Source: Robertmurraya sp.
Lineage (GTDB): Bacteria; Bacillota; Bacilli; Bacillales; Cytobacillaceae
Assembly: GCA_025451895.1 (NCBI GenBank)
Contig: JANWJP010000021.1
Location: 1 to 64,000 of the forward strand
Direction of reading: 5' to 3'
DNA length: 64,000 nucleotides
This document shows, piece after piece, positions 1-64,000 of the stretch. The position numbers and the translations under genes were made by a program. Position 1 is the stretch's first letter. Each line of letters starts with the position of its first letter. The notes beneath the pieces were generated by a model. That model did no database searches. It was not told the origin of the DNA and worked only from the letters and a program-made list of their open reading frames with translations.

Positions 1-1
1 T

Positions 2-859
2 AATCTCTATTATACGAGAGCGGGAAATTTTTATTTAGACAGTGACGGTACATTGGTAAATTCCGAGGGACTAAAAGTACAGGCTTACAATAACGGCGTC
101 CTGAACGATATTACAGTCAACGTAAATGCGGTTTTACCTGCAACTGTCACAGATGAAATTAAACTTGAAGGGAATTTTCCTTCTGATGCTGCCGGGGTTG
201 TTGAACTGTTTGATCAAATAGAAGTTGTTGATGCAAACGGTCAGGGACATATTATTGACGTGAAGTTTTCCTATGACGGTTCTTGGAGCATCAGCTTCAT
301 CAACCGGAATTTTGAACCTGAAAAAGTTTCCCAAGCTTACGAGATTAATTTTCCCAATCCGGGAAACGTTTCCGGATACGAAATTCCGATTGGAGAAGAT
401 GCGGACGGTTCGGACATCGCTCTCCTTGTGAATTTAAATCTGGAAGGACTTAAAAATGAACCCGGTTCGATTACTGCCATGGCAAAACCCAACGGTAATA
501 CAGCCGGTTCAATTGAAAGCTACAGTATTGATCCATACGGGCAGATTAGTGCTGTTTATTCAAACGGCGAAATCCGTGAAATGGGAAGGTTGGCAGTGGC
601 AAAATTCAGCAACCCTTCCGGATTGGTAAAGGTTGGCAATAATTTGTTTCAGGAATCTTCGAACTCGGGAACACCTAACATTAACTTTGCCGGTTCCGGC
701 CGCGGGACAATTGCCTCCGGGGCTTTGGAGATGTCCAATGTGGATATTTCAGAAGAATTTACTGAAATGATAGTTGCACAGAGAGGATTTCAGGCAAATA
801 CGAGAATTATTACCACTTCTGATGAAATTCTCCAGGAACTTGTTAACTTAAAACGATAA
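2..859 (+). CDS. flgE: Flagellar hook protein FlgE (5' partial)
   Basis: This is the C-terminal part (about 285 residues) of the flagellar hook protein, which polymerises into the flexible hook outside the cell. The frame is open to the window edge, so the true start lies upstream. The first residues (TRAGNFYLDSDG) are the conserved block that precedes the variable hook domain. The middle resembles the FlgE D2 region. The last 40 residues (SNVDISEEFTEMIVAQRGFQ through DEILQELVNLKR) are the conserved flagellar rod/hook C-terminal domain. The central domain is larger than in the short B. subtilis homologue (264 aa), so this looks like a full-size FlgE. It is followed by swrD, as in B. subtilis. 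Confidence 0.93.
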   Translation, partial: NLYYTRAGNFYLDSDGTLVNSEGLKVQAYNNGVLNDITVNVNAVLPATVTDEIKLEGNFPSDAAGVVELFDQIEVVDANGQGHIIDVKFSYDGSWSISFINRNFEPEKVSQAYEINFPNPGNVSGYEIPIGEDADGSDIALLVNLNLEGLKNEPGSITAMAKPNGNTAGSIESYSIDPYGQISAVYSNGEIREMGRLAVAKFSNPSGLVKVGNNLFQESSNSGTPNINFAGSGRGTIASGALEMSNVDISEEFTEMIVAQRGFQANTRIITTSDEILQELVNLKR

Positions 860-862
860 TTT

Positions 863-910
863 AAGGAGGGACAGAGGCTGTTTTTCATTCAAACTGTTAA
901 ACAGCCTCTG
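863..910 (+). promoter_or_regulatory. Shine-Dalgarno followed by a 12-bp perfect hairpin ahead of swrD
   Basis: A strong ribosome binding site (AAGGAGGG, 863-870) is followed by a perfect inverted repeat: CAGAGGCTGTTT at 872-883 and AAACAGCCTCTG at 899-910, with a 15-nt loop. The swrD GTG is at 918. Read linearly, the SD is 47 nt from the start codon. With the hairpin folded, only 8 unpaired nt (871 and 911-917) separate them, a normal spacing. No other good SD precedes the GTG. That the hairpin acts as a folded spacer is inference. There is no T-tract, so it is unlikely to be an intrinsic terminator. Confidence 0.6.
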
Positions 911-917
911 AAAGATT

Positions 918-1139
918 GTGATAAACCTGACAAGATTAAACGGAAAATCCTTCGTGTTAAATGCACTTTATATTGAAACAATTGAAGCCTTCCCGGATAC
1001 AACCATCACTATTGCAAACGGGAAAAAATATGTTGTGAAGGAAACAGTAGAAGAAGTTGTTAAACAGACGAACGCTTTTTACCGTTCTGTTAATCTCCTC
1101 GGAAAAAATTGGCCGGGAGGACCTGAAAATGAAAAATAA
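918..1139 (+). CDS. swrD: SwrD (FlbD family) flagellar motor power factor
   Basis: This is a 73-residue protein of the FlbD/SwrD (YlzI) family. In B. subtilis SwrD raises flagellar motor torque and is needed for swarming. The N-terminus VINLTRLNGKSFVLNA, read from a GTG start, matches the family start, which fixes the initiation codon despite the distant SD. The position between flgE and fliL is the conserved one. Its 3' end overlaps the fliL start by 11 bases, which suggests translational coupling. Translation may depend on the hairpin at 872-910. Confidence 0.88.
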   Translation: MINLTRLNGKSFVLNALYIETIEAFPDTTITIANGKKYVVKETVEEVVKQTNAFYRSVNLLGKNWPGGPENEK

Positions 1140-1554
1140 ACTGCTCCGGAAAATGGTGATCCTGCTTGTCATCATCGCCATGCTCGGCACGGCCTCAATC
1201 CTCTTTATCCATTTTTATTTAAAGGCGGAGAACCGGGATCAACAGACAATTGATAAAGTGCTAAAAACAACCGTGGATGTACAGCAAATAACAACAAATC
1301 TGGCTGATGAATGTATTATCCGGATCTCTTTTAAAATTCAAGCGGACAGTAAAGAGGCAAAAGAAGAATTGGAGAAACGGGATTTCCAGGTGAAGAACAT
1401 TATCATTCTTACATTATCGGAAAAAACGGAGAAAGATTTGAAAGGAAAAGAAGGTCAATTAAACCTGGAGCAAGAGCTTAAAGAAAAAATCAGCAGTATT
1501 ATGCTAAACGGCAAGGTTGAGAAGGTGTACATTACAGAATCGCTCCTCCAATGA
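1129..1554 (+). CDS. fliL: Flagellar basal body-associated protein FliL
   Basis: This 141-residue protein has one N-terminal membrane segment (about residues 9-31) and an extracytoplasmic FliL domain. FliL sits around the stator of the flagellar motor in the cell membrane. The ATG at 1129 is chosen because GGGAGG lies about 9 nt upstream and the protein then starts right before the membrane anchor (MKNKLLRKMVILLVIIAML). It lies between swrD and fliM, as in B. subtilis. Confidence 0.9.
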   Translation: MKNKLLRKMVILLVIIAMLGTASILFIHFYLKAENRDQQTIDKVLKTTVDVQQITTNLADECIIRISFKIQADSKEAKEELEKRDFQVKNIIILTLSEKTEKDLKGKEGQLNLEQELKEKISSIMLNGKVEKVYITESLLQ

Positions 1555-1603
1555 AAGGGCAAAGGCAGACAAAACGAATTTACGGCAATGGAGATGTGGA
1601 TTC

Positions 1604-2593
1604 ATGACTGGAGATGTTTTATCACAAAGTGAAATCGATGCACTATTATCAGCGCTTTCTGAAGGAGAGATGGATGCTGAATTATTGAAAAAAGAAACGG
1701 AAGAGAAAAAGGTCAAAGTATATGATTTTAAGCGGGCGCTGCGTTTTTCAAAAGATCAAATCCGCAGTCTCACACGCATCCATGAAAATTTCGCCAGGTT
1801 GTTGACCACTTTTTTTTCCGCTCAATTAAGAACTTATGTACAGATATCGGTCTCGTCGACGGATCAACTGTCTTATGAGGAATTTATCCGATCTATTCCG
1901 AAGATGACCATTTTAAATGTTTTTGAAGTAAGCCCGTTAAGCGGAAGTATTTTGATAGAGGTAAATCCCAATATTGCCTATTGTATGATGGACAGGATGC
2001 TGGGCGGCAGAGGATCCAGCTTAAATAAGGTCGATCGCTTAACAGAAATCGAAATGAAAATTATGTCCAATATGTTTGAACGGGCTGTTGAGTATCTCCG
2101 TGAAGCCTGGGCTTCGATTGCGGATTTAGAACTGGAATTGAAGGAATTTGAAGTAAATCCGCAGTTTTTGCAATTGGTTTCGCCGAATGAAACAGTTGTG
2201 GTGATTTCTTTAAGTGTGGTCATTGGGGAAACAACAGGAATGATTAATATTTGTATTCCTCATGTGGTTTTGGAACCCGTTATTCCTAAATTGTCTGTGC
2301 ATTACTGGATGCAGGCGCAAAAGGAAGAGAGAAAACCGAATGAAGCCAAGATTCTGGAAAAGAAAATCCAGGATGCCGTCGTTCCTGTAACAGTGGAATT
2401 GGGCCGCTCTGAAATTACTATTAATGATTTTCTTATGCTGGATGTCGGTGATGTTATTGAACTCGATCAGAATATTCATGACCCTTTAGTGGTAAAGGTG
2501 GGGGATATCCCTAAATTTACCGCGCAACCGGGAAAAATTCACAGAAAACTGGCGGTTCAAATTTTAGATCATCTGAAGGGGGGAGAACGCTGA
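1604..2593 (+). CDS. fliM: Flagellar motor switch protein FliM
   Basis: FliM is the middle C-ring protein that binds phosphorylated CheY and controls the direction of rotation. The protein has 329 residues. The N-terminal peptide VLSQSEIDALLSA is the CheY-binding motif, the middle is the CheC-like FliM domain, and the C-terminus (about residues 250-320) is the SpoA domain. The ATG at 1604 follows a GGAG at 1590 and gives the family length; the reading frame continues further upstream into fliL without support. The stop codon overlaps the fliY start (TGATG). Confidence 0.95.
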   Translation: MTGDVLSQSEIDALLSALSEGEMDAELLKKETEEKKVKVYDFKRALRFSKDQIRSLTRIHENFARLLTTFFSAQLRTYVQISVSSTDQLSYEEFIRSIPKMTILNVFEVSPLSGSILIEVNPNIAYCMMDRMLGGRGSSLNKVDRLTEIEMKIMSNMFERAVEYLREAWASIADLELELKEFEVNPQFLQLVSPNETVVVISLSVVIGETTGMINICIPHVVLEPVIPKLSVHYWMQAQKEERKPNEAKILEKKIQDAVVPVTVELGRSEITINDFLMLDVGDVIELDQNIHDPLVVKVGDIPKFTAQPGKIHRKLAVQILDHLKGGER

Positions 2594-3798
2594 TGAGAAG
2601 TGACGACATGTTGTCACAAGATGAAATAGATGCTTTGCTGAATGGCGCAGATGAATTAATGGAGGAGACAGAGTTCGAAAAGAATCCTGATATTGCCGAA
2701 TATCTTTCATTGATTGAGCGCGATGCAATTGGAGAGATTGGAAACATTTCCTACGGCCATTCGGCAACTGCATTGTCATCATTATTAAGGCAAACTGTAA
2801 AGATTACTGCACCCAATGTTTCTCTTGTATTGAGGAAAAATCTTGAAAAAGAATTTCCCATTCCGTATGTGGCTGTTGAGGTTAAATTTACAGAAGGATT
2901 TACAGGAACCAATTTGCTCGTTATTAAGCAGGAAGACGCTGCAATTATTGCCGACTTAATGCTGGGCGGAGACGGGAACCATCCTCCTGAAATTCTGAAC
3001 GAAATTCATTTGAGCGCGATACAGGAAGCTATGAACCAAATGATGGGTTCGGCCGCCACTTCGATGTCAACGATTTTTAATAAACGGGTAAGCATCTCAC
3101 CGCCGTCAATTGCATTTATGAATCTTCCACGCGGACTTGGACAGGAAACCATACCGGATTCGGAAGAGCTTGTAAGAGTCTCATTCAGACTCATTGTCGG
3201 TGACATCATTGATTCAAATATCATGCAGCTCTTACCGGTGCAATTTGCAAAGAATTTGGCTTCCAGTTTATTAGGCCCGGGCCCTGCTCTGCCTGAAGGC
3301 AAAGAAAAACCTCAGAACGCGAAGCAGGATACTGTATTGGAGAATCCGTCAGGGGGTCATGCTGAAAAGCACGCTTCCGTATTGCATCAAGAGGAGAAGA
3401 TGTATGAAAAAGAGTCATTCAACGCTTCTCCCAAAAATAAGCAATTTTTCGGCTCTTCTTTACAGGAAGAGGAAAAACCGGATATTCAACCTGCTGTATT
3501 TTCGGAATTTGGAGATGAACCTGTGTTTGAGCCGGATGTAAAAAATCTGGATATTTTACTGGATATTCCTCTTCAAGTAACCGTACAACTTGGAAAAACG
3601 ACCAGATCCGTCAAGAATATTCTTGAACTTACAACCGGTTCAATCATTGAATTGGATAAATTGGCGGGGGAACCGGTCGATATCCTTGTTAATAATCGTT
3701 TAATTGCAAAAGGAGAAGTAGTGGTTATTGATGAAAACTTCGGTGTTCGTGTGACAGACATTATCAGTCAGAGCGATCGGATAAAAAATCTCAAGTAA
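2593..3798 (+). CDS. fliY: Flagellar motor switch phosphatase FliY
   Basis: FliY is the Gram-positive C-ring protein (FliN-type) that also dephosphorylates CheY-P. In its 401 residues it shows an N-terminal CheY-binding peptide (MLSQDEIDALLNG), a CheC-like domain with both catalytic ExxN motifs intact (E48-I-G-N51 and E145-A-M-N148), a polar variable linker (about residues 235-315), and a C-terminal SpoA/FliN domain. The start overlaps the fliM stop by one base. With cheC missing from this locus, FliY is the only CheY-P phosphatase visible in the window. Confidence 0.95.
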   Translation: MRSDDMLSQDEIDALLNGADELMEETEFEKNPDIAEYLSLIERDAIGEIGNISYGHSATALSSLLRQTVKITAPNVSLVLRKNLEKEFPIPYVAVEVKFTEGFTGTNLLVIKQEDAAIIADLMLGGDGNHPPEILNEIHLSAIQEAMNQMMGSAATSMSTIFNKRVSISPPSIAFMNLPRGLGQETIPDSEELVRVSFRLIVGDIIDSNIMQLLPVQFAKNLASSLLGPGPALPEGKEKPQNAKQDTVLENPSGGHAEKHASVLHQEEKMYEKESFNASPKNKQFFGSSLQEEEKPDIQPAVFSEFGDEPVFEPDVKNLDILLDIPLQVTVQLGKTTRSVKNILELTTGSIIELDKLAGEPVDILVNNRLIAKGEVVVIDENFGVRVTDIISQSDRIKNLK

Positions 3799-3819
3799 CA
3801 AGTCGGAGTGGTGAAGAAT

Positions 3820-4182
3820 ATGGCGTACCGAATTTTGGTTGTGGATGATGCAGCGTTTATGAGAATGATGATAAAAGATATCTTAACAAAAAACGGTTTT
3901 GAAGTTGTTGGCGAAGCAGCGGACGGGATGCAGGCTGTTGAAAAATATATTGAAACAAAGCCGGATCTTGTCACGATGGATATAACAATGCCGGAAATGG
4001 ACGGGATTACGGCTTTGAAGGAAATTCGAAAAATCAATCCAGATGCCAAAATAATTATGGTATCGGCAATGGGGCAGCAGGCAATGGTTATAGATGCTAT
4101 TCAGGCCGGTGCAAAGGATTTTATTGTTAAACCGTTTCAGGCTGACCGGGTCATTGAAGCTATTACTAAAACATTAAAATAG
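3820..4182 (+). CDS. cheY: Chemotaxis response regulator CheY
   Basis: This is a single-domain receiver (120 aa) that carries the signal from CheA to the flagellar switch. It has the acidic pair D9-D10, phospho-acceptor D54 in VTMDITMPEMDG, S82 at the switch position and K104 in VKPF. The ATG at 3820 is preferred over the GTGs at 3808 and 3811 because a GGAG lies about 11 nt upstream and the receiver then starts with AYRILVVDD. The gene lies between fliY and fliZ as in B. subtilis, but its kinase gene cheA is not in this window. Confidence 0.95.
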   Translation: MAYRILVVDDAAFMRMMIKDILTKNGFEVVGEAADGMQAVEKYIETKPDLVTMDITMPEMDGITALKEIRKINPDAKIIMVSAMGQQAMVIDAIQAGAKDFIVKPFQADRVIEAITKTLK

Positions 4183-4299
4183 CAAAGTGAAACGGCATCC
4201 GGGACGGGAATACGATTCTGTATATACTCTCCGGCTTGATAAACAGAGTTCCGGAATCTTATTTTTCATGTGTCAGCAAGTCGAACAGAGGTGCGGTCA

Positions 4300-4962
4300 G
4301 TGCAAAAAATAAAAACACTCTTGATAATATTTTTTATTTTGCTTCTTTCCATTTCTTTCATAAGTCCCGCGGTTCATGCTGAACAGGTGAACAGTGTGAA
4401 AGATTGTCTGGAAAATCCTGATGAGTGCGGATCCGGGGAAGCAAATGCAGACGGGAAATCACAAAAAAGATCAGATGTTGAAAACGGAATGGCCGGTGTC
4501 GGCATTTGGGATTTCATTAAAATGATTCTCGCAACAGTCTTTGTTGTGGTACTTATATATTTTCTTTTTAAATTTTTAAATAAGAAAAACCGGGAATATC
4601 AACATACGGCTCTCATGCAAAATCTCGGCGGCATTAAAGTGGGAGCGAACCGGTCCGTACAAATCATTAAAATAGGGGATCGTGTTTTCATCATCGGAGT
4701 GGGTGAAAATGTCAATTTGATAAAAGAGCTTAACAGTGAGGATGTACAGTTGCTTTTGACCAAATACAACGATTATTTGGAAAACCTTGCCGGACCGGGC
4801 GATATTTTTTCAAGGCTGCTTCAAAGGAAGGAAGAAATGAAGCGCAAGGAAGACAAACCAGTCTTTTCAACGGTTCTGGACGAGCAGTTTGAAGATATGA
4901 ATAAGAAAAGAAAGGAAGTTTATGAAGAAATAACAAAGAAAGGCCCGAGAGACAATGAATGA
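4300..4962 (+). CDS. fliZ: Flagellar biosynthesis protein FliZ/FliO
   Basis: FliZ (FliO-type) helps assemble the FliP-FliQ-FliR export gate. The 220-residue protein has an N-terminal signal sequence (hydrophobic stretch ending around SPAVHA), a second membrane segment at about residues 75-95 (IKMILATVFVVVLIYFLFKF), and a cytoplasmic FliO domain with a charged tail. The GTG at 4300 is chosen because AGAGG lies about 9 nt upstream and it gives the B. subtilis length (219 aa). The 3' end overlaps fliP by 8 bases. Confidence 0.88.
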   Translation: MQKIKTLLIIFFILLLSISFISPAVHAEQVNSVKDCLENPDECGSGEANADGKSQKRSDVENGMAGVGIWDFIKMILATVFVVVLIYFLFKFLNKKNREYQHTALMQNLGGIKVGANRSVQIIKIGDRVFIIGVGENVNLIKELNSEDVQLLLTKYNDYLENLAGPGDIFSRLLQRKEEMKRKEDKPVFSTVLDEQFEDMNKKRKEVYEEITKKGPRDNE

Positions 4963-5620
4963 GTTTATGGAGTTTTTCAGCAACAGCTCACCGGAATATG
5001 TCTCAACCTCTGTTAAGCTTATTTTGTTGCTGACGGTATTGGCGCTGGCTCCAAGTATTCTTGTATTAATGACCTCGTTTACAAGAATTGCAGTCGTTTT
5101 ATCCTTTGTCCGGTCGGCGCTTGCCACCCAGCAAATGCCGCCAAACCAGGTTATTATAGGCCTGGCGCTGTTTCTGACTTTTTTTATTATGGCACCCGTT
5201 TTTTCAGAGGTAAACAAAGAAGCCCTGACTCCATTATTTAATGAAGAAATTAATCTTACAGAAGCTTATGAACGTGCCTCCGTTCCTATAAAAGAGTTTA
5301 TGAGCAGTCACACAAGGCAAAAAGATTTGGATCTGTTTCTCCGCTACTCAAAGGCTGAGCGCCCTGAATCGATTGAGGATATACCTTTAACGGCACTTGT
5401 GCCTGCATTTGCGATAAGTGAATTGAAAACTGCTTTTCAAATCGGATTTATGATCTTTGTGCCTTTCTTGGTGATAGATATGGTTGTCGCAAGTGTTTTG
5501 ATGTCTATGGGAATGATGATGCTGCCCCCGGTAATGATTTCATTCCCTTTTAAAATTCTTTTATTTGTTCTTGTTGACGGTTGGTATTTAGTTGTTGCCT
5601 CGCTTTTAGAAACCTTTTAA
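4955..5620 (+). CDS. fliP: Flagellar type III export gate protein FliP
   Basis: FliP (221 aa) is a membrane component of the flagellar type III secretion gate. It has hydrophobic segments at both ends and the conserved stretches VLSFVRSALATQQMPPNQV and FQIGFMIFVPFLVIDMVVAS typical of the family. The N-terminus MNEFMEFF closely resembles B. subtilis FliP, supporting the ATG that overlaps the end of fliZ. Confidence 0.96.
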   Translation: MNEFMEFFSNSSPEYVSTSVKLILLLTVLALAPSILVLMTSFTRIAVVLSFVRSALATQQMPPNQVIIGLALFLTFFIMAPVFSEVNKEALTPLFNEEINLTEAYERASVPIKEFMSSHTRQKDLDLFLRYSKAERPESIEDIPLTALVPAFAISELKTAFQIGFMIFVPFLVIDMVVASVLMSMGMMMLPPVMISFPFKILLFVLVDGWYLVVASLLETF

Positions 5621-5632
5621 GAAGGTGAAAAA

Positions 5633-5902
5633 ATGTCTCAGGAAAACGTCATAGCGATTGCGGAGCAGGGAGTCTGGACGGTGCTCCTTGTTGCCGGGCC
5701 ATTGCTTCTTCTTGCCCTTGTTGTAGGATTGCTTGTCAGTATTTTTCAGGCGACCACTCAAATTCAGGAACAAACACTTGCCTTTATTCCTAAGATTATT
5801 GCCGTATTAATAGGCATTGTCATTTTCGGCCCGTGGATGTTGGGAAAAATGGTATCTTTTACGAACGAAATTTTTTTGAATTTAAGCAGGTTTATAGGAT
5901 GA
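5633..5902 (+). CDS. fliQ: Flagellar export gate protein FliQ
   Basis: FliQ is a small export-gate protein (89 aa) with two membrane helices separated by the conserved QATTQIQEQTLAFIPK segment. A ribosome binding site (AAGAAGGTG) lies about 5 nt upstream of the ATG. It lies 12 nt after fliP and 4 nt before fliR, consistent with co-translation of the gate subunits. Confidence 0.96.
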   Translation: MSQENVIAIAEQGVWTVLLVAGPLLLLALVVGLLVSIFQATTQIQEQTLAFIPKIIAVLIGIVIFGPWMLGKMVSFTNEIFLNLSRFIG

Positions 5903-5906
5903 TAGT

Positions 5907-6683
5907 ATGATAGATCCAGTTCCGGAATTCGCAGCTTTCTTATTGATTTTTACGAGGGTTACATCTTTTTTCATCATGATGCCTCTCTTTTCTTATCGGA
6001 CAATTCCAGCCATATTTAAAGTCGGCCTCGGGTTTTTTCTGGCTTTGCTGATGGTTCATACGACAGAGGCGCCTTTATTGGAATTGGATGGTTTTTATAT
6101 TTTATTAATTATCAAAGAGGTATTGGCAGGTCTTCTGCTTGGCTTTATCGCTTATTTAATTATGTCGGCAATTCAGGTTGCAGGAGCTTTTATTGACTTT
6201 CAAATGGGTTTTGCCATTGCTAACGTTATCGATCCGCAAACGGGTGCGCAGAGTCCTTTGATTGGACAATATCTTTATATTTTGGGGCTGATTTTTTTAT
6301 TGACTGTAAACGGGCATCATCTTTTGTTGGACGGAATTTATTACAGTTATCAGTTTATCCCGATTGATCAAATGTGGATCCCGTTCGGCAATGATGCGAT
6401 GGTTGAATATGTGGTGAAATCATTCAGCATGATGTTTTTGATTGCTTTTCAAATGGCCATTCCCATCGTCGGAAGCATTTTTCTTGTAGATGTGGCTTTG
6501 GGAATAATCGCCAGGACTGTTCCACAGTTCAATGTTTTTGTCGTCGGCCTTCCTTTAAAAATAGGGGTAAGTTTTATAGTAATGCTTGCTGTTATGGCAG
6601 TAATTTTGGGAGTCGTATCCCATTTGACAGAATTGATGATTACTGCCATTAGGAATTTGATGGCTCTTATGGGGAGGGTATAG
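5907..6683 (+). CDS. fliR: Flagellar export gate protein FliR
   Basis: FliR (258 aa) is the third core subunit of the export gate. It is a polytopic membrane protein with about six hydrophobic segments and the conserved sequence QVAGAFIDFQMGFAIANVID. It starts 4 nt after fliQ and ends 1 nt before the flhB start. Confidence 0.95.
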   Translation: MIDPVPEFAAFLLIFTRVTSFFIMMPLFSYRTIPAIFKVGLGFFLALLMVHTTEAPLLELDGFYILLIIKEVLAGLLLGFIAYLIMSAIQVAGAFIDFQMGFAIANVIDPQTGAQSPLIGQYLYILGLIFLLTVNGHHLLLDGIYYSYQFIPIDQMWIPFGNDAMVEYVVKSFSMMFLIAFQMAIPIVGSIFLVDVALGIIARTVPQFNVFVVGLPLKIGVSFIVMLAVMAVILGVVSHLTELMITAIRNLMALMGRV

Positions 6684-6684
6684 C

Positions 6685-7767
6685 ATGTTGTTTCTTCATC
6701 TGGATTTAAAATTTTTTGCCGGAGAAAAAACAGAAAAAGCGACCCCGAAAAAACGGCAGGATACTCGGAAAAAAGGACAGGTGGCCAAAAGTCAGGACGT
6801 CAATACGGCTATCGTCTTATTATCGGTTTTTCTTACCCTGTATATTATGGGGGAAAAAATGCTTGAGTCTTTGCTGAATATTTACCGCTATACTTTCCAA
6901 AATTTCCTTGGCCTGACAATATCCTCAGAGAACGTATATGCAATTTTTATTGAGCTTTTGATGCAAATTGTTTATGTACTTGCTCCGGTGATGGTCATTG
7001 CCCTTATTGCAGCCGTTGCGGCCAATTTTATTCAATTCGGGTTTCTGTTTTCCACAGAACCGATTCAGCCGAAACTGGAAAAATTAAATCCGATAAAAGG
7101 ATTTAAAAGAATTTTTTCGCTTCGGGCCATCGTTGAGTTTTTTAAATCCTCCCTGAAAATTATTTGTGTCGGGTTTGTTGTTTTTTCCGTGTTATGGCTG
7201 AGAAAAGAAGAAATTTTGTCATTATCACTCCTTTCAGCCGGTAAGGGGCTCGCAACCATCGCCGGTTTGACGGCTCAGATGGGGATGATATCTGCGATCG
7301 TCCTGCTGTTTTTATCAATTCTTGATTATCTGTATCAAAGATATGATTTTGAGAAAAATATCCGGATGTCCAAACAGGATATTAAGGATGAGTTCAAGAA
7401 CACGGAGGGCGACCCGCTCATTAAGTCAAGAATTAAGCAGCGGCAAAGAGAGATGGCAACAAGAAGAATGATGCAGGAAATTCCGGGTGCGGATGTTGTC
7501 ATCACGAACCCCACCCATTATGCCGTTGCGTTGAAATATGAGGAATCAAAGTTTGATGCACCCTATGTAGTTGCAAAAGGGGCTGATTATATTGCCCAGA
7601 AAATCAAGTATATTGCAAAAGAAAATAATGTCGTTATCGTTGAGAACCGTCCCCTTGCCAGAGCTTTATATGAGCAAACGGAGATAGGAGACGAAATTCC
7701 TGAAGAGTTTTTTAAAGCTGTTGCAGAAATATTGGCTTATGTTTACAAAACAAAAAAGATTATTTAG
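6685..7767 (+). CDS. flhB: Flagellar export switch protein FlhB
   Basis: FlhB (360 aa) sets the switch from rod/hook to filament export by autocleavage. It has an N-terminal KTEKATPKKRQDTRKKGQVAKS segment (shown here only in part by the family's TEKATPKK signature), four membrane helices, and a cytoplasmic domain with the autocleavage motif NPTH at residues 275-278. The ATG at 6685 follows GGGGAGGG. A 232-bp gap separates it from flhA, unusually wide for this part of the operon. Confidence 0.96.
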   Translation: MLFLHLDLKFFAGEKTEKATPKKRQDTRKKGQVAKSQDVNTAIVLLSVFLTLYIMGEKMLESLLNIYRYTFQNFLGLTISSENVYAIFIELLMQIVYVLAPVMVIALIAAVAANFIQFGFLFSTEPIQPKLEKLNPIKGFKRIFSLRAIVEFFKSSLKIICVGFVVFSVLWLRKEEILSLSLLSAGKGLATIAGLTAQMGMISAIVLLFLSILDYLYQRYDFEKNIRMSKQDIKDEFKNTEGDPLIKSRIKQRQREMATRRMMQEIPGADVVITNPTHYAVALKYEESKFDAPYVVAKGADYIAQKIKYIAKENNVVIVENRPLARALYEQTEIGDEIPEEFFKAVAEILAYVYKTKKII

Positions 7768-7999
7768 GAGTATTCCCCGTCATCGTTATGATTTTGTACC
7801 TGATTCGAAGGGGAGTTGAAAAGCCGCGGATTTATGTTATTTCTTTTATTTCCGCCTTGAAAAAATATGTCATTAAGGACCCGTGCCGTACGGCTGAATG
7901 TGCTGAAAACCGGCAACAAAATTTAGGATTTCACAAACGGAGGTTTCCGTTCATATCTTTATTAAGCCTGTTTTGCCAAGTTTGTAGGAGGAATTACCT

Positions 8000-10036
8000 A
8001 TGTCAGCAAGAGAACTACCGGTGTTTCTGGGAGTTATCATGATCGTGGCGATGCTCGTGATCCCGTTTCCTTCCTGGTTATTAAGTATCCTTATTATTAT
8101 AAATATATCTTTAGCACTGCTTGTTTTATTAACTTCTTTTAATATTAAAGAAGCTTTGCAGTTTTCTGTTTTTCCTTCTTTATTGTTGATCTTAACCCTC
8201 TTTCGTCTCGGTCTCAATGTTTCAACAACCAGAGCGATTTTATCAAGAGGAGATGCAGGGCAAGTAGTCGAGACATTCGGGACCTTTGTTGTCGGGGGAA
8301 ATATTCTTGTTGGAATGGTTGTATTTTTAATTCTTGTAGTCATCCAATTTATAGTAATCACCAAAGGTGCCGAACGTGTTTCGGAAGTGGCAGCCCGCTT
8401 TACTCTTGATGCCATGCCGGGAAAGCAGATGAGCATTGATGCTGACTTGAATGCCGGTATGATTACGGAACGGGAAGCAAGGGAACGCCGGGAAAAAGTC
8501 AGCCGGGAATCCGATTTTTACGGAGCAATGGACGGAGCCAGTAAATTTGTTAAAGGGGATGCGATTGCGGGCATTATTATTGTCATCATAAACCTTATTT
8601 TCGGATTGATTGTCGGTGTTGTTCAGCAGGGTATGACATTTGGTGATGCAGTTAATCTTTATTCACTTTTGACCGTTGGGGACGGACTGGTTAGCCAAAT
8701 TCCCGCTCTGTTAATTTCAACGGCAACAGGCATTGTCGTGACCCGGGCCGCTTCGGAAGGGAATCTTGGAAGCGACATTATCGGTCAGCTTTTCGCCTTC
8801 CCAAAAATGCTTTATATAACTGGCGGCACAATCATGTTATTCGGTTTGGTAACCCCGATCAGCAATTTGCTGACAATTCCTATTGCCGCCCTGCTTTTTA
8901 TCGGGGGTTATTCGATTTCCCGCAGTGCTGCACAGAGGCATGTCGAAATGGAAGAATCTGAAGAAGAAGTACCGGCTGATGATATGAAAAGCCCTGAGAG
9001 TGTTATCAATCTGTTAAATGTTGATCCAATTGAATTTGAATTTGGATACGGATTAATCCCTCTTGCAGACTCGAACCAGGGCGGTGACTTGCTTGACAGG
9101 ATTGTCATGATTAGGAGACAGCTGGCTATTGAACTCGGCCTGGTTATTCCCGTGGTCCGGATAAGGGACAATATACAATTACAGCCCAATGAATACCGGT
9201 TGAAAATTAAGGGCAATGAAATGGCACGTGGAGAGCTTCTGCTCGATCATTATCTTGCGATGAGCCCCGGGATCGATGACGATTCCGTTGAAGGAATAGA
9301 TACTGTAGAACCTTCTTTCGGCCTTCCCGCAAAGTGGGTGACTGAAGAGGTAAAAGAACAGGCAGAAATGCTCGGGTATACAGTTGTTGATCCGCCCTCG
9401 GTGGTATCAACTCATATAACCGAGGTACTGAGAAGAAATGCACATGAACTTCTGGGAAGACAAGAGACAAAACAATTGATTGATCATCTGAAAGAAAGTT
9501 ATCCGATTCTTGTTGAAGAAGTGACCCCGAATCCTTTGTCGATCGGCGAAGTACAAAAAGTTTTGGCAAAACTGTTAAGGGAAAATGTATCTATCAGGAA
9601 TTTACCCGTCATCTTCGAGACACTGGCTGATTACGGCAAGGTTGTTGCCGATCCTGACATACTCACTGAATACGTAAGACAAGCTTTGGCAAGGCAAATA
9701 ACCGGGCAATATACCGTTAACGGCCAAACATTAAAGGTTATTACCATTTCGGGAAAAGTGGAAAAAGTAATTGCAGACGGAGTCCAGCAAACAGAGCATG
9801 GTAACTATTTATCTCTCGATCCGTCCGTATCCCAATCCATTCTTGAAGCCATTCAAGAACAAATCGAAAGGCTTTCCCTTATGGAGCAGACACCGGTTGT
9901 ATTATGTTCTCCCGCTGTACGCATGTATTTACGACAACTGACGGAAAGATATTTTCCGCAAATTCCGATCCTTTCCTACAACGAATTAGAGGCTAACGTA
10001 GAAGTCCAAAGTGTTGGGGTGGTGAATATCGAATGA
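8000..10036 (+). CDS. flhA: Flagellar export platform protein FlhA
   Basis: FlhA (678 aa) is the large export platform protein that docks substrate-chaperone complexes. The N-terminal half (to about residue 320) has about eight membrane segments and the family signature RLGLNVSTTRAILSRG. The C-terminal half is the cytoplasmic ring domain. A TAGGAGGAATT ribosome binding site precedes the ATG. The 3' end overlaps flhF by 4 bases (ATGA). Confidence 0.96.
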   Translation: MSARELPVFLGVIMIVAMLVIPFPSWLLSILIIINISLALLVLLTSFNIKEALQFSVFPSLLLILTLFRLGLNVSTTRAILSRGDAGQVVETFGTFVVGGNILVGMVVFLILVVIQFIVITKGAERVSEVAARFTLDAMPGKQMSIDADLNAGMITEREARERREKVSRESDFYGAMDGASKFVKGDAIAGIIIVIINLIFGLIVGVVQQGMTFGDAVNLYSLLTVGDGLVSQIPALLISTATGIVVTRAASEGNLGSDIIGQLFAFPKMLYITGGTIMLFGLVTPISNLLTIPIAALLFIGGYSISRSAAQRHVEMEESEEEVPADDMKSPESVINLLNVDPIEFEFGYGLIPLADSNQGGDLLDRIVMIRRQLAIELGLVIPVVRIRDNIQLQPNEYRLKIKGNEMARGELLLDHYLAMSPGIDDDSVEGIDTVEPSFGLPAKWVTEEVKEQAEMLGYTVVDPPSVVSTHITEVLRRNAHELLGRQETKQLIDHLKESYPILVEEVTPNPLSIGEVQKVLAKLLRENVSIRNLPVIFETLADYGKVVADPDILTEYVRQALARQITGQYTVNGQTLKVITISGKVEKVIADGVQQTEHGNYLSLDPSVSQSILEAIQEQIERLSLMEQTPVVLCSPAVRMYLRQLTERYFPQIPILSYNELEANVEVQSVGVVNIE

Positions 10037-11205
10037 AAATAAAAAAATATGTAGCTCCATCGATGCCGGAGGCGATGAAGCAAATCCGTTCCGAGCTTGG
10101 GGCTGATGCAGTTATCCTTAATTCGAAAATTGTTCAGACAGGCGGATTTTTGGGTTTTTTTAAAAAAAAGAATATCGAAGTAATTGCAGCAGTGGACAAT
10201 GTGCCTAAACCGGAACCCCGGGTAAAAGAAAAGTCCGCAGCGGATTCTTATAACCGGATGAACCGCGCCTCTGAACCGGTGCGAAGGACAACACCCGGTA
10301 TGTCCGCTAACAAAGGTAATGTATCTGCAAAAACGTCTGAAGAGATTTTATCCGAATTGCAAGAACTAAAAGCCCTTCTTGAAAATTTGTCTCCTGCCAA
10401 AAAAGAAACTATCAAATATCCCAAAATGGTAGAAAAGATCAATGATCTGTTAATCAGGCAGGAAATTGATGACGGGATAAGAGAGGAAATTGTTCAAGCC
10501 CTGCTTATTCAATGGTACAGGCAGGGAGCATCCGCTTCGTTTGACCAGGTGCTGCTGTGGTGCCGGGATATGCTGACAAAAAGGATTGCCGGTTACAGTT
10601 ACGGGGGACTTTCTTTTACGAAAAAATACGTCAATGTAATCGGTCCGACAGGCGTAGGAAAGACTACGACGCTGGCAAAAATTGCTGCAGACTGCACATT
10701 GAAATACGAAAAAAAGGTAGCCTTTATAACAACGGATACGTTCCGGATTGCAGCGGTTGAACAGCTTAAAACATATGCGAAAATTTTATCAATTCCCCTT
10801 GAGGTCTGCTATGATTTGAATGATTTTCGACAGGCATGTCTGATCTTTAAAGATTTTGATTTGATTCTTATTGATACAGCCGGCCGGAACTACCGGAATG
10901 CGTACTATATAAAAGAGTTGAAAAATATTATCGATTTTCAAAATGAAATGGAGACCTATCTGGTACTTTCTTTAACTGCAAAGCAAAAAGATATGGAAGA
11001 GGTATTCAGGCAATTTGAAGATATTCCGATTCGGCAATTTATTTTTACCAAAATGGATGAAACTGCGAATATAGGTTCCATGTATAACATGATAGATAAG
11101 TATAAAAAGGGTGCTGCTTACATCACCAATGGGCAGAACGTTCCGGACGACATCATTTCTGCATCGGCAGAAGGTATTACAAAATTGATTCTCGGGGTTG
11201 AATAG
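10033..11205 (+). CDS. flhF: SRP-type GTPase FlhF
   Basis: FlhF (390 aa) is a signal-recognition-particle-like GTPase that places flagella on the cell. It has a variable basic N-terminal region (about residues 1-120), then the NG domain with P-loop GPTGVGKTT at 204-212, TTDTFRIAAVEQL, and the DTAGR box. It overlaps flhA and is followed 2 nt later by its partner flhG, whose product stimulates its GTPase activity. Confidence 0.95.
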   Translation: MKIKKYVAPSMPEAMKQIRSELGADAVILNSKIVQTGGFLGFFKKKNIEVIAAVDNVPKPEPRVKEKSAADSYNRMNRASEPVRRTTPGMSANKGNVSAKTSEEILSELQELKALLENLSPAKKETIKYPKMVEKINDLLIRQEIDDGIREEIVQALLIQWYRQGASASFDQVLLWCRDMLTKRIAGYSYGGLSFTKKYVNVIGPTGVGKTTTLAKIAADCTLKYEKKVAFITTDTFRIAAVEQLKTYAKILSIPLEVCYDLNDFRQACLIFKDFDLILIDTAGRNYRNAYYIKELKNIIDFQNEMETYLVLSLTAKQKDMEEVFRQFEDIPIRQFIFTKMDETANIGSMYNMIDKYKKGAAYITNGQNVPDDIISASAEGITKLILGVE

Positions 11206-11207
11206 CT

Positions 11208-12068
11208 ATGAATGATCAGGCTGCACGCTTAAGACATGAAACACAAAAAGTTGACAATTGTCCTTCTTTTAAGACATTCGCAGTTGTAAGCGGAAAAGGA
11301 GGGGTCGGGAAATCGAATTTTTCTTTGAACTTTGCAATTTCTCTCATTGAACTCGGTCATAAAGTATTGCTTTTTGACATGGATATTGGCATGGGGAATG
11401 TTGATATTTTAATGGGAAAAACAGCTGACTTGACGATTGTTGATTTTTTTGAAGGAAGGCAGCCGTTAACTGAAATTGTCTCGGAAGGGCCCGGTAATCT
11501 CTCTTATATTGCCGGGGGGACAGGTTTGGAAAATTTAGTCCGGCTGGATCAGCATCTGCTTGATAAATTTTTTGATGAAATTGCCGTTTTCTTTGAAAAA
11601 TATGACTATGTCATTTTTGATATGGGAGCGGGATTAACTGAGGAGACTCTTAATTTTATTCTTTCAGTAGATGAAATCATCGTTGTCACCACCCCTGAAC
11701 CTACATCCATTACGGATGCCTATTCGATGATGAAGCATATCCATCTTCAGGATGCAAGTTTGCCTTTTCTTATTGTTGTTAATCGTGTGATCCGTGATTA
11801 TGACGGCATTAAAACGTTTAAGAGATTGCGAACGGCTGCAAGGAAATTTCTCGGCAGGGATGTTAAAGCGCTGGGAACCATTCCTGAAGATAAATTTGTG
11901 CAACAAGCGGTTTCTTCACAAACACCCTTTATTTTTGAAGAAAAATCCCGTGCAGCAAAAGCTGTTAAAAAAATGGCTTATCGATATGAACATAAAATGA
12001 TTCAAGATTTGCCGGCTTCTTCTCCTGAATCTTTTTTGACGAAACTGAAACGTCTTCTCTCTTTTTAA
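11208..12068 (+). CDS. flhG: MinD-like ATPase FlhG
   Basis: FlhG (YlxH, 286 aa) is a ParA/MinD-type ATPase that works with FlhF to control flagellar number and position. It shows the deviant Walker A motif SGKGGVGKS at residues 28-36, a switch region FDMDIGMGNVD, and a C-terminal amphipathic helix with basic residues for membrane binding. In B. subtilis cheB follows directly. Here the next gene is cheD, 191 bp downstream. Confidence 0.95.
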   Translation: MNDQAARLRHETQKVDNCPSFKTFAVVSGKGGVGKSNFSLNFAISLIELGHKVLLFDMDIGMGNVDILMGKTADLTIVDFFEGRQPLTEIVSEGPGNLSYIAGGTGLENLVRLDQHLLDKFFDEIAVFFEKYDYVIFDMGAGLTEETLNFILSVDEIIVVTTPEPTSITDAYSMMKHIHLQDASLPFLIVVNRVIRDYDGIKTFKRLRTAARKFLGRDVKALGTIPEDKFVQQAVSSQTPFIFEEKSRAAKAVKKMAYRYEHKMIQDLPASSPESFLTKLKRLLSF

Positions 12069-12259
12069 GGGGTAGTTGCTTCACTTTGTCAGGGAATTTT
12101 TGATGAAGCGAATCGTGATTTAAAGTGGATTGTTTATCTATTTTTACAAGTTTAATGAATGGCTTTTTTAGGGGAAAAAGTTGCGGCAGCAAAGGTTGCT
12201 GTGTTGAACGGAATACCGGATTTTCAGCAAAAAATATTAAGACATAGGAGCCGTCGGTT

Positions 12260-12766
12260 ATGGAAGAAATGAAAAAAGAATCAAGAATTGTTCATGTCGG
12301 AATAAGTGAATTGAAAATTGCCCGTACACCGCAGCTGATTAGAACAACCGGACTCGGTTCCTGTGTGGCTGTGATTATTTTTGATAAAGACAGCAAAATG
12401 GCCGGACTTGCACATGTCATGCTTCCTGACTCTTCTTTGGCAAGGGCTGGGAAAATAAATACAGCCAAATTTGCTGATACTGCGATTAAAGAATTGGTTT
12501 TGCAGCTGACAAGCAAGGGTGCGAATCTGCAAAGGCTGAAAGCAAAAATCGCCGGCGGAGCGCAAATGTTTCAGCCATCCGGACAAGAGGATTTCTTAAA
12601 AATAGGACAGAAAAATATTGATGCTGTTAAAAAACATCTTTCATATTATCAAATTCCCATTGTTGCCGAAGATGTCGGGGGAATGAGTGGCAGAAGCGTT
12701 GAGTTTGATCCGGAAACAACTGTGCTTACTATCAGAACAGTGAAACAAGGGATCAAGTTTTTATAG
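12260..12766 (+). CDS. cheD: Chemoreceptor glutamine deamidase CheD
   Basis: CheD (168 aa) deamidates glutamines on chemoreceptors and in B. subtilis is controlled by CheC and CheY-P. The catalytic Cys35 (GLGSC) and His52 (AHVMLP) are present with the family's 17-residue spacing, followed by the conserved KIAGGAQMF and SGRSVEFD blocks. An AGGAG about 9 nt upstream supports the ATG at 12260. Its usual neighbours cheB, cheA, cheW and cheC are absent here, so its partner proteins, if any, must be encoded elsewhere. Confidence 0.93.
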   Translation: MEEMKKESRIVHVGISELKIARTPQLIRTTGLGSCVAVIIFDKDSKMAGLAHVMLPDSSLARAGKINTAKFADTAIKELVLQLTSKGANLQRLKAKIAGGAQMFQPSGQEDFLKIGQKNIDAVKKHLSYYQIPIVAEDVGGMSGRSVEFDPETTVLTIRTVKQGIKFL

Positions 12767-12940
12767 AAGGGTTTTGTTTTTGTGAAATATCTTGCAAATA
12801 TTCTGGCTGTTCTTAGATGATTATCTGCATTCCGGTGCAAAGATAAGGCTCGGAGTTCAGGCGTCAGCTGGATGAATGGTTACATCACAGTTGAGAGTGG
12901 ATCTATTTTTAGGGAAACCTTAAAAATACAATTATTATTT

Positions 12941-12949
12941 TGGTATAAT
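12941..12949 (+). promoter_or_regulatory. Extended -10 promoter candidate upstream of sigD
   Basis: The sequence TTTTGGTATAAT contains a consensus -10 (TATAAT, 12944-12949) with the TGn extension, about 36 nt upstream of the sigD ATG. No convincing -35 is seen at 16-18 nt, so this would be an extended -10 sigma-A promoter. It would give sigD some expression independent of the long operon. Confidence 0.4.
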
Positions 12950-12984
12950 ATCATTAGAAAATGCTCATTTTTGGAGAGGATACG

Positions 12985-13749
12985 ATGGTCGGGATACAAA
13001 CTGAAGATGAACAAATGTTATGGGAAAAGTGGTGTTCCACACGGGATCAAGAGGCAGGGAATTTATTAGTAAAAAAATATATGTCTCTTGTAAATTACCA
13101 CGTTCAAAGGATTTCTGCCGGTCTTCCCAGGAATGTTTCAAGGGATGATTTATTCAGTCTCGGATTGATGGGTCTTCATGATGCTCTGGAAAAATTTGAC
13201 CCTTCAAGGGAATTAAAGTTTGATACCTACGCATCTTTCCGAATCCGCGGAGCAATCATTGACGGATTGAGGAAAGAGGACTGGTTGTCACGAAATACAA
13301 GGGATAAGGCTAAGAAAATTGATGCCGCAATTGAGAAATTGGAGCAGAAATATATGAGAACCGTAACTCCAAAAGAAGTGGCACAGGAACTGGGAATATC
13401 AGAAGAGGAAGTAACTCTCATCATGAACGAACATTTTTTTTCTTCGATTCTTTCCATTAACGAGCAGCCGAGGGAACAAGATGATCATGATTGCCCGACC
13501 TACAGCATTAAAGATACAAAGGTAGATTTGCCTGAGGAAAAGGTGCTTAAGGACGAGTTGATAGAAGAATTATCAGAAAAAATAGCACAATTAAGTGAAA
13601 AGGAACAGCTTGTATTAAGTCTGTTTTATAAAGAAGAATTAACCCTTACAGAAATCGGGCAAGTGTTGAATTTATCCACTTCAAGAATTTCACAAATTCA
13701 TTCCAAATGTATTGCAAAGCTTCGCCAAAGTTTAGAAAAGGTGATGTAA
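12985..13749 (+). CDS. sigD: Motility sigma factor SigD
   Basis: This RNA polymerase sigma-28 family factor (254 aa, the B. subtilis length) drives flagellin, autolysin and chemotaxis genes. It shows region 2 (DLFSLGLMGLHDALEKFDP and SFRIRGAIIDGLR) and region 4 with the helix-turn-helix LTEIGQVLNLSTSRISQIHS. The ATG at 12985 follows TTGGAGAGG; an earlier in-frame ATG at 12961 lacks a ribosome binding site. An extended -10 promoter candidate lies just upstream. Confidence 0.95.
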   Translation: MVGIQTEDEQMLWEKWCSTRDQEAGNLLVKKYMSLVNYHVQRISAGLPRNVSRDDLFSLGLMGLHDALEKFDPSRELKFDTYASFRIRGAIIDGLRKEDWLSRNTRDKAKKIDAAIEKLEQKYMRTVTPKEVAQELGISEEEVTLIMNEHFFSSILSINEQPREQDDHDCPTYSIKDTKVDLPEEKVLKDELIEELSEKIAQLSEKEQLVLSLFYKEELTLTEIGQVLNLSTSRISQIHSKCIAKLRQSLEKVM

Positions 13750-13846
13750 GTAATGCCACAGTCCCCTTGACTATAAACAATTCCTGTTTGTCGCAAGTGC
13801 AGATTCAGGCTGGCAGAGCATGATATGAATAAGGAAGTGACATGAA

Positions 13847-14149
13847 ATGTCTATGAAATCCGTGGAAATTCAAATTGCACTTCCAAGAACACATGACGCG
13901 GGGAAACTGCAGGAACAATTGCAGCAGCGCGGGCAGCTTCAAAATGATTTGGCGTCACAGCAGGCTAAAAAGGAAGAGAAAATAAAGGAAAGCGGGATAT
14001 TCCGCGGGGAGAGAAAAGATATCGCCCGTTTTCAACAACATAAAGGAGCGGGAAAAAACAGGGAGCAAGAAAAAAAGGACGGCCGGAAAAAGAATGTAAA
14101 ACAAATAAAACACCCCTTTAAAGGGACCATGCTGGATATCAGGGGATAG
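13847..14149 (+). CDS. Small basic Gln/Lys-rich protein of unknown function
   Basis: This 100-residue, highly charged protein has no membrane segment or cysteine. The N-terminal part (SVEIQIALPRTHDAGKLQEQ) looks structured and is followed by a Gln/Lys/Glu/Arg-rich region, probably disordered or coiled. Comparable short genes sit between sigD and swrB in several Bacillaceae as far as I recall, but I know of no function. AAGGAAG about 9 nt upstream supports the ATG. It ends 9 nt before swrB, so it is part of the same operon and probably linked to motility by position only. Confidence 0.65.
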   Translation: MSMKSVEIQIALPRTHDAGKLQEQLQQRGQLQNDLASQQAKKEEKIKESGIFRGERKDIARFQQHKGAGKNREQEKKDGRKKNVKQIKHPFKGTMLDIRG

Positions 14150-14158
14150 AGGGATGCT

Positions 14159-14794
14159 ATGACAAATATTTTATTAATGGCCAGTCTTGTGCTAAATTTT
14201 ATCGCTTTATTTTCTATTGTCCTTCTCTATTTGAGACAGAACAGACTTTTACAGATGGAAAAAAAACAAGAACGAATCATGGAGGAAATGGAAGAGTTTT
14301 TTTCCGGCTGTATTTTGGAGTTTAAGGAAGAAAATGAACGGTTTATCTCCAAGTTAAAGGATCTGGAGATAAACAAAGAAGAAACCGGACCACCCCGTCA
14401 GGTTTCTTCGGAACAAGAGGTTCATCAGGCAGATCATGCAGATCATGCAGAAAAAGCTCAGAATAGGACATCTGAGCATTTTTCAGGGGACCTTGCCTGT
14501 GAAAAGAAGAAAACTGCAGAGAATTTGAACCGTCCTGCCGGAAATGTTTTTCAAGCAGCACAGGCATACGCCGCTGCCCCAAAACCGGAGAAGGAAAAAG
14601 AAAAAGCTATTTACACTTCCGTTATGCCGCAAGTTCCTGACAGAAGGGAGATCAAAGAACGCCCCAAATATCAAAAAGACCTGAATTCAAGCAATTTGTA
14701 TATACAGTCACTGTTGAATCAGGCTTTGCTGTTAAAAAAGCAGGGGCTTTCCCTGGAAGAGATAGCAAAAAAATTAAACAAGGGCAAAACATAA
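14159..14794 (+). CDS. swrB: Swarming motility protein SwrB
   Basis: SwrB (YlxL, 211 aa) is a membrane-anchored protein that in B. subtilis promotes flagellar assembly and sigma-D activity. It has one N-terminal membrane helix (about residues 4-24), a coiled-coil stretch (residues 25-70), a long low-complexity linker, and the conserved C-terminal motif LLNQALLLKKQGLSLEEIAKK (seen as a helix-turn-helix-like end). It is the last gene of the flagellar operon and is followed by the rpsB promoter. Confidence 0.85.
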   Translation: MTNILLMASLVLNFIALFSIVLLYLRQNRLLQMEKKQERIMEEMEEFFSGCILEFKEENERFISKLKDLEINKEETGPPRQVSSEQEVHQADHADHAEKAQNRTSEHFSGDLACEKKKTAENLNRPAGNVFQAAQAYAAAPKPEKEKEKAIYTSVMPQVPDRREIKERPKYQKDLNSSNLYIQSLLNQALLLKKQGLSLEEIAKKLNKGKT

Positions 14795-14837
14795 ATAGAA
14801 CTGCTTTTCAAATTTCGGCAAAAGAATTAAGAATCAC

Positions 14838-14866
14838 TTGATTGTGATACCCACATATGCTATATT
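14838..14866 (+). promoter_or_regulatory. Sigma-A promoter of rpsB
   Basis: TTGATT (14838-14843) and TATATT (14861-14866) are separated by 17 nt, with a TGC extended -10 element. This predicts transcription from about 14873, with a leader of roughly 110 nt before rpsB. Confidence 0.7.
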
Positions 14867-14897
14867 TACAAATGGTGTTAATACACACGTTCAAGGA

Positions 14898-14940
14898 TTT
14901 AAACAAAGGGTGCTGTTTTCTATAAACAGTTTTGTTTAAA
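14898..14940 (+). promoter_or_regulatory. Structured rpsB leader hairpin
   Basis: The arms TTTAAACAAA (14898-14907) and TTTGTTTAAA (14931-14940) pair perfectly over 10 bp, and inside them CTGTTT (14913-14918) pairs with AAACAG (14924-14929). There is no T-tract, so this is not a terminator. It lies in the 5' UTR of rpsB, about 46 nt before the start. It could be a binding site for S2 autoregulation or an mRNA stabiliser; the role is inference. Confidence 0.5.
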
Positions 14941-14950
14941 GATGAATTGA

Positions 14951-15688
<738 letters not shown>

Positions 15689-15712
15689 TGTGTTAATGTG
15701 AAACGAAAAAAT

Positions 15713-15750
15713 AAAGGTGATTAGGGGGTTTCCCTTTATCACCTTTTTTT
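15713..15750 (+). terminator. Terminator or attenuator between rpsB and tsf
   Basis: AAAGGTGAT (15713-15721) pairs with ATCACCTTT (15738-15746), with a G-rich/C-rich inner stem, followed by a run of seven Ts. It probably ends part of the rpsB transcripts; tsf has its own promoter 60 nt downstream. Confidence 0.85.
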
Positions 15751-15812
15751 AAGACAATCTTCCCTTGCTGTAAAACTGCCTCCTTGTTTTTAGGAATATT
15801 TTGGAGAATGTT

Positions 15813-15841
15813 TTGCAATAAAAAGAAAAAATGGATATAAC
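15813..15841 (+). promoter_or_regulatory. Sigma-A promoter of tsf
   Basis: TTGCAA (15813-15818) and TATAAC (15836-15841) with a 17-nt spacer lie about 65 nt upstream of the tsf start and downstream of the rpsB terminator. Confidence 0.6.
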
Positions 15842-15905
15842 TGATTATGATGACTAAAAAATGAAAAATACTAAATACATAGGTAATAAGGAGGAATTAC
15901 TCGTT

Positions 15906-16787
15906 ATGGCAATTACTGCACAAATGGTTAAAGAACTTCGTGAAAAAACAGGCGCCGGAATGATGGATTGTAAAAAAGCGCTTCAAGAAACGAATGGAGA
16001 TATGGAAAAAGCAATTGATTTACTCCGCGAAAAAGGAATCGCCAAGGCCGGCAAAAAAGGAGACCGCATTGCAGCTGAAGGTTTAACATCCATTAAAATT
16101 TCCGGAAATGATGCTGTTATCATTGAGGTAAACTCGGAAACAGACTTTGTTGCTAAAAACCAGGAATTCCAAAATCTTGTTACAGAGTTGGCTGAACATC
16201 TTTTGGAAAATAAACCAGCTTCTGTTGAAGAAGCGCTGGGCCAAACGATGAAAAGCGGCTCTACTGTAGAAGAATATATTAAAGCGGGGATTGCAAAAAT
16301 CGGTGAGAAACTGTCATTGCGCCGTTTCCAAGTGCTTTCCAAAACAGATAATGATGCTTTTGGCGCTTATATTCATATGGGAGGCCGCATCAGCGTTGTG
16401 ACAGTACTTGAAGGCACAACTGATGAAGATTTGGCAAAGGATATTTCCATGCATATTGCCGCTTTAAATCCGAAGTATATTTCCAGAGAAGACGTTGCGC
16501 AGGATGAAGTTGAACGCGAGCGTCAAGTTTTGACACAGCAGGCATTAAACGAAGGCAAACCTGAAAAAATCGTTGCAAAAATGGTTGAAGGCCGCCTTGG
16601 CAAATTCTTTGAAGAAATTTGCGTAAATGAACAAGCTTTTGTTAAGGATCCTGATGTAAAGGTCGGCAAATATGTACAATCAAAAGGTGCGAAAATCGCC
16701 AACTTTGTCCGTTATGAAGTTGGAGAAGGCATGGAAAAAAGAGAAGAGGATTTTGCAGCAGAAGTAATGAATCAAATGAAAAAGTAA
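15906..16787 (+). CDS. tsf: Elongation factor Ts
   Basis: EF-Ts (293 aa) exchanges GDP for GTP on EF-Tu. It has the N-terminal UBA-like domain ([20 protein letters not shown]), the TDFVAKN motif that contacts EF-Tu, and two dimerisation subdomains. The ATG at 15906 follows AAGGAGG at 15889 and matches the family start; the frame extends 15 codons upstream without support. It is flanked by terminators, so it can be expressed as a single gene. Confidence 0.98.
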
Positions 16788-16844
16788 AACCGTAAACAGG
16801 TCCATCCTGCGGCAAATTTTTTGCTGAAACGGTCTTGATCAATG

Positions 16845-16872
16845 TAGGGGACACTGTGTGTTCCCTATTTTT
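16845..16872 (+). terminator. Terminator of tsf
   Basis: TAGGGGAC (16845-16852) pairs with GTTCCCTA (16860-16867) with one G-T wobble and is followed by TTTTT. It lies between tsf and pyrH. Confidence 0.75.
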
Positions 16873-16975
16873 CCAAATATAAAGAAAAAAGAGGAATGTT
16901 GGAAACGAGAACTGAATCAAAGAGCATATTCATTCTTTAGATTCCGGCATCTCTGTATTCATATTGGAGGTTCTC

Positions 16976-17698
16976 ATGAGCAGTCCTAAATATAAACGGG
17001 TAGTTTTGAAACTTAGTGGTGAAGCTTTAGCAGGAGATAAAGGTTTTGGGATTCACCCTTCTGTTATCAAATCAGTTGCATCTCAGATTAAAGAATTGGT
17101 TGAATTAAACGTTGAAGTGGCTGTGGTTGTAGGCGGAGGAAATATCTGGCGTGGGAAAATCGGTGAAGAAATGGGTATGGACCGGGCAACAGCTGACTAT
17201 ATGGGAATGCTGGCCACAGTCATGAACTCATTGGCGCTTCAAGACAGCCTGGAACAGTTGGGAATAGAAACCCGCGTTCAAACCTCTATTGAAATGAGAC
17301 AGGTGGCTGAGCCGTATATTCGGAGAAGAGCAATAAGGCATCTTGAAAAGAAACGGGTTGTCATTTTTGCGGCAGGGACAGGAAATCCGTATTTCTCAAC
17401 CGATACAACAGCAGCTCTCAGGGCTGCAGAAATTGAAGCTGATGTCATTCTTATGGCTAAAAACAATGTTGACGGTGTTTATTCCGCCGATCCCCGGATT
17501 GACCAAAACGCCAAAAAATATGATGAACTTTCTTATCTGGATCTGTTAAAGGAAGGTTTGGCTGTGATGGATTCAACGGCATCCTCCCTTTGTATGGATA
17601 ACGACATTCCGTTAATTGTGTTTTCAATAACGGAAAGCGGAAATATTAAACGCGCCATTTTAGGTGAAACGATAGGAACTATAGTTAGGGGGAAATAA
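16976..17698 (+). CDS. pyrH: UMP kinase
   Basis: UMP kinase (240 aa) phosphorylates UMP to UDP in the cytoplasm, the first shared step of UTP and CTP synthesis. It belongs to the amino acid kinase family: [12 protein letters not shown] at the N-terminus, [10 protein letters not shown], and [12 protein letters not shown] near the ATP site. The ATG at 16976 follows TTGGAGG; an upstream TTG at 16964 overlaps that binding site and is not used. It is 2 nt from frr and clearly co-transcribed with it. Confidence 0.97.
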
Positions 17699-17700
17699 TT

Positions 17701-18258
17701 ATGCCAAAGCAAGTCATCGCGAATGTAAAGGAAAAAATGTCGAAAGCCGTTCAAGCGTATTCCCGTGAGTTGGCGAGCATCAGAGCCGGTCGTGCCAATG
17801 CTTCCTTGCTGGACAGAATTACGATTGATTATTACGGAGTTCCTACTCCAATCAATCAATTGGCCGGAGTATCAGTGCCGGAAGCAAGACTTCTTGTCAT
17901 TCAGCCTTATGACAAGTCCGTTTTGGGTGAAATTGAGAAAGCTATTTTAAAGTCAGACCTTGGCTTAACCCCTTCAAACGATGGCAATCTGATTCGCCTA
18001 TCCATTCCTCCGCTGACGGAAGAACGCCGCAAAGAATTGGTAAAGGTCGTCAGAAAAGAAGCTGAGGAAGCGAAAGTTGCGATACGGAATATCCGCCGTG
18101 ACGGGAATGACGAGTTAAAGAAAATGGAGAAAAACGGAGATATTTCTGAGGATGATCTTCGCGGTTATTCAGATGATGTTCAGAAGATCACAGATGATTA
18201 CATCAATAAAATTGACCATTTAACCAAAGAAAAAGAAAAGGAAATTATGGAAGTTTAA
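17701..18258 (+). CDS. frr: Ribosome recycling factor
   Basis: Ribosome recycling factor (185 aa, full family length) splits post-termination ribosomes together with EF-G. It shows the helical domain motifs [16 protein letters not shown] and [16 protein letters not shown] and the LARIQPYDKS-type central block (here [11 protein letters not shown]). It begins 2 nt after the pyrH stop with GGGGGAAATAATT as binding site. Confidence 0.98.
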
Positions 18259-18419
18259 AGATGTTTTTGTTGTGAACCGGAATCAGGCAGAGCCGGGATG
18301 AATCAAAACCGGGGAAGGGGATGGAGGCTGCCGGCATCGGCTTTTAATGTATATACAGACTCCGTCCTGCAGAAGCACAAAGTTTTTTAGAACATTTCCT
18401 TGGATAATCACAGTACGCA

Positions 18420-18446
18420 AACCCTCTTTAAATAGGGGGTTTTTCT
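18420..18446 (+). terminator. Terminator downstream of frr
   Basis: AACCCTC (18420-18426) pairs with GGGGGTT (18435-18441) with one wobble, followed by a T-rich tract (TTTTCTTTT). Confidence 0.75.
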
Positions 18447-18576
18447 TTTACTGTATAAAGTCCGGCAAGGCGCCGCCAAACAGGCTTGTTTTCCTGTCCG
18501 TTTTACAATTTATGTTTAAGAAATTGTAATTTATATGTTTTATACATAATTTTTTCAAGATATCCTTTTCCTTTTT

Positions 18577-18585
18577 TGGTATGAT
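18577..18585 (+). promoter_or_regulatory. Extended -10 promoter candidate upstream of uppS
   Basis: TGGTATGAT is a TGn-extended -10 element (TATGAT at 18580-18585). The -35 region is poor. It lies about 220 nt upstream of uppS. Confidence 0.35.
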
Positions 18586-18804
18586 AAAAGCGTTAAAATT
18601 GATATGATTATTATAGTAGAAGAAAAACTTTGCCGCAGATGTGAAAAAAGGGACAAAAGGAATTATCCGTTCTTCCCCGGTTGGATAAAATGATTACCAA
18701 ATTAAAACTTCAGTCCTTCAGGTAAGTATGTTAAGATTTTTAAATGAGTGAAGATGAATCGATAATCGGGGATGTAATCAATCTCTTTTTGGAGGATCCG
18801 ACGA

Positions 18805-19581
18805 ATGTTTGAAAAAATAAAGCTTTGGAGGAAGAAAAAGTCTTCTTCCAATCTCCGGGAGCGCATAGAGATGATAAAAAAAAGGGAAATACCGGCACAT
18901 GTGGCTGTTATTATGGACGGCAACGGGAGATGGGCAAGGAAAAGAAATCTTCCCAGGATTGCCGGACATAAAGAAGGGATGATGGTTGTCCGGAAGATTT
19001 CCCGGATTGCAGGAGAACTGGGCATTAAAACATTAACTTTATACGCTTTTTCTACCGAAAATTGGAAAAGACCAAAGACAGAAGTAGACTTTTTAATGAA
19101 ACTTCCCCAAGATTATTTGAATGATTATTTGCCTGAACTTATTGAAGAAAATGTGCAGGTTCGAATGATGGGAAGCAAACAGAACCTTCCCAAACATACA
19201 TTGAATGCGTTGGAAAAAGCGATTCAGGAAACGAAAAATAATAACGGCTTGATTTTGAATTTCGCCCTAAACTATGGGAGCCGTACAGAAATAATTGAAG
19301 CGGTCAAACATATCATCAGGGACAGCCGGGATGGTAAAATTGGTGAGGATGGACTCAATGAGGAAATTTTCTCACAATATTTAATGAGCAATAATCTCCC
19401 TGATCCTGATTTGCTGATTAGAACAAGCGGTGAAATAAGACTGAGCAATTTTATGCTCTGGCAACTGGCGTACACGGAGTTTTGGTTTACCGATGTTTTG
19501 TGGCCGGACTTTAACGAACAATTTTTTCTTGATGCAATTGAGGAATTTCAAAAAAGGCAGCGGCGCTTCGGCGGTGTTTAA
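18805..19581 (+). CDS. uppS: Undecaprenyl diphosphate synthase
   Basis: This cis-prenyltransferase (258 aa) makes undecaprenyl diphosphate, the lipid carrier for peptidoglycan and wall polymers, from FPP and IPP. It has the catalytic Asp38 in VIMDGNGRWA, the LTLYAFSTENW motif, and the C-terminal RTSGEIRLSNFMLWQ block. TTTGGAGG upstream supports the ATG. Its neighbours cdsA and dxr also serve lipid and isoprenoid synthesis. Confidence 0.97.
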   Translation: MFEKIKLWRKKKSSSNLRERIEMIKKREIPAHVAVIMDGNGRWARKRNLPRIAGHKEGMMVVRKISRIAGELGIKTLTLYAFSTENWKRPKTEVDFLMKLPQDYLNDYLPELIEENVQVRMMGSKQNLPKHTLNALEKAIQETKNNNGLILNFALNYGSRTEIIEAVKHIIRDSRDGKIGEDGLNEEIFSQYLMSNNLPDPDLLIRTSGEIRLSNFMLWQLAYTEFWFTDVLWPDFNEQFFLDAIEEFQKRQRRFGGV

Positions 19582-19726
19582 ATTCCTCTTTGTTTCTAAT
19601 ACATAACGTTTTGGATGCAATCATTTATGTTCGGTTAAAAAGATTATGAATATTAAAACCGGTTCGGGAAAAACCGGTGTTTGTTTCTCCTGCCGGTTAA
19701 ATGCAGTGTGAAAGTGTGGGTTTTAG

Positions 19727-20515
19727 ATGAAGCAAAGAATCATTACAGCAGTTGTGGCCATGGCTGCGTTTTTGCCATTGGTCATTTTCGGGGGAGTTCC
19801 CCTTGTTTTGCTGGCGTATTTAATAGCAACAATAGGTTTATATGAATTATTAAGAATGCGGAAAGTCAAACTGTTCTCTGTTCCGGGAATTATCTCTCTT
19901 CTTATCTTATGGATCCTTTTATTGCCGGGTGACTACGCGGAGTTCCTTTTTGCCGGAAAGTATTCAAAAGTTGAGATTGCACTATTGCTTATTTTGTTTT
20001 TTCTGACATATACGGTAGCAACCAAAAACAGATTTACGTTTGATGATGTTGCTTTTTCCATTTTGGGAACCATTTATGTCGGAATGGGGTTTTTGTATTT
20101 TATTGAAATCCGCGAAATCAGCCTTCAATTACTTTTTTATTCATTATTCATGATATGGGCGACTGATTCCGGCGCTTACTTTATCGGCAGGGCTTTCGGA
20201 AAAAATAAGCTCTGGCCCGAAATCAGTCCGAAAAAAACAATTGAAGGTTCCGTGGGCGGAATCCTCTCCGCACTTGTTGTGGCCGTCCTTTTCTTCGTGT
20301 TTGGCGATTTGGGAATTTCCCTTCCGAAACTTGTCATCATGACCATTGTCCTGTCTGTTTTCGGACAAGTCGGAGATCTTGCTGAATCGGCCCTTAAGCG
20401 CCATTATGGTGTAAAAGACTCAGGCCGCATACTGCCCGGCCACGGCGGAATTTTGGACCGTTTTGACAGTTTAATATTTGTTTGGCCCTTCTTGTATTTT
20501 CTTTACATGATTTAA
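19727..20515 (+). CDS. cdsA: Phosphatidate cytidylyltransferase
   Basis: CDP-diacylglycerol synthase (262 aa) is an integral membrane enzyme that makes CDP-diacylglycerol from CTP and phosphatidate; it supplies PgsA, encoded near the end of this window. It has about seven membrane segments and the C-terminal CDS signature (KRHYGVKDSGRILPGHGG followed by LDRFDS). The ribosome binding site is weak (GTGGG). A 7-bp inverted repeat (19658-19678) lies just upstream in the 145-bp gap after uppS. Confidence 0.96.
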   Translation: MKQRIITAVVAMAAFLPLVIFGGVPLVLLAYLIATIGLYELLRMRKVKLFSVPGIISLLILWILLLPGDYAEFLFAGKYSKVEIALLLILFFLTYTVATKNRFTFDDVAFSILGTIYVGMGFLYFIEIREISLQLLFYSLFMIWATDSGAYFIGRAFGKNKLWPEISPKKTIEGSVGGILSALVVAVLFFVFGDLGISLPKLVIMTIVLSVFGQVGDLAESALKRHYGVKDSGRILPGHGGILDRFDSLIFVWPFLYFLYMI

Positions 20516-20615
20516 TGCTGCGTAAAATTAATTCTGACCGCTTCCGTCTGAAGTCAGGTGACAATGCGGAATATTTATTTAAAAAAACTTCTTTTGTTGA
20601 ATCGGAGTGAACATC

Positions 20616-21761
20616 TTGAAATATATTAATTTATTGGGTGCAACAGGATCAATTGGGACACAAACTTTAGATGTTATAAGAGAGCATTCAACACATTTCA
20701 AACTGTCAGCAATGTCTGTCGGCCGCAATATCCATTTGGCGCGTAAAATTATTTCTGAATTCCGGCCGGAATTGGTATCCGTTATGAAAAAAGAAGATGC
20801 GGATACACTAAAACTTGAGTTTCCGGAAATAAAGTTTACTTATGGCTCTGAAGGATTAACAGAGGCAGCTGTCTATCATAAAGGCAGCGTTTTGGTAAAT
20901 TCGGTAATCGGCAGCGTCGGACTTGCCCCGACGATGGCAGCTATTGCCGATGGCAAAACTATTTGCCTGGCAAATAAAGAAACATTGGTTACTGCCGGGC
21001 ATTTAGTAATGGAGGCAGCGCAAAAACACGGTGTTGAATTGCTGCCGATTGACAGTGAGCATTCGGCTATTTTTCAAGCATTGCAAGGAGAAAAAAAGGA
21101 CAATATCGAAAGATTGATTCTTACTGCTTCAGGAGGAAGTTTCCGCGATCGTTCCAGGGAAGAATTGAAAAACGTGACTGTGGAAGAAGCATTAAATCAC
21201 CCAAATTGGTCTATGGGTGCTAAAATAACTATAGATTCAGCCACAATGATGAATAAAGGGCTCGAAGTGATTGAAGCCCATTGGCTGTTTTCCATCCCAT
21301 ATGATCAAATTGATGTGTTGCTTCACCGGGAGAGCATTATTCACTCAATGATTGAGTTTCATGACAGCAGCGTTATTGCCCAGTTGGGCACTCCGGATAT
21401 GCGGGTTCCCATTCAATATGCATTATCTTATCCGGACAGATTGCCGCTTAAAAGTGCAAAAAGGCTGAATCTTGCTGAAATTGGCCGGCTTCATTTTGAA
21501 AAAGCAGATTTAGAGCGTTTTCGCTGTCTGCATTTTGCTTATGAAGCAGGAAAAGCTGGCGGAACGATGCCGACTGTTTTGAATGCAGCAAATGAAGTAG
21601 CCGTTGCGGCGTTTCTCGAAGGAAGAATAACTTTTTTGGAAATTGAAGATTTAGTTGAAAAATCTCTAGCTTCCCATAATAATATGAGTAATCCCGATTT
21701 ATTTACGATTGAAGAGGTTGATCGGAAAACGCGTGAGTTCGTAAATTCACTTCTAACATAA
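20616..21761 (+). CDS. dxr: 1-deoxy-D-xylulose 5-phosphate reductoisomerase
   Basis: Dxr (381 aa) converts DXP to MEP in the non-mevalonate isoprenoid pathway and so feeds uppS. It has the NADPH-binding [15 protein letters not shown] motif, [10 protein letters not shown], the active-site [11 protein letters not shown] with metal ligands, and the flexible-loop region [11 protein letters not shown] place the start at TTG 20616 because GGAG (20604-20607) is then 8 nt away; the upstream GTG at 20607 sits inside that binding site. Confidence 0.96.
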
Positions 21762-21776
21762 AAGGTGGTTTAAATT

Positions 21777-23042
21777 TTGAGTACAGTTATAGCCTTTATC
21801 ATTATTTTCGGGGCATTGGTATTTTTTCATGAACTGGGACATTTTATTTTTGCCAAAAGGGCAGGCATACTCTGCCGTGAATTTGCAATTGGCTTTGGAC
21901 CTAAGGTGTTTTCGTATCAAAAGGGAGAAACTCTTTATACAATCAGGTTATTGCCCATCGGCGGATATGTAAGGATGGCCGGAGAGGATCCGGAAATGGT
22001 TGAACTCAAGGCCGGCTATCGGGTAGGTTTAAAGTTCGATGAAAATAATCAAGTCTGCAAAATCATTTTAAATAATAAGGAAAAATATCCGGATATTCGT
22101 GTTATTGAGGTAGAAGAGGCGGATCTGGAACGTGAATTAATGATAAAAGGCTACGAAGACGGGGATGAAGAAACATTAAAAACTTTCTCAGTAAGCAGAA
22201 AAGCTTATATCGTTGAAAACGATACAGAGACTCTAATTGCTCCGTATGATCGGCAATTTGCTTCGAAAACCCTTTGGCAACGGACGGTAACGATTTTTGC
22301 CGGTCCTGCAGCTAATTTTGTATTAGCATTTCTGATTTTTGTTTTGATTGGTTTGATCCAGGGGATCCCGACAAATGAACCCAAGTTGGGTGAATTGACT
22401 GCGGATGGAGCCGCAATTGCGGCAGGTTTGAAAGAGGGAGACATCGTTAATTCGATCAGCGGGGCTGAGGTGTCGAGCTGGGAAGACGTTGTTGAAATTG
22501 TGCAGAAAAATCCCAATAAAGAAGTGGAATTTTTCATCGAACGTGACGGAGCAGAGATGATCATTCCTGTGACTCCGAAAGAGCATAAGGTGAACGGGGA
22601 AACAATCGGGTTAATCGGTGTGTACACCCCTATGGAAAAATCGGTCGGTCAATCGGTCATAAACGGAGCCAAAGAAGTTTATATCATGACGATCGAGATT
22701 TTTAAAATTCTCGGAAAGCTTATTACGGGGCAGTTTTCTATTGACGCCCTGTCCGGTCCTGTCGGGATATATGCCGCCACGGACACAGTGGCAAAGGATG
22801 GAGGAATACTCTATTTAATGAAATGGACCGGTCTTTTGAGTATTAATCTCGGGATCATGAATCTTCTTCCTATTCCCGCATTAGACGGGGGCAGGCTTTT
22901 GTTCTTTGCGGTTGAAGGTTTAAGGGGAAAACCGCTTGACAGGCATAAGGAAGGAATGGTTCATTTTATCGGCTTCGCGCTCCTTATGTTGTTAATGCTT
23001 GTAGTCACTTGGAATGACATACAGCGATTCTTTTTGAAATAA
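21777..23042 (+). CDS. rasP: Site-2 zinc metalloprotease RasP
   Basis: RasP (RseP/SpoIVFB-type, 421 aa) is a membrane-embedded protease that cleaves membrane-bound anti-sigma factors such as RsiW and the cell division protein FtsL. It has the zinc motif HELGH at residues 18-22 in the first membrane helix, a central PDZ domain (about residues 195-280), and the second metal motif ALDGGR near the C-terminus. The TTG start follows AAAGGTGG. It lies between dxr and proS, as in B. subtilis. Confidence 0.96.
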   Translation: MSTVIAFIIIFGALVFFHELGHFIFAKRAGILCREFAIGFGPKVFSYQKGETLYTIRLLPIGGYVRMAGEDPEMVELKAGYRVGLKFDENNQVCKIILNNKEKYPDIRVIEVEEADLERELMIKGYEDGDEETLKTFSVSRKAYIVENDTETLIAPYDRQFASKTLWQRTVTIFAGPAANFVLAFLIFVLIGLIQGIPTNEPKLGELTADGAAIAAGLKEGDIVNSISGAEVSSWEDVVEIVQKNPNKEVEFFIERDGAEMIIPVTPKEHKVNGETIGLIGVYTPMEKSVGQSVINGAKEVYIMTIEIFKILGKLITGQFSIDALSGPVGIYAATDTVAKDGGILYLMKWTGLLSINLGIMNLLPIPALDGGRLLFFAVEGLRGKPLDRHKEGMVHFIGFALLMLLMLVVTWNDIQRFFLK

Positions 23043-23096
23043 AGATGCTCCGGGTTTGGATTTAATCTGATGTAACGATGTTCAGTGCATGACGGT

Positions 23097-23167
23097 TTAT
23101 TGCTTCATACCCGCCGGAATTATGACCATGCAGCGGTTTCATGCCTATACCGGGTATGAAGCATAAA
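23097..23167 (+). repeat. Long inverted repeat in the rasP-proS gap
   Basis: TGCTTCATACCC (23101-23112) and GGGTATGAAGCA (23152-23163) are a perfect 12-bp inverted repeat with a 39-nt loop. Allowing one bulged base, the stem extends outwards by four more pairs (TTTAT / ATAAA). No T-tract follows. It would form a large stem-loop in a rasP-proS transcript. It is not a T-box: the conserved AGGGTGGNACCGCG is absent. Confidence 0.55.
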
Positions 23168-23247
23168 ATGTTCTGTATCATGAAGATTAAATTATGCCAA
23201 AATGCACAGACGGATTTTTGGTCAGCAATTTTAAAAAACGGAAATTT

Positions 23248-23288
23248 GCCGGTGCTTTCGCCGAAAGATAAGGTGTCCGGCTTTTTTT
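23248..23288 (+). terminator. Candidate terminator before proS
   Basis: GCCGG (23248-23252) pairs with CCGGC (23277-23281) around an inner CTTTC/GAAAG hairpin, and is followed by seven Ts. It ends 38 bp before the proS start, so it may terminate rasP or act on proS expression. Confidence 0.5.
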
Positions 23289-23323
23289 ATTGTAAAAATG
23301 AATCAATTGTGAGGTGTTATTGA

Positions 23324-25033
<1,710 letters not shown>

Positions 25034-25140
25034 ACACTTTATTTCTGTCCGGCACTTGAGCGGTGCTCTTAAAGAGCAACCATTAACCGCTCTGTTTCTG
25101 CTATTGTTCAAAAATAACGGCTTTGATGAAAACAGCGGAA

Positions 25141-25180
25141 ATAAACAGGTTCCAAAAATTTGCGGAACCTGTTTATTTTA
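25141..25180 (+). terminator. Terminator of proS
   Basis: A 13-bp perfect stem (ATAAACAGGTTCC 25141-25153, GGAACCTGTTTAT 25164-25176) with a 10-nt loop is followed by TTTTA. Confidence 0.8.
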
Positions 25181-25337
25181 TGGGTAAATATGCCGTTTTT
25201 TTACAGCGTTCCGAAAAACAGTGCTGCAACTGTTGGACAGAAAAATAACCCGTCATCTTATTTTGAAAAGGGGGAAGATTTTTGCCAATCATTTGTAACG
25301 GAGAAGTTTTTTTAAAGGCTTTTAAATATTTTTCGTA

Positions 25338-25346
25338 TGTTATAAT
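25338..25346 (+). promoter_or_regulatory. Extended -10 promoter candidate of polC
   Basis: TGTTATAAT gives a consensus TATAAT (25341-25346) with a TGn extension, 54 nt upstream of the polC start. The -35 is weak. Confidence 0.45.
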
Positions 25347-25399
25347 TACAGAAGTTAATGGAGTTGTCGATGTGAAAAATCAGGGAGGAGAATAGAGTA

Positions 25400-28300
25400 A
25401 TGAGTGACGCCGCGGGTAAGAAAGAGCGATTTCAGCTATTGCTCCAACATATTCAGTTGACAGATGAAATGTTCGTATCCCATTTTCATGAAGCAGAAAT
25501 AGAAAAAGTAGTTGTTGAGAAAAAAGCAAGGAAATGGCATTTTTATTTTTTATTTAAACATATTTTACCTGCTGCCGTCCTCGAGACGTTTGTCTCGAAA
25601 CTGGAAAAGGCTTTTACAAATATAGCGAAGATTTCTTATACGATTAATGTAAGAAATTCTGATATGTCTGAACAATTAATTTTGGATTATTGGCGCAAAT
25701 GTTTGCAGGAAATTGACTGCATGGCTCCGCCGGTTGCCAGACTCCTTTATGAGCAAGTTCCAGGTGTGAACGGAAATCGGATTACGGTTACGGTCGGCAA
25801 CGAACTGGAGGAAATGACGATTAAACAGAAATATGCTTCTCTCATTGCCCAGACTTATCAGGACTTCGGTTTCCAAGGTATTACTGTTGATGCCCGTATT
25901 AATCGAAACTTGTCCGCTGAACAAAACCAGCAATATGAAATGTTTTTAAAGCAAAAAGAGCAAGAGGATCTTGAAAGAGGGATGCAGGCTCTGCTCGAAA
26001 TGGAAAAGCAGGCCTCTGAAAAAGATAATTCAAAAAACGGGGAAGGTTCCGGCGGCCCTTTAATTGTCGGATTTCCAATTAAGGATGATGCGGAATTCCG
26101 CCGGCTGATTGACATTGTCGATGAAGAAAAAAGAATTGTGATAGAAGGATATGTTTTTTCTGCCGAAACAAGAGAATTAAAAAGCGGCCGGACATTGTTA
26201 ACCTTTAAAATTACTGATTATACAAGTTCAATAATGGTTAAGATGTTCTCCAAGGATAAAGAGGATGCTTCTTTGTTTGAACGGGTCAAAAAAGGCATGT
26301 GGCTGAGAGTCAGGGGCAGCGTGCAAAATGATACATTTGTCCGTGATTTGGTCATGATTGCCCATGACCTGACAGAGGTAGCCGGAGAAAAAAGAAAAGA
26401 CACTGCCCCGGAAGACGAAAAACGGGTTGAATTGCATGTCCATACTCCGATGAGTCAGATGGATGCCGTTACATCTGTCAGTGAACTGATTGCCCGGGCG
26501 AAAGATTGGGGACATAAAGCAATAGCCGTAACAGACCATGCGGTCGTGCAGTCTTTTCCTGAAGCGTTCAGCGCTGGAAAAAAGCACGGTATAAAAGTCC
26601 TCTACGGAGTAGAGGCGAACTTGGTTGATGACGGGGTGCCGATTGCTTATAATGAATCAAACATCCTTCTGGAGGATGCTGTTTATGTTGTTTTTGACGT
26701 GGAAACAACCGGGTTGTCGGCTGTCTATGACACAATAATTGAACTGGCCGCCGTGAAAATTTATCAGGGAGAAGTTATTGATACATTTGAAGCTTTCGCC
26801 AACCCCCATCATCCATTATCGGCGACAACGATTGAATTGACGGGAATCACCGATGATATGGTTCGAAATGCCCCCGATCCGGAGGAAGTTTTAAGGGACT
26901 TTTATTCCTGGATTGGCGATTCTGTTTTAGTGGCTCACAATGCCTCCTTTGATATGGGCTTTTTGAATGTCGGTTTTCGGAAGGCCGGTATTGAAAAAGC
27001 GCAAAATCCTGTTATTGATACGTTGGAATTGGCAAGATTTCTTTATCCTGAGCTGAAAAACCACCGCCTTAACACGCTGGCAAAACATTTTAATGTAGAA
27101 CTTACCCAGCATCACCGGGCCATATATGATGCTGAAGCAACCGGAAATTTATTTATCTTGATGTTAAAAGATGCACAGAAAAAAGGAATTTTGCATCATA
27201 ATCGGTTAAATGAAAATACAGGGAACGGCAACGCGTATCAGCGGGCCCGTCCGTATCATTGCACATTGCTCGCGCAAACGCAGGAGGGCCTGAAAAATCT
27301 TTTTAAGCTTGTTTCCCTTGCACATATTGATTATTTTTACCGGGTTCCAAGGATCCCCCGTTCGGTTTTGCAAAAACACAGGAATGGAATTATTGTCGGT
27401 TCGGGCTGCGATAAGGGGGAAGTCTTTGAAGGCATGATGCAAAAAGCCTTTGAAGAGGTCGAAGAAATAGCTAAATTCTATGATTTTATTGAGGTCCATC
27501 CAAAGGAAGTATATGCCCACTTAATCGAACTGGAGCTTGTGAGAGACGAAGAGAATTTAGAAGATATTATTAAGAACCTTGTTAAGCTCGGCGATAAGCT
27601 GGGGATTCCGGTTGTGGCTACAGGGAATGTTCATTATTTGGATCCGAAAGACAAAATCTACCGGAAAATTTTGATCAGCTCCCAGGGTGGAGCAAATCCG
27701 CTCAACCGTCATAAGCTTCCTGACGTTCACTTCCGGACAACAAATGAAATGCTCGATGCTTTCAGATTTTTAGGGGAAGAAAAGGCGAAAGAAATCGTTG
27801 TTACGAATACAAATAAAATTGCCGACATGATTGAAGATGTGAAGCCGATCAAGGATAAATTGTACACTCCGAAGATAGAGGGCGCTGAAGAGGAGATTCG
27901 TTCCATGAGCTATGAGCGGGCTAAAAGCATTTACGGCGATCCGCTTCCGGATATTGTTGAGGCCAGACTTGAGAAAGAACTGAAAAGTATTATCGGGCAC
28001 GGCTTTGCGGTTATTTATTTAATTTCCCATAAACTTGTGAAAAAATCGTTGGAGGACGGATATTTAGTCGGTTCCCGCGGTTCTGTCGGTTCGTCTTTTG
28101 TAGCGACAATGACGGAAATCACCGAGGTTAATCCGCTTCCGCCCCACTATGTTTGCCCGCAGTGCAAGCATTCAGAGTTTTTCAATGATGGTTCTGTCGG
28201 TTCAGGTTTTGATTTGCCTGATAAAAATTGTCCTCAGTGCGGAACGAAGTACAAAAAAGACGGGCACGATATTCCGTTTGAGACGTTTTTGGGCTTTAAA

Positions 28301-29734
28301 GGGGATAAGGTTCCCGATATTGACTTGAACTTTTCAGGGGAATATCAGCCGAGGGCTCATAATTATACGAAGGTGTTGTTCGGTGAAGATTATGTTTACC
28401 GCGCCGGTACAATTGGTACAGTGGCAGACAAAACGGCATACGGTTATGTAAAAGCCTATGAACAAGATCATAATTTACATCTCCGTGGTGCCGAGGTGGA
28501 CCGTCTTGCTGCAGGATGTACGGGAGTCAAACGGACTACAGGGCAGCATCCTGGAGGGATTATTGTTATTCCTGATTATATGGATGTTTTTGATTTTACT
28601 CCGATCCAATACCCGGCGGACGACCGAAATTCTGAATGGAGGACAACGCATTTTGACTTCCACTCTATTGATGCAAATGTTTTGAAGCTTGATATTCTCG
28701 GGCATGATGACCCGACGATGATTCGGATGCTTCAAGATTTAACGGGGATTGATCCAAAAACAATTCCGCCGGATGATCCGGAGGTTATGAAGTTGTTCAG
28801 CGGCACAGACTCACTCGGTGTTACTGAAGACCAAATCATGTGTAAGACAGGAACCCTTGGTGTTCCAGAGTTTGGAACCCGTTTTGTCCGGCAAATGCTT
28901 GAGGAGACAAAACCGACTACGTTTTCCGAGCTTGTCCAAATCTCGGGTCTGTCACATGGAACAGATGTATGGCTGGGAAATGCCCAGGAGTTAATAAAGA
29001 ATAATATTTGTACTTTATCTGAAGTAATCGGTTGTCGTGATGATATCATGGTGTATTTAATTTATCAGGGATTGGAGCCTTCCTTCGCTTTTAAAATCAT
29101 GGAGTCCGTCCGAAAAGGAAGAGGACTGACAGAGGAAATGGAAGCGGAAATGAGGAAAAATGAGGTTCCTGAATGGTACATTGATTCCTGTAAGAAAATA
29201 AAATACATGTTTCCCAAGGCTCACGCTGCGGCGTATGTCATGATGGCTCTCCGCATTGCCTATTTTAAGGTTCATTATCCTATTTACTACTATGCTGCTT
29301 ATTTTACTGTCCGGGCAGAGGATTTTGATATTGATGTAATGACAAAGGGATCAAATGCAATCCGGGCAAAAATTGAAGAAATCAATGCCAAAGGGCTGGA
29401 TGCAACACCGAAGGAAAAGAGCCTCCTTACCGTGCTTGAATTGGCTTTGGAAATGACGCAAAGAGGTTTTTCATTCCGGTCGATCGATCTGTACCGTTCG
29501 GATGCAACTCAGTTCCTGATTGATGGAAATTCCCTGATTCCGCCGTTTACGGCTATTCCGGGACTCGGGACAAATGCAGCCATTAATATTGTAAAAGCGA
29601 GAGAAGAAGGGGAATTTCTTTCCAAGGAAGATTTGCAAATTCGCGGAAAAGTGTCCAAGACCATTCTTGAATTTTTGGATAGTCACGGCTGTCTGGCCGG
29701 GTTGCCGGAGCAAAATCAGTTATCTTTATTTTAA
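25400..29734 (+). CDS. polC: DNA polymerase III PolC-type alpha subunit
   Basis: PolC (1444 aa) is the main replicative DNA polymerase of low-GC Gram-positives and carries its own proofreading exonuclease. Domains in order: N-terminal region, OB fold (about 240-330), PHP domain (ELHVHTP near 343), the DEDD exonuclease inserted at about 427-590 (FDVETTG), a zinc-binding pair of CPQC motifs beginning near residue 919, and the polymerase palm with [12 protein letters not shown], fingers, and helix-hairpin-helix end (IPGLGTNAA). The ATG follows GGGAGGAGAATAG. Length matches the family. Confidence 0.98.
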
Positions 29735-29781
29735 TTTCCGCCGGGAAAACTATAACACACAACGGACGCAACGGAATCCAT

Positions 29782-29810
29782 TTGCATTACAAAAATGGTT
29801 ATGGTATATT
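29782..29810 (+). promoter_or_regulatory. Sigma-A promoter of the rimP-nusA-infB operon
   Basis: TTGCAT (29782-29787) and TATATT (29805-29810) have a 17-nt spacer and a TGG extended -10. Transcription would start near 29817, leaving a 225-nt leader that contains a strong hairpin. Confidence 0.75.
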
Positions 29811-29842
29811 TTTATTGGAAATACTATCGATAACTCTCGTGG

Positions 29843-29874
29843 AAAAGAGTGGGGCGTCCCCGCTCTTTTGTTTT
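29843..29874 (+). terminator. Leader terminator/attenuator upstream of rimP
   Basis: AAAAGAGTGGGG (29843-29854) pairs with CCCCGCTCTTTT (29858-29869), a 12-bp stem with one wobble and a 3-nt loop, followed by GTTTT. It lies about 30 nt after the predicted transcription start and 170 nt before rimP. In B. subtilis NusA is reported to control its own operon by termination in this leader; a similar role here is inference. It could equally be the polC terminator read as part of the next leader. Confidence 0.65.
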
Positions 29875-30041
29875 GCAGAACTTTTTTGATTACGGTACAT
29901 AGCTATGGGCTCAGCCTGTGTCTCATTTCTGGTTTCCCTGGAACAATTGCGCTGACGGCATTATTCCGGGGATTCTTTTGGAGCATGTCAAGCATCCTGT
30001 CTTCAATCAAAGACAAATATATATACGTGAGGAGGGAAAAA

Positions 30042-30512
30042 ATGAGTAAGGTTGTAAAAGTCGTCGAGGATCTTGTCGTTCCGATTATCAATGAACTGAA
30101 TTTAGAATTGGTTGATATTGAATATAAAAAAGAAGGGAAAAACTGGTTTCTTCGTGTCTTTATTGATCAGGAAAACGGAGTCGGTATTGAAGAATGTGAA
30201 CTGGTCAGTGAAAGACTGAGTGAGAAGCTTGATGAGGTTGACCCAATCCCCTATAACTATTTTTTGGAGGTTTCATCACCCGGTGCAGAACGCCCGTTAA
30301 AAAAGGAAAAGGATTTTGAAAAGGCGATTGGGAAAAATGTATTGATTAAAACATATGAACCGGTTGAAGGGGAAAAAGTTTTTGAAGGGTTATTAAAAAG
30401 CTTTGACGGGCATGTTGTAGCTGTTGAAATAAAGGTTAAAACAAAACGAAAACTTGTTCATATCCCGTATGACAAAGTTTCCAGCGCTCGCTTGGCTGTA
30501 ACATTTTCATGA
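30042..30512 (+). CDS. rimP: Ribosome maturation factor RimP
   Basis: RimP (YlxS, 156 aa) assists maturation of the 30S subunit. It has the conserved N-terminal domain ([20 protein letters not shown]) with the [12 protein letters not shown] signature and a C-terminal SH3-like domain. The ATG at 30042 follows GAGGAGGGAAAAA; upstream in-frame sequence overlaps polC and the leader and is not coding. It is the first gene of the nusA-infB operon. Confidence 0.95.
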
Positions 30513-30560
30513 TGTTTGCCGCTCTATTCATAAAGCTTTACACCCTGTTTCATTTAGAGT

Positions 30561-30598
30561 AAATACTGGCAAAGTTTTTATTTGTCAGTATTTGTTTT
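30561..30598 (+). terminator. Hairpin with T-rich tail between rimP and nusA
   Basis: AAATACTGGCAAA (30561-30573) pairs over 13 bp with TTTGTCAGTATTT (30581-30593), one wobble, and is followed by GTTTT. The U-tract is interrupted, as in terminators that need a factor such as NusA. It lies 50 bp before nusA inside an operon, so it may be an attenuator. Confidence 0.6.
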
Positions 30599-30641
30599 GA
30601 AAACGGTATTTTTGTGATAAGGAATTTCTGAAGGGGGATAC

Positions 30642-30647
30642 ATGTAA
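30642..30647 (+). other. AUG-stop minimal frame abutting the nusA start
   Basis: The sequence AAGGGGGATACATGTAAATGAGC has an ATG followed at once by TAA, then directly the nusA ATG. The SD (AAGGGGG, 30631-30637) is 4 nt from this ATG and 10 nt from the nusA ATG. A ribosome initiating on the first ATG would stop at once. Whether it is used is not known. Confidence 0.35.
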
Positions 30648-31796
30648 ATGAGCAGTGAATTGCTTGATGCTCTTGACAAGATTGAGAGTGAAAAGGGCAT
30701 TTCAAAAGAAGTGATTATAGAAGCAATAGAAGCAGCGTTGGTTTCTGCTTATCGGAGAAACTTTAATCAGGCACAAAATGTCAGAGTTGATTTTGATCTT
30801 GATACTGGACCGATGAAGGTTTATGCCCGGAAAGAAGTGGTTGAAGAGGTGTTTGACCCTCGGCTGGAAATTTCTCTCGAGGATGCTCTTAAGATCAATC
30901 CAAATTATCAACTTGAAGATATAGTTGAGCTTGAGGTGACTCCAAAGGAATTCGGGAGAATTGCCGCCCAAACGGCTAAGCAGGTTGTTATGCAGAGGGT
31001 TCGGGAGGCAGAAAGAGGAATTATTTATTCTGAGTTTATCGATCGGGAAGAAGACATTATGACAGGCATTGTCCAGCGTGTAGATTCGAAATTTATTTAT
31101 GTCGATCTTGGGAAGATCGAAGCGATTTTACCTGCCAATGAGCAGATGTCTAATGAAAAATATCAGCCCCATGACCGGATAAAAGTTTATATTACGAAAG
31201 TGGAAAAAACAACAAAAGGACCGCAAATTTATGTTTCCAGAACTCATCCCGGACTTCTGAAAAGGTTATTTGAACTGGAGGTTCCTGAAATTTATGACGG
31301 AACGGTTGAAATTAAATCAGTTTCACGGGAAGCAGGAGACAGATCGAAAATTTCAGTCCATTCCGATAATCCGGAGGTGGATCCTGTCGGCGCATGTGTC
31401 GGTCCCAAAGGAGCGCGCGTCCAGGCAGTTGTTAATGAGTTAAAGGGAGAAAAGATTGATATTGTTAAATGGTCTCCCGATCCGGTAGAATTCGTTGCAA
31501 ATGCACTGAGCCCGTCCAAGGTTTTGGATGTGATAGTGAATGAAGAAGAAAAATCAACAACGGTTATTGTTCCTGATTACCAGTTGTCTCTGGCAATCGG
31601 AAAACGGGGACAAAATGCCCGGCTTGCAGCCAAATTGACCGGCTGGAAAATTGATATTAAGTCGGAATCGGATGCCAGGGAAGCGGGGATATATCCGAAA
31701 GACGAAGGAATTCTTTCTTTTGATGAAGATGAGGAAGAAATTGACTCTGATTTTACATTCGACTTTGACACTGAAGATGAGTATAAGGAAGATTAA
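30648..31796 (+). CDS. nusA: Transcription termination/antitermination factor NusA
   Basis: NusA (382 aa, short Gram-positive form without the C-terminal acidic repeats of E. coli) binds RNA polymerase and influences pausing and termination. Domains in order: N-terminal polymerase-binding domain (1-130), S1 (about 135-200), KH1 and KH2 (about 230-345, with the [17 protein letters not shown] signature), then a very acidic tail. The ATG at 30648 lies 10 nt after the SD. A preceding hairpin may allow self-control. Confidence 0.97.
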
Positions 31797-31814
31797 GTAA
31801 GAGGTGAATGACGA

Positions 31815-32096
31815 ATGGTCAGGAAAAGAAAGGTTCCTATGCGCAAATGTGTCGCCACCGGCGAAATGAGACCAAAAAAAGAACTCATTCGTATCGTCCG
31901 CTCGAAAGAAGGAGATGTGTCTGTAGATCCGACGGGAAAAAAATCGGGCCGAGGCGCCTATCTTTTGAAAGATGAGGAAGCCATTCTTCTGGCAAAAAAG
32001 AAAAATATTTTAAAAAATCATCTTGAGGCAGATATAGATGATTCCATTTATGATGAGCTGTTAGAGCTAGTCGGGAAGGAGAAACGGCTAACCTGA
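31815..32096 (+). CDS. rnpM: RNase P modulator RnpM (YlxR)
   Basis: This 93-residue YlxR-family protein carries the family signature RKCVATGEMRPKKELIRIVR and the RGAYLL motif. B. subtilis YlxR has been described as an RNA-binding modulator of RNase P. GAGGTG lies 8 nt before the ATG. The stop overlaps the next gene (TGATG), and its place in the nusA-infB operon is conserved across Firmicutes. Confidence 0.92.
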   Translation: MVRKRKVPMRKCVATGEMRPKKELIRIVRSKEGDVSVDPTGKKSGRGAYLLKDEEAILLAKKKNILKNHLEADIDDSIYDELLELVGKEKRLT

Positions 32097-32398
32097 TGAG
32101 TTCAAACCAGTGGATGCAATTACTTGGATTAGCCAATCGGGCACGGAAAATCATATCAGGTGAGGATTTAGTTATTAAAGAAATCCGGAAAGGCCGGGTA
32201 AAGCTTGTACTCATGGCTGCCGATGCATCGCAAAATACAGCCAAAAGAATTACAGACAAATGCAAATCCTATGAAACTCCATATAAAATTGTTGAAAACC
32301 GTTTTTTGCTCGGACAATCTATTGGAAAAGAAGCCCGCGTAGTAGTGGCAGTTTTAGATGGAGGATTTGCCAACAAGCTGAAACAAGTGCTCGATTAA
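32096..32398 (+). CDS. rplGA: L7Ae-family RNA-binding protein (YlxQ)
   Basis: This is a 100-residue kink-turn RNA-binding protein of the L7Ae/L30e/YbxF family. It shows the conserved [16 protein letters not shown] start and [10 protein letters not shown] block. B. subtilis YlxQ binds k-turns; its cellular role is not settled. It starts on the rnpM stop codon and precedes infB by 19 nt, so it is translated within the same operon. The symbol is the one commonly used for this position and is less certain than the family. Confidence 0.88.
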
Positions 32399-32417
32399 AT
32401 CTAGCGGGGGTGTAAAT

Positions 32418-34658
32418 ATGAGTAAAATGCGTGTTTATGAATATGCCAAAAAGCAAAATGTATCCAGCAGGGAGGTTATTGCCAAACTGAAGGAAATGAA
32501 TATTGAAGTTTCCAACCACATGGCAACCATCGATGCGGAAGCAATAAACAAGCTTGACGGTCTGTTTGACAAAAAAGAAAGTCCGCAAGCGAACTGTAAT
32601 AAGCAATCAAAGGACCGCAAACAAACAAGGGAGCAGAAACCATCATCCAAACCGCGCCAACAAAAAGCAGAGCCTGCCAAAAGACGCGGTGCCGGCGGGG
32701 AACAAGAATTAGCCGGACAGCCCAGAAAAGCAAAAACAAAATCCGCACCTAAAATGAAAGAAGGAAAAAGAGGGGCACAAGAAAGTCAGGAAAAGGAGCT
32801 TAAACCATTTAATAAAAGTAAACCGAAACATAAACAGAACCAACAACAGCAGGGCAAAGGAAAAAAACAACAGCAATCCGCGCCTGTTCAGCAGAAGAAA
32901 AAGGAGCTTCCGGAAAAAATCACTTTCAGTGAATCCTTAACAGTTGCTGAGCTGGCCAAAAAACTTCACCGGGAACCTTCTGAAATTATTAAAAAACTGT
33001 TTATGGTTGGTGTTATGGCAACTATAAATCAAGATCTTGACAAAGATGCAATTGAATTAATCTGTGCAGATTATGGCGTGGAGGTAGAGGAAGAGGTCAA
33101 AGTTGATCTCACTGACTTGGAAATTTACTTTACGGAAGACAAGGAAGAGGACCTGGTGGAAAGACCGCCTGTAGTAACAATCATGGGTCACGTTGACCAC
33201 GGAAAAACGACGCTTCTGGATTCTATTAGACATACAAAGGTAACTGCGGGAGAAGCAGGAGGAATTACCCAGCATATCGGTGCCTATCAAGTTGTGGAAA
33301 ACGGTAAAAAAATTACTTTCCTCGATACACCGGGCCACGAAGCTTTTACTACGATGAGGGCGCGGGGAGCGAAAATCACGGATATTACGATTCTTGTTGT
33401 AGCCGCCGATGACGGGGTAATGCCGCAAACTGTCGAAGCGATTAACCACGCCAAAGCTGCAGATGTGCCAATTATTGTTGCTGTAAATAAGATTGATAAA
33501 GAAACGGCCAATCCTGAACGGGTGATGCAAGAATTAACCGAACATGGATTGATTCCTGAGGATTGGGGAGGAGATACGATCTTTGTTCCTATCTCTGCTT
33601 TAAAAGGGCAAGGAATTGATCAGCTTTTGGAAATGATTCTGCTTGTGAGCGAAATGGAAGAATTTAAAGCCAATCCCAATCGCAAGGCAGTTGGAACAGT
33701 GATAGAAGCACAGCTTGATAAAGGAAGAGGACCGGTTGCAACGTTACTTGTTCAAAACGGTACATTAAAAGTGGGCGATCCGATTGTTGCCGGGAACACA
33801 TTTGGACGTGTCCGCGCCATGGTAAATGATATGGGGCGCCGGATCAAAGAGGCCGGACCTTCCACACCTGTTGAAATCACAGGTTTAAATGAAGTTCCGC
33901 TTGCCGGTGACCGGTTTGTCATCTTTGATGATGAAAAAACTGCCCGTCAAATCGGAGAAGCCCGGGCCACACAAGCAATCCAGGCCCAGCGCAGTGAAAA
34001 AACGCGGATCAGCCTTGACAATCTTTTTGAAACTCTGAAACAGGGAGAAATGAAAGAACTGAACATAGTTTTAAAAGCAGATGTTCAAGGCACATTAGAG
34101 GCAGTTTCTGCCGCGTTGCAGAAAATTGACGTAGAAGGTGTGAATGTCAATCTCATTCATACGGGTGTCGGCGCCATAAATGAGTCGGATATCACTCTGG
34201 CAGCGGCATCAAATGCGATCGTAATCGGCTTTAACGTCCGCCCGGATATTAACGCAAAACGGACGGCAGAATCAGAGAAGGTTGATATCCGGCTCCACAG
34301 AATTATTTATAAGGCTATCGAAGAGATTGAGGCGGCCATGAAAGGTCTTCTTGATCCGGAGTATGAGGAAAAAATTATCGGTCAGGCGGAAGTGCGCCAG
34401 ACCTTCAAGGTTTCCAAAGTCGGTACGATTGCCGGATGCTATGTTCAGGAAGGAAAGGTTACCCGGAACAGCGGAGTCCGTGTCATTCGTGATGGAATTG
34501 TTATTTATGAAGGAGAAATCGATGCCCTGAAACGCTTTAAAGACGATGTCAAAGAAGTGAACCAGGGGTACGAATGCGGAATAACGATCAAGAATTTTAA
34601 TGATATAAAAGAAGGAGATATCATCGAAGCATTTATTATGGAGGAAGTGGCACGTTAA
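32418..34658 (+). CDS. infB: Translation initiation factor IF-2
   Basis: IF-2 (746 aa) is the GTPase that brings initiator tRNA to the 30S subunit. It has an N-terminal IF2_N domain, a Lys/Gln-rich low-complexity linker (about residues 50-165), a second IF2_N domain, the G domain with GHVDHGKTT at 257-265, DTPGHEAF and NKID, then domains II-IV. GGGGGTG precedes the ATG. The final A of its stop codon is the first base of the ylxP ATG. Confidence 0.98.
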
Positions 34659-34939
34659 TGGTAATTGGCCTGGCTGCATGTGAATGCATCATTCCCGGTG
34701 TAAGGTCATTGAAGGAGAAAAGATCTGTTTTACAACGCATTTTAACGAGACTTAAACAAAAATTGAATGTTTCTGTTTCTGAGGTAGACTTTCATGATAC
34801 ATGGCAAAGAACTAAAATTGCCATTGTTGCCGTCAGCTCTTCCCATGTAAGTACTGAACTGGAATTGCAAAAGGCGCTCAGCTTTTTGGATTCTTTCCCG
34901 GAAATTGAACGGACAATTACAAATATTGAATGGTTGTAG
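34658..34939 (+). CDS. ylxP: DUF503 protein YlxP
   Basis: This 93-residue DUF503 protein is translationally coupled to infB by a one-base overlap. It starts VIGLAACECIIPGVRSLKEK, the conserved family opening. The family's role is unclear; it is nearly always found between infB and rbfA, which suggests a part in ribosome function. No catalytic motif is visible. Confidence 0.92.
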   Translation: MVIGLAACECIIPGVRSLKEKRSVLQRILTRLKQKLNVSVSEVDFHDTWQRTKIAIVAVSSSHVSTELELQKALSFLDSFPEIERTITNIEWL

Positions 34940-35040
34940 ATACTTTTTGGACCCGGGAAAAGCATGGCAACGTTTCCTTCCTTCATTTATAAGAATTGCG
35001 GGTGGATATTGTGATTGTTAACGACTAGGGGTGATGATAA

Positions 35041-35409
35041 ATGAGTCTTCGGGCTCATCGTGTAGGAGAGCAAATGAAAAAGGAGCTTGGTGACATTATC
35101 AGCCGGAAAATAAAAGATCCTCGCGTCGGCTTTGTTACTGTCACAGATGTGCAAGTCACCGGTGATCTTCAGCAGGCAAAAGTCTTTATATCTGTCCTTG
35201 GTGATGAAAAAACAAAGGAAGATACATTAAAGGGGCTGATAAAGGCAACAGGTTTCATTCGTTCAGAAATTGGCCAGAGAATCCGTCTGAGAAAAACACC
35301 GGAAATATTCTTTGAATTCGATGAATCGATCGAATATGGAAATCGAATTGAGTCCATTCTCCATGAATTGAACAAAGAAAACAAAAAAGATGGCGGGAGC
35401 CTGGAATAA
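35041..35409 (+). CDS. rbfA: Ribosome-binding factor A
   Basis: RbfA (122 aa) is a KH-fold factor for late maturation of the 30S subunit and cold adaptation. It has the conserved [20 protein letters not shown] start, [12 protein letters not shown] and a C-terminal [17 protein letters not shown] block. AGGGGTG precedes the ATG. Its stop codon lies inside the stem of the following terminator. Confidence 0.96.
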
Positions 35410-35436
35410 AGGATAGACATCTGTCTATCCTTTATT
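35405..35436 (+). terminator. Terminator ending the nusA-infB operon
   Basis: A perfect 14-bp stem (AATAAAGGATAGAC 35405-35418, GTCTATCCTTTATT 35423-35436) with a 4-nt loop includes the rbfA stop codon. The T-rich arm is inside the stem and no pure T-run follows. It probably works in both directions. Confidence 0.7.
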
Positions 35437-35573
35437 CTCGTCTCGCCTCTGCTATTTCACCGGGAAATTGCCGGGTGAATTAATTGATGAATGGGAATGG
35501 GATTGATTATTTTCGCCGAAGTTTGTTATCACAACGGTTTTATTAATAAACGGAAGGTGGTTCCTGGTTCCTT

Positions 35574-36485
35574 ATGGAAGGTATTTTACCGTTATATAAA
35601 CCAAAAGGATTAACTTCCCATGATTGTGTATCTAAATTGAGAAGAATATTAAAAATTCGGAAAATAGGCCATACCGGAACATTAGATCCTGAGACGGACG
35701 GTGTTTTGCCAATTTGCATTGGCAGGGCCACAAAGGTTGCCCAATATATAACGGATGCCGGAAAAGCTTATGAAGGAGAGGTAACGTTAGGGATTTCCAC
35801 GACGACAGAAGATGCTTCAGGGGATATTGTTGCTGTAAAGCCGGTGGAAAGGCCGATTACGAAAGAAGAAATTCTGGGTGTTTTAAGCAAACTGACCGGT
35901 GAAATTTCACAGACACCTCCGATGTATTCAGCTGTAAAAGTGAATGGAAAAAAGCTATATGAGTATGCCCGCCAAGGTATCGAAGTTGAACGGCCGACAA
36001 GAACGGTAATGATTTACAGTTTGGATTTGCTGGATGACCGGGAAATATTTTCCGGTGAAAAAATTGCCTTCCGCTTCCGGGCGGAATGCAGCAAAGGAAC
36101 ATACATTCGGACACTTGCCGTTACCATTGGAGAAATGCTGGGGTACCCTGCCCATATGTCCGACCTTACAAGGATAAAAGCTGCTTCTTTCACTCTCTCC
36201 GATTGTTTAACATTTGAACAAATAAAGGAAAAGGCTGAAGCGGGAGTAATCTCCGAAGAATTAAAACCGTTGGAAGCAGCATTAACATGTTTGCCGAAAT
36301 ACCAAATACATGATAAATTAATTGAGAAAGTGAAAAATGGAGCCGTTTTTCCAACACCGGCAGATTGGAAATTTGGAAATGCTCATGTTGCAGTTATAGA
36401 TAAAAATGGTAAGGTATATGCCATTTATGAGGCTCATCCGAAAAAATCCGGTTTAATAAAGCCGGTTAAAGTATTGGCTGATTGA
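35574..36485 (+). CDS. truB: tRNA pseudouridine-55 synthase
   Basis: TruB (303 aa) makes pseudouridine 55 in the T-arm of tRNAs. The catalytic Asp38 is in the HTGTLDPETDGVLP motif, followed by the KGTYIRTL block and a C-terminal PUA-like region. The ribosome binding site AAGGTGG is about 13 nt upstream, a little far, and partly lies in a GGAA/TTCC inverted repeat, which may reduce translation. Confidence 0.97.
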   Translation: MEGILPLYKPKGLTSHDCVSKLRRILKIRKIGHTGTLDPETDGVLPICIGRATKVAQYITDAGKAYEGEVTLGISTTTEDASGDIVAVKPVERPITKEEILGVLSKLTGEISQTPPMYSAVKVNGKKLYEYARQGIEVERPTRTVMIYSLDLLDDREIFSGEKIAFRFRAECSKGTYIRTLAVTIGEMLGYPAHMSDLTRIKAASFTLSDCLTFEQIKEKAEAGVISEELKPLEAALTCLPKYQIHDKLIEKVKNGAVFPTPADWKFGNAHVAVIDKNGKVYAIYEAHPKKSGLIKPVKVLAD

Positions 36486-36713
36486 TCAGTTCGCCTGTTT
36501 GACCCGTAACTCCGATGATCACTGTCGGCGTACCCAGCCGGTATCCGCGTTCACAAGCTGTAAAAATATATGGTTAGTGTTCATAGGTGTTGCTTTCTGA
36601 AAGAACAAAACCCGATTCATACGGATTTTATTATTTTATGTTTAAATACCGGGTTTAGAGGAAAAATGATTGTCAAACAAAACAGTACAGCTAAAGAAAA
36701 GGTGAGAGTTTGC

Positions 36714-37715
36714 GTGGAAGTCATTAAAGTGGAGCATCCCCATGAATTTCAGAGAAAACAATTTTCGCCAATGGCCATGGCATTTGGATATTTTGACGGG
36801 GTTCATCTCGGTCACCAAAAAGTAATCAGGACTGCAAAAGAGATTGCCCTCAAAAATAATTTGACTAGTGCAGTGATGACCTTTGATCCTCATCCTTCTG
36901 TTGTTTTGGGAAGGAACGGTCGATTTATGGAATATATTTCCCCGTTGGAGGAAAAAATTAGATTGATTGCCGATCTGGGGATCGAACGTCTATTTATTGT
37001 GCACTTTACTCCTGAATTTGCCAATCTTTTGCCCCAGGAGTTTGTCGATCAATACATTATCGGTTTAAATGTTGTCCATGTAGTTGCCGGTTTTGATTAC
37101 ACTTACGGGCGTCTCGGCAAGGGCACCATGGAAACTCTGCCCTTTCATTCCCGGCAGCTTTTTGACTATACAATTGTTTCCAAACTGGAATTGGGTAAGG
37201 AGAAAATCAGTTCTTCCCTTATTCGGAAAAAAATCAGTGAGGGAAAAACAAAGGATTTGCCTGCCCTTTTAGGCCGTTTTTACAAAACAAGCGGTATGGT
37301 CGTCAATGGAGACAAGCGTGGCAGGACGATAGGGTTTCCAACAGCGAATGTTGACATGCGTGAAAATTATCTGCTTCCGCCGCCCGGAGTTTATTCAGTC
37401 CGGTTGCTTGTAAAAGGGAAATGGCATGATGGTGTATGCAACGTCGGCTATAAACCGACATTTTACGGAGAAAACAGCCAAAAACTTTCTGTAGAGGTTC
37501 ATGTTTTTGATTTCCATGAAGATATTTACGGAGAAGAAGTTACCGTTGAATGGCATGAACGGCTGCGGAAAGAAATGAAATTTCCCGGGGTTTCAGAACT
37601 TGTTGCGCAAATTGAAAAAGATAAAATCGAAGCTTTGTTTTATTTTTCAAAGTTAAAAAAGCAACCGGAAAAAGCGGATATACAGGTGGGATTCCATCAA
37701 AAAAATAATGTATAG
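36714..37715 (+). CDS. ribF: Bifunctional riboflavin kinase/FAD synthetase
   Basis: RibF (RibC in B. subtilis, 333 aa) phosphorylates riboflavin to FMN and adenylates FMN to FAD. The N-terminal FAD synthetase domain has GYFDGVHLGHQKVI and SSSLIRKKI; the C-terminal riboflavin kinase domain has GDKRGRTIGFPTANV. The GTG at 36714 matches the homologue start (EVIKVEHPHEF) and follows AAAAGGTGAG; in-frame sequence further upstream from 36570 shows no conservation that I recognise. Confidence 0.95.
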   Translation: MEVIKVEHPHEFQRKQFSPMAMAFGYFDGVHLGHQKVIRTAKEIALKNNLTSAVMTFDPHPSVVLGRNGRFMEYISPLEEKIRLIADLGIERLFIVHFTPEFANLLPQEFVDQYIIGLNVVHVVAGFDYTYGRLGKGTMETLPFHSRQLFDYTIVSKLELGKEKISSSLIRKKISEGKTKDLPALLGRFYKTSGMVVNGDKRGRTIGFPTANVDMRENYLLPPPGVYSVRLLVKGKWHDGVCNVGYKPTFYGENSQKLSVEVHVFDFHEDIYGEEVTVEWHERLRKEMKFPGVSELVAQIEKDKIEALFYFSKLKKQPEKADIQVGFHQKNNV

Positions 37716-37717
37716 AC

Positions 37718-37746
37718 TTGCAATTTGCGGAAAATAAGTGTATTCT
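37718..37746 (+). promoter_or_regulatory. Sigma-A promoter of rpsO
   Basis: TTGCAA (37718-37723) and TATTCT (37741-37746), spacer 17 nt, directly after the ribF stop codon. Confidence 0.65.
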
Positions 37747-37752
37747 ATTTAA

Positions 37753-37837
37753 CGGTACGAAATGAACCTTTGCTTGGCAAGTCGAGTCACCGACGCTTGC
37801 TGGGTAAACGGGGATTACAATCAGGAGGTGAAAACGG
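37753..37837 (+). promoter_or_regulatory. Candidate S15 autoregulatory leader
   Basis: The rpsO leader contains GCAAG (37777-37781) pairing with CTTGC (37796-37800), with TCG/CGA pairing inside, then GGGTAAACGGGG close to the SD. Firmicute rpsO leaders (for example in Geobacillus) are known to bind S15 and block translation; the position and general layout fit, but I could not verify the consensus. Confidence 0.5.
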
Positions 37838-38107
37838 ATGGCAATTTCTAAAGAGCGCAAGAACGAAATCATTAATGAATTCAAGATTCACGAGACTGAT
37901 ACCGGCTCTCCGGAAGTGCAAATCGCTGTCCTTACTGAAGAAATTAACAAATTAAATGAACATTTGCGTGTTCATAAAAAGGACCACCATTCACGTCGCG
38001 GTTTATTGAAAATGGTTGGTAGACGCCGTAATTTGTTAACATATCTTCGGAACAAAGATGTTCAGCGTTACCGTGTTCTTATTAACAAACTTGGTTTACG
38101 CCGATAG
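37838..38107 (+). CDS. rpsO: 30S ribosomal protein S15
   Basis: S15 (89 aa, standard length) is a primary 16S rRNA-binding protein. It contains the conserved helices with [19 protein letters not shown] and [35 protein letters not shown] precedes the ATG. It has its own promoter and leader and ends in a strong terminator before pnp. Confidence 0.98.
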
Positions 38108-38111
38108 TTCG

Positions 38112-38136
38112 AAAGCGGGATTTTTCCCGCTTTTTT
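38112..38136 (+). terminator. Terminator of rpsO
   Basis: AAAGCGGGA (38112-38120) pairs with TCCCGCTTT (38125-38133), followed by TTT. Confidence 0.88.
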
Positions 38137-38447
38137 GATGTTAATCAATCGGAATCATCACTTTTGCAGCTTATTTTCATTTCATTTGCTGTGAGGCCGG
38201 GGATTTAAAAAGTTTGTCAGGATTTTTGTGGCGGGAGTCCGGCAATCTTTCTAGAAGGGCCTAAGGATTAAAATAATTGTACATACTATTAGGGAGAAGA
38301 GAGTATTTTCCCGGACGCAAATCAAGTATGAAATATTTTATCCGGATTTACAACATAATTCATCAATTTATTATAAAATAATCTCATGAGATGAAATTAG
38401 ACTATTTTACTGAACTCCTGTGAGAGTCAATAGAGAGGGGTTATTAA
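38137..38447 (+). other. Intergenic region rpsO-pnp
   Basis: This 311-bp region has no gene. A weak promoter candidate for pnp (TTTACA 38347-38352, TATAAA 38372-38377, spacer 19 nt) lies in an AT-rich stretch. A GAGAGGGG ribosome binding site precedes pnp. No clear attenuator hairpin is seen. Confidence 0.4.
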
Positions 38448-40568
38448 ATGGAACAAGATAAGCAAGTCTTTTCCATAGATTGGGCTGGCCGGAAACTTAC
38501 GGTAGAAATCGGCCAAATGGCAAAACAAGCTAACGGTGCCGCATTAGTCCGCTATGGAGATACAGCTGTATTATGTACTGCGACAGCTTCCAAAGAACCA
38601 AAAAAGTTAGATTTTTTCCCATTAACGGTAAACTATGAAGAAAGATTGTATGCCGTTGGAAAAATTCCCGGCGGTTTTATTAAGCGCGAAGGAAGACCCA
38701 GTGAAAAAGCGATTTTGGCAAGCCGCCTAATCGACCGTCCAATCAGGCCTTTATTTGCAGACGGATTTCGGAATGAAGTTCAAATAATAAGTATGGTTTT
38801 AAGTGTTGATCAGGATTGTTCCTCAGAAATGGCTGCATTATTGGGCTCATCTGTGGCTCTCTGCATATCAGACATTCCTTTCGAAGGGCCGATTGCGGGT
38901 GTGACAGTTGGACGCATAAACGGAGAATTTGTCATTAATCCTACCGTTGCCCAGGCTGAACAAAGCGATATGAATTTAGTTGTCGCCGGAACAAAAGACG
39001 CCATCAACATGGTAGAGGCCGGCGCAGACGAGGTTCCGGAGGAAGTGATGCTTGAAGCAATCATGTTTGGACATGAAGAGATTAAACGTTTGATTGCTTT
39101 TCAAGAGGAAATTGTCGCCAAAGTAGGCAAAGAAAAAATGGAAGTAGAATTGTTTGAAATTGATCCGGAACTGGAATCTGTTATACGCAAGGCTTGCGAA
39201 GAAGACATGATCAAGGCAATTCAAGTAAAAGAAAAGCATGCGAGAGAGGATGCCATCCAGGCAGTCAAGGATTCAGTTCTTGCCGGTTATGAGGAAGAAG
39301 AAGATGAAGAAATCATCAAACAGGTAAATATGATTCTTGATAATATTGTGAAAGAGGAAGTACGCCGTCTTATTACTGAGGAAAAGATACGTCCCGACGG
39401 CCGCCAGCCTGATGAAATCCGCCCCTTGTCTTCAGAAGTAGGCTTATTGCCGAGGACACACGGTTCGGGACTTTTTACCCGTGGACAAACCCAGGCTTTG
39501 AGTATTTGTACTTTGGGGGCTCTGGGTGATGTTCAGATTCTTGACGGTTTGGGCATTGAGGAAGAAAAACGTTTTATGCATCACTATAACTTCCCAAGTT
39601 TCAGTGTTGGTGAAACAGGGCCTATGAGAGGACCGGGAAGACGTGAAATCGGGCATGGAGCTCTCGGTGAAAGGGCATTGGAGCGGGTGATTCCTGATGA
39701 GGATGATTTCCCGTATACAATCAGACTTGTTTCCGAAGTTTTAGAATCAAACGGGTCCACTTCACAGGCAAGTATTTGCGCCAGTACACTGGCACTGATG
39801 GATGCAGGTGTTCCGATTAAGGCTCCGGTTGCCGGAATTGCAATGGGTTTGGTCAAATCCGGTGAGAATTATACCGTATTGACAGATATTCAAGGCATGG
39901 AAGATCACCTTGGAGACATGGATTTCAAAGTAGCAGGTACCGCCAAAGGTGTAACGGCATTACAAATGGATATTAAGATTGCCGGTTTGTCCAGAGAAAT
40001 TCTTGAAGAAGCTTTGCAACAGGCGAAAAAAGGCCGGATGCAAATCCTTGAGCATATGCTGTCAACAATTGATAAACCGCGGGAGACTCTTTCCCCGTAT
40101 GCACCGAAAATCTTAACAGTTCATATAGATCCTGAAAATATTCGCGAAGTCATTGGACCCAGCGGCAAGCAGATCAACAAAATTATCGAAGAAACCGGTG
40201 TGAAAATTGATATTGAGCAAGATGGCACCATTTTCATTGCTTCTACTGATGAAGAGATGAACCAAAAGGCTAAAAAGATTATTGAAGATATTGTCCGTGA
40301 TGTTGAAGTTGGACAAATGTATCTCGGAAAGGTTAAGCGCATAGAAAAATTTGGTGCATTTGTTGAAATACTAAACGGAAAAGACGGTCTTGTTCATATT
40401 TCCGAACTCGCTGAAGAACGGATTGGAAAAGTGGAAGATGTCGTCAGCATCGGAGATGAGATTCTTGTTAAAGTAACTGAAATTGACAAGCAGGGACGCA
40501 TTAATCTTTCCAGAAAAGCTGTATTACGTGAGCAAAGAAAACAAAGGGAAAAGGCACAGCACAAGTAA
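38448..40568 (+). CDS. pnp: Polyribonucleotide nucleotidyltransferase
   Basis: PNPase (706 aa) is a 3'-to-5' phosphorolytic exoribonuclease of mRNA decay. It has two RNase PH domains separated by a helical domain (first with [20 protein letters not shown], second with [16 protein letters not shown] and [16 protein letters not shown]-type block, here [18 protein letters not shown]), then a KH domain ([13 protein letters not shown]) and an S1 domain. It is the main partner exonuclease; rnjB, another ribonuclease gene, is 9 kb downstream. Confidence 0.98.
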
Positions 40569-40603
40569 TTTCATACGGCTGCCGCCTCAGTGCACGGTGA
40601 AAG

Positions 40604-40626
40604 GTCAGGGAAAACCCTGGCTTTTT
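40604..40626 (+). terminator. Terminator of pnp
   Basis: GTCAGGG (40604-40610) pairs with CCCTGGC (40615-40621) with one wobble and a 4-nt loop, followed by TTTTT. Confidence 0.85.
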
Positions 40627-40698
40627 GTGTTCATGAGGGATGTTTGACAGCAGTCTGGATTTTCCGCGGCAATACTTCCGGTAGGTGCGATTTGAGAG

Positions 40699-40782
40699 GT
40701 GAGATATGGAAAGTGTGAGAAAATAGGTTTTATTTGAACCTGAAAAGAATTATCACCCCACTTTTCATGTCTTGCTTCTCAC
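40699..40782. repeat. Imperfect inverted repeat of a GTGAGA/GAAAAGTG motif
   Basis: The left arm GTGAGATATGGAAAGTG (40699-40715) is matched by the right arm CACTTTTCAT...TCTCAC (40759-40782), whose reverse complement reads GTGAGA...ATGAAAAGTG with a longer middle. The right flank continues with further related steps (GTCCCCCACTTCC). It looks like a degraded copy of a short interspersed repeat. No coding potential is seen. Confidence 0.4.
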
Positions 40783-41002
40783 GTCCCCCACTTCCAAGCT
40801 TGGCAACGGCAATTTTACACAAAAGAAGTTAACGATAATTAATTTATGTTAATTAAATTTATAGAATTGGATATTTTAATTTCTTATAATAATATTATGT
40901 TAACTTTTAATCGTTTTTATCGTTTAATATTTATTAGTATTTTCACAATCGTTCTACCTTGTCCTTTCTTTACATATTTTAAAGAAGAAGGAGGCAAAAG
41001 GG
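40783..41002 (+). other. AT-rich upstream region of ylxY
   Basis: This stretch is very AT-rich (by eye well above the window average) between about 40825 and 40960, with repeated TTAAC and TTAATTAA-like words. Several -10-like TATAAT strings occur (for example 40885-40890) without a matched -35. It probably contains the ylxY promoter, but I cannot assign the sigma factor. Confidence 0.35.
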
Positions 41003-41971
41003 ATGAAAAAGTTTCTTTATATTGTTATGATAATTCTGCTTGCAATAATAATTGTAAATAACCCGTTCACAGATGAGTACGTTGCCAAACTAAGGGGAGA
41101 TGCCTGGCCGGTTTCAGTAAAAGTAGATCCATTATATGAAGAAATTAAATCTAAAGCGCCACAATATGAGGTGGAACCAAAGGATGCCGTTGATGACCGG
41201 GTATGGAGGGCAATCCCGGGATATAACGGATTAAAAGTTGACATAGACGCTTCTTATAAGAAGATGCAGGAAAAGGGCAGTTTTCATCCGGAACTGCTTG
41301 TTTATAAACAGGTAAGCCCGGACCTACATCTCGACGATCTTCCGCCCTCGCCTGTTTATAAAGGGAATCCGGACAAACCGATGGTCACGTTTATCATAAA
41401 TGTGGCCTGGGGTAATGAATACTTGTCACCTATTCTAGCTACCCTAAAAAAGAATCATGTAAAAGCAACCTTTTTTCTCGAAGGCAGATGGGTAAAAAAT
41501 CATCCGGAACTTGCAAAAATGATTGCAGCTGCCGGACATGAGATTGGAAACCACTCCTATTCCCATCCCGATATGAAGCAGTTATCAGCCGGCAGAATCA
41601 GAGAAGAAATTAAAAAAACGAATGATGTCATTAAAGCAACAATCGGAGAAAATGCCCAATGGCTCGGTCCCCCAAGCGGGAGCTTTCGGGATGAGGTTGT
41701 AAGAATTGCCGCTGAAGAAAATATGAAAACAGTATTATGGAGTGTGGATACAATTGATTGGAAAAACCCTTCTCCGGAAGAGCTTATTAACAGGGTTATG
41801 GGCAAAATTCATAATGGTGCGATTGTTTTAATGCATCCGACTGAACCAACTGCCAAGTCTTTAGACAGGCTGATAAAAGAGATCAAAAACAAGAACCTGG
41901 AAATAGATACTTTATCTGAACTTATGAGTGAAGAGCGGGTGATGAATAATACTTTTAAAGATGATCCTTAA
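41003..41971 (+). CDS. ylxY: Polysaccharide deacetylase-like protein YlxY
   Basis: YlxY (322 aa) is a NodB-fold protein anchored or exported by an N-terminal hydrophobic segment (residues 4-19). The NodB domain starts near residue 127. The metal-binding HxxxH motif (NHSYSHP) and the LMHP motif are present, but the first catalytic motif, normally TFDDG, reads TFIINVAWGNE, so both aspartates are missing; B. subtilis YlxY is similar. It may therefore lack deacetylase activity. It lies between pnp and mlpA as in B. subtilis. AGAAGGAGG precedes the ATG. Confidence 0.9.
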   Translation: MKKFLYIVMIILLAIIIVNNPFTDEYVAKLRGDAWPVSVKVDPLYEEIKSKAPQYEVEPKDAVDDRVWRAIPGYNGLKVDIDASYKKMQEKGSFHPELLVYKQVSPDLHLDDLPPSPVYKGNPDKPMVTFIINVAWGNEYLSPILATLKKNHVKATFFLEGRWVKNHPELAKMIAAAGHEIGNHSYSHPDMKQLSAGRIREEIKKTNDVIKATIGENAQWLGPPSGSFRDEVVRIAAEENMKTVLWSVDTIDWKNPSPEELINRVMGKIHNGAIVLMHPTEPTAKSLDRLIKEIKNKNLEIDTLSELMSEERVMNNTFKDDP

Positions 41972-42073
41972 TGAAGAGGGGGCTCCCTGTTTACTGCATC
42001 ATTTGAAGACTCTTTGTATGCGTTACTGCGGCCCGGATGTCCGCAGCGAAGGTTCAGAACAGGAGGAAATTGT

Positions 42074-43306
42074 GTGATAAAGAGATATACTTATCAAAAT
42101 GGGGTTCGAATTGTTTTGGAAAATATCCCTACTGTCCGTTCTGTTGCCATTGGAGTTTGGATTGGAACAGGCTCCAGAAATGAAACAGAACAAAATAACG
42201 GGATTTCACATTTCCTGGAACATATGTTTTTTAAAGGGACAAAAACGCGCACAGCGAGAGAAATTGCTGAATCATTTGACAGTATAGGCGGTCAGGTAAA
42301 TGCTTTTACCTCAAAGGAGTATACTTGCTATTATGCAAAAGTTTTGGATACACATGCAGAAATTGCTCTAGAAGTGCTTGCTGATATGTTTTTTAATTCC
42401 ACCTTCGTTGAAGAGGAATTAGATAAAGAGAAAAAAGTGGTTCTAGAAGAAATCAAAATGTATGAGGATACACCTGACGATATTGTCCATGATTTGCTCA
42501 GCAAAGCCATCTATAAAGATCATTCCCTGGGCTTTCCGATCTTGGGCACAGAGGAAACGCTGATCACGTTTACGGGTGATTCCTTAAGAACATATATGTC
42601 TGATTTTTATACTCCGGAAAATGTGGTTATCTCTGTGGCCGGAAATATCGGCGAGGATTTTATCGGGAAAGTTGAAAAATATTTTGGTCAATTTGACGGA
42701 AAACAAAAGGAGACTTCTTCACAAAAACCTGTTTTTCATGCAAACCGGATTGCAAAGAAGAAGGATACGGAACAGGCTCATCTGTGCCTGGGTTATCAGG
42801 GACTTCCGGTCGGTCATGAGGATATTTACAGCTTGATTGTAATGAATAATATTCTCGGGGGCAGTATGAGTTCCCGGCTTTTTCAAGAAGTAAGAGAGCA
42901 AAGGGGACTGGCATATTCGATCTTTTCGTATCATTCTGCTTTTAAGGACAGTGGAATAATAACCATTTACGGGGGAACCGGCGCGGATCAGCTGGAATTA
43001 TTACTGGAGACAATTCATGAGACTTTGGAAAAATTGCAGCAGGACGGGATTACAGAAAAAGAGCTGAATAACAGCAAGGAACAGTTAAAAGGCAGTTTGA
43101 TGCTAAGTCTTGAAAGTACGAACAGCAGGATGAGCAGAAATGGAAAAAATGAATTATTGCTTAAAAAACACCGCTCTTTGGATGAAATTATCAGTGAAAT
43201 TGATAAAGTTACAAAAGACAGTGTGGACAGAATTACCCGCAATATTTTCAGCCGGGATTATTCCATTTCATTAATCAGTCCCGACGGCAAGCTTCCTGAA
43301 AAATAG
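42074..43306 (+). CDS. mlpA: M16 zinc peptidase MlpA
   Basis: MlpA (YmxG, 410 aa) is a processing-peptidase-like M16 protease. The inverted zinc motif HFLEH is at residues 46-50 with the downstream glutamate about 76 residues later (EEIKMYEDTPDD region), and the second half has the inactive M16 domain with REQRGLAYSI. The GTG at 42074 is supported by AGGAGG 7 nt upstream and by homologue starts (IKRYTYQNG). In B. subtilis it is reported to affect protease expression. Confidence 0.95.
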   Translation: MIKRYTYQNGVRIVLENIPTVRSVAIGVWIGTGSRNETEQNNGISHFLEHMFFKGTKTRTAREIAESFDSIGGQVNAFTSKEYTCYYAKVLDTHAEIALEVLADMFFNSTFVEEELDKEKKVVLEEIKMYEDTPDDIVHDLLSKAIYKDHSLGFPILGTEETLITFTGDSLRTYMSDFYTPENVVISVAGNIGEDFIGKVEKYFGQFDGKQKETSSQKPVFHANRIAKKKDTEQAHLCLGYQGLPVGHEDIYSLIVMNNILGGSMSSRLFQEVREQRGLAYSIFSYHSAFKDSGIITIYGGTGADQLELLLETIHETLEKLQQDGITEKELNNSKEQLKGSLMLSLESTNSRMSRNGKNELLLKKHRSLDEIISEIDKVTKDSVDRITRNIFSRDYSISLISPDGKLPEK

Positions 43307-43430
43307 AATGAATATGGCTGTTTTTTATAACTGCCGGTTTATTCTCTGTTGAAATCTGTCAGTCAGTTGTCCGCTCCCCTTTATTCTAAATTGCCGGTTT
43401 AGGATATACATATATAAGGAGGACAAATAA

Positions 43431-43688
43431 ATGGGGGGAGCTGCTCTGAGATTAAGTGAATTAAGCGGTAAAGAGATCGTTGATGTAAAGAAGGCCGAAC
43501 GCCTGGGAGTATTGGGACAGACTGATTTGGAGATTGATGTAAACACCGGACAAATTAAAGCCTTGCTGATACCGTCCCTGAAATGGTTCGGATTAAAAAG
43601 ACAGGGCGAAGAAGTCAAAGTTCCCTGGACACATATTAAAAAAATCGGTCAGGATATGATTATTATAGATATTCCTGATGATGAGTAA
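43431..43688 (+). CDS. ymxH: PRC-barrel protein YmxH (YlmC family)
   Basis: This 85-residue YlmC/YmxH-family PRC-barrel protein has the conserved core LRLSELSGKEIVDVKKAERL, the LIPSLKWFG block and the VPWTHIKKIG end. Family members in sporulating bacteria are sporulation-associated; the biochemical role is not known. GGAGG lies about 8 nt before the ATG. A strong terminator follows. Confidence 0.92.
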   Translation: MGGAALRLSELSGKEIVDVKKAERLGVLGQTDLEIDVNTGQIKALLIPSLKWFGLKRQGEEVKVPWTHIKKIGQDMIIIDIPDDE

Positions 43689-43725
43689 TGCCGGAACCAC
43701 GGCAAAGTTACGGATAATTAGCTTG

Positions 43726-43763
43726 AAAACGCGGATTCTTGAAACAAGAATCCGCGTTTTTTT
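43726..43763 (+). terminator. Terminator of ymxH
   Basis: A perfect 15-bp stem (AAAACGCGGATTCTT 43726-43740, AAGAATCCGCGTTTT 43746-43760) with a 5-nt loop is followed by TTT. It separates ymxH from the sporulation operon dpaAB. The rest of the 307-bp gap holds only the promoter candidate at 43911-43939. Confidence 0.92.
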
Positions 43764-43910
43764 GCATTCTTCCGCATTTAAACTGATCTCTCCCCAAAAG
43801 ATTCCAGGCGTGCCGGCTGCTGTGCTTGAAATGAACAAAGCAGTTGCAACGCAAAACAATATTGTTAAATGAACGGGAAGGAATGGAGGCATGAAATTTG
43901 TTGGAAATAT

Positions 43911-43939
43911 CACCTAATATTCATCTGTATCATAGGATG
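43911..43939 (+). promoter_or_regulatory. Sigma-K-like promoter of dpaAB
   Basis: CACC (43911-43914) and CATAGGATG (43931-43939) have a 16-nt spacer. The sigma-K consensus is roughly AC, 16 nt, CATAnnnTA; the match has one deviation at the last base. dpaAB (spoVF) is transcribed in the mother cell by sigma-K in B. subtilis, so position and gene fit. Confidence 0.5.
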
Positions 43940-43995
43940 ATTCATATATGACGATCCATTTGTAATTTGATTTTACAAAAGAAGGTGACAAATTC

Positions 43996-44898
43996 ATGCT
44001 GACTGGTTTACATGTAGCAGTTATTGGCGGCGATGCAAGACAGATAGAAATTATCCGCACACTTACAGAGCGGGATGCTAAACTGTCGTTAATCGGTTTT
44101 GAACAACTGGACCATGCATTTGCAGGAGCTGTTAAAGAGAAAATCGATGAATTAGATTTTTCGAGCATAGATGCCTTGATTTTGCCGGTTGCCGGAACGA
44201 ATTCAGAAGGACAGGTGGATTCAATTTTTTCAAGTGAAAGAATATTTCTCCTCGAAGAAATGCTGGAAAGAACACCGGAGCATTGCACAATATATTCAGG
44301 TATCAGCAACTCTTATTTAAAAGGAATTACTGCTCAGACTAAGCGCCGATTGGTTCAGCTTTTTGAACGGGATGATGTAGCCATTTATAATTCCATTCCC
44401 ACTGTGGAAGGAACGATTATGATGGCTATACAGCACACTGATTTTACCATTCACGGGTCAAAGGTGGTTGTTCTCGGACTGGGCAGAGTCGGAATGAGTG
44501 TTGCACGCGCCTTTTCCGCGTTGGGTGCCCGTGTGCGGGTGGGAGCAAGAAAGAGCAAGCATATCGCCAGAATTACTGAAATGTCATTAACTCCTTTTTA
44601 TTTAACGGAATTAGAACTAAATATTTGCGATGCTGATCTCGTGATTAATACGATTCCACATGAAGTGCTCAGTGCCTCCGTTATTTCGAAAATGCCGGCT
44701 CACACGCTGATCATAGATCTTGCATCAAAACCGGGCGGGACAGATTTTCGTTATGCTGAAAAAAGAGGGATAAAGGCACTTCTTGCCCCCAGCCTGCCGG
44801 GAATTGTGGCGCCGAAGTCAGCCGGGAAATTACTTGCGAATGTTCTTGCTCAATTGCTGAAAGAAGATTTACAAAAGCGAAAGGGGAAAGCGACATGA
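43996..44898 (+). CDS. dpaA: Dipicolinate synthase subunit A
   Basis: DpaA (SpoVFA, 300 aa) is the NAD(P)-binding subunit of dipicolinate synthase, which oxidises the DapA product to dipicolinic acid for the spore core. The C-terminal half has the Rossmann motif VLGLGRVGMSVARAF followed by GARVRVGARKS. AAGGTGAC precedes the ATG. The 3' end overlaps dpaB by 4 bases. A sigma-K-like promoter lies upstream. Confidence 0.96.
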   Translation: MLTGLHVAVIGGDARQIEIIRTLTERDAKLSLIGFEQLDHAFAGAVKEKIDELDFSSIDALILPVAGTNSEGQVDSIFSSERIFLLEEMLERTPEHCTIYSGISNSYLKGITAQTKRRLVQLFERDDVAIYNSIPTVEGTIMMAIQHTDFTIHGSKVVVLGLGRVGMSVARAFSALGARVRVGARKSKHIARITEMSLTPFYLTELELNICDADLVINTIPHEVLSASVISKMPAHTLIIDLASKPGGTDFRYAEKRGIKALLAPSLPGIVAPKSAGKLLANVLAQLLKEDLQKRKGKAT

Positions 44899-45494
44899 GC
44901 TTACAGGGAAAGAAAATCGGTTTTGGCTTAACTGGTTCTCATTGTACGTATGATGCCGTATTTCCGGAAATTGAAAAGCTCGTAAAAGCAGGAGCTGAAG
45001 TCGTCCCCGTCGTAACATATACTGTAGAAAACACAGAAACACGCTTTGGCAGAGGAGAGGATTGGGTTCAAAAAATAGAAGAAGTAACGGGAAGGGAAGC
45101 CATCAACTCCATAGTTGAAGCAGAGCCTCTCGGTCCGAAAGAACCGCTGGATTGCATGGTAATAGCTCCTTTAACAGGAAATTCCATGAGTAAACTGGCG
45201 AATGCGATCACTGACAATCCTGTGCTCATGGCGGCAAAAGCAACGCTGAGAAACAGAAAGCCGGTTGTACTTGGCATTTCCACTAATGATGCACTCGGGT
45301 TAAACGGCGTTAATTTGATGAAACTTATGGCCGCAAAAAATATATTTTTTATTCCTTTTGGCCAGGACAGTCCGGTCAAAAAGCCGACAAGCATGGTTGC
45401 ACGTATGCCGCTCCTTTTGGATACGGTCGAGCATGCATTAAAAGGGGAGCAAATCCAGCCGGTTATTATAGAAAGATTTCTGGATAACACATAA
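44895..45494 (+). CDS. dpaB: Dipicolinate synthase subunit B
   Basis: DpaB (SpoVFB, 199 aa) is the flavoprotein-like (Dfp/UbiX fold) subunit of dipicolinate synthase. It starts KKIGFGLTGSHCTYDAVFPE, and has the PLTGNSMSKLANAITDNPVL and GVNLMKLMAAKNIFFIPFGQ blocks typical of the family. It overlaps dpaA and so is made in equal amounts with it in the mother cell. Confidence 0.96.
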   Translation: MSLQGKKIGFGLTGSHCTYDAVFPEIEKLVKAGAEVVPVVTYTVENTETRFGRGEDWVQKIEEVTGREAINSIVEAEPLGPKEPLDCMVIAPLTGNSMSKLANAITDNPVLMAAKATLRNRKPVVLGISTNDALGLNGVNLMKLMAAKNIFFIPFGQDSPVKKPTSMVARMPLLLDTVEHALKGEQIQPVIIERFLDNT

Positions 45495-45677
45495 TTCATT
45501 AAAGATTAAAAAAGTTTCTTTCAATCATTGATGAATATGTTAAAATTAATGTTATTATTAGGTTGGTGTATGTACCAGCAAATGGAGAACGGAACCTTTT
45601 CGTTTTCTGTTGATGCAGTTATTTATGTTGTTGAAAATGATAAGAGGACAAATTTGTAGATTGGAAGGGGAAATTTC

Positions 45678-46727
45678 ATGTCAGAAAACAAAGCTTTTCA
45701 CGTAGCCGTAGTCGGAGCAACAGGTGCCGTAGGATCTCAGATGTTAAAAACGTTGGAGGATAGGAAATTTCCTATTTCTAAATTAACAGTATTATCTTCT
45801 GCACGGTCTGCCGGAAAAAAGATTACTTTTAACGGGGAGGAATATACTGTCCAGGAAGCGAAACCTGAAAGCTTTGAAGGGGTAGATATTGCGTTATTCA
45901 GTGCCGGAGGAAGTGTTTCCAAAGCTCTTGCACCTGAAGCGGTGAAAAGAGGTGCAGTCGTTGTTGATAATACGAGTGCATTCAGAATGGATAAGAATAC
46001 ACCGCTTGTTGTACCGGAAGTAAATAAAGATGAGCTTCGAAATCATAACGGAATTATTGCCAATCCGAATTGCTCAACGATTCAGATGGTTGTCGCACTG
46101 AATCCGGTTTACCGGGAATTCGGTCTTTCCAAAGTGATTGTTTCCACTTATCAGGCAGTGTCCGGTGCCGGAGCTTCGGCAATAGAGGAATTAAATATTC
46201 AAACGAAGGCTCTTTTAAACGGAGAAGAAATAGAACCGAAAATTCTCCCGGTAAAATCTCAGGAAAAACATTATCAAATTGCTTTTAATGCCATCCCTCA
46301 AATTGATGTGTTCGAAGAAAACGGCTTTACCTTTGAAGAAATGAAAATGATTAATGAAACGAAAAAGATTATGAGTCTGCCTGATTTAAAAGTGGCTGCA
46401 ACATGTGTGCGCCTGCCGGTGGCTGTAGGCCATTCCGAGTCCGTCTATTTTGAAATCGACAAAGAAGGAGTTAGTGCAGAGGATATTAAAGAGGTCTTAA
46501 AAGGAGCGCCAGGCATTACTCTTCAGGACGATCCTTCACGGCAAATTTATCCCATGCCTGCAGATTGTGTCGGAAAACCAGATGTTTTTGTAGGCCGGAT
46601 TCGTAAAGATTTGCATGAAGAAAAGGGCTTCCATATGTGGGTTGTCTCTGATAATCTTCTTAAAGGCGCGGCGTTGAATTCTGTTCAAATCGCTGAGAGC
46701 CTGATTGAGTTGGGGATTGTAAAATAA
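45678..46727 (+). CDS. asd: Aspartate-semialdehyde dehydrogenase
   Basis: Asd (349 aa) makes aspartate semialdehyde from aspartyl phosphate for lysine, threonine, methionine, diaminopimelate and dipicolinate. It shows the NADP motif VVGATGAVG, the catalytic Cys132 in NPNCSTIQM and the substrate-binding [12 protein letters not shown] block. GAAGGGG precedes the ATG. A weak extended -10 (TGTTATTAT, 45550-45558) lies upstream, so it need not depend on the dpaAB promoter. Confidence 0.97.
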
Positions 46728-46782
46728 TCGCGCTTTGGTTCGGAACATAAGGGAATTTTGCCGGAAATGCATGGAAGACAGA

Positions 46783-46820
46783 GAGGCATTTCGGAGTCTG
46801 TGCCTGCCTCCAAATGCCTC
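46783..46820 (+). promoter_or_regulatory. Inverted repeat just upstream of dapG
   Basis: GAGGCATTT (46783-46791) pairs with AAATGCCTC (46812-46820), and inside it GGAG (46793-46796) can pair with CTCC, giving about 13 bp with one bulge. No T-run follows. It ends 34 nt before the dapG ATG and could shape the leader or end of the asd message. Confidence 0.45.
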
Positions 46821-46854
46821 CCGCCTCTTATCTCGACAATTTTGAGGTGTTTTA

Positions 46855-48078
46855 ATGGAGAAGATTATTATTCAAAAATTTGGAGGAACCTCTGTAAGAG
46901 ACGAGCAAGGGCGGAAACTTGCAGGGGAACATATCAGAGATGCTTTGGACGCCGGTTACAAGGTTGTTGTTGTTGTTTCGGCCATGGGACGTTTCAATGA
47001 CCCTTATGCCACCGATACTCTGTTGTCTTTAATCGGCGGGAATAACCCGCTTGTAACAAAAAGAGAGCAGGATCTTTTAATGTCCTGCGGAGAAATCATC
47101 TCCAGTGTTACAATGGCGCATACGCTTCTCCAAAACGGGATTAAAGCCGCAGCATTAACAGGGGCGCAGGCGGGATTAAGAACAAATAACGACCATACAA
47201 ATGCAAAAATTATTGATATGAACTGTGAACGGCTGCTTCGGGAGCTGAAGACATTTGATGTTGTTGTTGTCGCCGGATTTCAAGGGATTGCAAAGAACGG
47301 AGATGTAACCACCATCGGCAGAGGAGGCAGTGATACCACCGCTGCAGCTCTTGGTTCTGCTTTGCAGGCAGAGCGGATCGATATTTTTACAGATGTGGAA
47401 GGAATCATGACTGCTGATCCGCGCATCGCGGAAAAAGCGAGACCGCTTACGAAAGTTACTTATACGGAAGTTTGTAATTTAGCTTACCAAGGGGCAAAGG
47501 TAATCCATCCCCGGGCAGTGGAAATTGCCATGCATGCCAAAGTTCCGATTCGGATTCGTTCCACTTACTCAAAAGGTCCTGGAACTCTTGTAGTTCATGA
47601 GACAGAATTCAGAGAAGGCGATATAAGGGATCGCACAGTGACCGGAATTGCCCACCTGGCTCCGGTTACGCAAATTAAAGTGGAAGCGGAACAGGAACAA
47701 TATGATTTGCAGACGAAAGTTTTTAAAGCGATGGCTAATGCAAAAATAAGCGTGGATTTTATAAATATTTCGCCCCGCGGCGTGGTTTATACCGTAGCCG
47801 ATGAAGTGACAGATAAGGCTGAAATCATCCTGAAAGAACAGGGATTGGATCCGAAAATTGAGAGAGAATGTGCAAAAGTCTCGGTTGTCGGCGGTGGAAT
47901 TGCTGGAGTTCCCGGTATTACGGCAAAAATAGTAAGTGCTTTATCCAGGAACGGAATCCGCATTCTCCAGTCTGCAGACAGCCATACAACGATATGGGTA
48001 TTGGTAAAACAACATGATTTATTCACCGCTGTGAATGCATTGCATGATGAATTCCAACTCGGAGAGGAAATTTATTGA
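46855..48078 (+). CDS. dapG: Aspartokinase I (DapG)
   Basis: DapG (407 aa) phosphorylates aspartate at the head of the diaminopimelate/lysine pathway; in B. subtilis it is the meso-diaminopimelate-inhibited isoenzyme. It has the kinase motif KFGGTSV, GRGGSDTTAAALGSALQA, and two C-terminal ACT domains (TQIKVEAEQEQYDLQTKVF and VSVVGGGIAGVPGITAKI). GAGGTG lies about 8 nt upstream. It follows asd and precedes dapA, giving three linked enzyme steps. Confidence 0.96.
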   Translation: MEKIIIQKFGGTSVRDEQGRKLAGEHIRDALDAGYKVVVVVSAMGRFNDPYATDTLLSLIGGNNPLVTKREQDLLMSCGEIISSVTMAHTLLQNGIKAAALTGAQAGLRTNNDHTNAKIIDMNCERLLRELKTFDVVVVAGFQGIAKNGDVTTIGRGGSDTTAAALGSALQAERIDIFTDVEGIMTADPRIAEKARPLTKVTYTEVCNLAYQGAKVIHPRAVEIAMHAKVPIRIRSTYSKGPGTLVVHETEFREGDIRDRTVTGIAHLAPVTQIKVEAEQEQYDLQTKVFKAMANAKISVDFINISPRGVVYTVADEVTDKAEIILKEQGLDPKIERECAKVSVVGGGIAGVPGITAKIVSALSRNGIRILQSADSHTTIWVLVKQHDLFTAVNALHDEFQLGEEIY

Positions 48079-48119
48079 ACAGTTAATGAAATCATATGCA
48101 TGAGTAAAGGAGTGTAATT

Positions 48120-48992
48120 ATGGTTTTATTTGGCAGGGTTGCTACAGCAATGGTTACACCGTTTGATATTAAAGGACATGTGGATTTTGCTAAAGTAACC
48201 AAATTAGTAAACTATTTGATCGATCACGGGACTGACTCTCTTGTTGTAACGGGAACTACCGGTGAATCGCCTACGTTGACAAAGGAAGAAAAGATTGCTT
48301 TATATAAACATGTGGTGAAAGTTGTCGACAAGAGGATTCCTGTCATTGCCGGGACTGGCAGTTATGATACGCATTCCTCCATAGAGTTGACGAAAAAGGC
48401 GGAGGAAGCCGGTGTAGACGGGATTATGCTGGTGGCTCCATACTATAATAAGCCTAATCAGGAAGGGCTGTATCAGCACTTTAAAGTTATTGCTGAATCA
48501 ACTTCCTTACCTGTCATGCTCTATAATATCCCCGGCCGTTCTGTTGTCAATATTGCTCCGGAAACAGTCATCCGTTTGGCGGAAATACCCAATATTGTTG
48601 CCGTGAAAGAAGCCAGCGGAAATTTAAACAATATGACAAAAATAATTGCAAATACAGATGATGATTTCCTTCTCTACAGCGGTGATGACTCGATGACATT
48701 GCCGGTTTTGGCCATCGGAGGAACAGGAGTTGTTTCTGTTGCTTCACATATTATCGGTTTAGAAATGCAAAAAATGGTTAAAGCATTCCTTGAAGGCAAT
48801 TACGCCGAAGCCGCGCAGCTTCATCAGCATTTATTGCCTATCATGGAAGGACTCTTTAAGGCGCCAAGTCCTGTTCCTGTAAAAACGGCATTGCAAATTA
48901 AAGGACTTGATGTCGGTTCTGTCCGTCTTCCGTTAGTGCCATTATCTGAGAAGGAAAGACTGGATTTGGTAAATCTTTTGAATAAGTACTGA
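48120..48992 (+). CDS. dapA: 4-hydroxy-tetrahydrodipicolinate synthase
   Basis: DapA (290 aa) condenses pyruvate with aspartate semialdehyde. The Schiff-base Lys163 (VAVKEASG), Tyr135 (YNIPGRS) and the TGTTGESPTL motif are present. Its product is used by DpaAB for dipicolinate and by the lysine branch. AAAGGAGTG precedes the ATG, and a terminator closes the operon. Confidence 0.97.
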   Translation: MVLFGRVATAMVTPFDIKGHVDFAKVTKLVNYLIDHGTDSLVVTGTTGESPTLTKEEKIALYKHVVKVVDKRIPVIAGTGSYDTHSSIELTKKAEEAGVDGIMLVAPYYNKPNQEGLYQHFKVIAESTSLPVMLYNIPGRSVVNIAPETVIRLAEIPNIVAVKEASGNLNNMTKIIANTDDDFLLYSGDDSMTLPVLAIGGTGVVSVASHIIGLEMQKMVKAFLEGNYAEAAQLHQHLLPIMEGLFKAPSPVPVKTALQIKGLDVGSVRLPLVPLSEKERLDLVNLLNKY

Positions 48993-49008
48993 TATAATGC
49001 CGTTTATT

Positions 49009-49037
49009 AAAGGCCAATCTTCCGGATTGGTCTTTTT
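49009..49037 (+). terminator. Terminator of the dapG-dapA transcript
   Basis: AAAGGCCAATC (49009-49019) pairs with GATTGGTCTTT (49025-49035) with one wobble, followed by TT within a T-rich stretch. Confidence 0.8.
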
Positions 49038-49194
49038 CATTGCAAAAATGAGTATTTGAAAGATCTTGGGATGATGGGAAAAATCTTTCCCGGTTCCCCC
49101 GGTTTTGTCGTTAATTGTTCCTTCGGAAATCCCCTGTGTAAAATATATCTTATTATTTCATTTTGCACTCAGTTTAAACGCTTTTTTCATTTAG

Positions 49195-49224
49195 TTGTAA
49201 AGGCTTTTGATCTTCAAGTATAAT
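49195..49224 (+). promoter_or_regulatory. Sigma-A promoter of rnjB
   Basis: TTGTAA (49195-49200) and consensus TATAAT (49219-49224) are 18 nt apart, 48 nt upstream of the first ATG of the rnjB start region. Confidence 0.65.
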
Positions 49225-49271
49225 AAGTATATCTGATCTCGGGTCGGCTTAAATACAAATAGGAGGAAAAA

Positions 49272-49280
49272 ATGAATTGA
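49272..49280 (+). other. Two-codon frame ATG-AAT-TGA overlapping the rnjB start
   Basis: AGGAGG (49261-49266) is 5 nt from an ATG at 49272 that is followed by AAT and TGA. The stop codon overlaps the rnjB TTG at 49277, which is 10 nt from the SD. A ribosome that starts on the ATG would stop one codon later, on top of the true start. A role in limiting or coupling rnjB translation is inference. Confidence 0.4.
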
Positions 49281-50944
49281 AGAAGAGAAAAAATGAAAAA
49301 ATTAGATTTATTGCCCTAGGGGGAGTAGGGGAAATGGGAAAGAATATGTACGTCATTGAGGTAGATGATGACATATTCGTTCTTGATGCCGGTTTGATGT
49401 TCCCTGAAAATGAAATGCTCGGCATTGACATAGTTATCCCTGATATTACTTATTTAATACACAATAAGGACAGAGTGCGCGGCATTTTTCTTACCCACGG
49501 CCATGAGGATCATATCGGAGCCGTTTCGTATGTCCTCAGAGAGATTCAAGTTCCGATCTACGGGACGAAGCTTACGCTTGCTTTGACAAAAGCAAAAATG
49601 GCTCAGCAGGAATTTAAGGGAAAAGCTGAATTTATTGAGGTTCAGTTTGACTCGGTGATTAAATTTGATTCGGCAGATGTTTCATTTATTAAAACAAATC
49701 ACAGTATTCCTGATTCGGTGGCGATTTGCATACATACCTCGGAAGGAATTATCGTTTATACCGGAGATTTTAAATTTGATCAGGGAGCAACGGAGCTTTA
49801 TAAACCTGAAATTGGGAAAATGGCGCGAATCGGCGAAAAAGGAGTATTATGTTTGCTTTCTGACAGTACGGATGCGGAGAAGCCGGGTTATACCATATCA
49901 GAAACAGTTGTTGAAAAGGAAATGAAAGATGCCTTTTATAATGCAAAAGGCAGGATTATCGCCGCTTGTTTTGCATCAGATTTAAACCGGATTCAGCATG
50001 TTTTTAACTCTGCTTATGAAAGCAGACGGAAAATTGCGGTTGTTGGGAGAAATTTACAGGAAATTTTTGAAATAGCTTTAAAGCTTGATTATCTGCAGGT
50101 TCATGATGAGATGATTATTCCTTTATCGGATATTAATGATTATGAAGATGATGAAATTGTAATCCTCACAACCGGAACACAGGGTGAACCGATTGAGGCT
50201 TTGCAAAAAATGGCAAAGAAAGCACATAAACATGTCAATATTCAGCCCGGTGACACGGTACTTATTGCGGCTTCACCTTTACGGGGCAGTGAAGTATTCA
50301 TTTATAACACGATTAATATGTTGTGCAGGGCCGGTGCCAATGTCATTTCCGGAAAACGCCTTGTAAACACATCAAGTCACGGCAGTCAGGAAGAGTTGAA
50401 ATTTATGATTAACCTGATGAATCCCAAATTCTTCATACCTGTTCATGGGGAACTTCGTATGCAAATCGCCCATGGGAAAATTGCCAAAGAATGCGGCGTG
50501 CCTGATGACCGGATTTTTATTCCGGAAAATGGCGATGTGGTCGAACTGACACATGATCAGATTAAAATGACAGAGAAAGTGACGGCTGGAAATATACTTA
50601 TCGATGGCAGCGGTGTGGGAGATGTAGGAAATATTGTTTTAAGAGACCGCAAATTGCTCTCACAGGATGGAATTTTAATTGTCGTTGTTACACTGAATAA
50701 ATCTGAACGAAAAATTGCCGCAGGACCGGAAATTATCTCCCGGGGTTTTGTCTATGTCAGGGAATCAGAAAAACTTATGGAAGAATCGACAAAGCTTGTC
50801 AAAGAAATCATAGAAAAGAATATTGCAAGGAACTCTTTTGACTGGGCCGGCATTAAGCAAGATATGAGAGATGAATTAAATCAATATTTATTTGAAAAAA
50901 CCCGGAGAAGACCTATGATTTTGCCAATCATTATGGAAGTATAA
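49277..50944 (+). CDS. rnjB: Ribonuclease J (RNase J2 position)
   Basis: This beta-CASP metallo-beta-lactamase ribonuclease (555 aa) acts in mRNA decay and rRNA maturation, with endo- and 5' exonuclease activity in the family. The metal motif HGHEDH is at residues 74-79, with YTGDFKFD, the beta-CASP SHGSQEE region and the C-terminal domain ending RRRPMILPIIMEV. Gene order (dapA-rnjB-tepA) marks it as J2, but the motif is the complete J1-type one, whereas B. subtilis J2 has, as I recall, HGHEHA. Only a TTG start is available. Confidence 0.93.
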   Translation: MKKRKNEKIRFIALGGVGEMGKNMYVIEVDDDIFVLDAGLMFPENEMLGIDIVIPDITYLIHNKDRVRGIFLTHGHEDHIGAVSYVLREIQVPIYGTKLTLALTKAKMAQQEFKGKAEFIEVQFDSVIKFDSADVSFIKTNHSIPDSVAICIHTSEGIIVYTGDFKFDQGATELYKPEIGKMARIGEKGVLCLLSDSTDAEKPGYTISETVVEKEMKDAFYNAKGRIIAACFASDLNRIQHVFNSAYESRRKIAVVGRNLQEIFEIALKLDYLQVHDEMIIPLSDINDYEDDEIVILTTGTQGEPIEALQKMAKKAHKHVNIQPGDTVLIAASPLRGSEVFIYNTINMLCRAGANVISGKRLVNTSSHGSQEELKFMINLMNPKFFIPVHGELRMQIAHGKIAKECGVPDDRIFIPENGDVVELTHDQIKMTEKVTAGNILIDGSGVGDVGNIVLRDRKLLSQDGILIVVVTLNKSERKIAAGPEIISRGFVYVRESEKLMEESTKLVKEIIEKNIARNSFDWAGIKQDMRDELNQYLFEKTRRRPMILPIIMEV

Positions 50945-50946
50945 AC

Positions 50947-50974
50947 AAAAAGGACGTCTGATGACGTCTTTTTT
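50947..50974 (+). terminator. Terminator of rnjB
   Basis: AAAAAGGACGTC (50947-50958) pairs with GACGTCTTTTTT (50963-50974), one wobble, 4-nt loop. It starts 2 nt after the rnjB stop. The remaining gap to tepA shows nothing further. Confidence 0.88.
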
Positions 50975-51218
50975 CATTTTCAGGCTGATCAGAACACCTG
51001 CCTGTTGGTACTGTTTGTCATACAGACAGGTTGCATTTCGGGAGTATTTTCGAGAATCAACATATTGTTTTTGTTTTGCAAAATAAACTAAAATCATTCA
51101 GACAGCGCGGGCCCATTTGGCATCCTGTTTTACTGTTTCAATCTCCTTTTGGCCTTTTGCATGAAATAATGCGTTAAGCATCATACTATTCATATCATGC
51201 TTGAAGGGAGATAAGCAG

Positions 51219-51974
51219 ATGGAACATGTCCGGAACAATTATAAAGCAGCTGAAGAAGGGGAAGAACAGGAGGAAAGGAAGGAAGATAAGCCTTCATCTT
51301 TAATAGAGAAGATTCAGCAGCTTGGGCAGACAAATGTCCCGCAGCTGTCACAGGATTCGAGAATCCATTGTTTAACGATTATCGGTCAAATTGAAGGGCA
51401 CCTGCAATTGCCCCCGCAAAACAAGACCACAAAATATGAGCATGTAATCCCGCAAATCGTGGCTATTGAGCAAAACCCAAAAATCGAAGGATTATTGATT
51501 ATCCTTAATACCGTGGGCGGAGATGTGGAAGCCGGCCTGGCCATTGCCGAAATGCTTGCCTCCCTCTCGAAACCGACTGTGTCAATTGTTCTTGGAGGGG
51601 GCCATTCGATCGGTGTTCCCATCGCAGTTTCTGCAGATTACGCCTTCATTGCAGAGACTGCCACGATGACTATTCATCCCATCCGGTTGAACGGTCTGGT
51701 GATAGGTGTTCCGCAACCCTTTGAATATTTGGATAAAATGCAGGAACGCGTAATAAAATTTGTGACGAAACATTCAAAGATTCCGGAAGAAAAGTTTAAA
51801 GAGCTTATGTTTGAAAAAGGGAATCTGACCAGGGATATCGGAACAAATGTGATTGGGCATGAGGCGGTCGAATACGGTTTAATCGATGAAGTGGGAGGTA
51901 TCGGTGAAGCCATGAAGAAGTTGAATGAACTCATTGAAATGAATAAACAGAAAAATGAGGGATTTATTCAATGA
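51219..51974 (+). CDS. tepA: ClpP-class translocation-enhancing protein TepA
   Basis: TepA (YmfB, 251 aa) is a ClpP-like serine protease described as helping protein export and spore development in B. subtilis. The catalytic Ser130 is in GGGHSIG and His153 in ATMTIHP; an oxyanion-region [17 protein letters not shown] is present. A charged, Glu-rich N-terminus precedes the fold. The ATG at 51219 has GGGAG 8 nt upstream; a TTG at 51201 is less likely. The 3' end overlaps ylzJ by 4 bases. Confidence 0.93.
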
Positions 51975-52192
51975 TCTTATATACGATGGTACCTCAAGAG
52001 TTGATATTTCAACCAGATATGTCCGAATTTGATAAACTTATGGAGGTTACTTATGACGGTGTCCCGTTACTGGTGGAAATGGGAGAAAAGAACTCATGCC
52101 GGATTATAAGAGTTCTCAGCAGTGACCCGGCCCATTATCTGGACCCGAAATATTTGCCGGGAAACATTATTATGACCAGCCATTTATCGTGA
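51971..52192 (+). CDS. ylzJ: YlzJ-like protein
   Basis: This 73-residue YlzJ-family protein is of unknown function. The opening [16 protein letters not shown] and the central VPLLVEM are typical of the family, which occurs in spore-formers between tepA and spoIIIE. It has no membrane segment. It is coupled to tepA by a 4-base overlap. Confidence 0.88.
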
Positions 52193-52259
52193 ATGTGCGG
52201 TGCGTGGTTTCCGGATAGAACAAAGAGCAGTGTCAAAACATTTTTTGGAGACAGATCTA

Positions 52260-52268
52260 TGTTATAAT
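52260..52268 (+). promoter_or_regulatory. Extended -10 promoter candidate upstream of spoIIIE
   Basis: TGTTATAAT contains a consensus -10 (52263-52268) with a TGn extension. No good -35. Initiation near 52275 would run straight into the hairpin at 52288-52312. Confidence 0.4.
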
Positions 52269-52287
52269 AGGGTTAAATTCAGCAGGT

Positions 52288-52315
52288 AAGGCAGCCGTTT
52301 CGGCTGCTTTTATTC
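52288..52315 (+). terminator. Terminator between ylzJ and spoIIIE
   Basis: AAGGCAGCCG (52288-52297) pairs with CGGCTGCTTT (52301-52310) around a 3-nt loop, followed by TATT. It ends the tepA-ylzJ transcript and might also attenuate transcription from the promoter at 52260-52268. Confidence 0.75.
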
Positions 52316-52365
52316 GTAAGTAAGATTGAATCATACATAAACAGATTATACGCCAAGGTGATATT

Positions 52366-54702
52366 ATGACAAAAAGAAAGCGAAGAAGACGCAGTAAAGA
52401 AACGTTTAAGAGAACGATACGATTTGAATTAATAGGAATATTATTAATTGCGCTTGCGGCTGTTTCCATGGCGGGGATGGGGACGGTTGGAAAAGCGGTT
52501 GTCCTTTTTTTCCGTTTTTTTGGCGGAGAATGGTATATGCTGTTTCTAATAGGGCTGGTTTTGTTTGGCGTCTATTTGATTTGGAAAAGAGAAATCCCCG
52601 CATTTTTTCAACAGCGATTGATAGGTGTTTATTTAATTACTGTTTCTATTTTGCTTCTCAGCCATATTCCTCTGTTTGAGTTATTGGTGAATGACGGTAA
52701 ATTGGATGATCCGAGTGTGATCAAAAATACGTGGGAACTTTTCTTTATGGAAGCCCGGGGTGAAACATCGACGACCGGCTTGGGAGGAGGAATGATCGGC
52801 GCTCTTTTCTTTGCATTATTTTATTTTCTGTTCGATGAAGCGGGCGCTAAGATTGTTTCCGGTGCCCTTATTATAAGCGGACTGATTTTGCTTACCGGTA
52901 AAACCTTTGGCGAGGGACTTGGAAAAGTTTTTACGGCTATTTTTTCTTTCATGAAAAAACAATGGCATGCTTTCTTGAATGATATGAAAGAATGGAAGAA
53001 AAACCGTCAAGAAAAAAAGAATGAAAGACGGCTTAAAAAGGAGCAGGAACAAGAAACTGCCCAACAGAGTGTCCAACCTGAAACAGAGATTGAAATTATT
53101 GCTCCGGAAGGAATCTCTGCAGGGGAGCCGATCATTTCCAGTTTTACGGAGAAGGCAGTTGAACAGAACAGTGAACCGCAAGCGAAAGTAACGGCCGGCA
53201 AGCGGGGAGCTGTGGATGAAGGTGAAGATGAAGAGGAAAACGTGCCGCCGATGACTTTTGCAGAATTGGAAAATGTCAATTATGAGTTGCCTCCTTTGAA
53301 TCTGTTAAAGCTGCCGAAGCAAACCGATCAAAGCAGTGAATATGAATTGATTCATGCAAATGCAGCCAAACTTGAGCGGACTTTTCAGAGTTTTGGCGTC
53401 AAAGCGAAAGTGACCCAGGTGCATTTGGGGCCGGCGGTGACAAAATATGAAGTGCATCCGGATATTGGCGTGAAGGTCAGTAAAATCGTCAGCCTCAGTG
53501 ATGATTTGGCTCTTGCCCTGGCAGCCAAAGATATTCGTATAGAAGCTCCGATTCCGGGAAAATCAGCCATCGGCATCGAGGTTCCCAATTCTGAAATCGC
53601 GGTTGTCTCTTTGAGAGAGGTTTTGGAATCCAAACAGAATAATAAACCGAATTCCAAGCTTTTAATTGCATTGGGACGCGATATAACGGGCGAAGCCGTT
53701 CTTGCCGAGTTGAATAAAATGCCGCATCTTCTTGTGGCCGGATCTACAGGCAGCGGGAAGAGCGTCTGCATTAATTCAATTATCCTGAGTATTTTGATGC
53801 GTGCGAAACCGCATGAAGTGAAAATGATGATGATTGACCCGAAAATGGTTGAATTGAGTGTTTATAACGGGATTCCCCATTTACTGGCTCCTGTTGTAAC
53901 AAATGCCAAGAAAGCTTCCCAGGCGCTGCAAAAAGTGGTTAGCGAGATGGAGCGGAGATATGAACTGTTTTCCCAGTCCGGTACAAGGAATATTACAGGA
54001 TATAACGAATATATCCGTAAACATAATCTTGAAGAGGGCGATGAACAGCCTCTCCTTCCCTATATTGTCGTAATTGTTGATGAACTGGCTGATTTAATGA
54101 TGGTTGCTTCTTCCGATGTCGAAGATTCAATTACGAGATTGGCACAAATGGCCAGAGCTGCAGGAATTCATTTAATTATTGCCACACAGCGGCCGTCTGT
54201 TGATGTCATTACTGGCGTCATTAAAGCAAACATCCCGTCAAGAATAGCTTTTGCCGTATCTTCCCAGACGGATTCCCGGACGATATTAGATATGGGCGGT
54301 GCGGAAAAACTCCTTGGCCGGGGGGATATGCTATTCTTGCCTGTCGGAGCATCCAAGCCGATTCGTGTACAAGGAGCGTTTGTATCTGACGAAGAAGTGG
54401 AGGCAGTGGTGGACTTTGTTATTGGTCAGCAAAAGGCTCAATATCAGGAAGAAATGATTCCTGATGATGTTCCTGAAACACTTGGGGAGGCGGAGGATGA
54501 ATTATATCATGAAGCAGTGGAACTTGTTATTGAAATGCAGACAGCCTCTGTGTCTATGCTGCAAAGAAGATTCAGAATCGGCTATACGAGGGCGGCGAGG
54601 CTGATAGATGAAATGGAGATGCGCGGTGTTGTGGGTCCTTATGAGGGCAGCAAGCCAAGAACTGTATTAATTTCCAAGCCTTCGGAGGAAGCCAGTTCTT
54701 AA
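52366..54702 (+). CDS. spoIIIE: DNA translocase SpoIIIE/FtsK
   Basis: SpoIIIE (778 aa) is a membrane-anchored DNA pump that moves the chromosome into the forespore and clears trapped DNA at division. It has four N-terminal membrane helices (to about residue 190), a charged linker (about 200-305), the alpha domain, the RecA-like motor with Walker A GSTGSGKS at 459-466 and Walker [14 protein letters not shown], and a C-terminal gamma winged-helix domain ([20 protein letters not shown]). GGTGATATT precedes the ATG. A strong terminator follows. Confidence 0.97.
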
Positions 54703-54720
54703 AAAGAAAAAGAATGAATG

Positions 54721-54750
54721 AAGAAAACCGGTTACTCCGGTTTTCTTTTT
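54721..54750 (+). terminator. Terminator of spoIIIE
   Basis: AAGAAAACCGG (54721-54731) pairs perfectly with CCGGTTTTCTT (54737-54747), followed by TTT. The 230 bp from here to ymfF hold no gene; in B. subtilis ymfC-ymfD-ymfE lie here. Confidence 0.9.
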
Positions 54751-54982
54751 AGCCGGTTTTGCCATAACTATAATAATTGTGTTCTTATATTAGAAAAGTA
54801 ATTGAACTCAATTAAAATAAAAAAATGCTTCTCTTACCCTTTTACCGGTAATGCGCAAAGCCGGCAATGTTTTTTCATTTCTATGAATTCTGCAGGAACA
54901 GGTCATTTATTCTCATTTCAGGGAATGATAATAAAGATATGCTACATAGAATATGAGTATATGATGAAAAGGAGGAAGACAA

Positions 54983-56263
54983 TTGGCTGTTATTTCGGAA
55001 AACGTCAGAGACATGAAGGGCTATAAACTGCACTTGATAAATACCGGTAAATACAAAACAAATACATTAGTCTGGAAAATGAAAGCGCCTATCAATGCCG
55101 AAAATGTGACTTTAAGAGCATTGCTTCCTTATGTTTTGCAAAGCAGCTCCAAAAAATATCCATCAACGGCATTATTGCGTTCTTATCTCGATGATTTATA
55201 CGGTGCTGTCTTTTATGTGGATTTAGCCAAAAAAGGGGAGTACCATGTTATAAGTATGATCATCGAAGTGGCAAATGAAAAATTTCTCACTGATTCCACG
55301 CCTCTGCTTAAAAAGGCGGTGGAATTTCTTGCCGAAATTTTGACGAATCCGAATACAGACGGTAATGCCTTTAACAGGGAGACGGTGGAGCAGGAAAAAA
55401 GAACGTTAAAACAAAGAATCCAATCTGTATTTGATGATAAAATGAAATATTCAAATTTCCGTCTGATCGAGGAAATGTGCAAAGATGAACCGTATGCCCT
55501 CAATGTCCACGGAAGGATTGAGGATGTTGACTCCATCACCCCGGAAGCGTTGTATGAATATTATCAGCAGGCTATCAATGAGGATGAATTGGATCTGTAT
55601 ATTATCGGTGATATAGACGAAGAAGAAACAGCTTCCATTGTTGATGAAGAGTTTCATTTTCAGTCCAGGACCCCCAAAAAAACCGGAACCGGCCGGGTAA
55701 AGATCGGAGAAGTCCAAGAAATTCAGGAAGTCCAGGACATCCGGCAAGGAAAATTGAACATCGGTTTTCGGACGAACATTCTATACGGTGAACCGGACTA
55801 TTTTCCATTGCAAGTATTAAACGGAATATATGGCGGATTCTCCCATTCCAAGTTATTTATTAATGTCAGGGAGAAAAACAGTCTTGCTTATTATGCTGCG
55901 AGCAGGCTTGAAAGTCATAAAGGTTTAATGATCGTTATGTCAGGCATCGACAGTAAAAATTATCAGCAGGCAGTGGACATCATTAAGGAACAAATGGAAG
56001 CCATGAAAAAGGGCGATTTTTCCGATGAGGAACTGGCTCAGACCAAAGCAGTGATAAAAAACCAATTGCTTGAGACGATGGATACGGCAAGGGGAACGAT
56101 TGAAATCTTGTATCATAATGTTGTTGCAGGCAAAAACATTTCTGTTGATGAATGGTTAACAAGAGTGGACGAGACGACAAAGGAAGATATTGAAAAAGCG
56201 GCCGCAAAAATACAATTGGATACCATTTATTTTTTAACCGGAGCGGAGGCGGGTAAGCAATGA
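54983..56263 (+). CDS. ymfF: M16-like protein YmfF, inactive partner
   Basis: YmfF (426 aa) is an M16-fold protein without the HxxEH zinc motif, so it is probably the non-catalytic partner of YmfH. It resembles AlbE/AlbF-type and other split M16 pairs. In B. subtilis annotation both are linked to the 5-aminopentanol modification of elongation factor P. The second half contains the REKNSLAYYAASRLES block, equivalent to the substrate-binding motif of M16 partners. The TTG start has AAGGAGG 7 nt upstream. It overlaps ymfH by 4 bases. Confidence 0.92.
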   Translation: MAVISENVRDMKGYKLHLINTGKYKTNTLVWKMKAPINAENVTLRALLPYVLQSSSKKYPSTALLRSYLDDLYGAVFYVDLAKKGEYHVISMIIEVANEKFLTDSTPLLKKAVEFLAEILTNPNTDGNAFNRETVEQEKRTLKQRIQSVFDDKMKYSNFRLIEEMCKDEPYALNVHGRIEDVDSITPEALYEYYQQAINEDELDLYIIGDIDEEETASIVDEEFHFQSRTPKKTGTGRVKIGEVQEIQEVQDIRQGKLNIGFRTNILYGEPDYFPLQVLNGIYGGFSHSKLFINVREKNSLAYYAASRLESHKGLMIVMSGIDSKNYQQAVDIIKEQMEAMKKGDFSDEELAQTKAVIKNQLLETMDTARGTIEILYHNVVAGKNISVDEWLTRVDETTKEDIEKAAAKIQLDTIYFLTGAEAGKQ

Positions 56264-57555
56264 AAACAATCAACTTTGAACAGCTTCAAGAAGAGCTATA
56301 TTATGAAAAGCTTCCAAACGGACTCAGTGTTTACATACTTCCGAAGAATGGCTTTAATAAAACGTACGCCACCTTCACGACGAAATACGGTTCGATTGAC
56401 AACCATTTTATGCCTCCGGATAAGGATGAGTTTATTAAGGTGCCGGATGGAATTGCGCATTTTTTGGAACATAAGCTTTTTGAAAAAGAAGATGGGGACG
56501 TGTTCCAGCAATTCAGCCGCCAGGGCGCATCGGCAAATGCTTTTACCTCTTTTACCCGGACGGCCTATCTGTTTTCAAGCACATCAAATGTAGAAGAAAA
56601 TTTGGAGACTTTATTGGATTTTGTACAAACTCCATATTTTACCGAACAAACGGTTGAGAAAGAAAAGGGTATCATCGCTCAGGAAATCAGAATGTATGAT
56701 GATAATCCGGATTGGCGTTTGTACTATGGTATAATAGAAAATTTGTACGAAAATCACCCGGTGAAAATTGATATCGCAGGGACAGTGGAATCCATTTCCC
56801 AAATTACAAAGGACATGCTTTATGAATGTTACAAAACCTTTTACCATCCAGGTAATATGCTGCTGTTTATTGTCGGGCCTGTTGAACCGGAGAAGATTAT
56901 TGCCCGGGTGAAAAATAATCAGGCGAAAAAATCATTTCAACAGCAGCCGGAAATTATCCGGAAGTTTCCCACAGAGAAGTCGGAAGCTCATGAGAAAAAA
57001 AAGGTGACCGCAATGAACGTGAATACACCGAAGTGTCTTTTCGGCATTAAAGCTTTGGATCCATACCAAAAAGGTCAGGAAATGCTTAAAAAGGAACTCT
57101 CAATTAATGTCCTTCTTGACATGCTTCTCGGCAAAAGCTCACAAAACTATGAGACTTTATACAATGAAGGTTTGATCGATGATACATTTTCTTTTGATTA
57201 TACGCAGGAATATGGGTTTGGGTTTGCAATCATCGGAGGGGATACTAAAGCTCCCGATCTTCTTGAAAAGCGAATCAGGGATATCCTTCTTACAGCAGCG
57301 GAAAATAAAATATTTTCCGACCGGGAATTAGAAAGAACCGTTAAGAAAAGAATCGGTTTCTTTTTAAGGGCGTTGAATTCACCGGAGTTTATTGCCAATC
57401 AGTTTACCCGGTATGCATTTAATGATATGAATCTTTTTGATGTAGTCCCTGTCCTTGGAACTATAAAAATAGAGGATATTCATCAAATATGTGATGAGTT
57501 TTTAAATGAGGACAGATTTTCTGCCTTTCAAATCGTTCCCAAACAAGCCAATTAA
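56260..57555 (+). CDS. ymfH: M16 zinc peptidase YmfH
   Basis: YmfH (431 aa) has the inverted zinc motif HFLEH at residues 67-71 and the downstream metal ligand region EKGIIAQEIRMYDDNPD, so it should be the catalytic half of a YmfF-YmfH pair. The ATG overlaps the ymfF stop (ATGA), which fits fixed stoichiometry. The link to EF-P modification is from B. subtilis annotation and from the neighbouring ymfI; substrate unknown. Confidence 0.94.
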   Translation: MKTINFEQLQEELYYEKLPNGLSVYILPKNGFNKTYATFTTKYGSIDNHFMPPDKDEFIKVPDGIAHFLEHKLFEKEDGDVFQQFSRQGASANAFTSFTRTAYLFSSTSNVEENLETLLDFVQTPYFTEQTVEKEKGIIAQEIRMYDDNPDWRLYYGIIENLYENHPVKIDIAGTVESISQITKDMLYECYKTFYHPGNMLLFIVGPVEPEKIIARVKNNQAKKSFQQQPEIIRKFPTEKSEAHEKKKVTAMNVNTPKCLFGIKALDPYQKGQEMLKKELSINVLLDMLLGKSSQNYETLYNEGLIDDTFSFDYTQEYGFGFAIIGGDTKAPDLLEKRIRDILLTAAENKIFSDRELERTVKKRIGFFLRALNSPEFIANQFTRYAFNDMNLFDVVPVLGTIKIEDIHQICDEFLNEDRFSAFQIVPKQAN

Positions 57556-57631
57556 CAAACGGACGATGTATCCGGCCGCTTTTTATATAAAACAGCAACA
57601 TTTTTTTGGCGCTGCCATAAAATTCAAAAGG

Positions 57632-57661
57632 AAAAGCGTTTAGTTGCGCTTTTTCTTTTTT
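57632..57661 (+). terminator. Terminator of ymfF-ymfH
   Basis: AAAAGCG (57632-57638) pairs with CGCTTTT (57647-57653), followed by a long T-rich run. Confidence 0.8.
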
Positions 57662-57710
57662 TTTCGCCTTTTAAGCATTAAAATAAATTAGAGCATGAGG
57701 TGAGTTATAG

Positions 57711-58433
57711 ATGAAAAAATTTGCTTTGGTAACCGGAGCGAGCGGAGGCATTGGCAGATCCATCGCAAAAAAACTGGCTGAAGAAGGGTATTCTTTATAT
57801 TTGCACTATCATCAAAATAAAGAAGCAATGAGGGAGTTAATGAAGGAACTTTCCCGCTTTGACGGTGAATTTATTCCTATTCAGGCCGATTTAACCTCCC
57901 CGGACGGATATAAAAAAGTGATTGCCAATGTCTTTTCCATTGATGCCATCATTCATAACAGCGGGACGGGCCATTATGGTCTTCTGGTTGATTTGGAGCA
58001 AGAAACAGCTGAAAAATTGATGCGGATTCATGTAACAAGCCCCCTCCTCATTACAAATGAACTCTTACCAAAAATGATTTCAAAAAATCACGGAAATATT
58101 GTAGTGATTTCCTCAATTTGGGGGTTAACGGGGGCAGCCTGTGAAGTGGCTTACTCAGCAGCCAAAGGAGCGCAAATTTCCTTTGTTAAAGCGCTCAGCA
58201 AAGAAGTGGCTCTAAACGGAATCAGGGTCAATGCGGTGGCGCCGGGAGCGATAAAAACCCCGATGATGGGTGTTTTTTCTGAACACGAATTAAATGCCAT
58301 CAGCGAGAATATCCCGTTGAGCAGGCTCGGTACGGCAGATAATGTCGCAGACGCAGTGTCCTTTCTTTTATCCGAAAAATCAGCTTATATTACCGGGCAA
58401 ATTCTTTCCGTCAATGGTGGCTGGTATACATAA
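57711..58433 (+). CDS. ymfI: EF-P 5-aminopentanone reductase YmfI
   Basis: YmfI (240 aa) is a short-chain dehydrogenase/reductase. It has the cofactor motif TGASGGIG at residues 8-15, the catalytic serine around 134-135, Tyr148 and Lys152 in YSAAKG, and a C-terminal NGGWYT. B. subtilis YmfI reduces the 5-aminopentanone group on elongation factor P to 5-aminopentanol, which aids translation of proline stretches and swarming. Sequence alone cannot tell it from FabG-like reductases; synteny with ymfFH and ymfJ makes YmfI likely. Confidence 0.88.
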   Translation: MKKFALVTGASGGIGRSIAKKLAEEGYSLYLHYHQNKEAMRELMKELSRFDGEFIPIQADLTSPDGYKKVIANVFSIDAIIHNSGTGHYGLLVDLEQETAEKLMRIHVTSPLLITNELLPKMISKNHGNIVVISSIWGLTGAACEVAYSAAKGAQISFVKALSKEVALNGIRVNAVAPGAIKTPMMGVFSEHELNAISENIPLSRLGTADNVADAVSFLLSEKSAYITGQILSVNGGWYT

Positions 58434-58603
58434 CCCGGTAAGCAAACAGCTTCTGTTCATAAAGATTGTGCAACAATTTTTTTGTTTATTTCCTGTATTG
58501 GGAAGCGGCTGTGGAACACCTGTACAGTGTAATTTTTCTGCAGTGCTGAAACCATGAAACTATGGATTTTTCTGAAAAAGGAGTCATTACTTATGAGCGA
58601 TAT

Positions 58604-58633
58604 TTGATCATGAGTGTCTGCGAAAAATATAGT
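58604..58633 (+). promoter_or_regulatory. Possible sigma-A promoter of ymfJ
   Basis: TTGATC (58604-58609) and TATAGT (58628-58633), spacer 18 nt, about 60 nt before the ymfJ start. Confidence 0.4.
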
Positions 58634-58695
58634 ATAAAATCCTTCCTCTTAAAACAAAATAAACCTGTACAACAATTGAAGGAGGTTTAATTTTT

Positions 58696-58956
58696 ATGTC
58701 GATTCTCGAAAATTGGCAGCAATGGAAGGATTTTTTGGGAGATCGTCTGGATCAGGCCCAAGACCAGGGAATGTCTGAAAAAGTGATTAATGATATTGCT
58801 TATCAAGTCGGTGATTACTTGGCTAAAGAGGTTGAACCGAAAAACGAACAGGAGCGAATTCTTGCTGATTTATGGTCTGTTGCCACCGAAGAAGAACAGA
58901 GAGCGATTGCCAGCATGATGGTAAAACTTGTTCAAGACAACGGTACCAATAAGTAA
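58696..58956 (+). CDS. ymfJ: DUF3243 protein YmfJ
   Basis: YmfJ (86 aa) is a small acidic DUF3243 protein, mostly helical, with conserved WKDFLGDRLDQAQDQGMSE and the EVEPKNEQERILADLW block. Function unknown. GAAGGAGG precedes the ATG, and it is a single-gene unit between ymfI and ymfK with its own promoter candidate and a strong terminator. Confidence 0.9.
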   Translation: MSILENWQQWKDFLGDRLDQAQDQGMSEKVINDIAYQVGDYLAKEVEPKNEQERILADLWSVATEEEQRAIASMMVKLVQDNGTNK

Positions 58957-58967
58957 ATAGTAATAGT

Positions 58968-58994
58968 AAAGAGAGGAGGATTCCTCTCTTTTTT
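58968..58994 (+). terminator. Terminator of ymfJ
   Basis: AAAGAGAGGA (58968-58977) pairs perfectly with TCCTCTCTTT (58982-58991), 4-nt loop, followed by TTT. The 267 bp to ymfK are AT-rich with no clear gene. Confidence 0.9.
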
Positions 58995-59261
58995 ACGGTA
59001 AAATATGTTTGAAAATTCTTTATTTATTAAAAATATTATGCTTCGGAGCATGTTTTTTTTACTTAAAAATGAATTTTATTGCCGGCATTAAATTTTTTCA
59101 TTCTTCATAAATCGTTCTTGTTTTACCCCCTTTAATCTTCAATTAAAATTCGATATTATAGAGTAGGTAGGTATATATTATCATTTAACTCAGTAAAACA
59201 GTTTAGTTCAAAAAGTATATTTTGTTCAGAAGCTGGACCTTCCGCTTTGTAGGAGGTTGTT

Positions 59262-60053
59262 ATGGGCGCAATCAAATGGTATTTAGAATATGAGATTAAG
59301 AAAAACCGTCCCGGTCTTCTCGGGGATATTGCATCCCTTTTGGGAATGTTACAGATAAATATTTTAACGATCAATGGCGTGGAAGAAGGAAGGCGCGGTT
59401 TATTAATTCTTGCCGACAGTGATGATCAAATTGTTCGTCTTGAGTCAATATTACATACGATGGATACAATAAAAGTAATTAAATCCCGAAAGCCTGAATT
59501 GAGTGATCTTCTCGCTGTCAGGCATGGACGATACATACAACGGAACGCAAATGATGAAAAGATTTTTCGGTTTGTCAGGGACGAACTGGGACTGCTTGTT
59601 GATTTTATGGCGGAATTGTTTAAACAGGAAGGCCACAGACTTGTCGGGATTCGTGGTAAGCCGCGTGTCGGAAAAACGGAGTCAGTCGTGGCAGCGAGTG
59701 TCTGCGCCAATAAACGGTGGGTTTTTATTTCTTCAACCTTGATTAAGCAAACCGTTCGTAATCAATTAATTAAGGATGAATATAGTCCGGAGCATCTGTT
59801 TATTATTGATGGAATGGTTTCTGCCAGAAATGCGGATGAAAGGCACTGGCAGCTTGTGAGGGAAATTATGCGGTTACCGGCTGTCAAGGTAGTGGAGCAT
59901 CCGGATATTTTTGTGCAAAATACTGAATACACCTTAAATGATTTTGACTGCATCATTGAATTGCGCCACAAGCCTGAAGAAGAAATTTTTCACAGGACGG
60001 AGGGGACAAATCAATTATTTTCAAATTTTGAGTTTGGAGGATATGATTTTTAA
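59262..60053 (+). CDS. ymfK: DUF3388 protein YmfK with ACT-like and P-loop regions
   Basis: YmfK (263 aa) is a DUF3388 protein. The first 75 residues resemble an ACT domain (YEIKKNRPGLLGDIASLLGM), a fold that often binds small ligands. Residues 129-141 (GIRGKPRVGKTES) are a P-loop-like motif, which suggests nucleotide binding. The function is unknown. TAGGAGG precedes the ATG. It lies 21 nt before rodZ and is probably co-transcribed with it. Confidence 0.88.
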   Translation: MGAIKWYLEYEIKKNRPGLLGDIASLLGMLQINILTINGVEEGRRGLLILADSDDQIVRLESILHTMDTIKVIKSRKPELSDLLAVRHGRYIQRNANDEKIFRFVRDELGLLVDFMAELFKQEGHRLVGIRGKPRVGKTESVVAASVCANKRWVFISSTLIKQTVRNQLIKDEYSPEHLFIIDGMVSARNADERHWQLVREIMRLPAVKVVEHPDIFVQNTEYTLNDFDCIIELRHKPEEEIFHRTEGTNQLFSNFEFGGYDF

Positions 60054-60074
60054 ATAAATGGCAGGTGTTGTAAA

Positions 60075-61022
60075 GTGACTGAATTAGGAAAAAGGCTTAG
60101 AGAAGCCCGCCTGGAAAAAGGCATGAGTATTGAAGACTTACAAGAAATAACAAAAATTCAAAAACGTTATTTGCTTGGCATTGAAGAAGGCAATTACAGT
60201 ATGATGCCGGGGCCGTTTTATGTTCGTGCCTTTATTAAACAGTACGCAGAAGCGGTTGGTCTCAATCCTGAAGAAATATTTGAGCAGTATAAATCAGATA
60301 TTCCTTCTACAAACAGGGAAGACCTTCCGGAACAACTTTCCCGTGTTCAATCGAGGAAGAGTGTGCCTGTCAGTAATTCGAAATTTCTGGATATGCTTCC
60401 AAGGATTTTGATTATTGCTTTTGTATTAGGCGCATTAGTTCTGTTATGGTACCTGCTTCCTAATTTCACCAGCAAAGATACCGGTCCGGCACAAGAGAAA
60501 AGTGATGAAGAAATTCATTTTGACAAGTCCGACGAGTTGACGAATGAACCGGAAGAAGAAGAACCGGCAAATGAAGACGAGCCCGGCAAGGAATCTGAGC
60601 CTGGAGAAGAAGAGGAAACCGAAGGCGGCGTTGAAGGAGATGAAGAAGAAGCCGGTGAAGAGAATGGAGGGCAGGGACAGAAACCTGAGATTGCCGTTGT
60701 TGAAGCGAAAGGGAAAATCACAATTTATGAAGTAAAGAATATTGAAGAAGTTGAGCTGAAAATTGTGTCAAAAGGAGAAACTTGGGTTAAAGTTTTAAAC
60801 AGTAAAAATGAACCCCTTTTTGACGGTGGAATGCTTGTTGCCGGCAGTGAAAATGAAAGTTTAACATTTGATGTAACAAACGAATCCGAGGTATTCATTG
60901 TAGCCGGCAGGACGCAGGATACGGAAATTTATATAAACGGATATTTGCTTGAGTATGCCGTTTCACCAAGCGATCAGGTCAGACAAGATATTACAATACG
61001 TTTTGTGAAAGATAGTGAATAG
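60075..61022 (+). CDS. rodZ: Cytoskeletal protein RodZ
   Basis: RodZ (YmfM, 315 aa) connects MreB to the membrane and to cell wall synthesis. It has an N-terminal helix-turn-helix domain (residues 1-75, GKRLREARLEKGMSIEDLQE), a basic linker, one membrane helix (about 108-128), a long Glu/Pro-rich acidic linker (about 140-205), and a C-terminal extracytoplasmic domain. The GTG start has AGGTG about 7 nt upstream. The stop codon lies inside a compound terminator palindrome. Confidence 0.95.
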   Translation: MTELGKRLREARLEKGMSIEDLQEITKIQKRYLLGIEEGNYSMMPGPFYVRAFIKQYAEAVGLNPEEIFEQYKSDIPSTNREDLPEQLSRVQSRKSVPVSNSKFLDMLPRILIIAFVLGALVLLWYLLPNFTSKDTGPAQEKSDEEIHFDKSDELTNEPEEEEPANEDEPGKESEPGEEEETEGGVEGDEEEAGEENGGQGQKPEIAVVEAKGKITIYEVKNIEEVELKIVSKGETWVKVLNSKNEPLFDGGMLVAGSENESLTFDVTNESEVFIVAGRTQDTEIYINGYLLEYAVSPSDQVRQDITIRFVKDSE

Positions 61023-61055
61023 TCATCATATTGATGACTATTTTTCACTATCTTT
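61008..61055 (+). terminator. Compound palindromic terminator after rodZ
   Basis: The inner stem TAGTCATCA (61020-61028) / TGATGACTA (61032-61040), loop TAT, is followed by TTTTT and is a good intrinsic terminator. It is enclosed by an outer 12-bp repeat AAAGATAGTGAA (61008-61019) / TTCACTATCTTT (61044-61055). The whole 48-nt block is almost fully palindromic and includes the rodZ stop. Confidence 0.85.
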
Positions 61056-61060
61056 ATGAT
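61031..61060 (+). promoter_or_regulatory. Possible sigma-A promoter of pgsA
   Basis: TTGATG (61031-61036) and TATGAT (61055-61060), spacer 18 nt. The -35 lies inside the rodZ terminator stem, so terminator and promoter would overlap. Confidence 0.4.
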
Positions 61061-61130
61061 AAAATAATTTTGAACGATCCAAGAAATAGTTTTACATTTT
61101 TTACACAACAGAAAGAGAGGGTAAATAAAT

Positions 61131-61709
61131 ATGAATTTGCCTAATAAGATCACGATTACACGAATCCTCCTGATACCTTTGTTTTTGGTAATTGTCCTTG
61201 TCGATTTTAATTGGGGTAATATGGTTCTTTTTGGTGCGGAAATGCCGGTAAATCAATTTGTCGGAGCATTGATTTTTATCATCGCTTCAACTACAGATTG
61301 GATAGACGGTCATTACGCCAGAAAACATAATCTTGTAACAAATTTAGGGAAGTTTCTCGATCCTCTGGCCGACAAACTTTTGGTAACAGCTGCATTTGTT
61401 GTTTTAGTTGAAATGGGGTCGGCTGCTTCTTGGATTGTTGTCGTTATTCTTGCCAGGGAATTTGCCGTTACCGGGCTTCGGCTTGTTTTAGCCGGCGAAG
61501 GCAAGGTAGTTGCTGCGAGCAAGCTCGGAAAAATTAAAACTTGGACACAAATTGTTGCTATATGTTCGTTGCTGTTGAATAATACTATTTTTACATTGAT
61601 TGATTTTCGTTTCGACCAGGTTGCCTTATGGATTGCCCTGTTCTTTACGATTCTATCCGGATGGGATTATTTCCAAAAGAACTGGCATGCTTTTTCGGAA
61701 ACAAAGTGA
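61131..61709 (+). CDS. pgsA: Phosphatidylglycerophosphate synthase
   Basis: PgsA (192 aa) makes phosphatidylglycerophosphate from CDP-diacylglycerol (the CdsA product) and glycerol 3-phosphate, the committed step to phosphatidylglycerol. It is a four-to-five-helix membrane protein with the CDP-alcohol phosphotransferase motif DWIDGHYAR...GKFLDPLADK. AGAGAGGG precedes the ATG. Confidence 0.97.
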   Translation: MNLPNKITITRILLIPLFLVIVLVDFNWGNMVLFGAEMPVNQFVGALIFIIASTTDWIDGHYARKHNLVTNLGKFLDPLADKLLVTAAFVVLVEMGSAASWIVVVILAREFAVTGLRLVLAGEGKVVAASKLGKIKTWTQIVAICSLLLNNTIFTLIDFRFDQVALWIALFFTILSGWDYFQKNWHAFSETK

Positions 61710-61785
61710 CGGGATTTCTGTCTGTCTCATAAGATTTGTTTAAGGAGCTGTTTTTCAGCCGTATTCTGAAGTTAAGGTGGTTTTT

Positions 61786-63039
61786 ATGAACGGTGAGATC
61801 ATTGCTGTAGGCTCTGAACTGTTATTAGGGCAAATAGCCAACACAAATGCCCAATTTCTCTCAAAACAGCTTGCTGATATAGGGATTAATGTTTTTTATC
61901 ATACAGTGGCGGGCGATAATTCGAACCGTCTGAAATCAGTGATTAAAATTGCGGAACAGCGCTCAAATCTAATTATCCTGACCGGAGGATTGGGGCCTAC
62001 GAAAGATGACCTCACAAAGGAAACCGTGGCTTCCCATTTGGGGAAAAGGCTTGTTTTGAATGAGCAGGCTCTTGCTTCCATTCAGAGCTATTTTCAAAAA
62101 ACAAACCGCCAACTCACTGAAAACAGCCGGAAGCAGGCCTTGGTCATTGAAGGCAGCGAGATACTGCCCAATGATTACGGAATGGCGCCGGGAATGGTGA
62201 TAAAAACGAAAGAATGCGTTTATATGCTTTTACCCGGCCCGCCAAAAGAATTGGAGCCAATGTTTCTGAAGTATGGGAAAGCCGCTTTATTAAACGGGAG
62301 CAAGACAAACGGCAAAATTATTTCCAGGGTTTTGCGCTTTTTTGGAATTGGGGAAGCCGCCCTGGAAACAAAAATTGAAGATCTAATTGATGAACAAAAA
62401 AATCCGACCATTGCTCCGCTGGCTTCGGATGGAGAAGTGGTTCTCAGGTTGACCGCAAGTCACAGTGATAACGGTGAAGCCACCCGCTTGCTTGATGAAG
62501 CGGAGAAAAAAATCCTGGCCCGTGTCGGACAGTTTTTTTACGGTTATGATTCCTCCACCCTGTTTCATGTCCTTTCAGACAAACTAAAAAAAGCAAAGCT
62601 TACTATTGCAGCGGCAGAGAGCCTGACAGGCGGATTGTTTCAGCAGGAGTTGACCGCCATACCCGGAGCAAGCACCATTTTTAAAGGCGGGGTTGTTTGC
62701 TACGCCACAGAGATAAAAAGGGATATTCTTAAGGTAAAGGATGAGACAATCAGGGAAAAAGGTGTTGTCAGTCCTGAATGTGCCGCTGAATTAGCGGAAA
62801 ATATCAGGAAATTGATGTCTGCTGATGTTGGAATCAGCTTTACCGGAGTTGCGGGTCCCGACAGCCAGGAGGGAAAACCGGTCGGCACTGTATTTATTGG
62901 AGTTTCAATCGCCGGAAAAACGGAAGTAAAAGAGTTCCAACTCGGAGGGACGAGGGATGCAATCCGTTTAAGGACTGCGAAGCATGGAAGCTTTTTATTA
63001 TTAAAAGTATTAAAAACATATCGGCCGGATGTTTCATAG
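61786..63039 (+). CDS. cinA: CinA, competence/damage-inducible protein
   Basis: CinA (417 aa) combines an N-terminal MoaB/MogA-like domain ([25 protein letters not shown]) with a C-terminal NMN-amidohydrolase-type domain ([32 protein letters not shown]). Family members hydrolyse ADP-ribose and deamidate NMN in pyridine nucleotide recycling; in B. subtilis it is part of the competence regulon and lies next to recA, as here. The ATG at 61786 has AAGGTGG about 7 nt upstream and is preferred to the GTG at 61777. Confidence 0.96.
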
Positions 63040-63076
63040 GGGATCCCTGATTTGAAACATCCTCTTTCTATTTTTT
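63027..63076 (+). terminator. Terminator of cinA
   Basis: GGATGTTTCA (63027-63036) pairs perfectly with TGAAACATCC (63053-63062); the loop holds a second short AGGG/CCCT stem. TCTTTCTATTTTTT follows. The cinA stop is inside the structure. Confidence 0.75.
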
Positions 63077-63359
63077 GTCTTTTTGCTTTTTTTGACCGCG
63101 GAATGGCTCCGGGTGTCTGTTTTAATCCGTCGCCGCTTTGAACCGGAGTTCACAAAATTGAGGAAAGATGAATTTAAATCCCAACCGGTTTTTACATCAT
63201 TATTTATTAAGGTTGTTCTAATTGTGCATGACTTCCATCCGGAAAGGACACGGATGCATGGGGGGAAATTTGAATAATCCACTGCATTAGCACCGGAAAA
63301 TTTATTTTTCTCTTTAAGGAAAATTAAAATTTCGCCAGAGAATGGTTTTGAAAACAAAA
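63077..63359 (+). other. Non-coding stretch between cinA and recA
   Basis: This 283-bp stretch contains a 64-codon open frame (63083-63277) with no ribosome binding site and no family resemblance. I see no RNA motif. It appears to be spacer upstream of the recA control region. Confidence 0.5.
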
Positions 63360-63373
63360 CGAAAATACGTTCG
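63360..63373 (+). promoter_or_regulatory. LexA (SOS) box of recA
   Basis: CGAAAATACGTTCG matches the Bacillus LexA consensus CGAACNNNNGTTCG with one mismatch. It ends 10 nt before the -35 of the recA promoter, where bound LexA would block RNA polymerase. Confidence 0.8.
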
Positions 63374-63382
63374 ATTTTTTTC

Positions 63383-63411
63383 TCGACAAATGGGATAAAA
63401 ACAGTTATATT
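63383..63411 (+). promoter_or_regulatory. Sigma-A promoter of recA
   Basis: TCGACA (63383-63388) and TATATT (63406-63411), spacer 17 nt, give a leader of about 55 nt before the recA GTG. A LexA box lies directly upstream. Confidence 0.75.
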
Positions 63412-63473
63412 TAATATAGGTTTTTGAGATAAGAACTCCCTGCCGGACAGGGTTTAATTAAGGAGGATAAACT

Positions 63474-64000
63474 GTGAGTGATCGACAAGCTGCCCTTGAA
63501 ATGGCGTTAAAACAAATAGAAAAGCAATTTGGAAAAGGTTCCATTATGAAGCTCGGTGAGCAGGCGGAACAGCAAATTGCCACTTGTCCGAGCGGCTCCC
63601 TGGCTCTCGATGCTGCTTTGGGAGTCGGCGGTTATCCGAGAGGACGTATTATTGAAATTTATGGCCCTGAAAGTTCAGGGAAAACAACTGTTGCTTTGCA
63701 TGCCATTGCCGAGGCGCAAGCAGCTGGCGGAACCGCTGCATTTATTGATGCCGAGCATGCCCTGGATCCTGTTTATGCCGCTAAATTAGGAGTCAATATT
63801 GATGAACTGCTTCTGTCCCAGCCTGATACAGGAGAGCAGGCTTTGGAAATTGCCGAAGCATTGGTAAGAAGCGGCGCCATTGATATCATTGTTATTGACT
63901 CTGTAGCTGCGCTTGTTCCCAAGGCGGAAATTGAAGGAGAAATGGGAGATTCCCATGTGGGTCTGCAGGCCCGCTTAATGTCACAGGCACTGCGTAAATT
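63474..64000 (+). CDS. recA: Recombinase RecA (3' partial)
   Basis: This is the N-terminal 175 residues of RecA, the strand-exchange recombinase and SOS co-protease; the gene runs off the window. It has the conserved [20 protein letters not shown] start, Walker [10 protein letters not shown], the AEHALDP block, Walker [13 protein letters not shown] and the start of loop L1 ([20 protein letters not shown]). The GTG start follows AAGGAGG 7 nt upstream and is preceded by promoter and LexA box, so it should be DNA-damage inducible. Confidence 0.97.

Follow-up and report, generated by a model that had tools for sequence, protein, structure and literature searches.

A hairpin between a distant Shine-Dalgarno sequence and the start codon of swrD: a probable structured spacer kept across a bacterial order

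Introduction

How does a ribosome start on a gene whose only strong Shine-Dalgarno (SD) sequence lies far upstream of the start codon? A long SD-start distance is usually taken as the sign of a mis-annotated start or of a weak gene. The window analysed here, a stretch of 64,000 nucleotides from Robertmurraya sp. (positions 1 to 64,000 of contig JANWJP010000021.1, assembly GCA_025451895.1), raises the question at swrD, a gene that determines motor power (Hall et al., cited in PMC6878767 and PMC9195833). A hairpin stands between the SD and the start of this gene. We consider it very probable (about 0.85) that evolution has maintained the hairpin as a structured spacer within a split ribosome binding site (RBS), of the type known from phage T4 genes 25 and 38.

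The swrD leader and its predicted fold

All features of the locus lie on the forward strand. The open reading frame at 2-859, which ends in a TAA stop (857-859), is probably the 3’ part of flgE, the hook protein gene, as judged from its context and a conserved C-terminus. It is followed by the sole strong SD of the leader, AAGGAGGG (863-870), with its GGAGG core at 865-869, and, after a single A (A871), by the 5’ arm of the hairpin, CAGAGGCTGTTT (872-883), a loop of 15 nt (884-898) and the 3’ arm, AAACAGCCTCTG (899-910). The single-stranded, A/T-rich linker AAAGATT (911-917) then ends at the GTG start (918) of swrD, also called ylzI, a member of the FlbD family that encodes 73 amino acids (918-1139). 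The identity of this gene rests on the reading frame and on a profile match of its product to the FlbD/SwrD family (Pfam PF06289, E 8e-26, 89.8 bits against a curated cut-off of 24.7). An in-frame TGA at 909-911 means that no earlier in-frame start of swrD is possible, and the nearest SD-like match to the GTG reaches only about -1.2 kcal/mol, leaving the gene with no useful near SD. The GTG lies 47 nt from the end of the 8-nt SD at position 870, 8 nt of which are outside the hairpin; counted from GGAGG instead, the distance is 48 nt, with 9 unpaired nt. The positions and counts that the first-pass annotation had given for the SD, the stem and the spacing are thus correct base for base.

The stem formed by 872-883 and 899-910 is a perfect helix of 12 bp, and a local fold recovers the identical stem with 8 nt left outside, bearing out what had been read from the letters. 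The segment from 840 to 960 folds with -30.6 kcal/mol (z = -3.3), and only one of 200 shuffles was equally stable. The SD of the window can alternatively pair with early codons of swrD and is predicted to be 13% open at 37 °C; such sequestration of the SD is not favoured among the leaders of relatives.

The predicted model of SwrD itself (pLDDT 87) has a confident fold of five strands and one helix, in an order like that of CsrA, and no significant match in the PDB. The idea that SwrD is a CsrA-like, RNA-binding autoregulator was rejected: no Foldseek match in the PDB fell below E 0.15, and CsrA was absent among the matches listed. PDB sequence searches with SwrD also returned nothing significant and turned up no solved structure for its family.

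Distribution of the split arrangement

Leaders of swrD were sampled from 40 families of the host order, the host’s own family included, from 23 other families of the class, and from named genomes, and the start of each gene was fixed by the conserved N-terminus of the protein. The arrangement of SD, hairpin and start occurs in 38 of the 40 families sampled within the order and, in the rest of the class, in 4 of 23. In a set of 177 distinct leaders, the median energies are -10.3 kcal/mol for the best far SD and -1.5 for the best near SD, and just 6 of the 131 far-SD leaders have another possible start codon in frame, 4-14 nt behind the SD. Leaders that have no hairpin (L058, L129 and L174) show an ordinary short SD-start distance or a near SD. 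A long distance with no fold to bridge it was not clearly seen among the relatives, where only two leaders of one family (L119 and L120, family f22) are ambiguous.

In the relatives of the host the hairpin occupies the same position and is written in different letters. This comparison of the flgE-swrD junction, which had been proposed earlier as a check, shows a hairpin that is kept, with covarying stems, and not an insertion. The splitting hairpin is about as old as the order. The first-pass annotation had also offered a different origin, a short palindrome inserted into an ordinary pair of SD and start and tolerated there, an idea that the perfection of the palindrome in the window would suit. 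A recent event of this kind is at odds with the age of the arrangement and with stem sequences that differ from genus to genus and are unrelated among the 38 families; the palindrome, moreover, occurs once in the 3.2 Mb genome, unlike a repeat of the REP or MITE type. An insertion can therefore practically be discounted.

Outside the order, eight leaders from the class (L147, L150, L155, L159, L160, L165, L178 and L180) have a strong hairpin between flgE and swrD that lies upstream of an ordinary near SD, at about positions -20 to -60 relative to the swrD start. Its 5’ arm is often SD-like (GGGGAG), as though the stem concealed a further, upstream SD. A leader of this type may have given rise to the split site, or the reverse, and, given these hairpins, a stem at the flgE-swrD junction may serve some other function or an older one.

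Geometry of the leader

The linear distance from SD core to start in the 131 far-SD leaders ranges from 26 to 64 nt (38.5 ± 6.5), while the part of it outside the hairpin is 10.1 ± 2.0 nt, a functional distance when set beside the median GGAGG-start spacing of 8 in ordinary genes of two relatives. The gap between SD and hairpin is 2.2 ± 1.05 nt and that between hairpin and start about 8 (7.9-8.1) ± 1.8 nt; the two gaps are anticorrelated by only -0.12, a value that carries no weight in the argument. Almost all of these leaders (98%) fold better than 95% of their own shuffles. Two further leaders failed the initial leader filter and lie outside the 26-64 nt range: in L040, 116 nt between SD and start contain one very large hairpin, and in L032 (G013:C14:1-260), 161 nt contain two consecutive hairpins, and in both 13-14 unpaired nt are left. 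No flgE end was recognised in the short DNA that precedes the doubled hairpin of L032.

The hairpin could instead belong to flgE, as a 3’ stem-loop that protects or delimits a cleaved flgE mRNA, with its placement at the SD of swrD incidental. Most genomes do have it close behind flgE, and in several other families of the class a stem separates the flgE stop from an ordinary swrD SD. The distance from the flgE stop to the hairpin, however, varies from 5 to 249 nt (standard deviation 26), while its spacing from SD and start hardly changes, and the stem stays with swrD when other DNA intervenes: in L057 and L015 inserted DNA separates flgE from swrD and the unit of SD, hairpin and start is intact. 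The hairpin is anchored to SD and start and not to the end of flgE, and an element of flgE is an unlikely explanation. Within the 330 nt before swrD, the insert of L015 holds a tandem repeat of about 100 nt and that of L057 is rich in palindromes.

A stem rich in G+C behind the gene of the hook protein, which is presumably needed in larger amounts, might also act as an intrinsic terminator, or as an attenuator, and so reduce expression downstream of flgE. No T-run stands directly behind the stem in the window, where a terminator scan of the forward strand was empty at this place, and TTTT follows the stem in only 4 of the 131 leaders, so that this role is highly improbable.

Covariation of the stems

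The structured spacer that had been proposed from the window alone is found order-wide, with a near-constant folded distance and stems that covary. The 131 leaders contain 78 distinct 7-bp stem bases, with all six standard pair types at every position, and the stems of different genera are unrelated in sequence; compensatory changes are many. In a structure-consistent alignment, 35 leaders with trimmed loops show two-sided changes at all nine pairs and a covariation score of 1.13, against 0.31 for shuffled and at most 0.24 for slid alignments; the percentage of paired positions in this alignment is inflated by selection, since the 35 were picked for long unbroken stems. A fold-free test that is less exposed to this selection gave a median complementary run of 10 for a leader’s own arms and of 5 for arms swapped between species.

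These data also bear on regulation. The gene sets motor power, and a split site is in principle open to switching, with a protein, a helicase or temperature folding or unfolding the spacer, and a dependence on temperature or on a binding factor had been suggested for the window. Between 20 and 70 °C the stem has a predicted probability of more than 0.95, and it includes neither the SD nor the start, unlike an RNA thermometer. A factor that binds by sequence would find no conserved stem or loop (loops range from 2 to 48 nt) and, in particular, no site of the CsrA type, as GGA is absent from the loop of the window and present in only 10 of the 131 loops. Neither suggestion is supported, and a regulated switch is very unlikely.

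Specificity to swrD

The window and 453 kb of loci were scanned for a far SD, a hairpin of at least 8 bp and a start with no near SD, and the scan returned swrD plus a few weak matches, mostly inside genes. The same scan of 800 kb from two relatives gave one swrD and six other matches, whose hairpins all lie within reading frames, several of them shortly behind an ordinary SD-ATG. In the approximately 1.3 Mb of sampled DNA there was no convincing split site at any gene except swrD. A covariance model of the element (R1), run on 41 genomes, also placed mainly swrD among its best matches; the other matches inspected were due to chance or were hairpins before an ordinary SD. This model is a weak tool that misses the window’s own long-loop copy. 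Its top match in relatives that is not swrD, L195 (G005:C1:198847-198890), is a strong hairpin before a gene (MFPVIKGASYVLVNSPDM...) with an ordinary SD.

Proposed mechanism and significance

The 30S subunit would pair with the distal SD at 865-869 while the hairpin remained folded and was taken in as a side branch, and the GTG at 918, by then separated from the SD by about 9 nt of unpaired strand, would enter the P site. Unfolded, the 48 nt should exceed the range over which an SD can direct initiation, so that folding would restore a working distance. Translation of swrD would then need the hairpin, which probably has a constitutive role rather than a signal-sensing one. The gain to the cell, at a guess, may be that swrD has its own SD-dependent initiation in place of linear re-initiation by ribosomes arriving from flgE. 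Tentatively, translation of swrD might be routed through a folded spacer across the order and uncoupled from the ribosomes of the abundant hook gene, in which case helicases or growth conditions could tune torque; we regard this extension as rather doubtful. If it were true, this would be, to our knowledge, the first order-wide ribosome site in cellular genes to be conserved in geometry only.

In at least 42 families (38 and 4) one geometry has persisted while the sequences changed extensively. With more than 100 different designs, the leaders form a natural series on which the tolerance of the 30S subunit for structure between SD and start could be measured, and they invite the question of why one motility gene needs a split site. 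They are also a caution to gene finders and RBS calculators, as a far SD can be real. A literature search found no description of the swrD leader; the main study of SwrD (PMC5738730) lay outside that search, so novelty is unproven.

Comparison with known systems

Rfam 15 families describe conserved structured leaders, as that of swrD is, and none of them matches it, no family reaching its gathering score over positions 600-1300 of the window. In Escherichia coli thrS, which also has a split RBS, the hairpin precedes the SD and is an operator for its synthetase, whereas the hairpin of swrD separates SD from start and lacks a conserved recognition sequence. The ribosome is reported to accommodate the thrS hairpin unmelted (Sacerdot et al., as discussed in PMC3936740).

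The closest likeness is to T4 genes 25 and 38, in which a hairpin cuts SD-start distances of 27 and 22 nt to 11 and 5 nt (Nivinskas 1999; Malys and Nivinskas 2009; PMC3014915), an arrangement proven there by mutation and probing (PMC3014915). In both systems a hairpin brings a distant SD to a working distance. The T4 version is conserved among close phages, whereas that of swrD, known here from sequence, belongs to a cellular flagellar operon, spans spacings of 26-161 nt with stems of mostly 8-14 bp, and keeps its geometry across an order without conservation of sequence. By this analogy, and if its effect on translation is the one proposed, the swrD leader would be a deeply conserved cellular counterpart of the phage T4 device.
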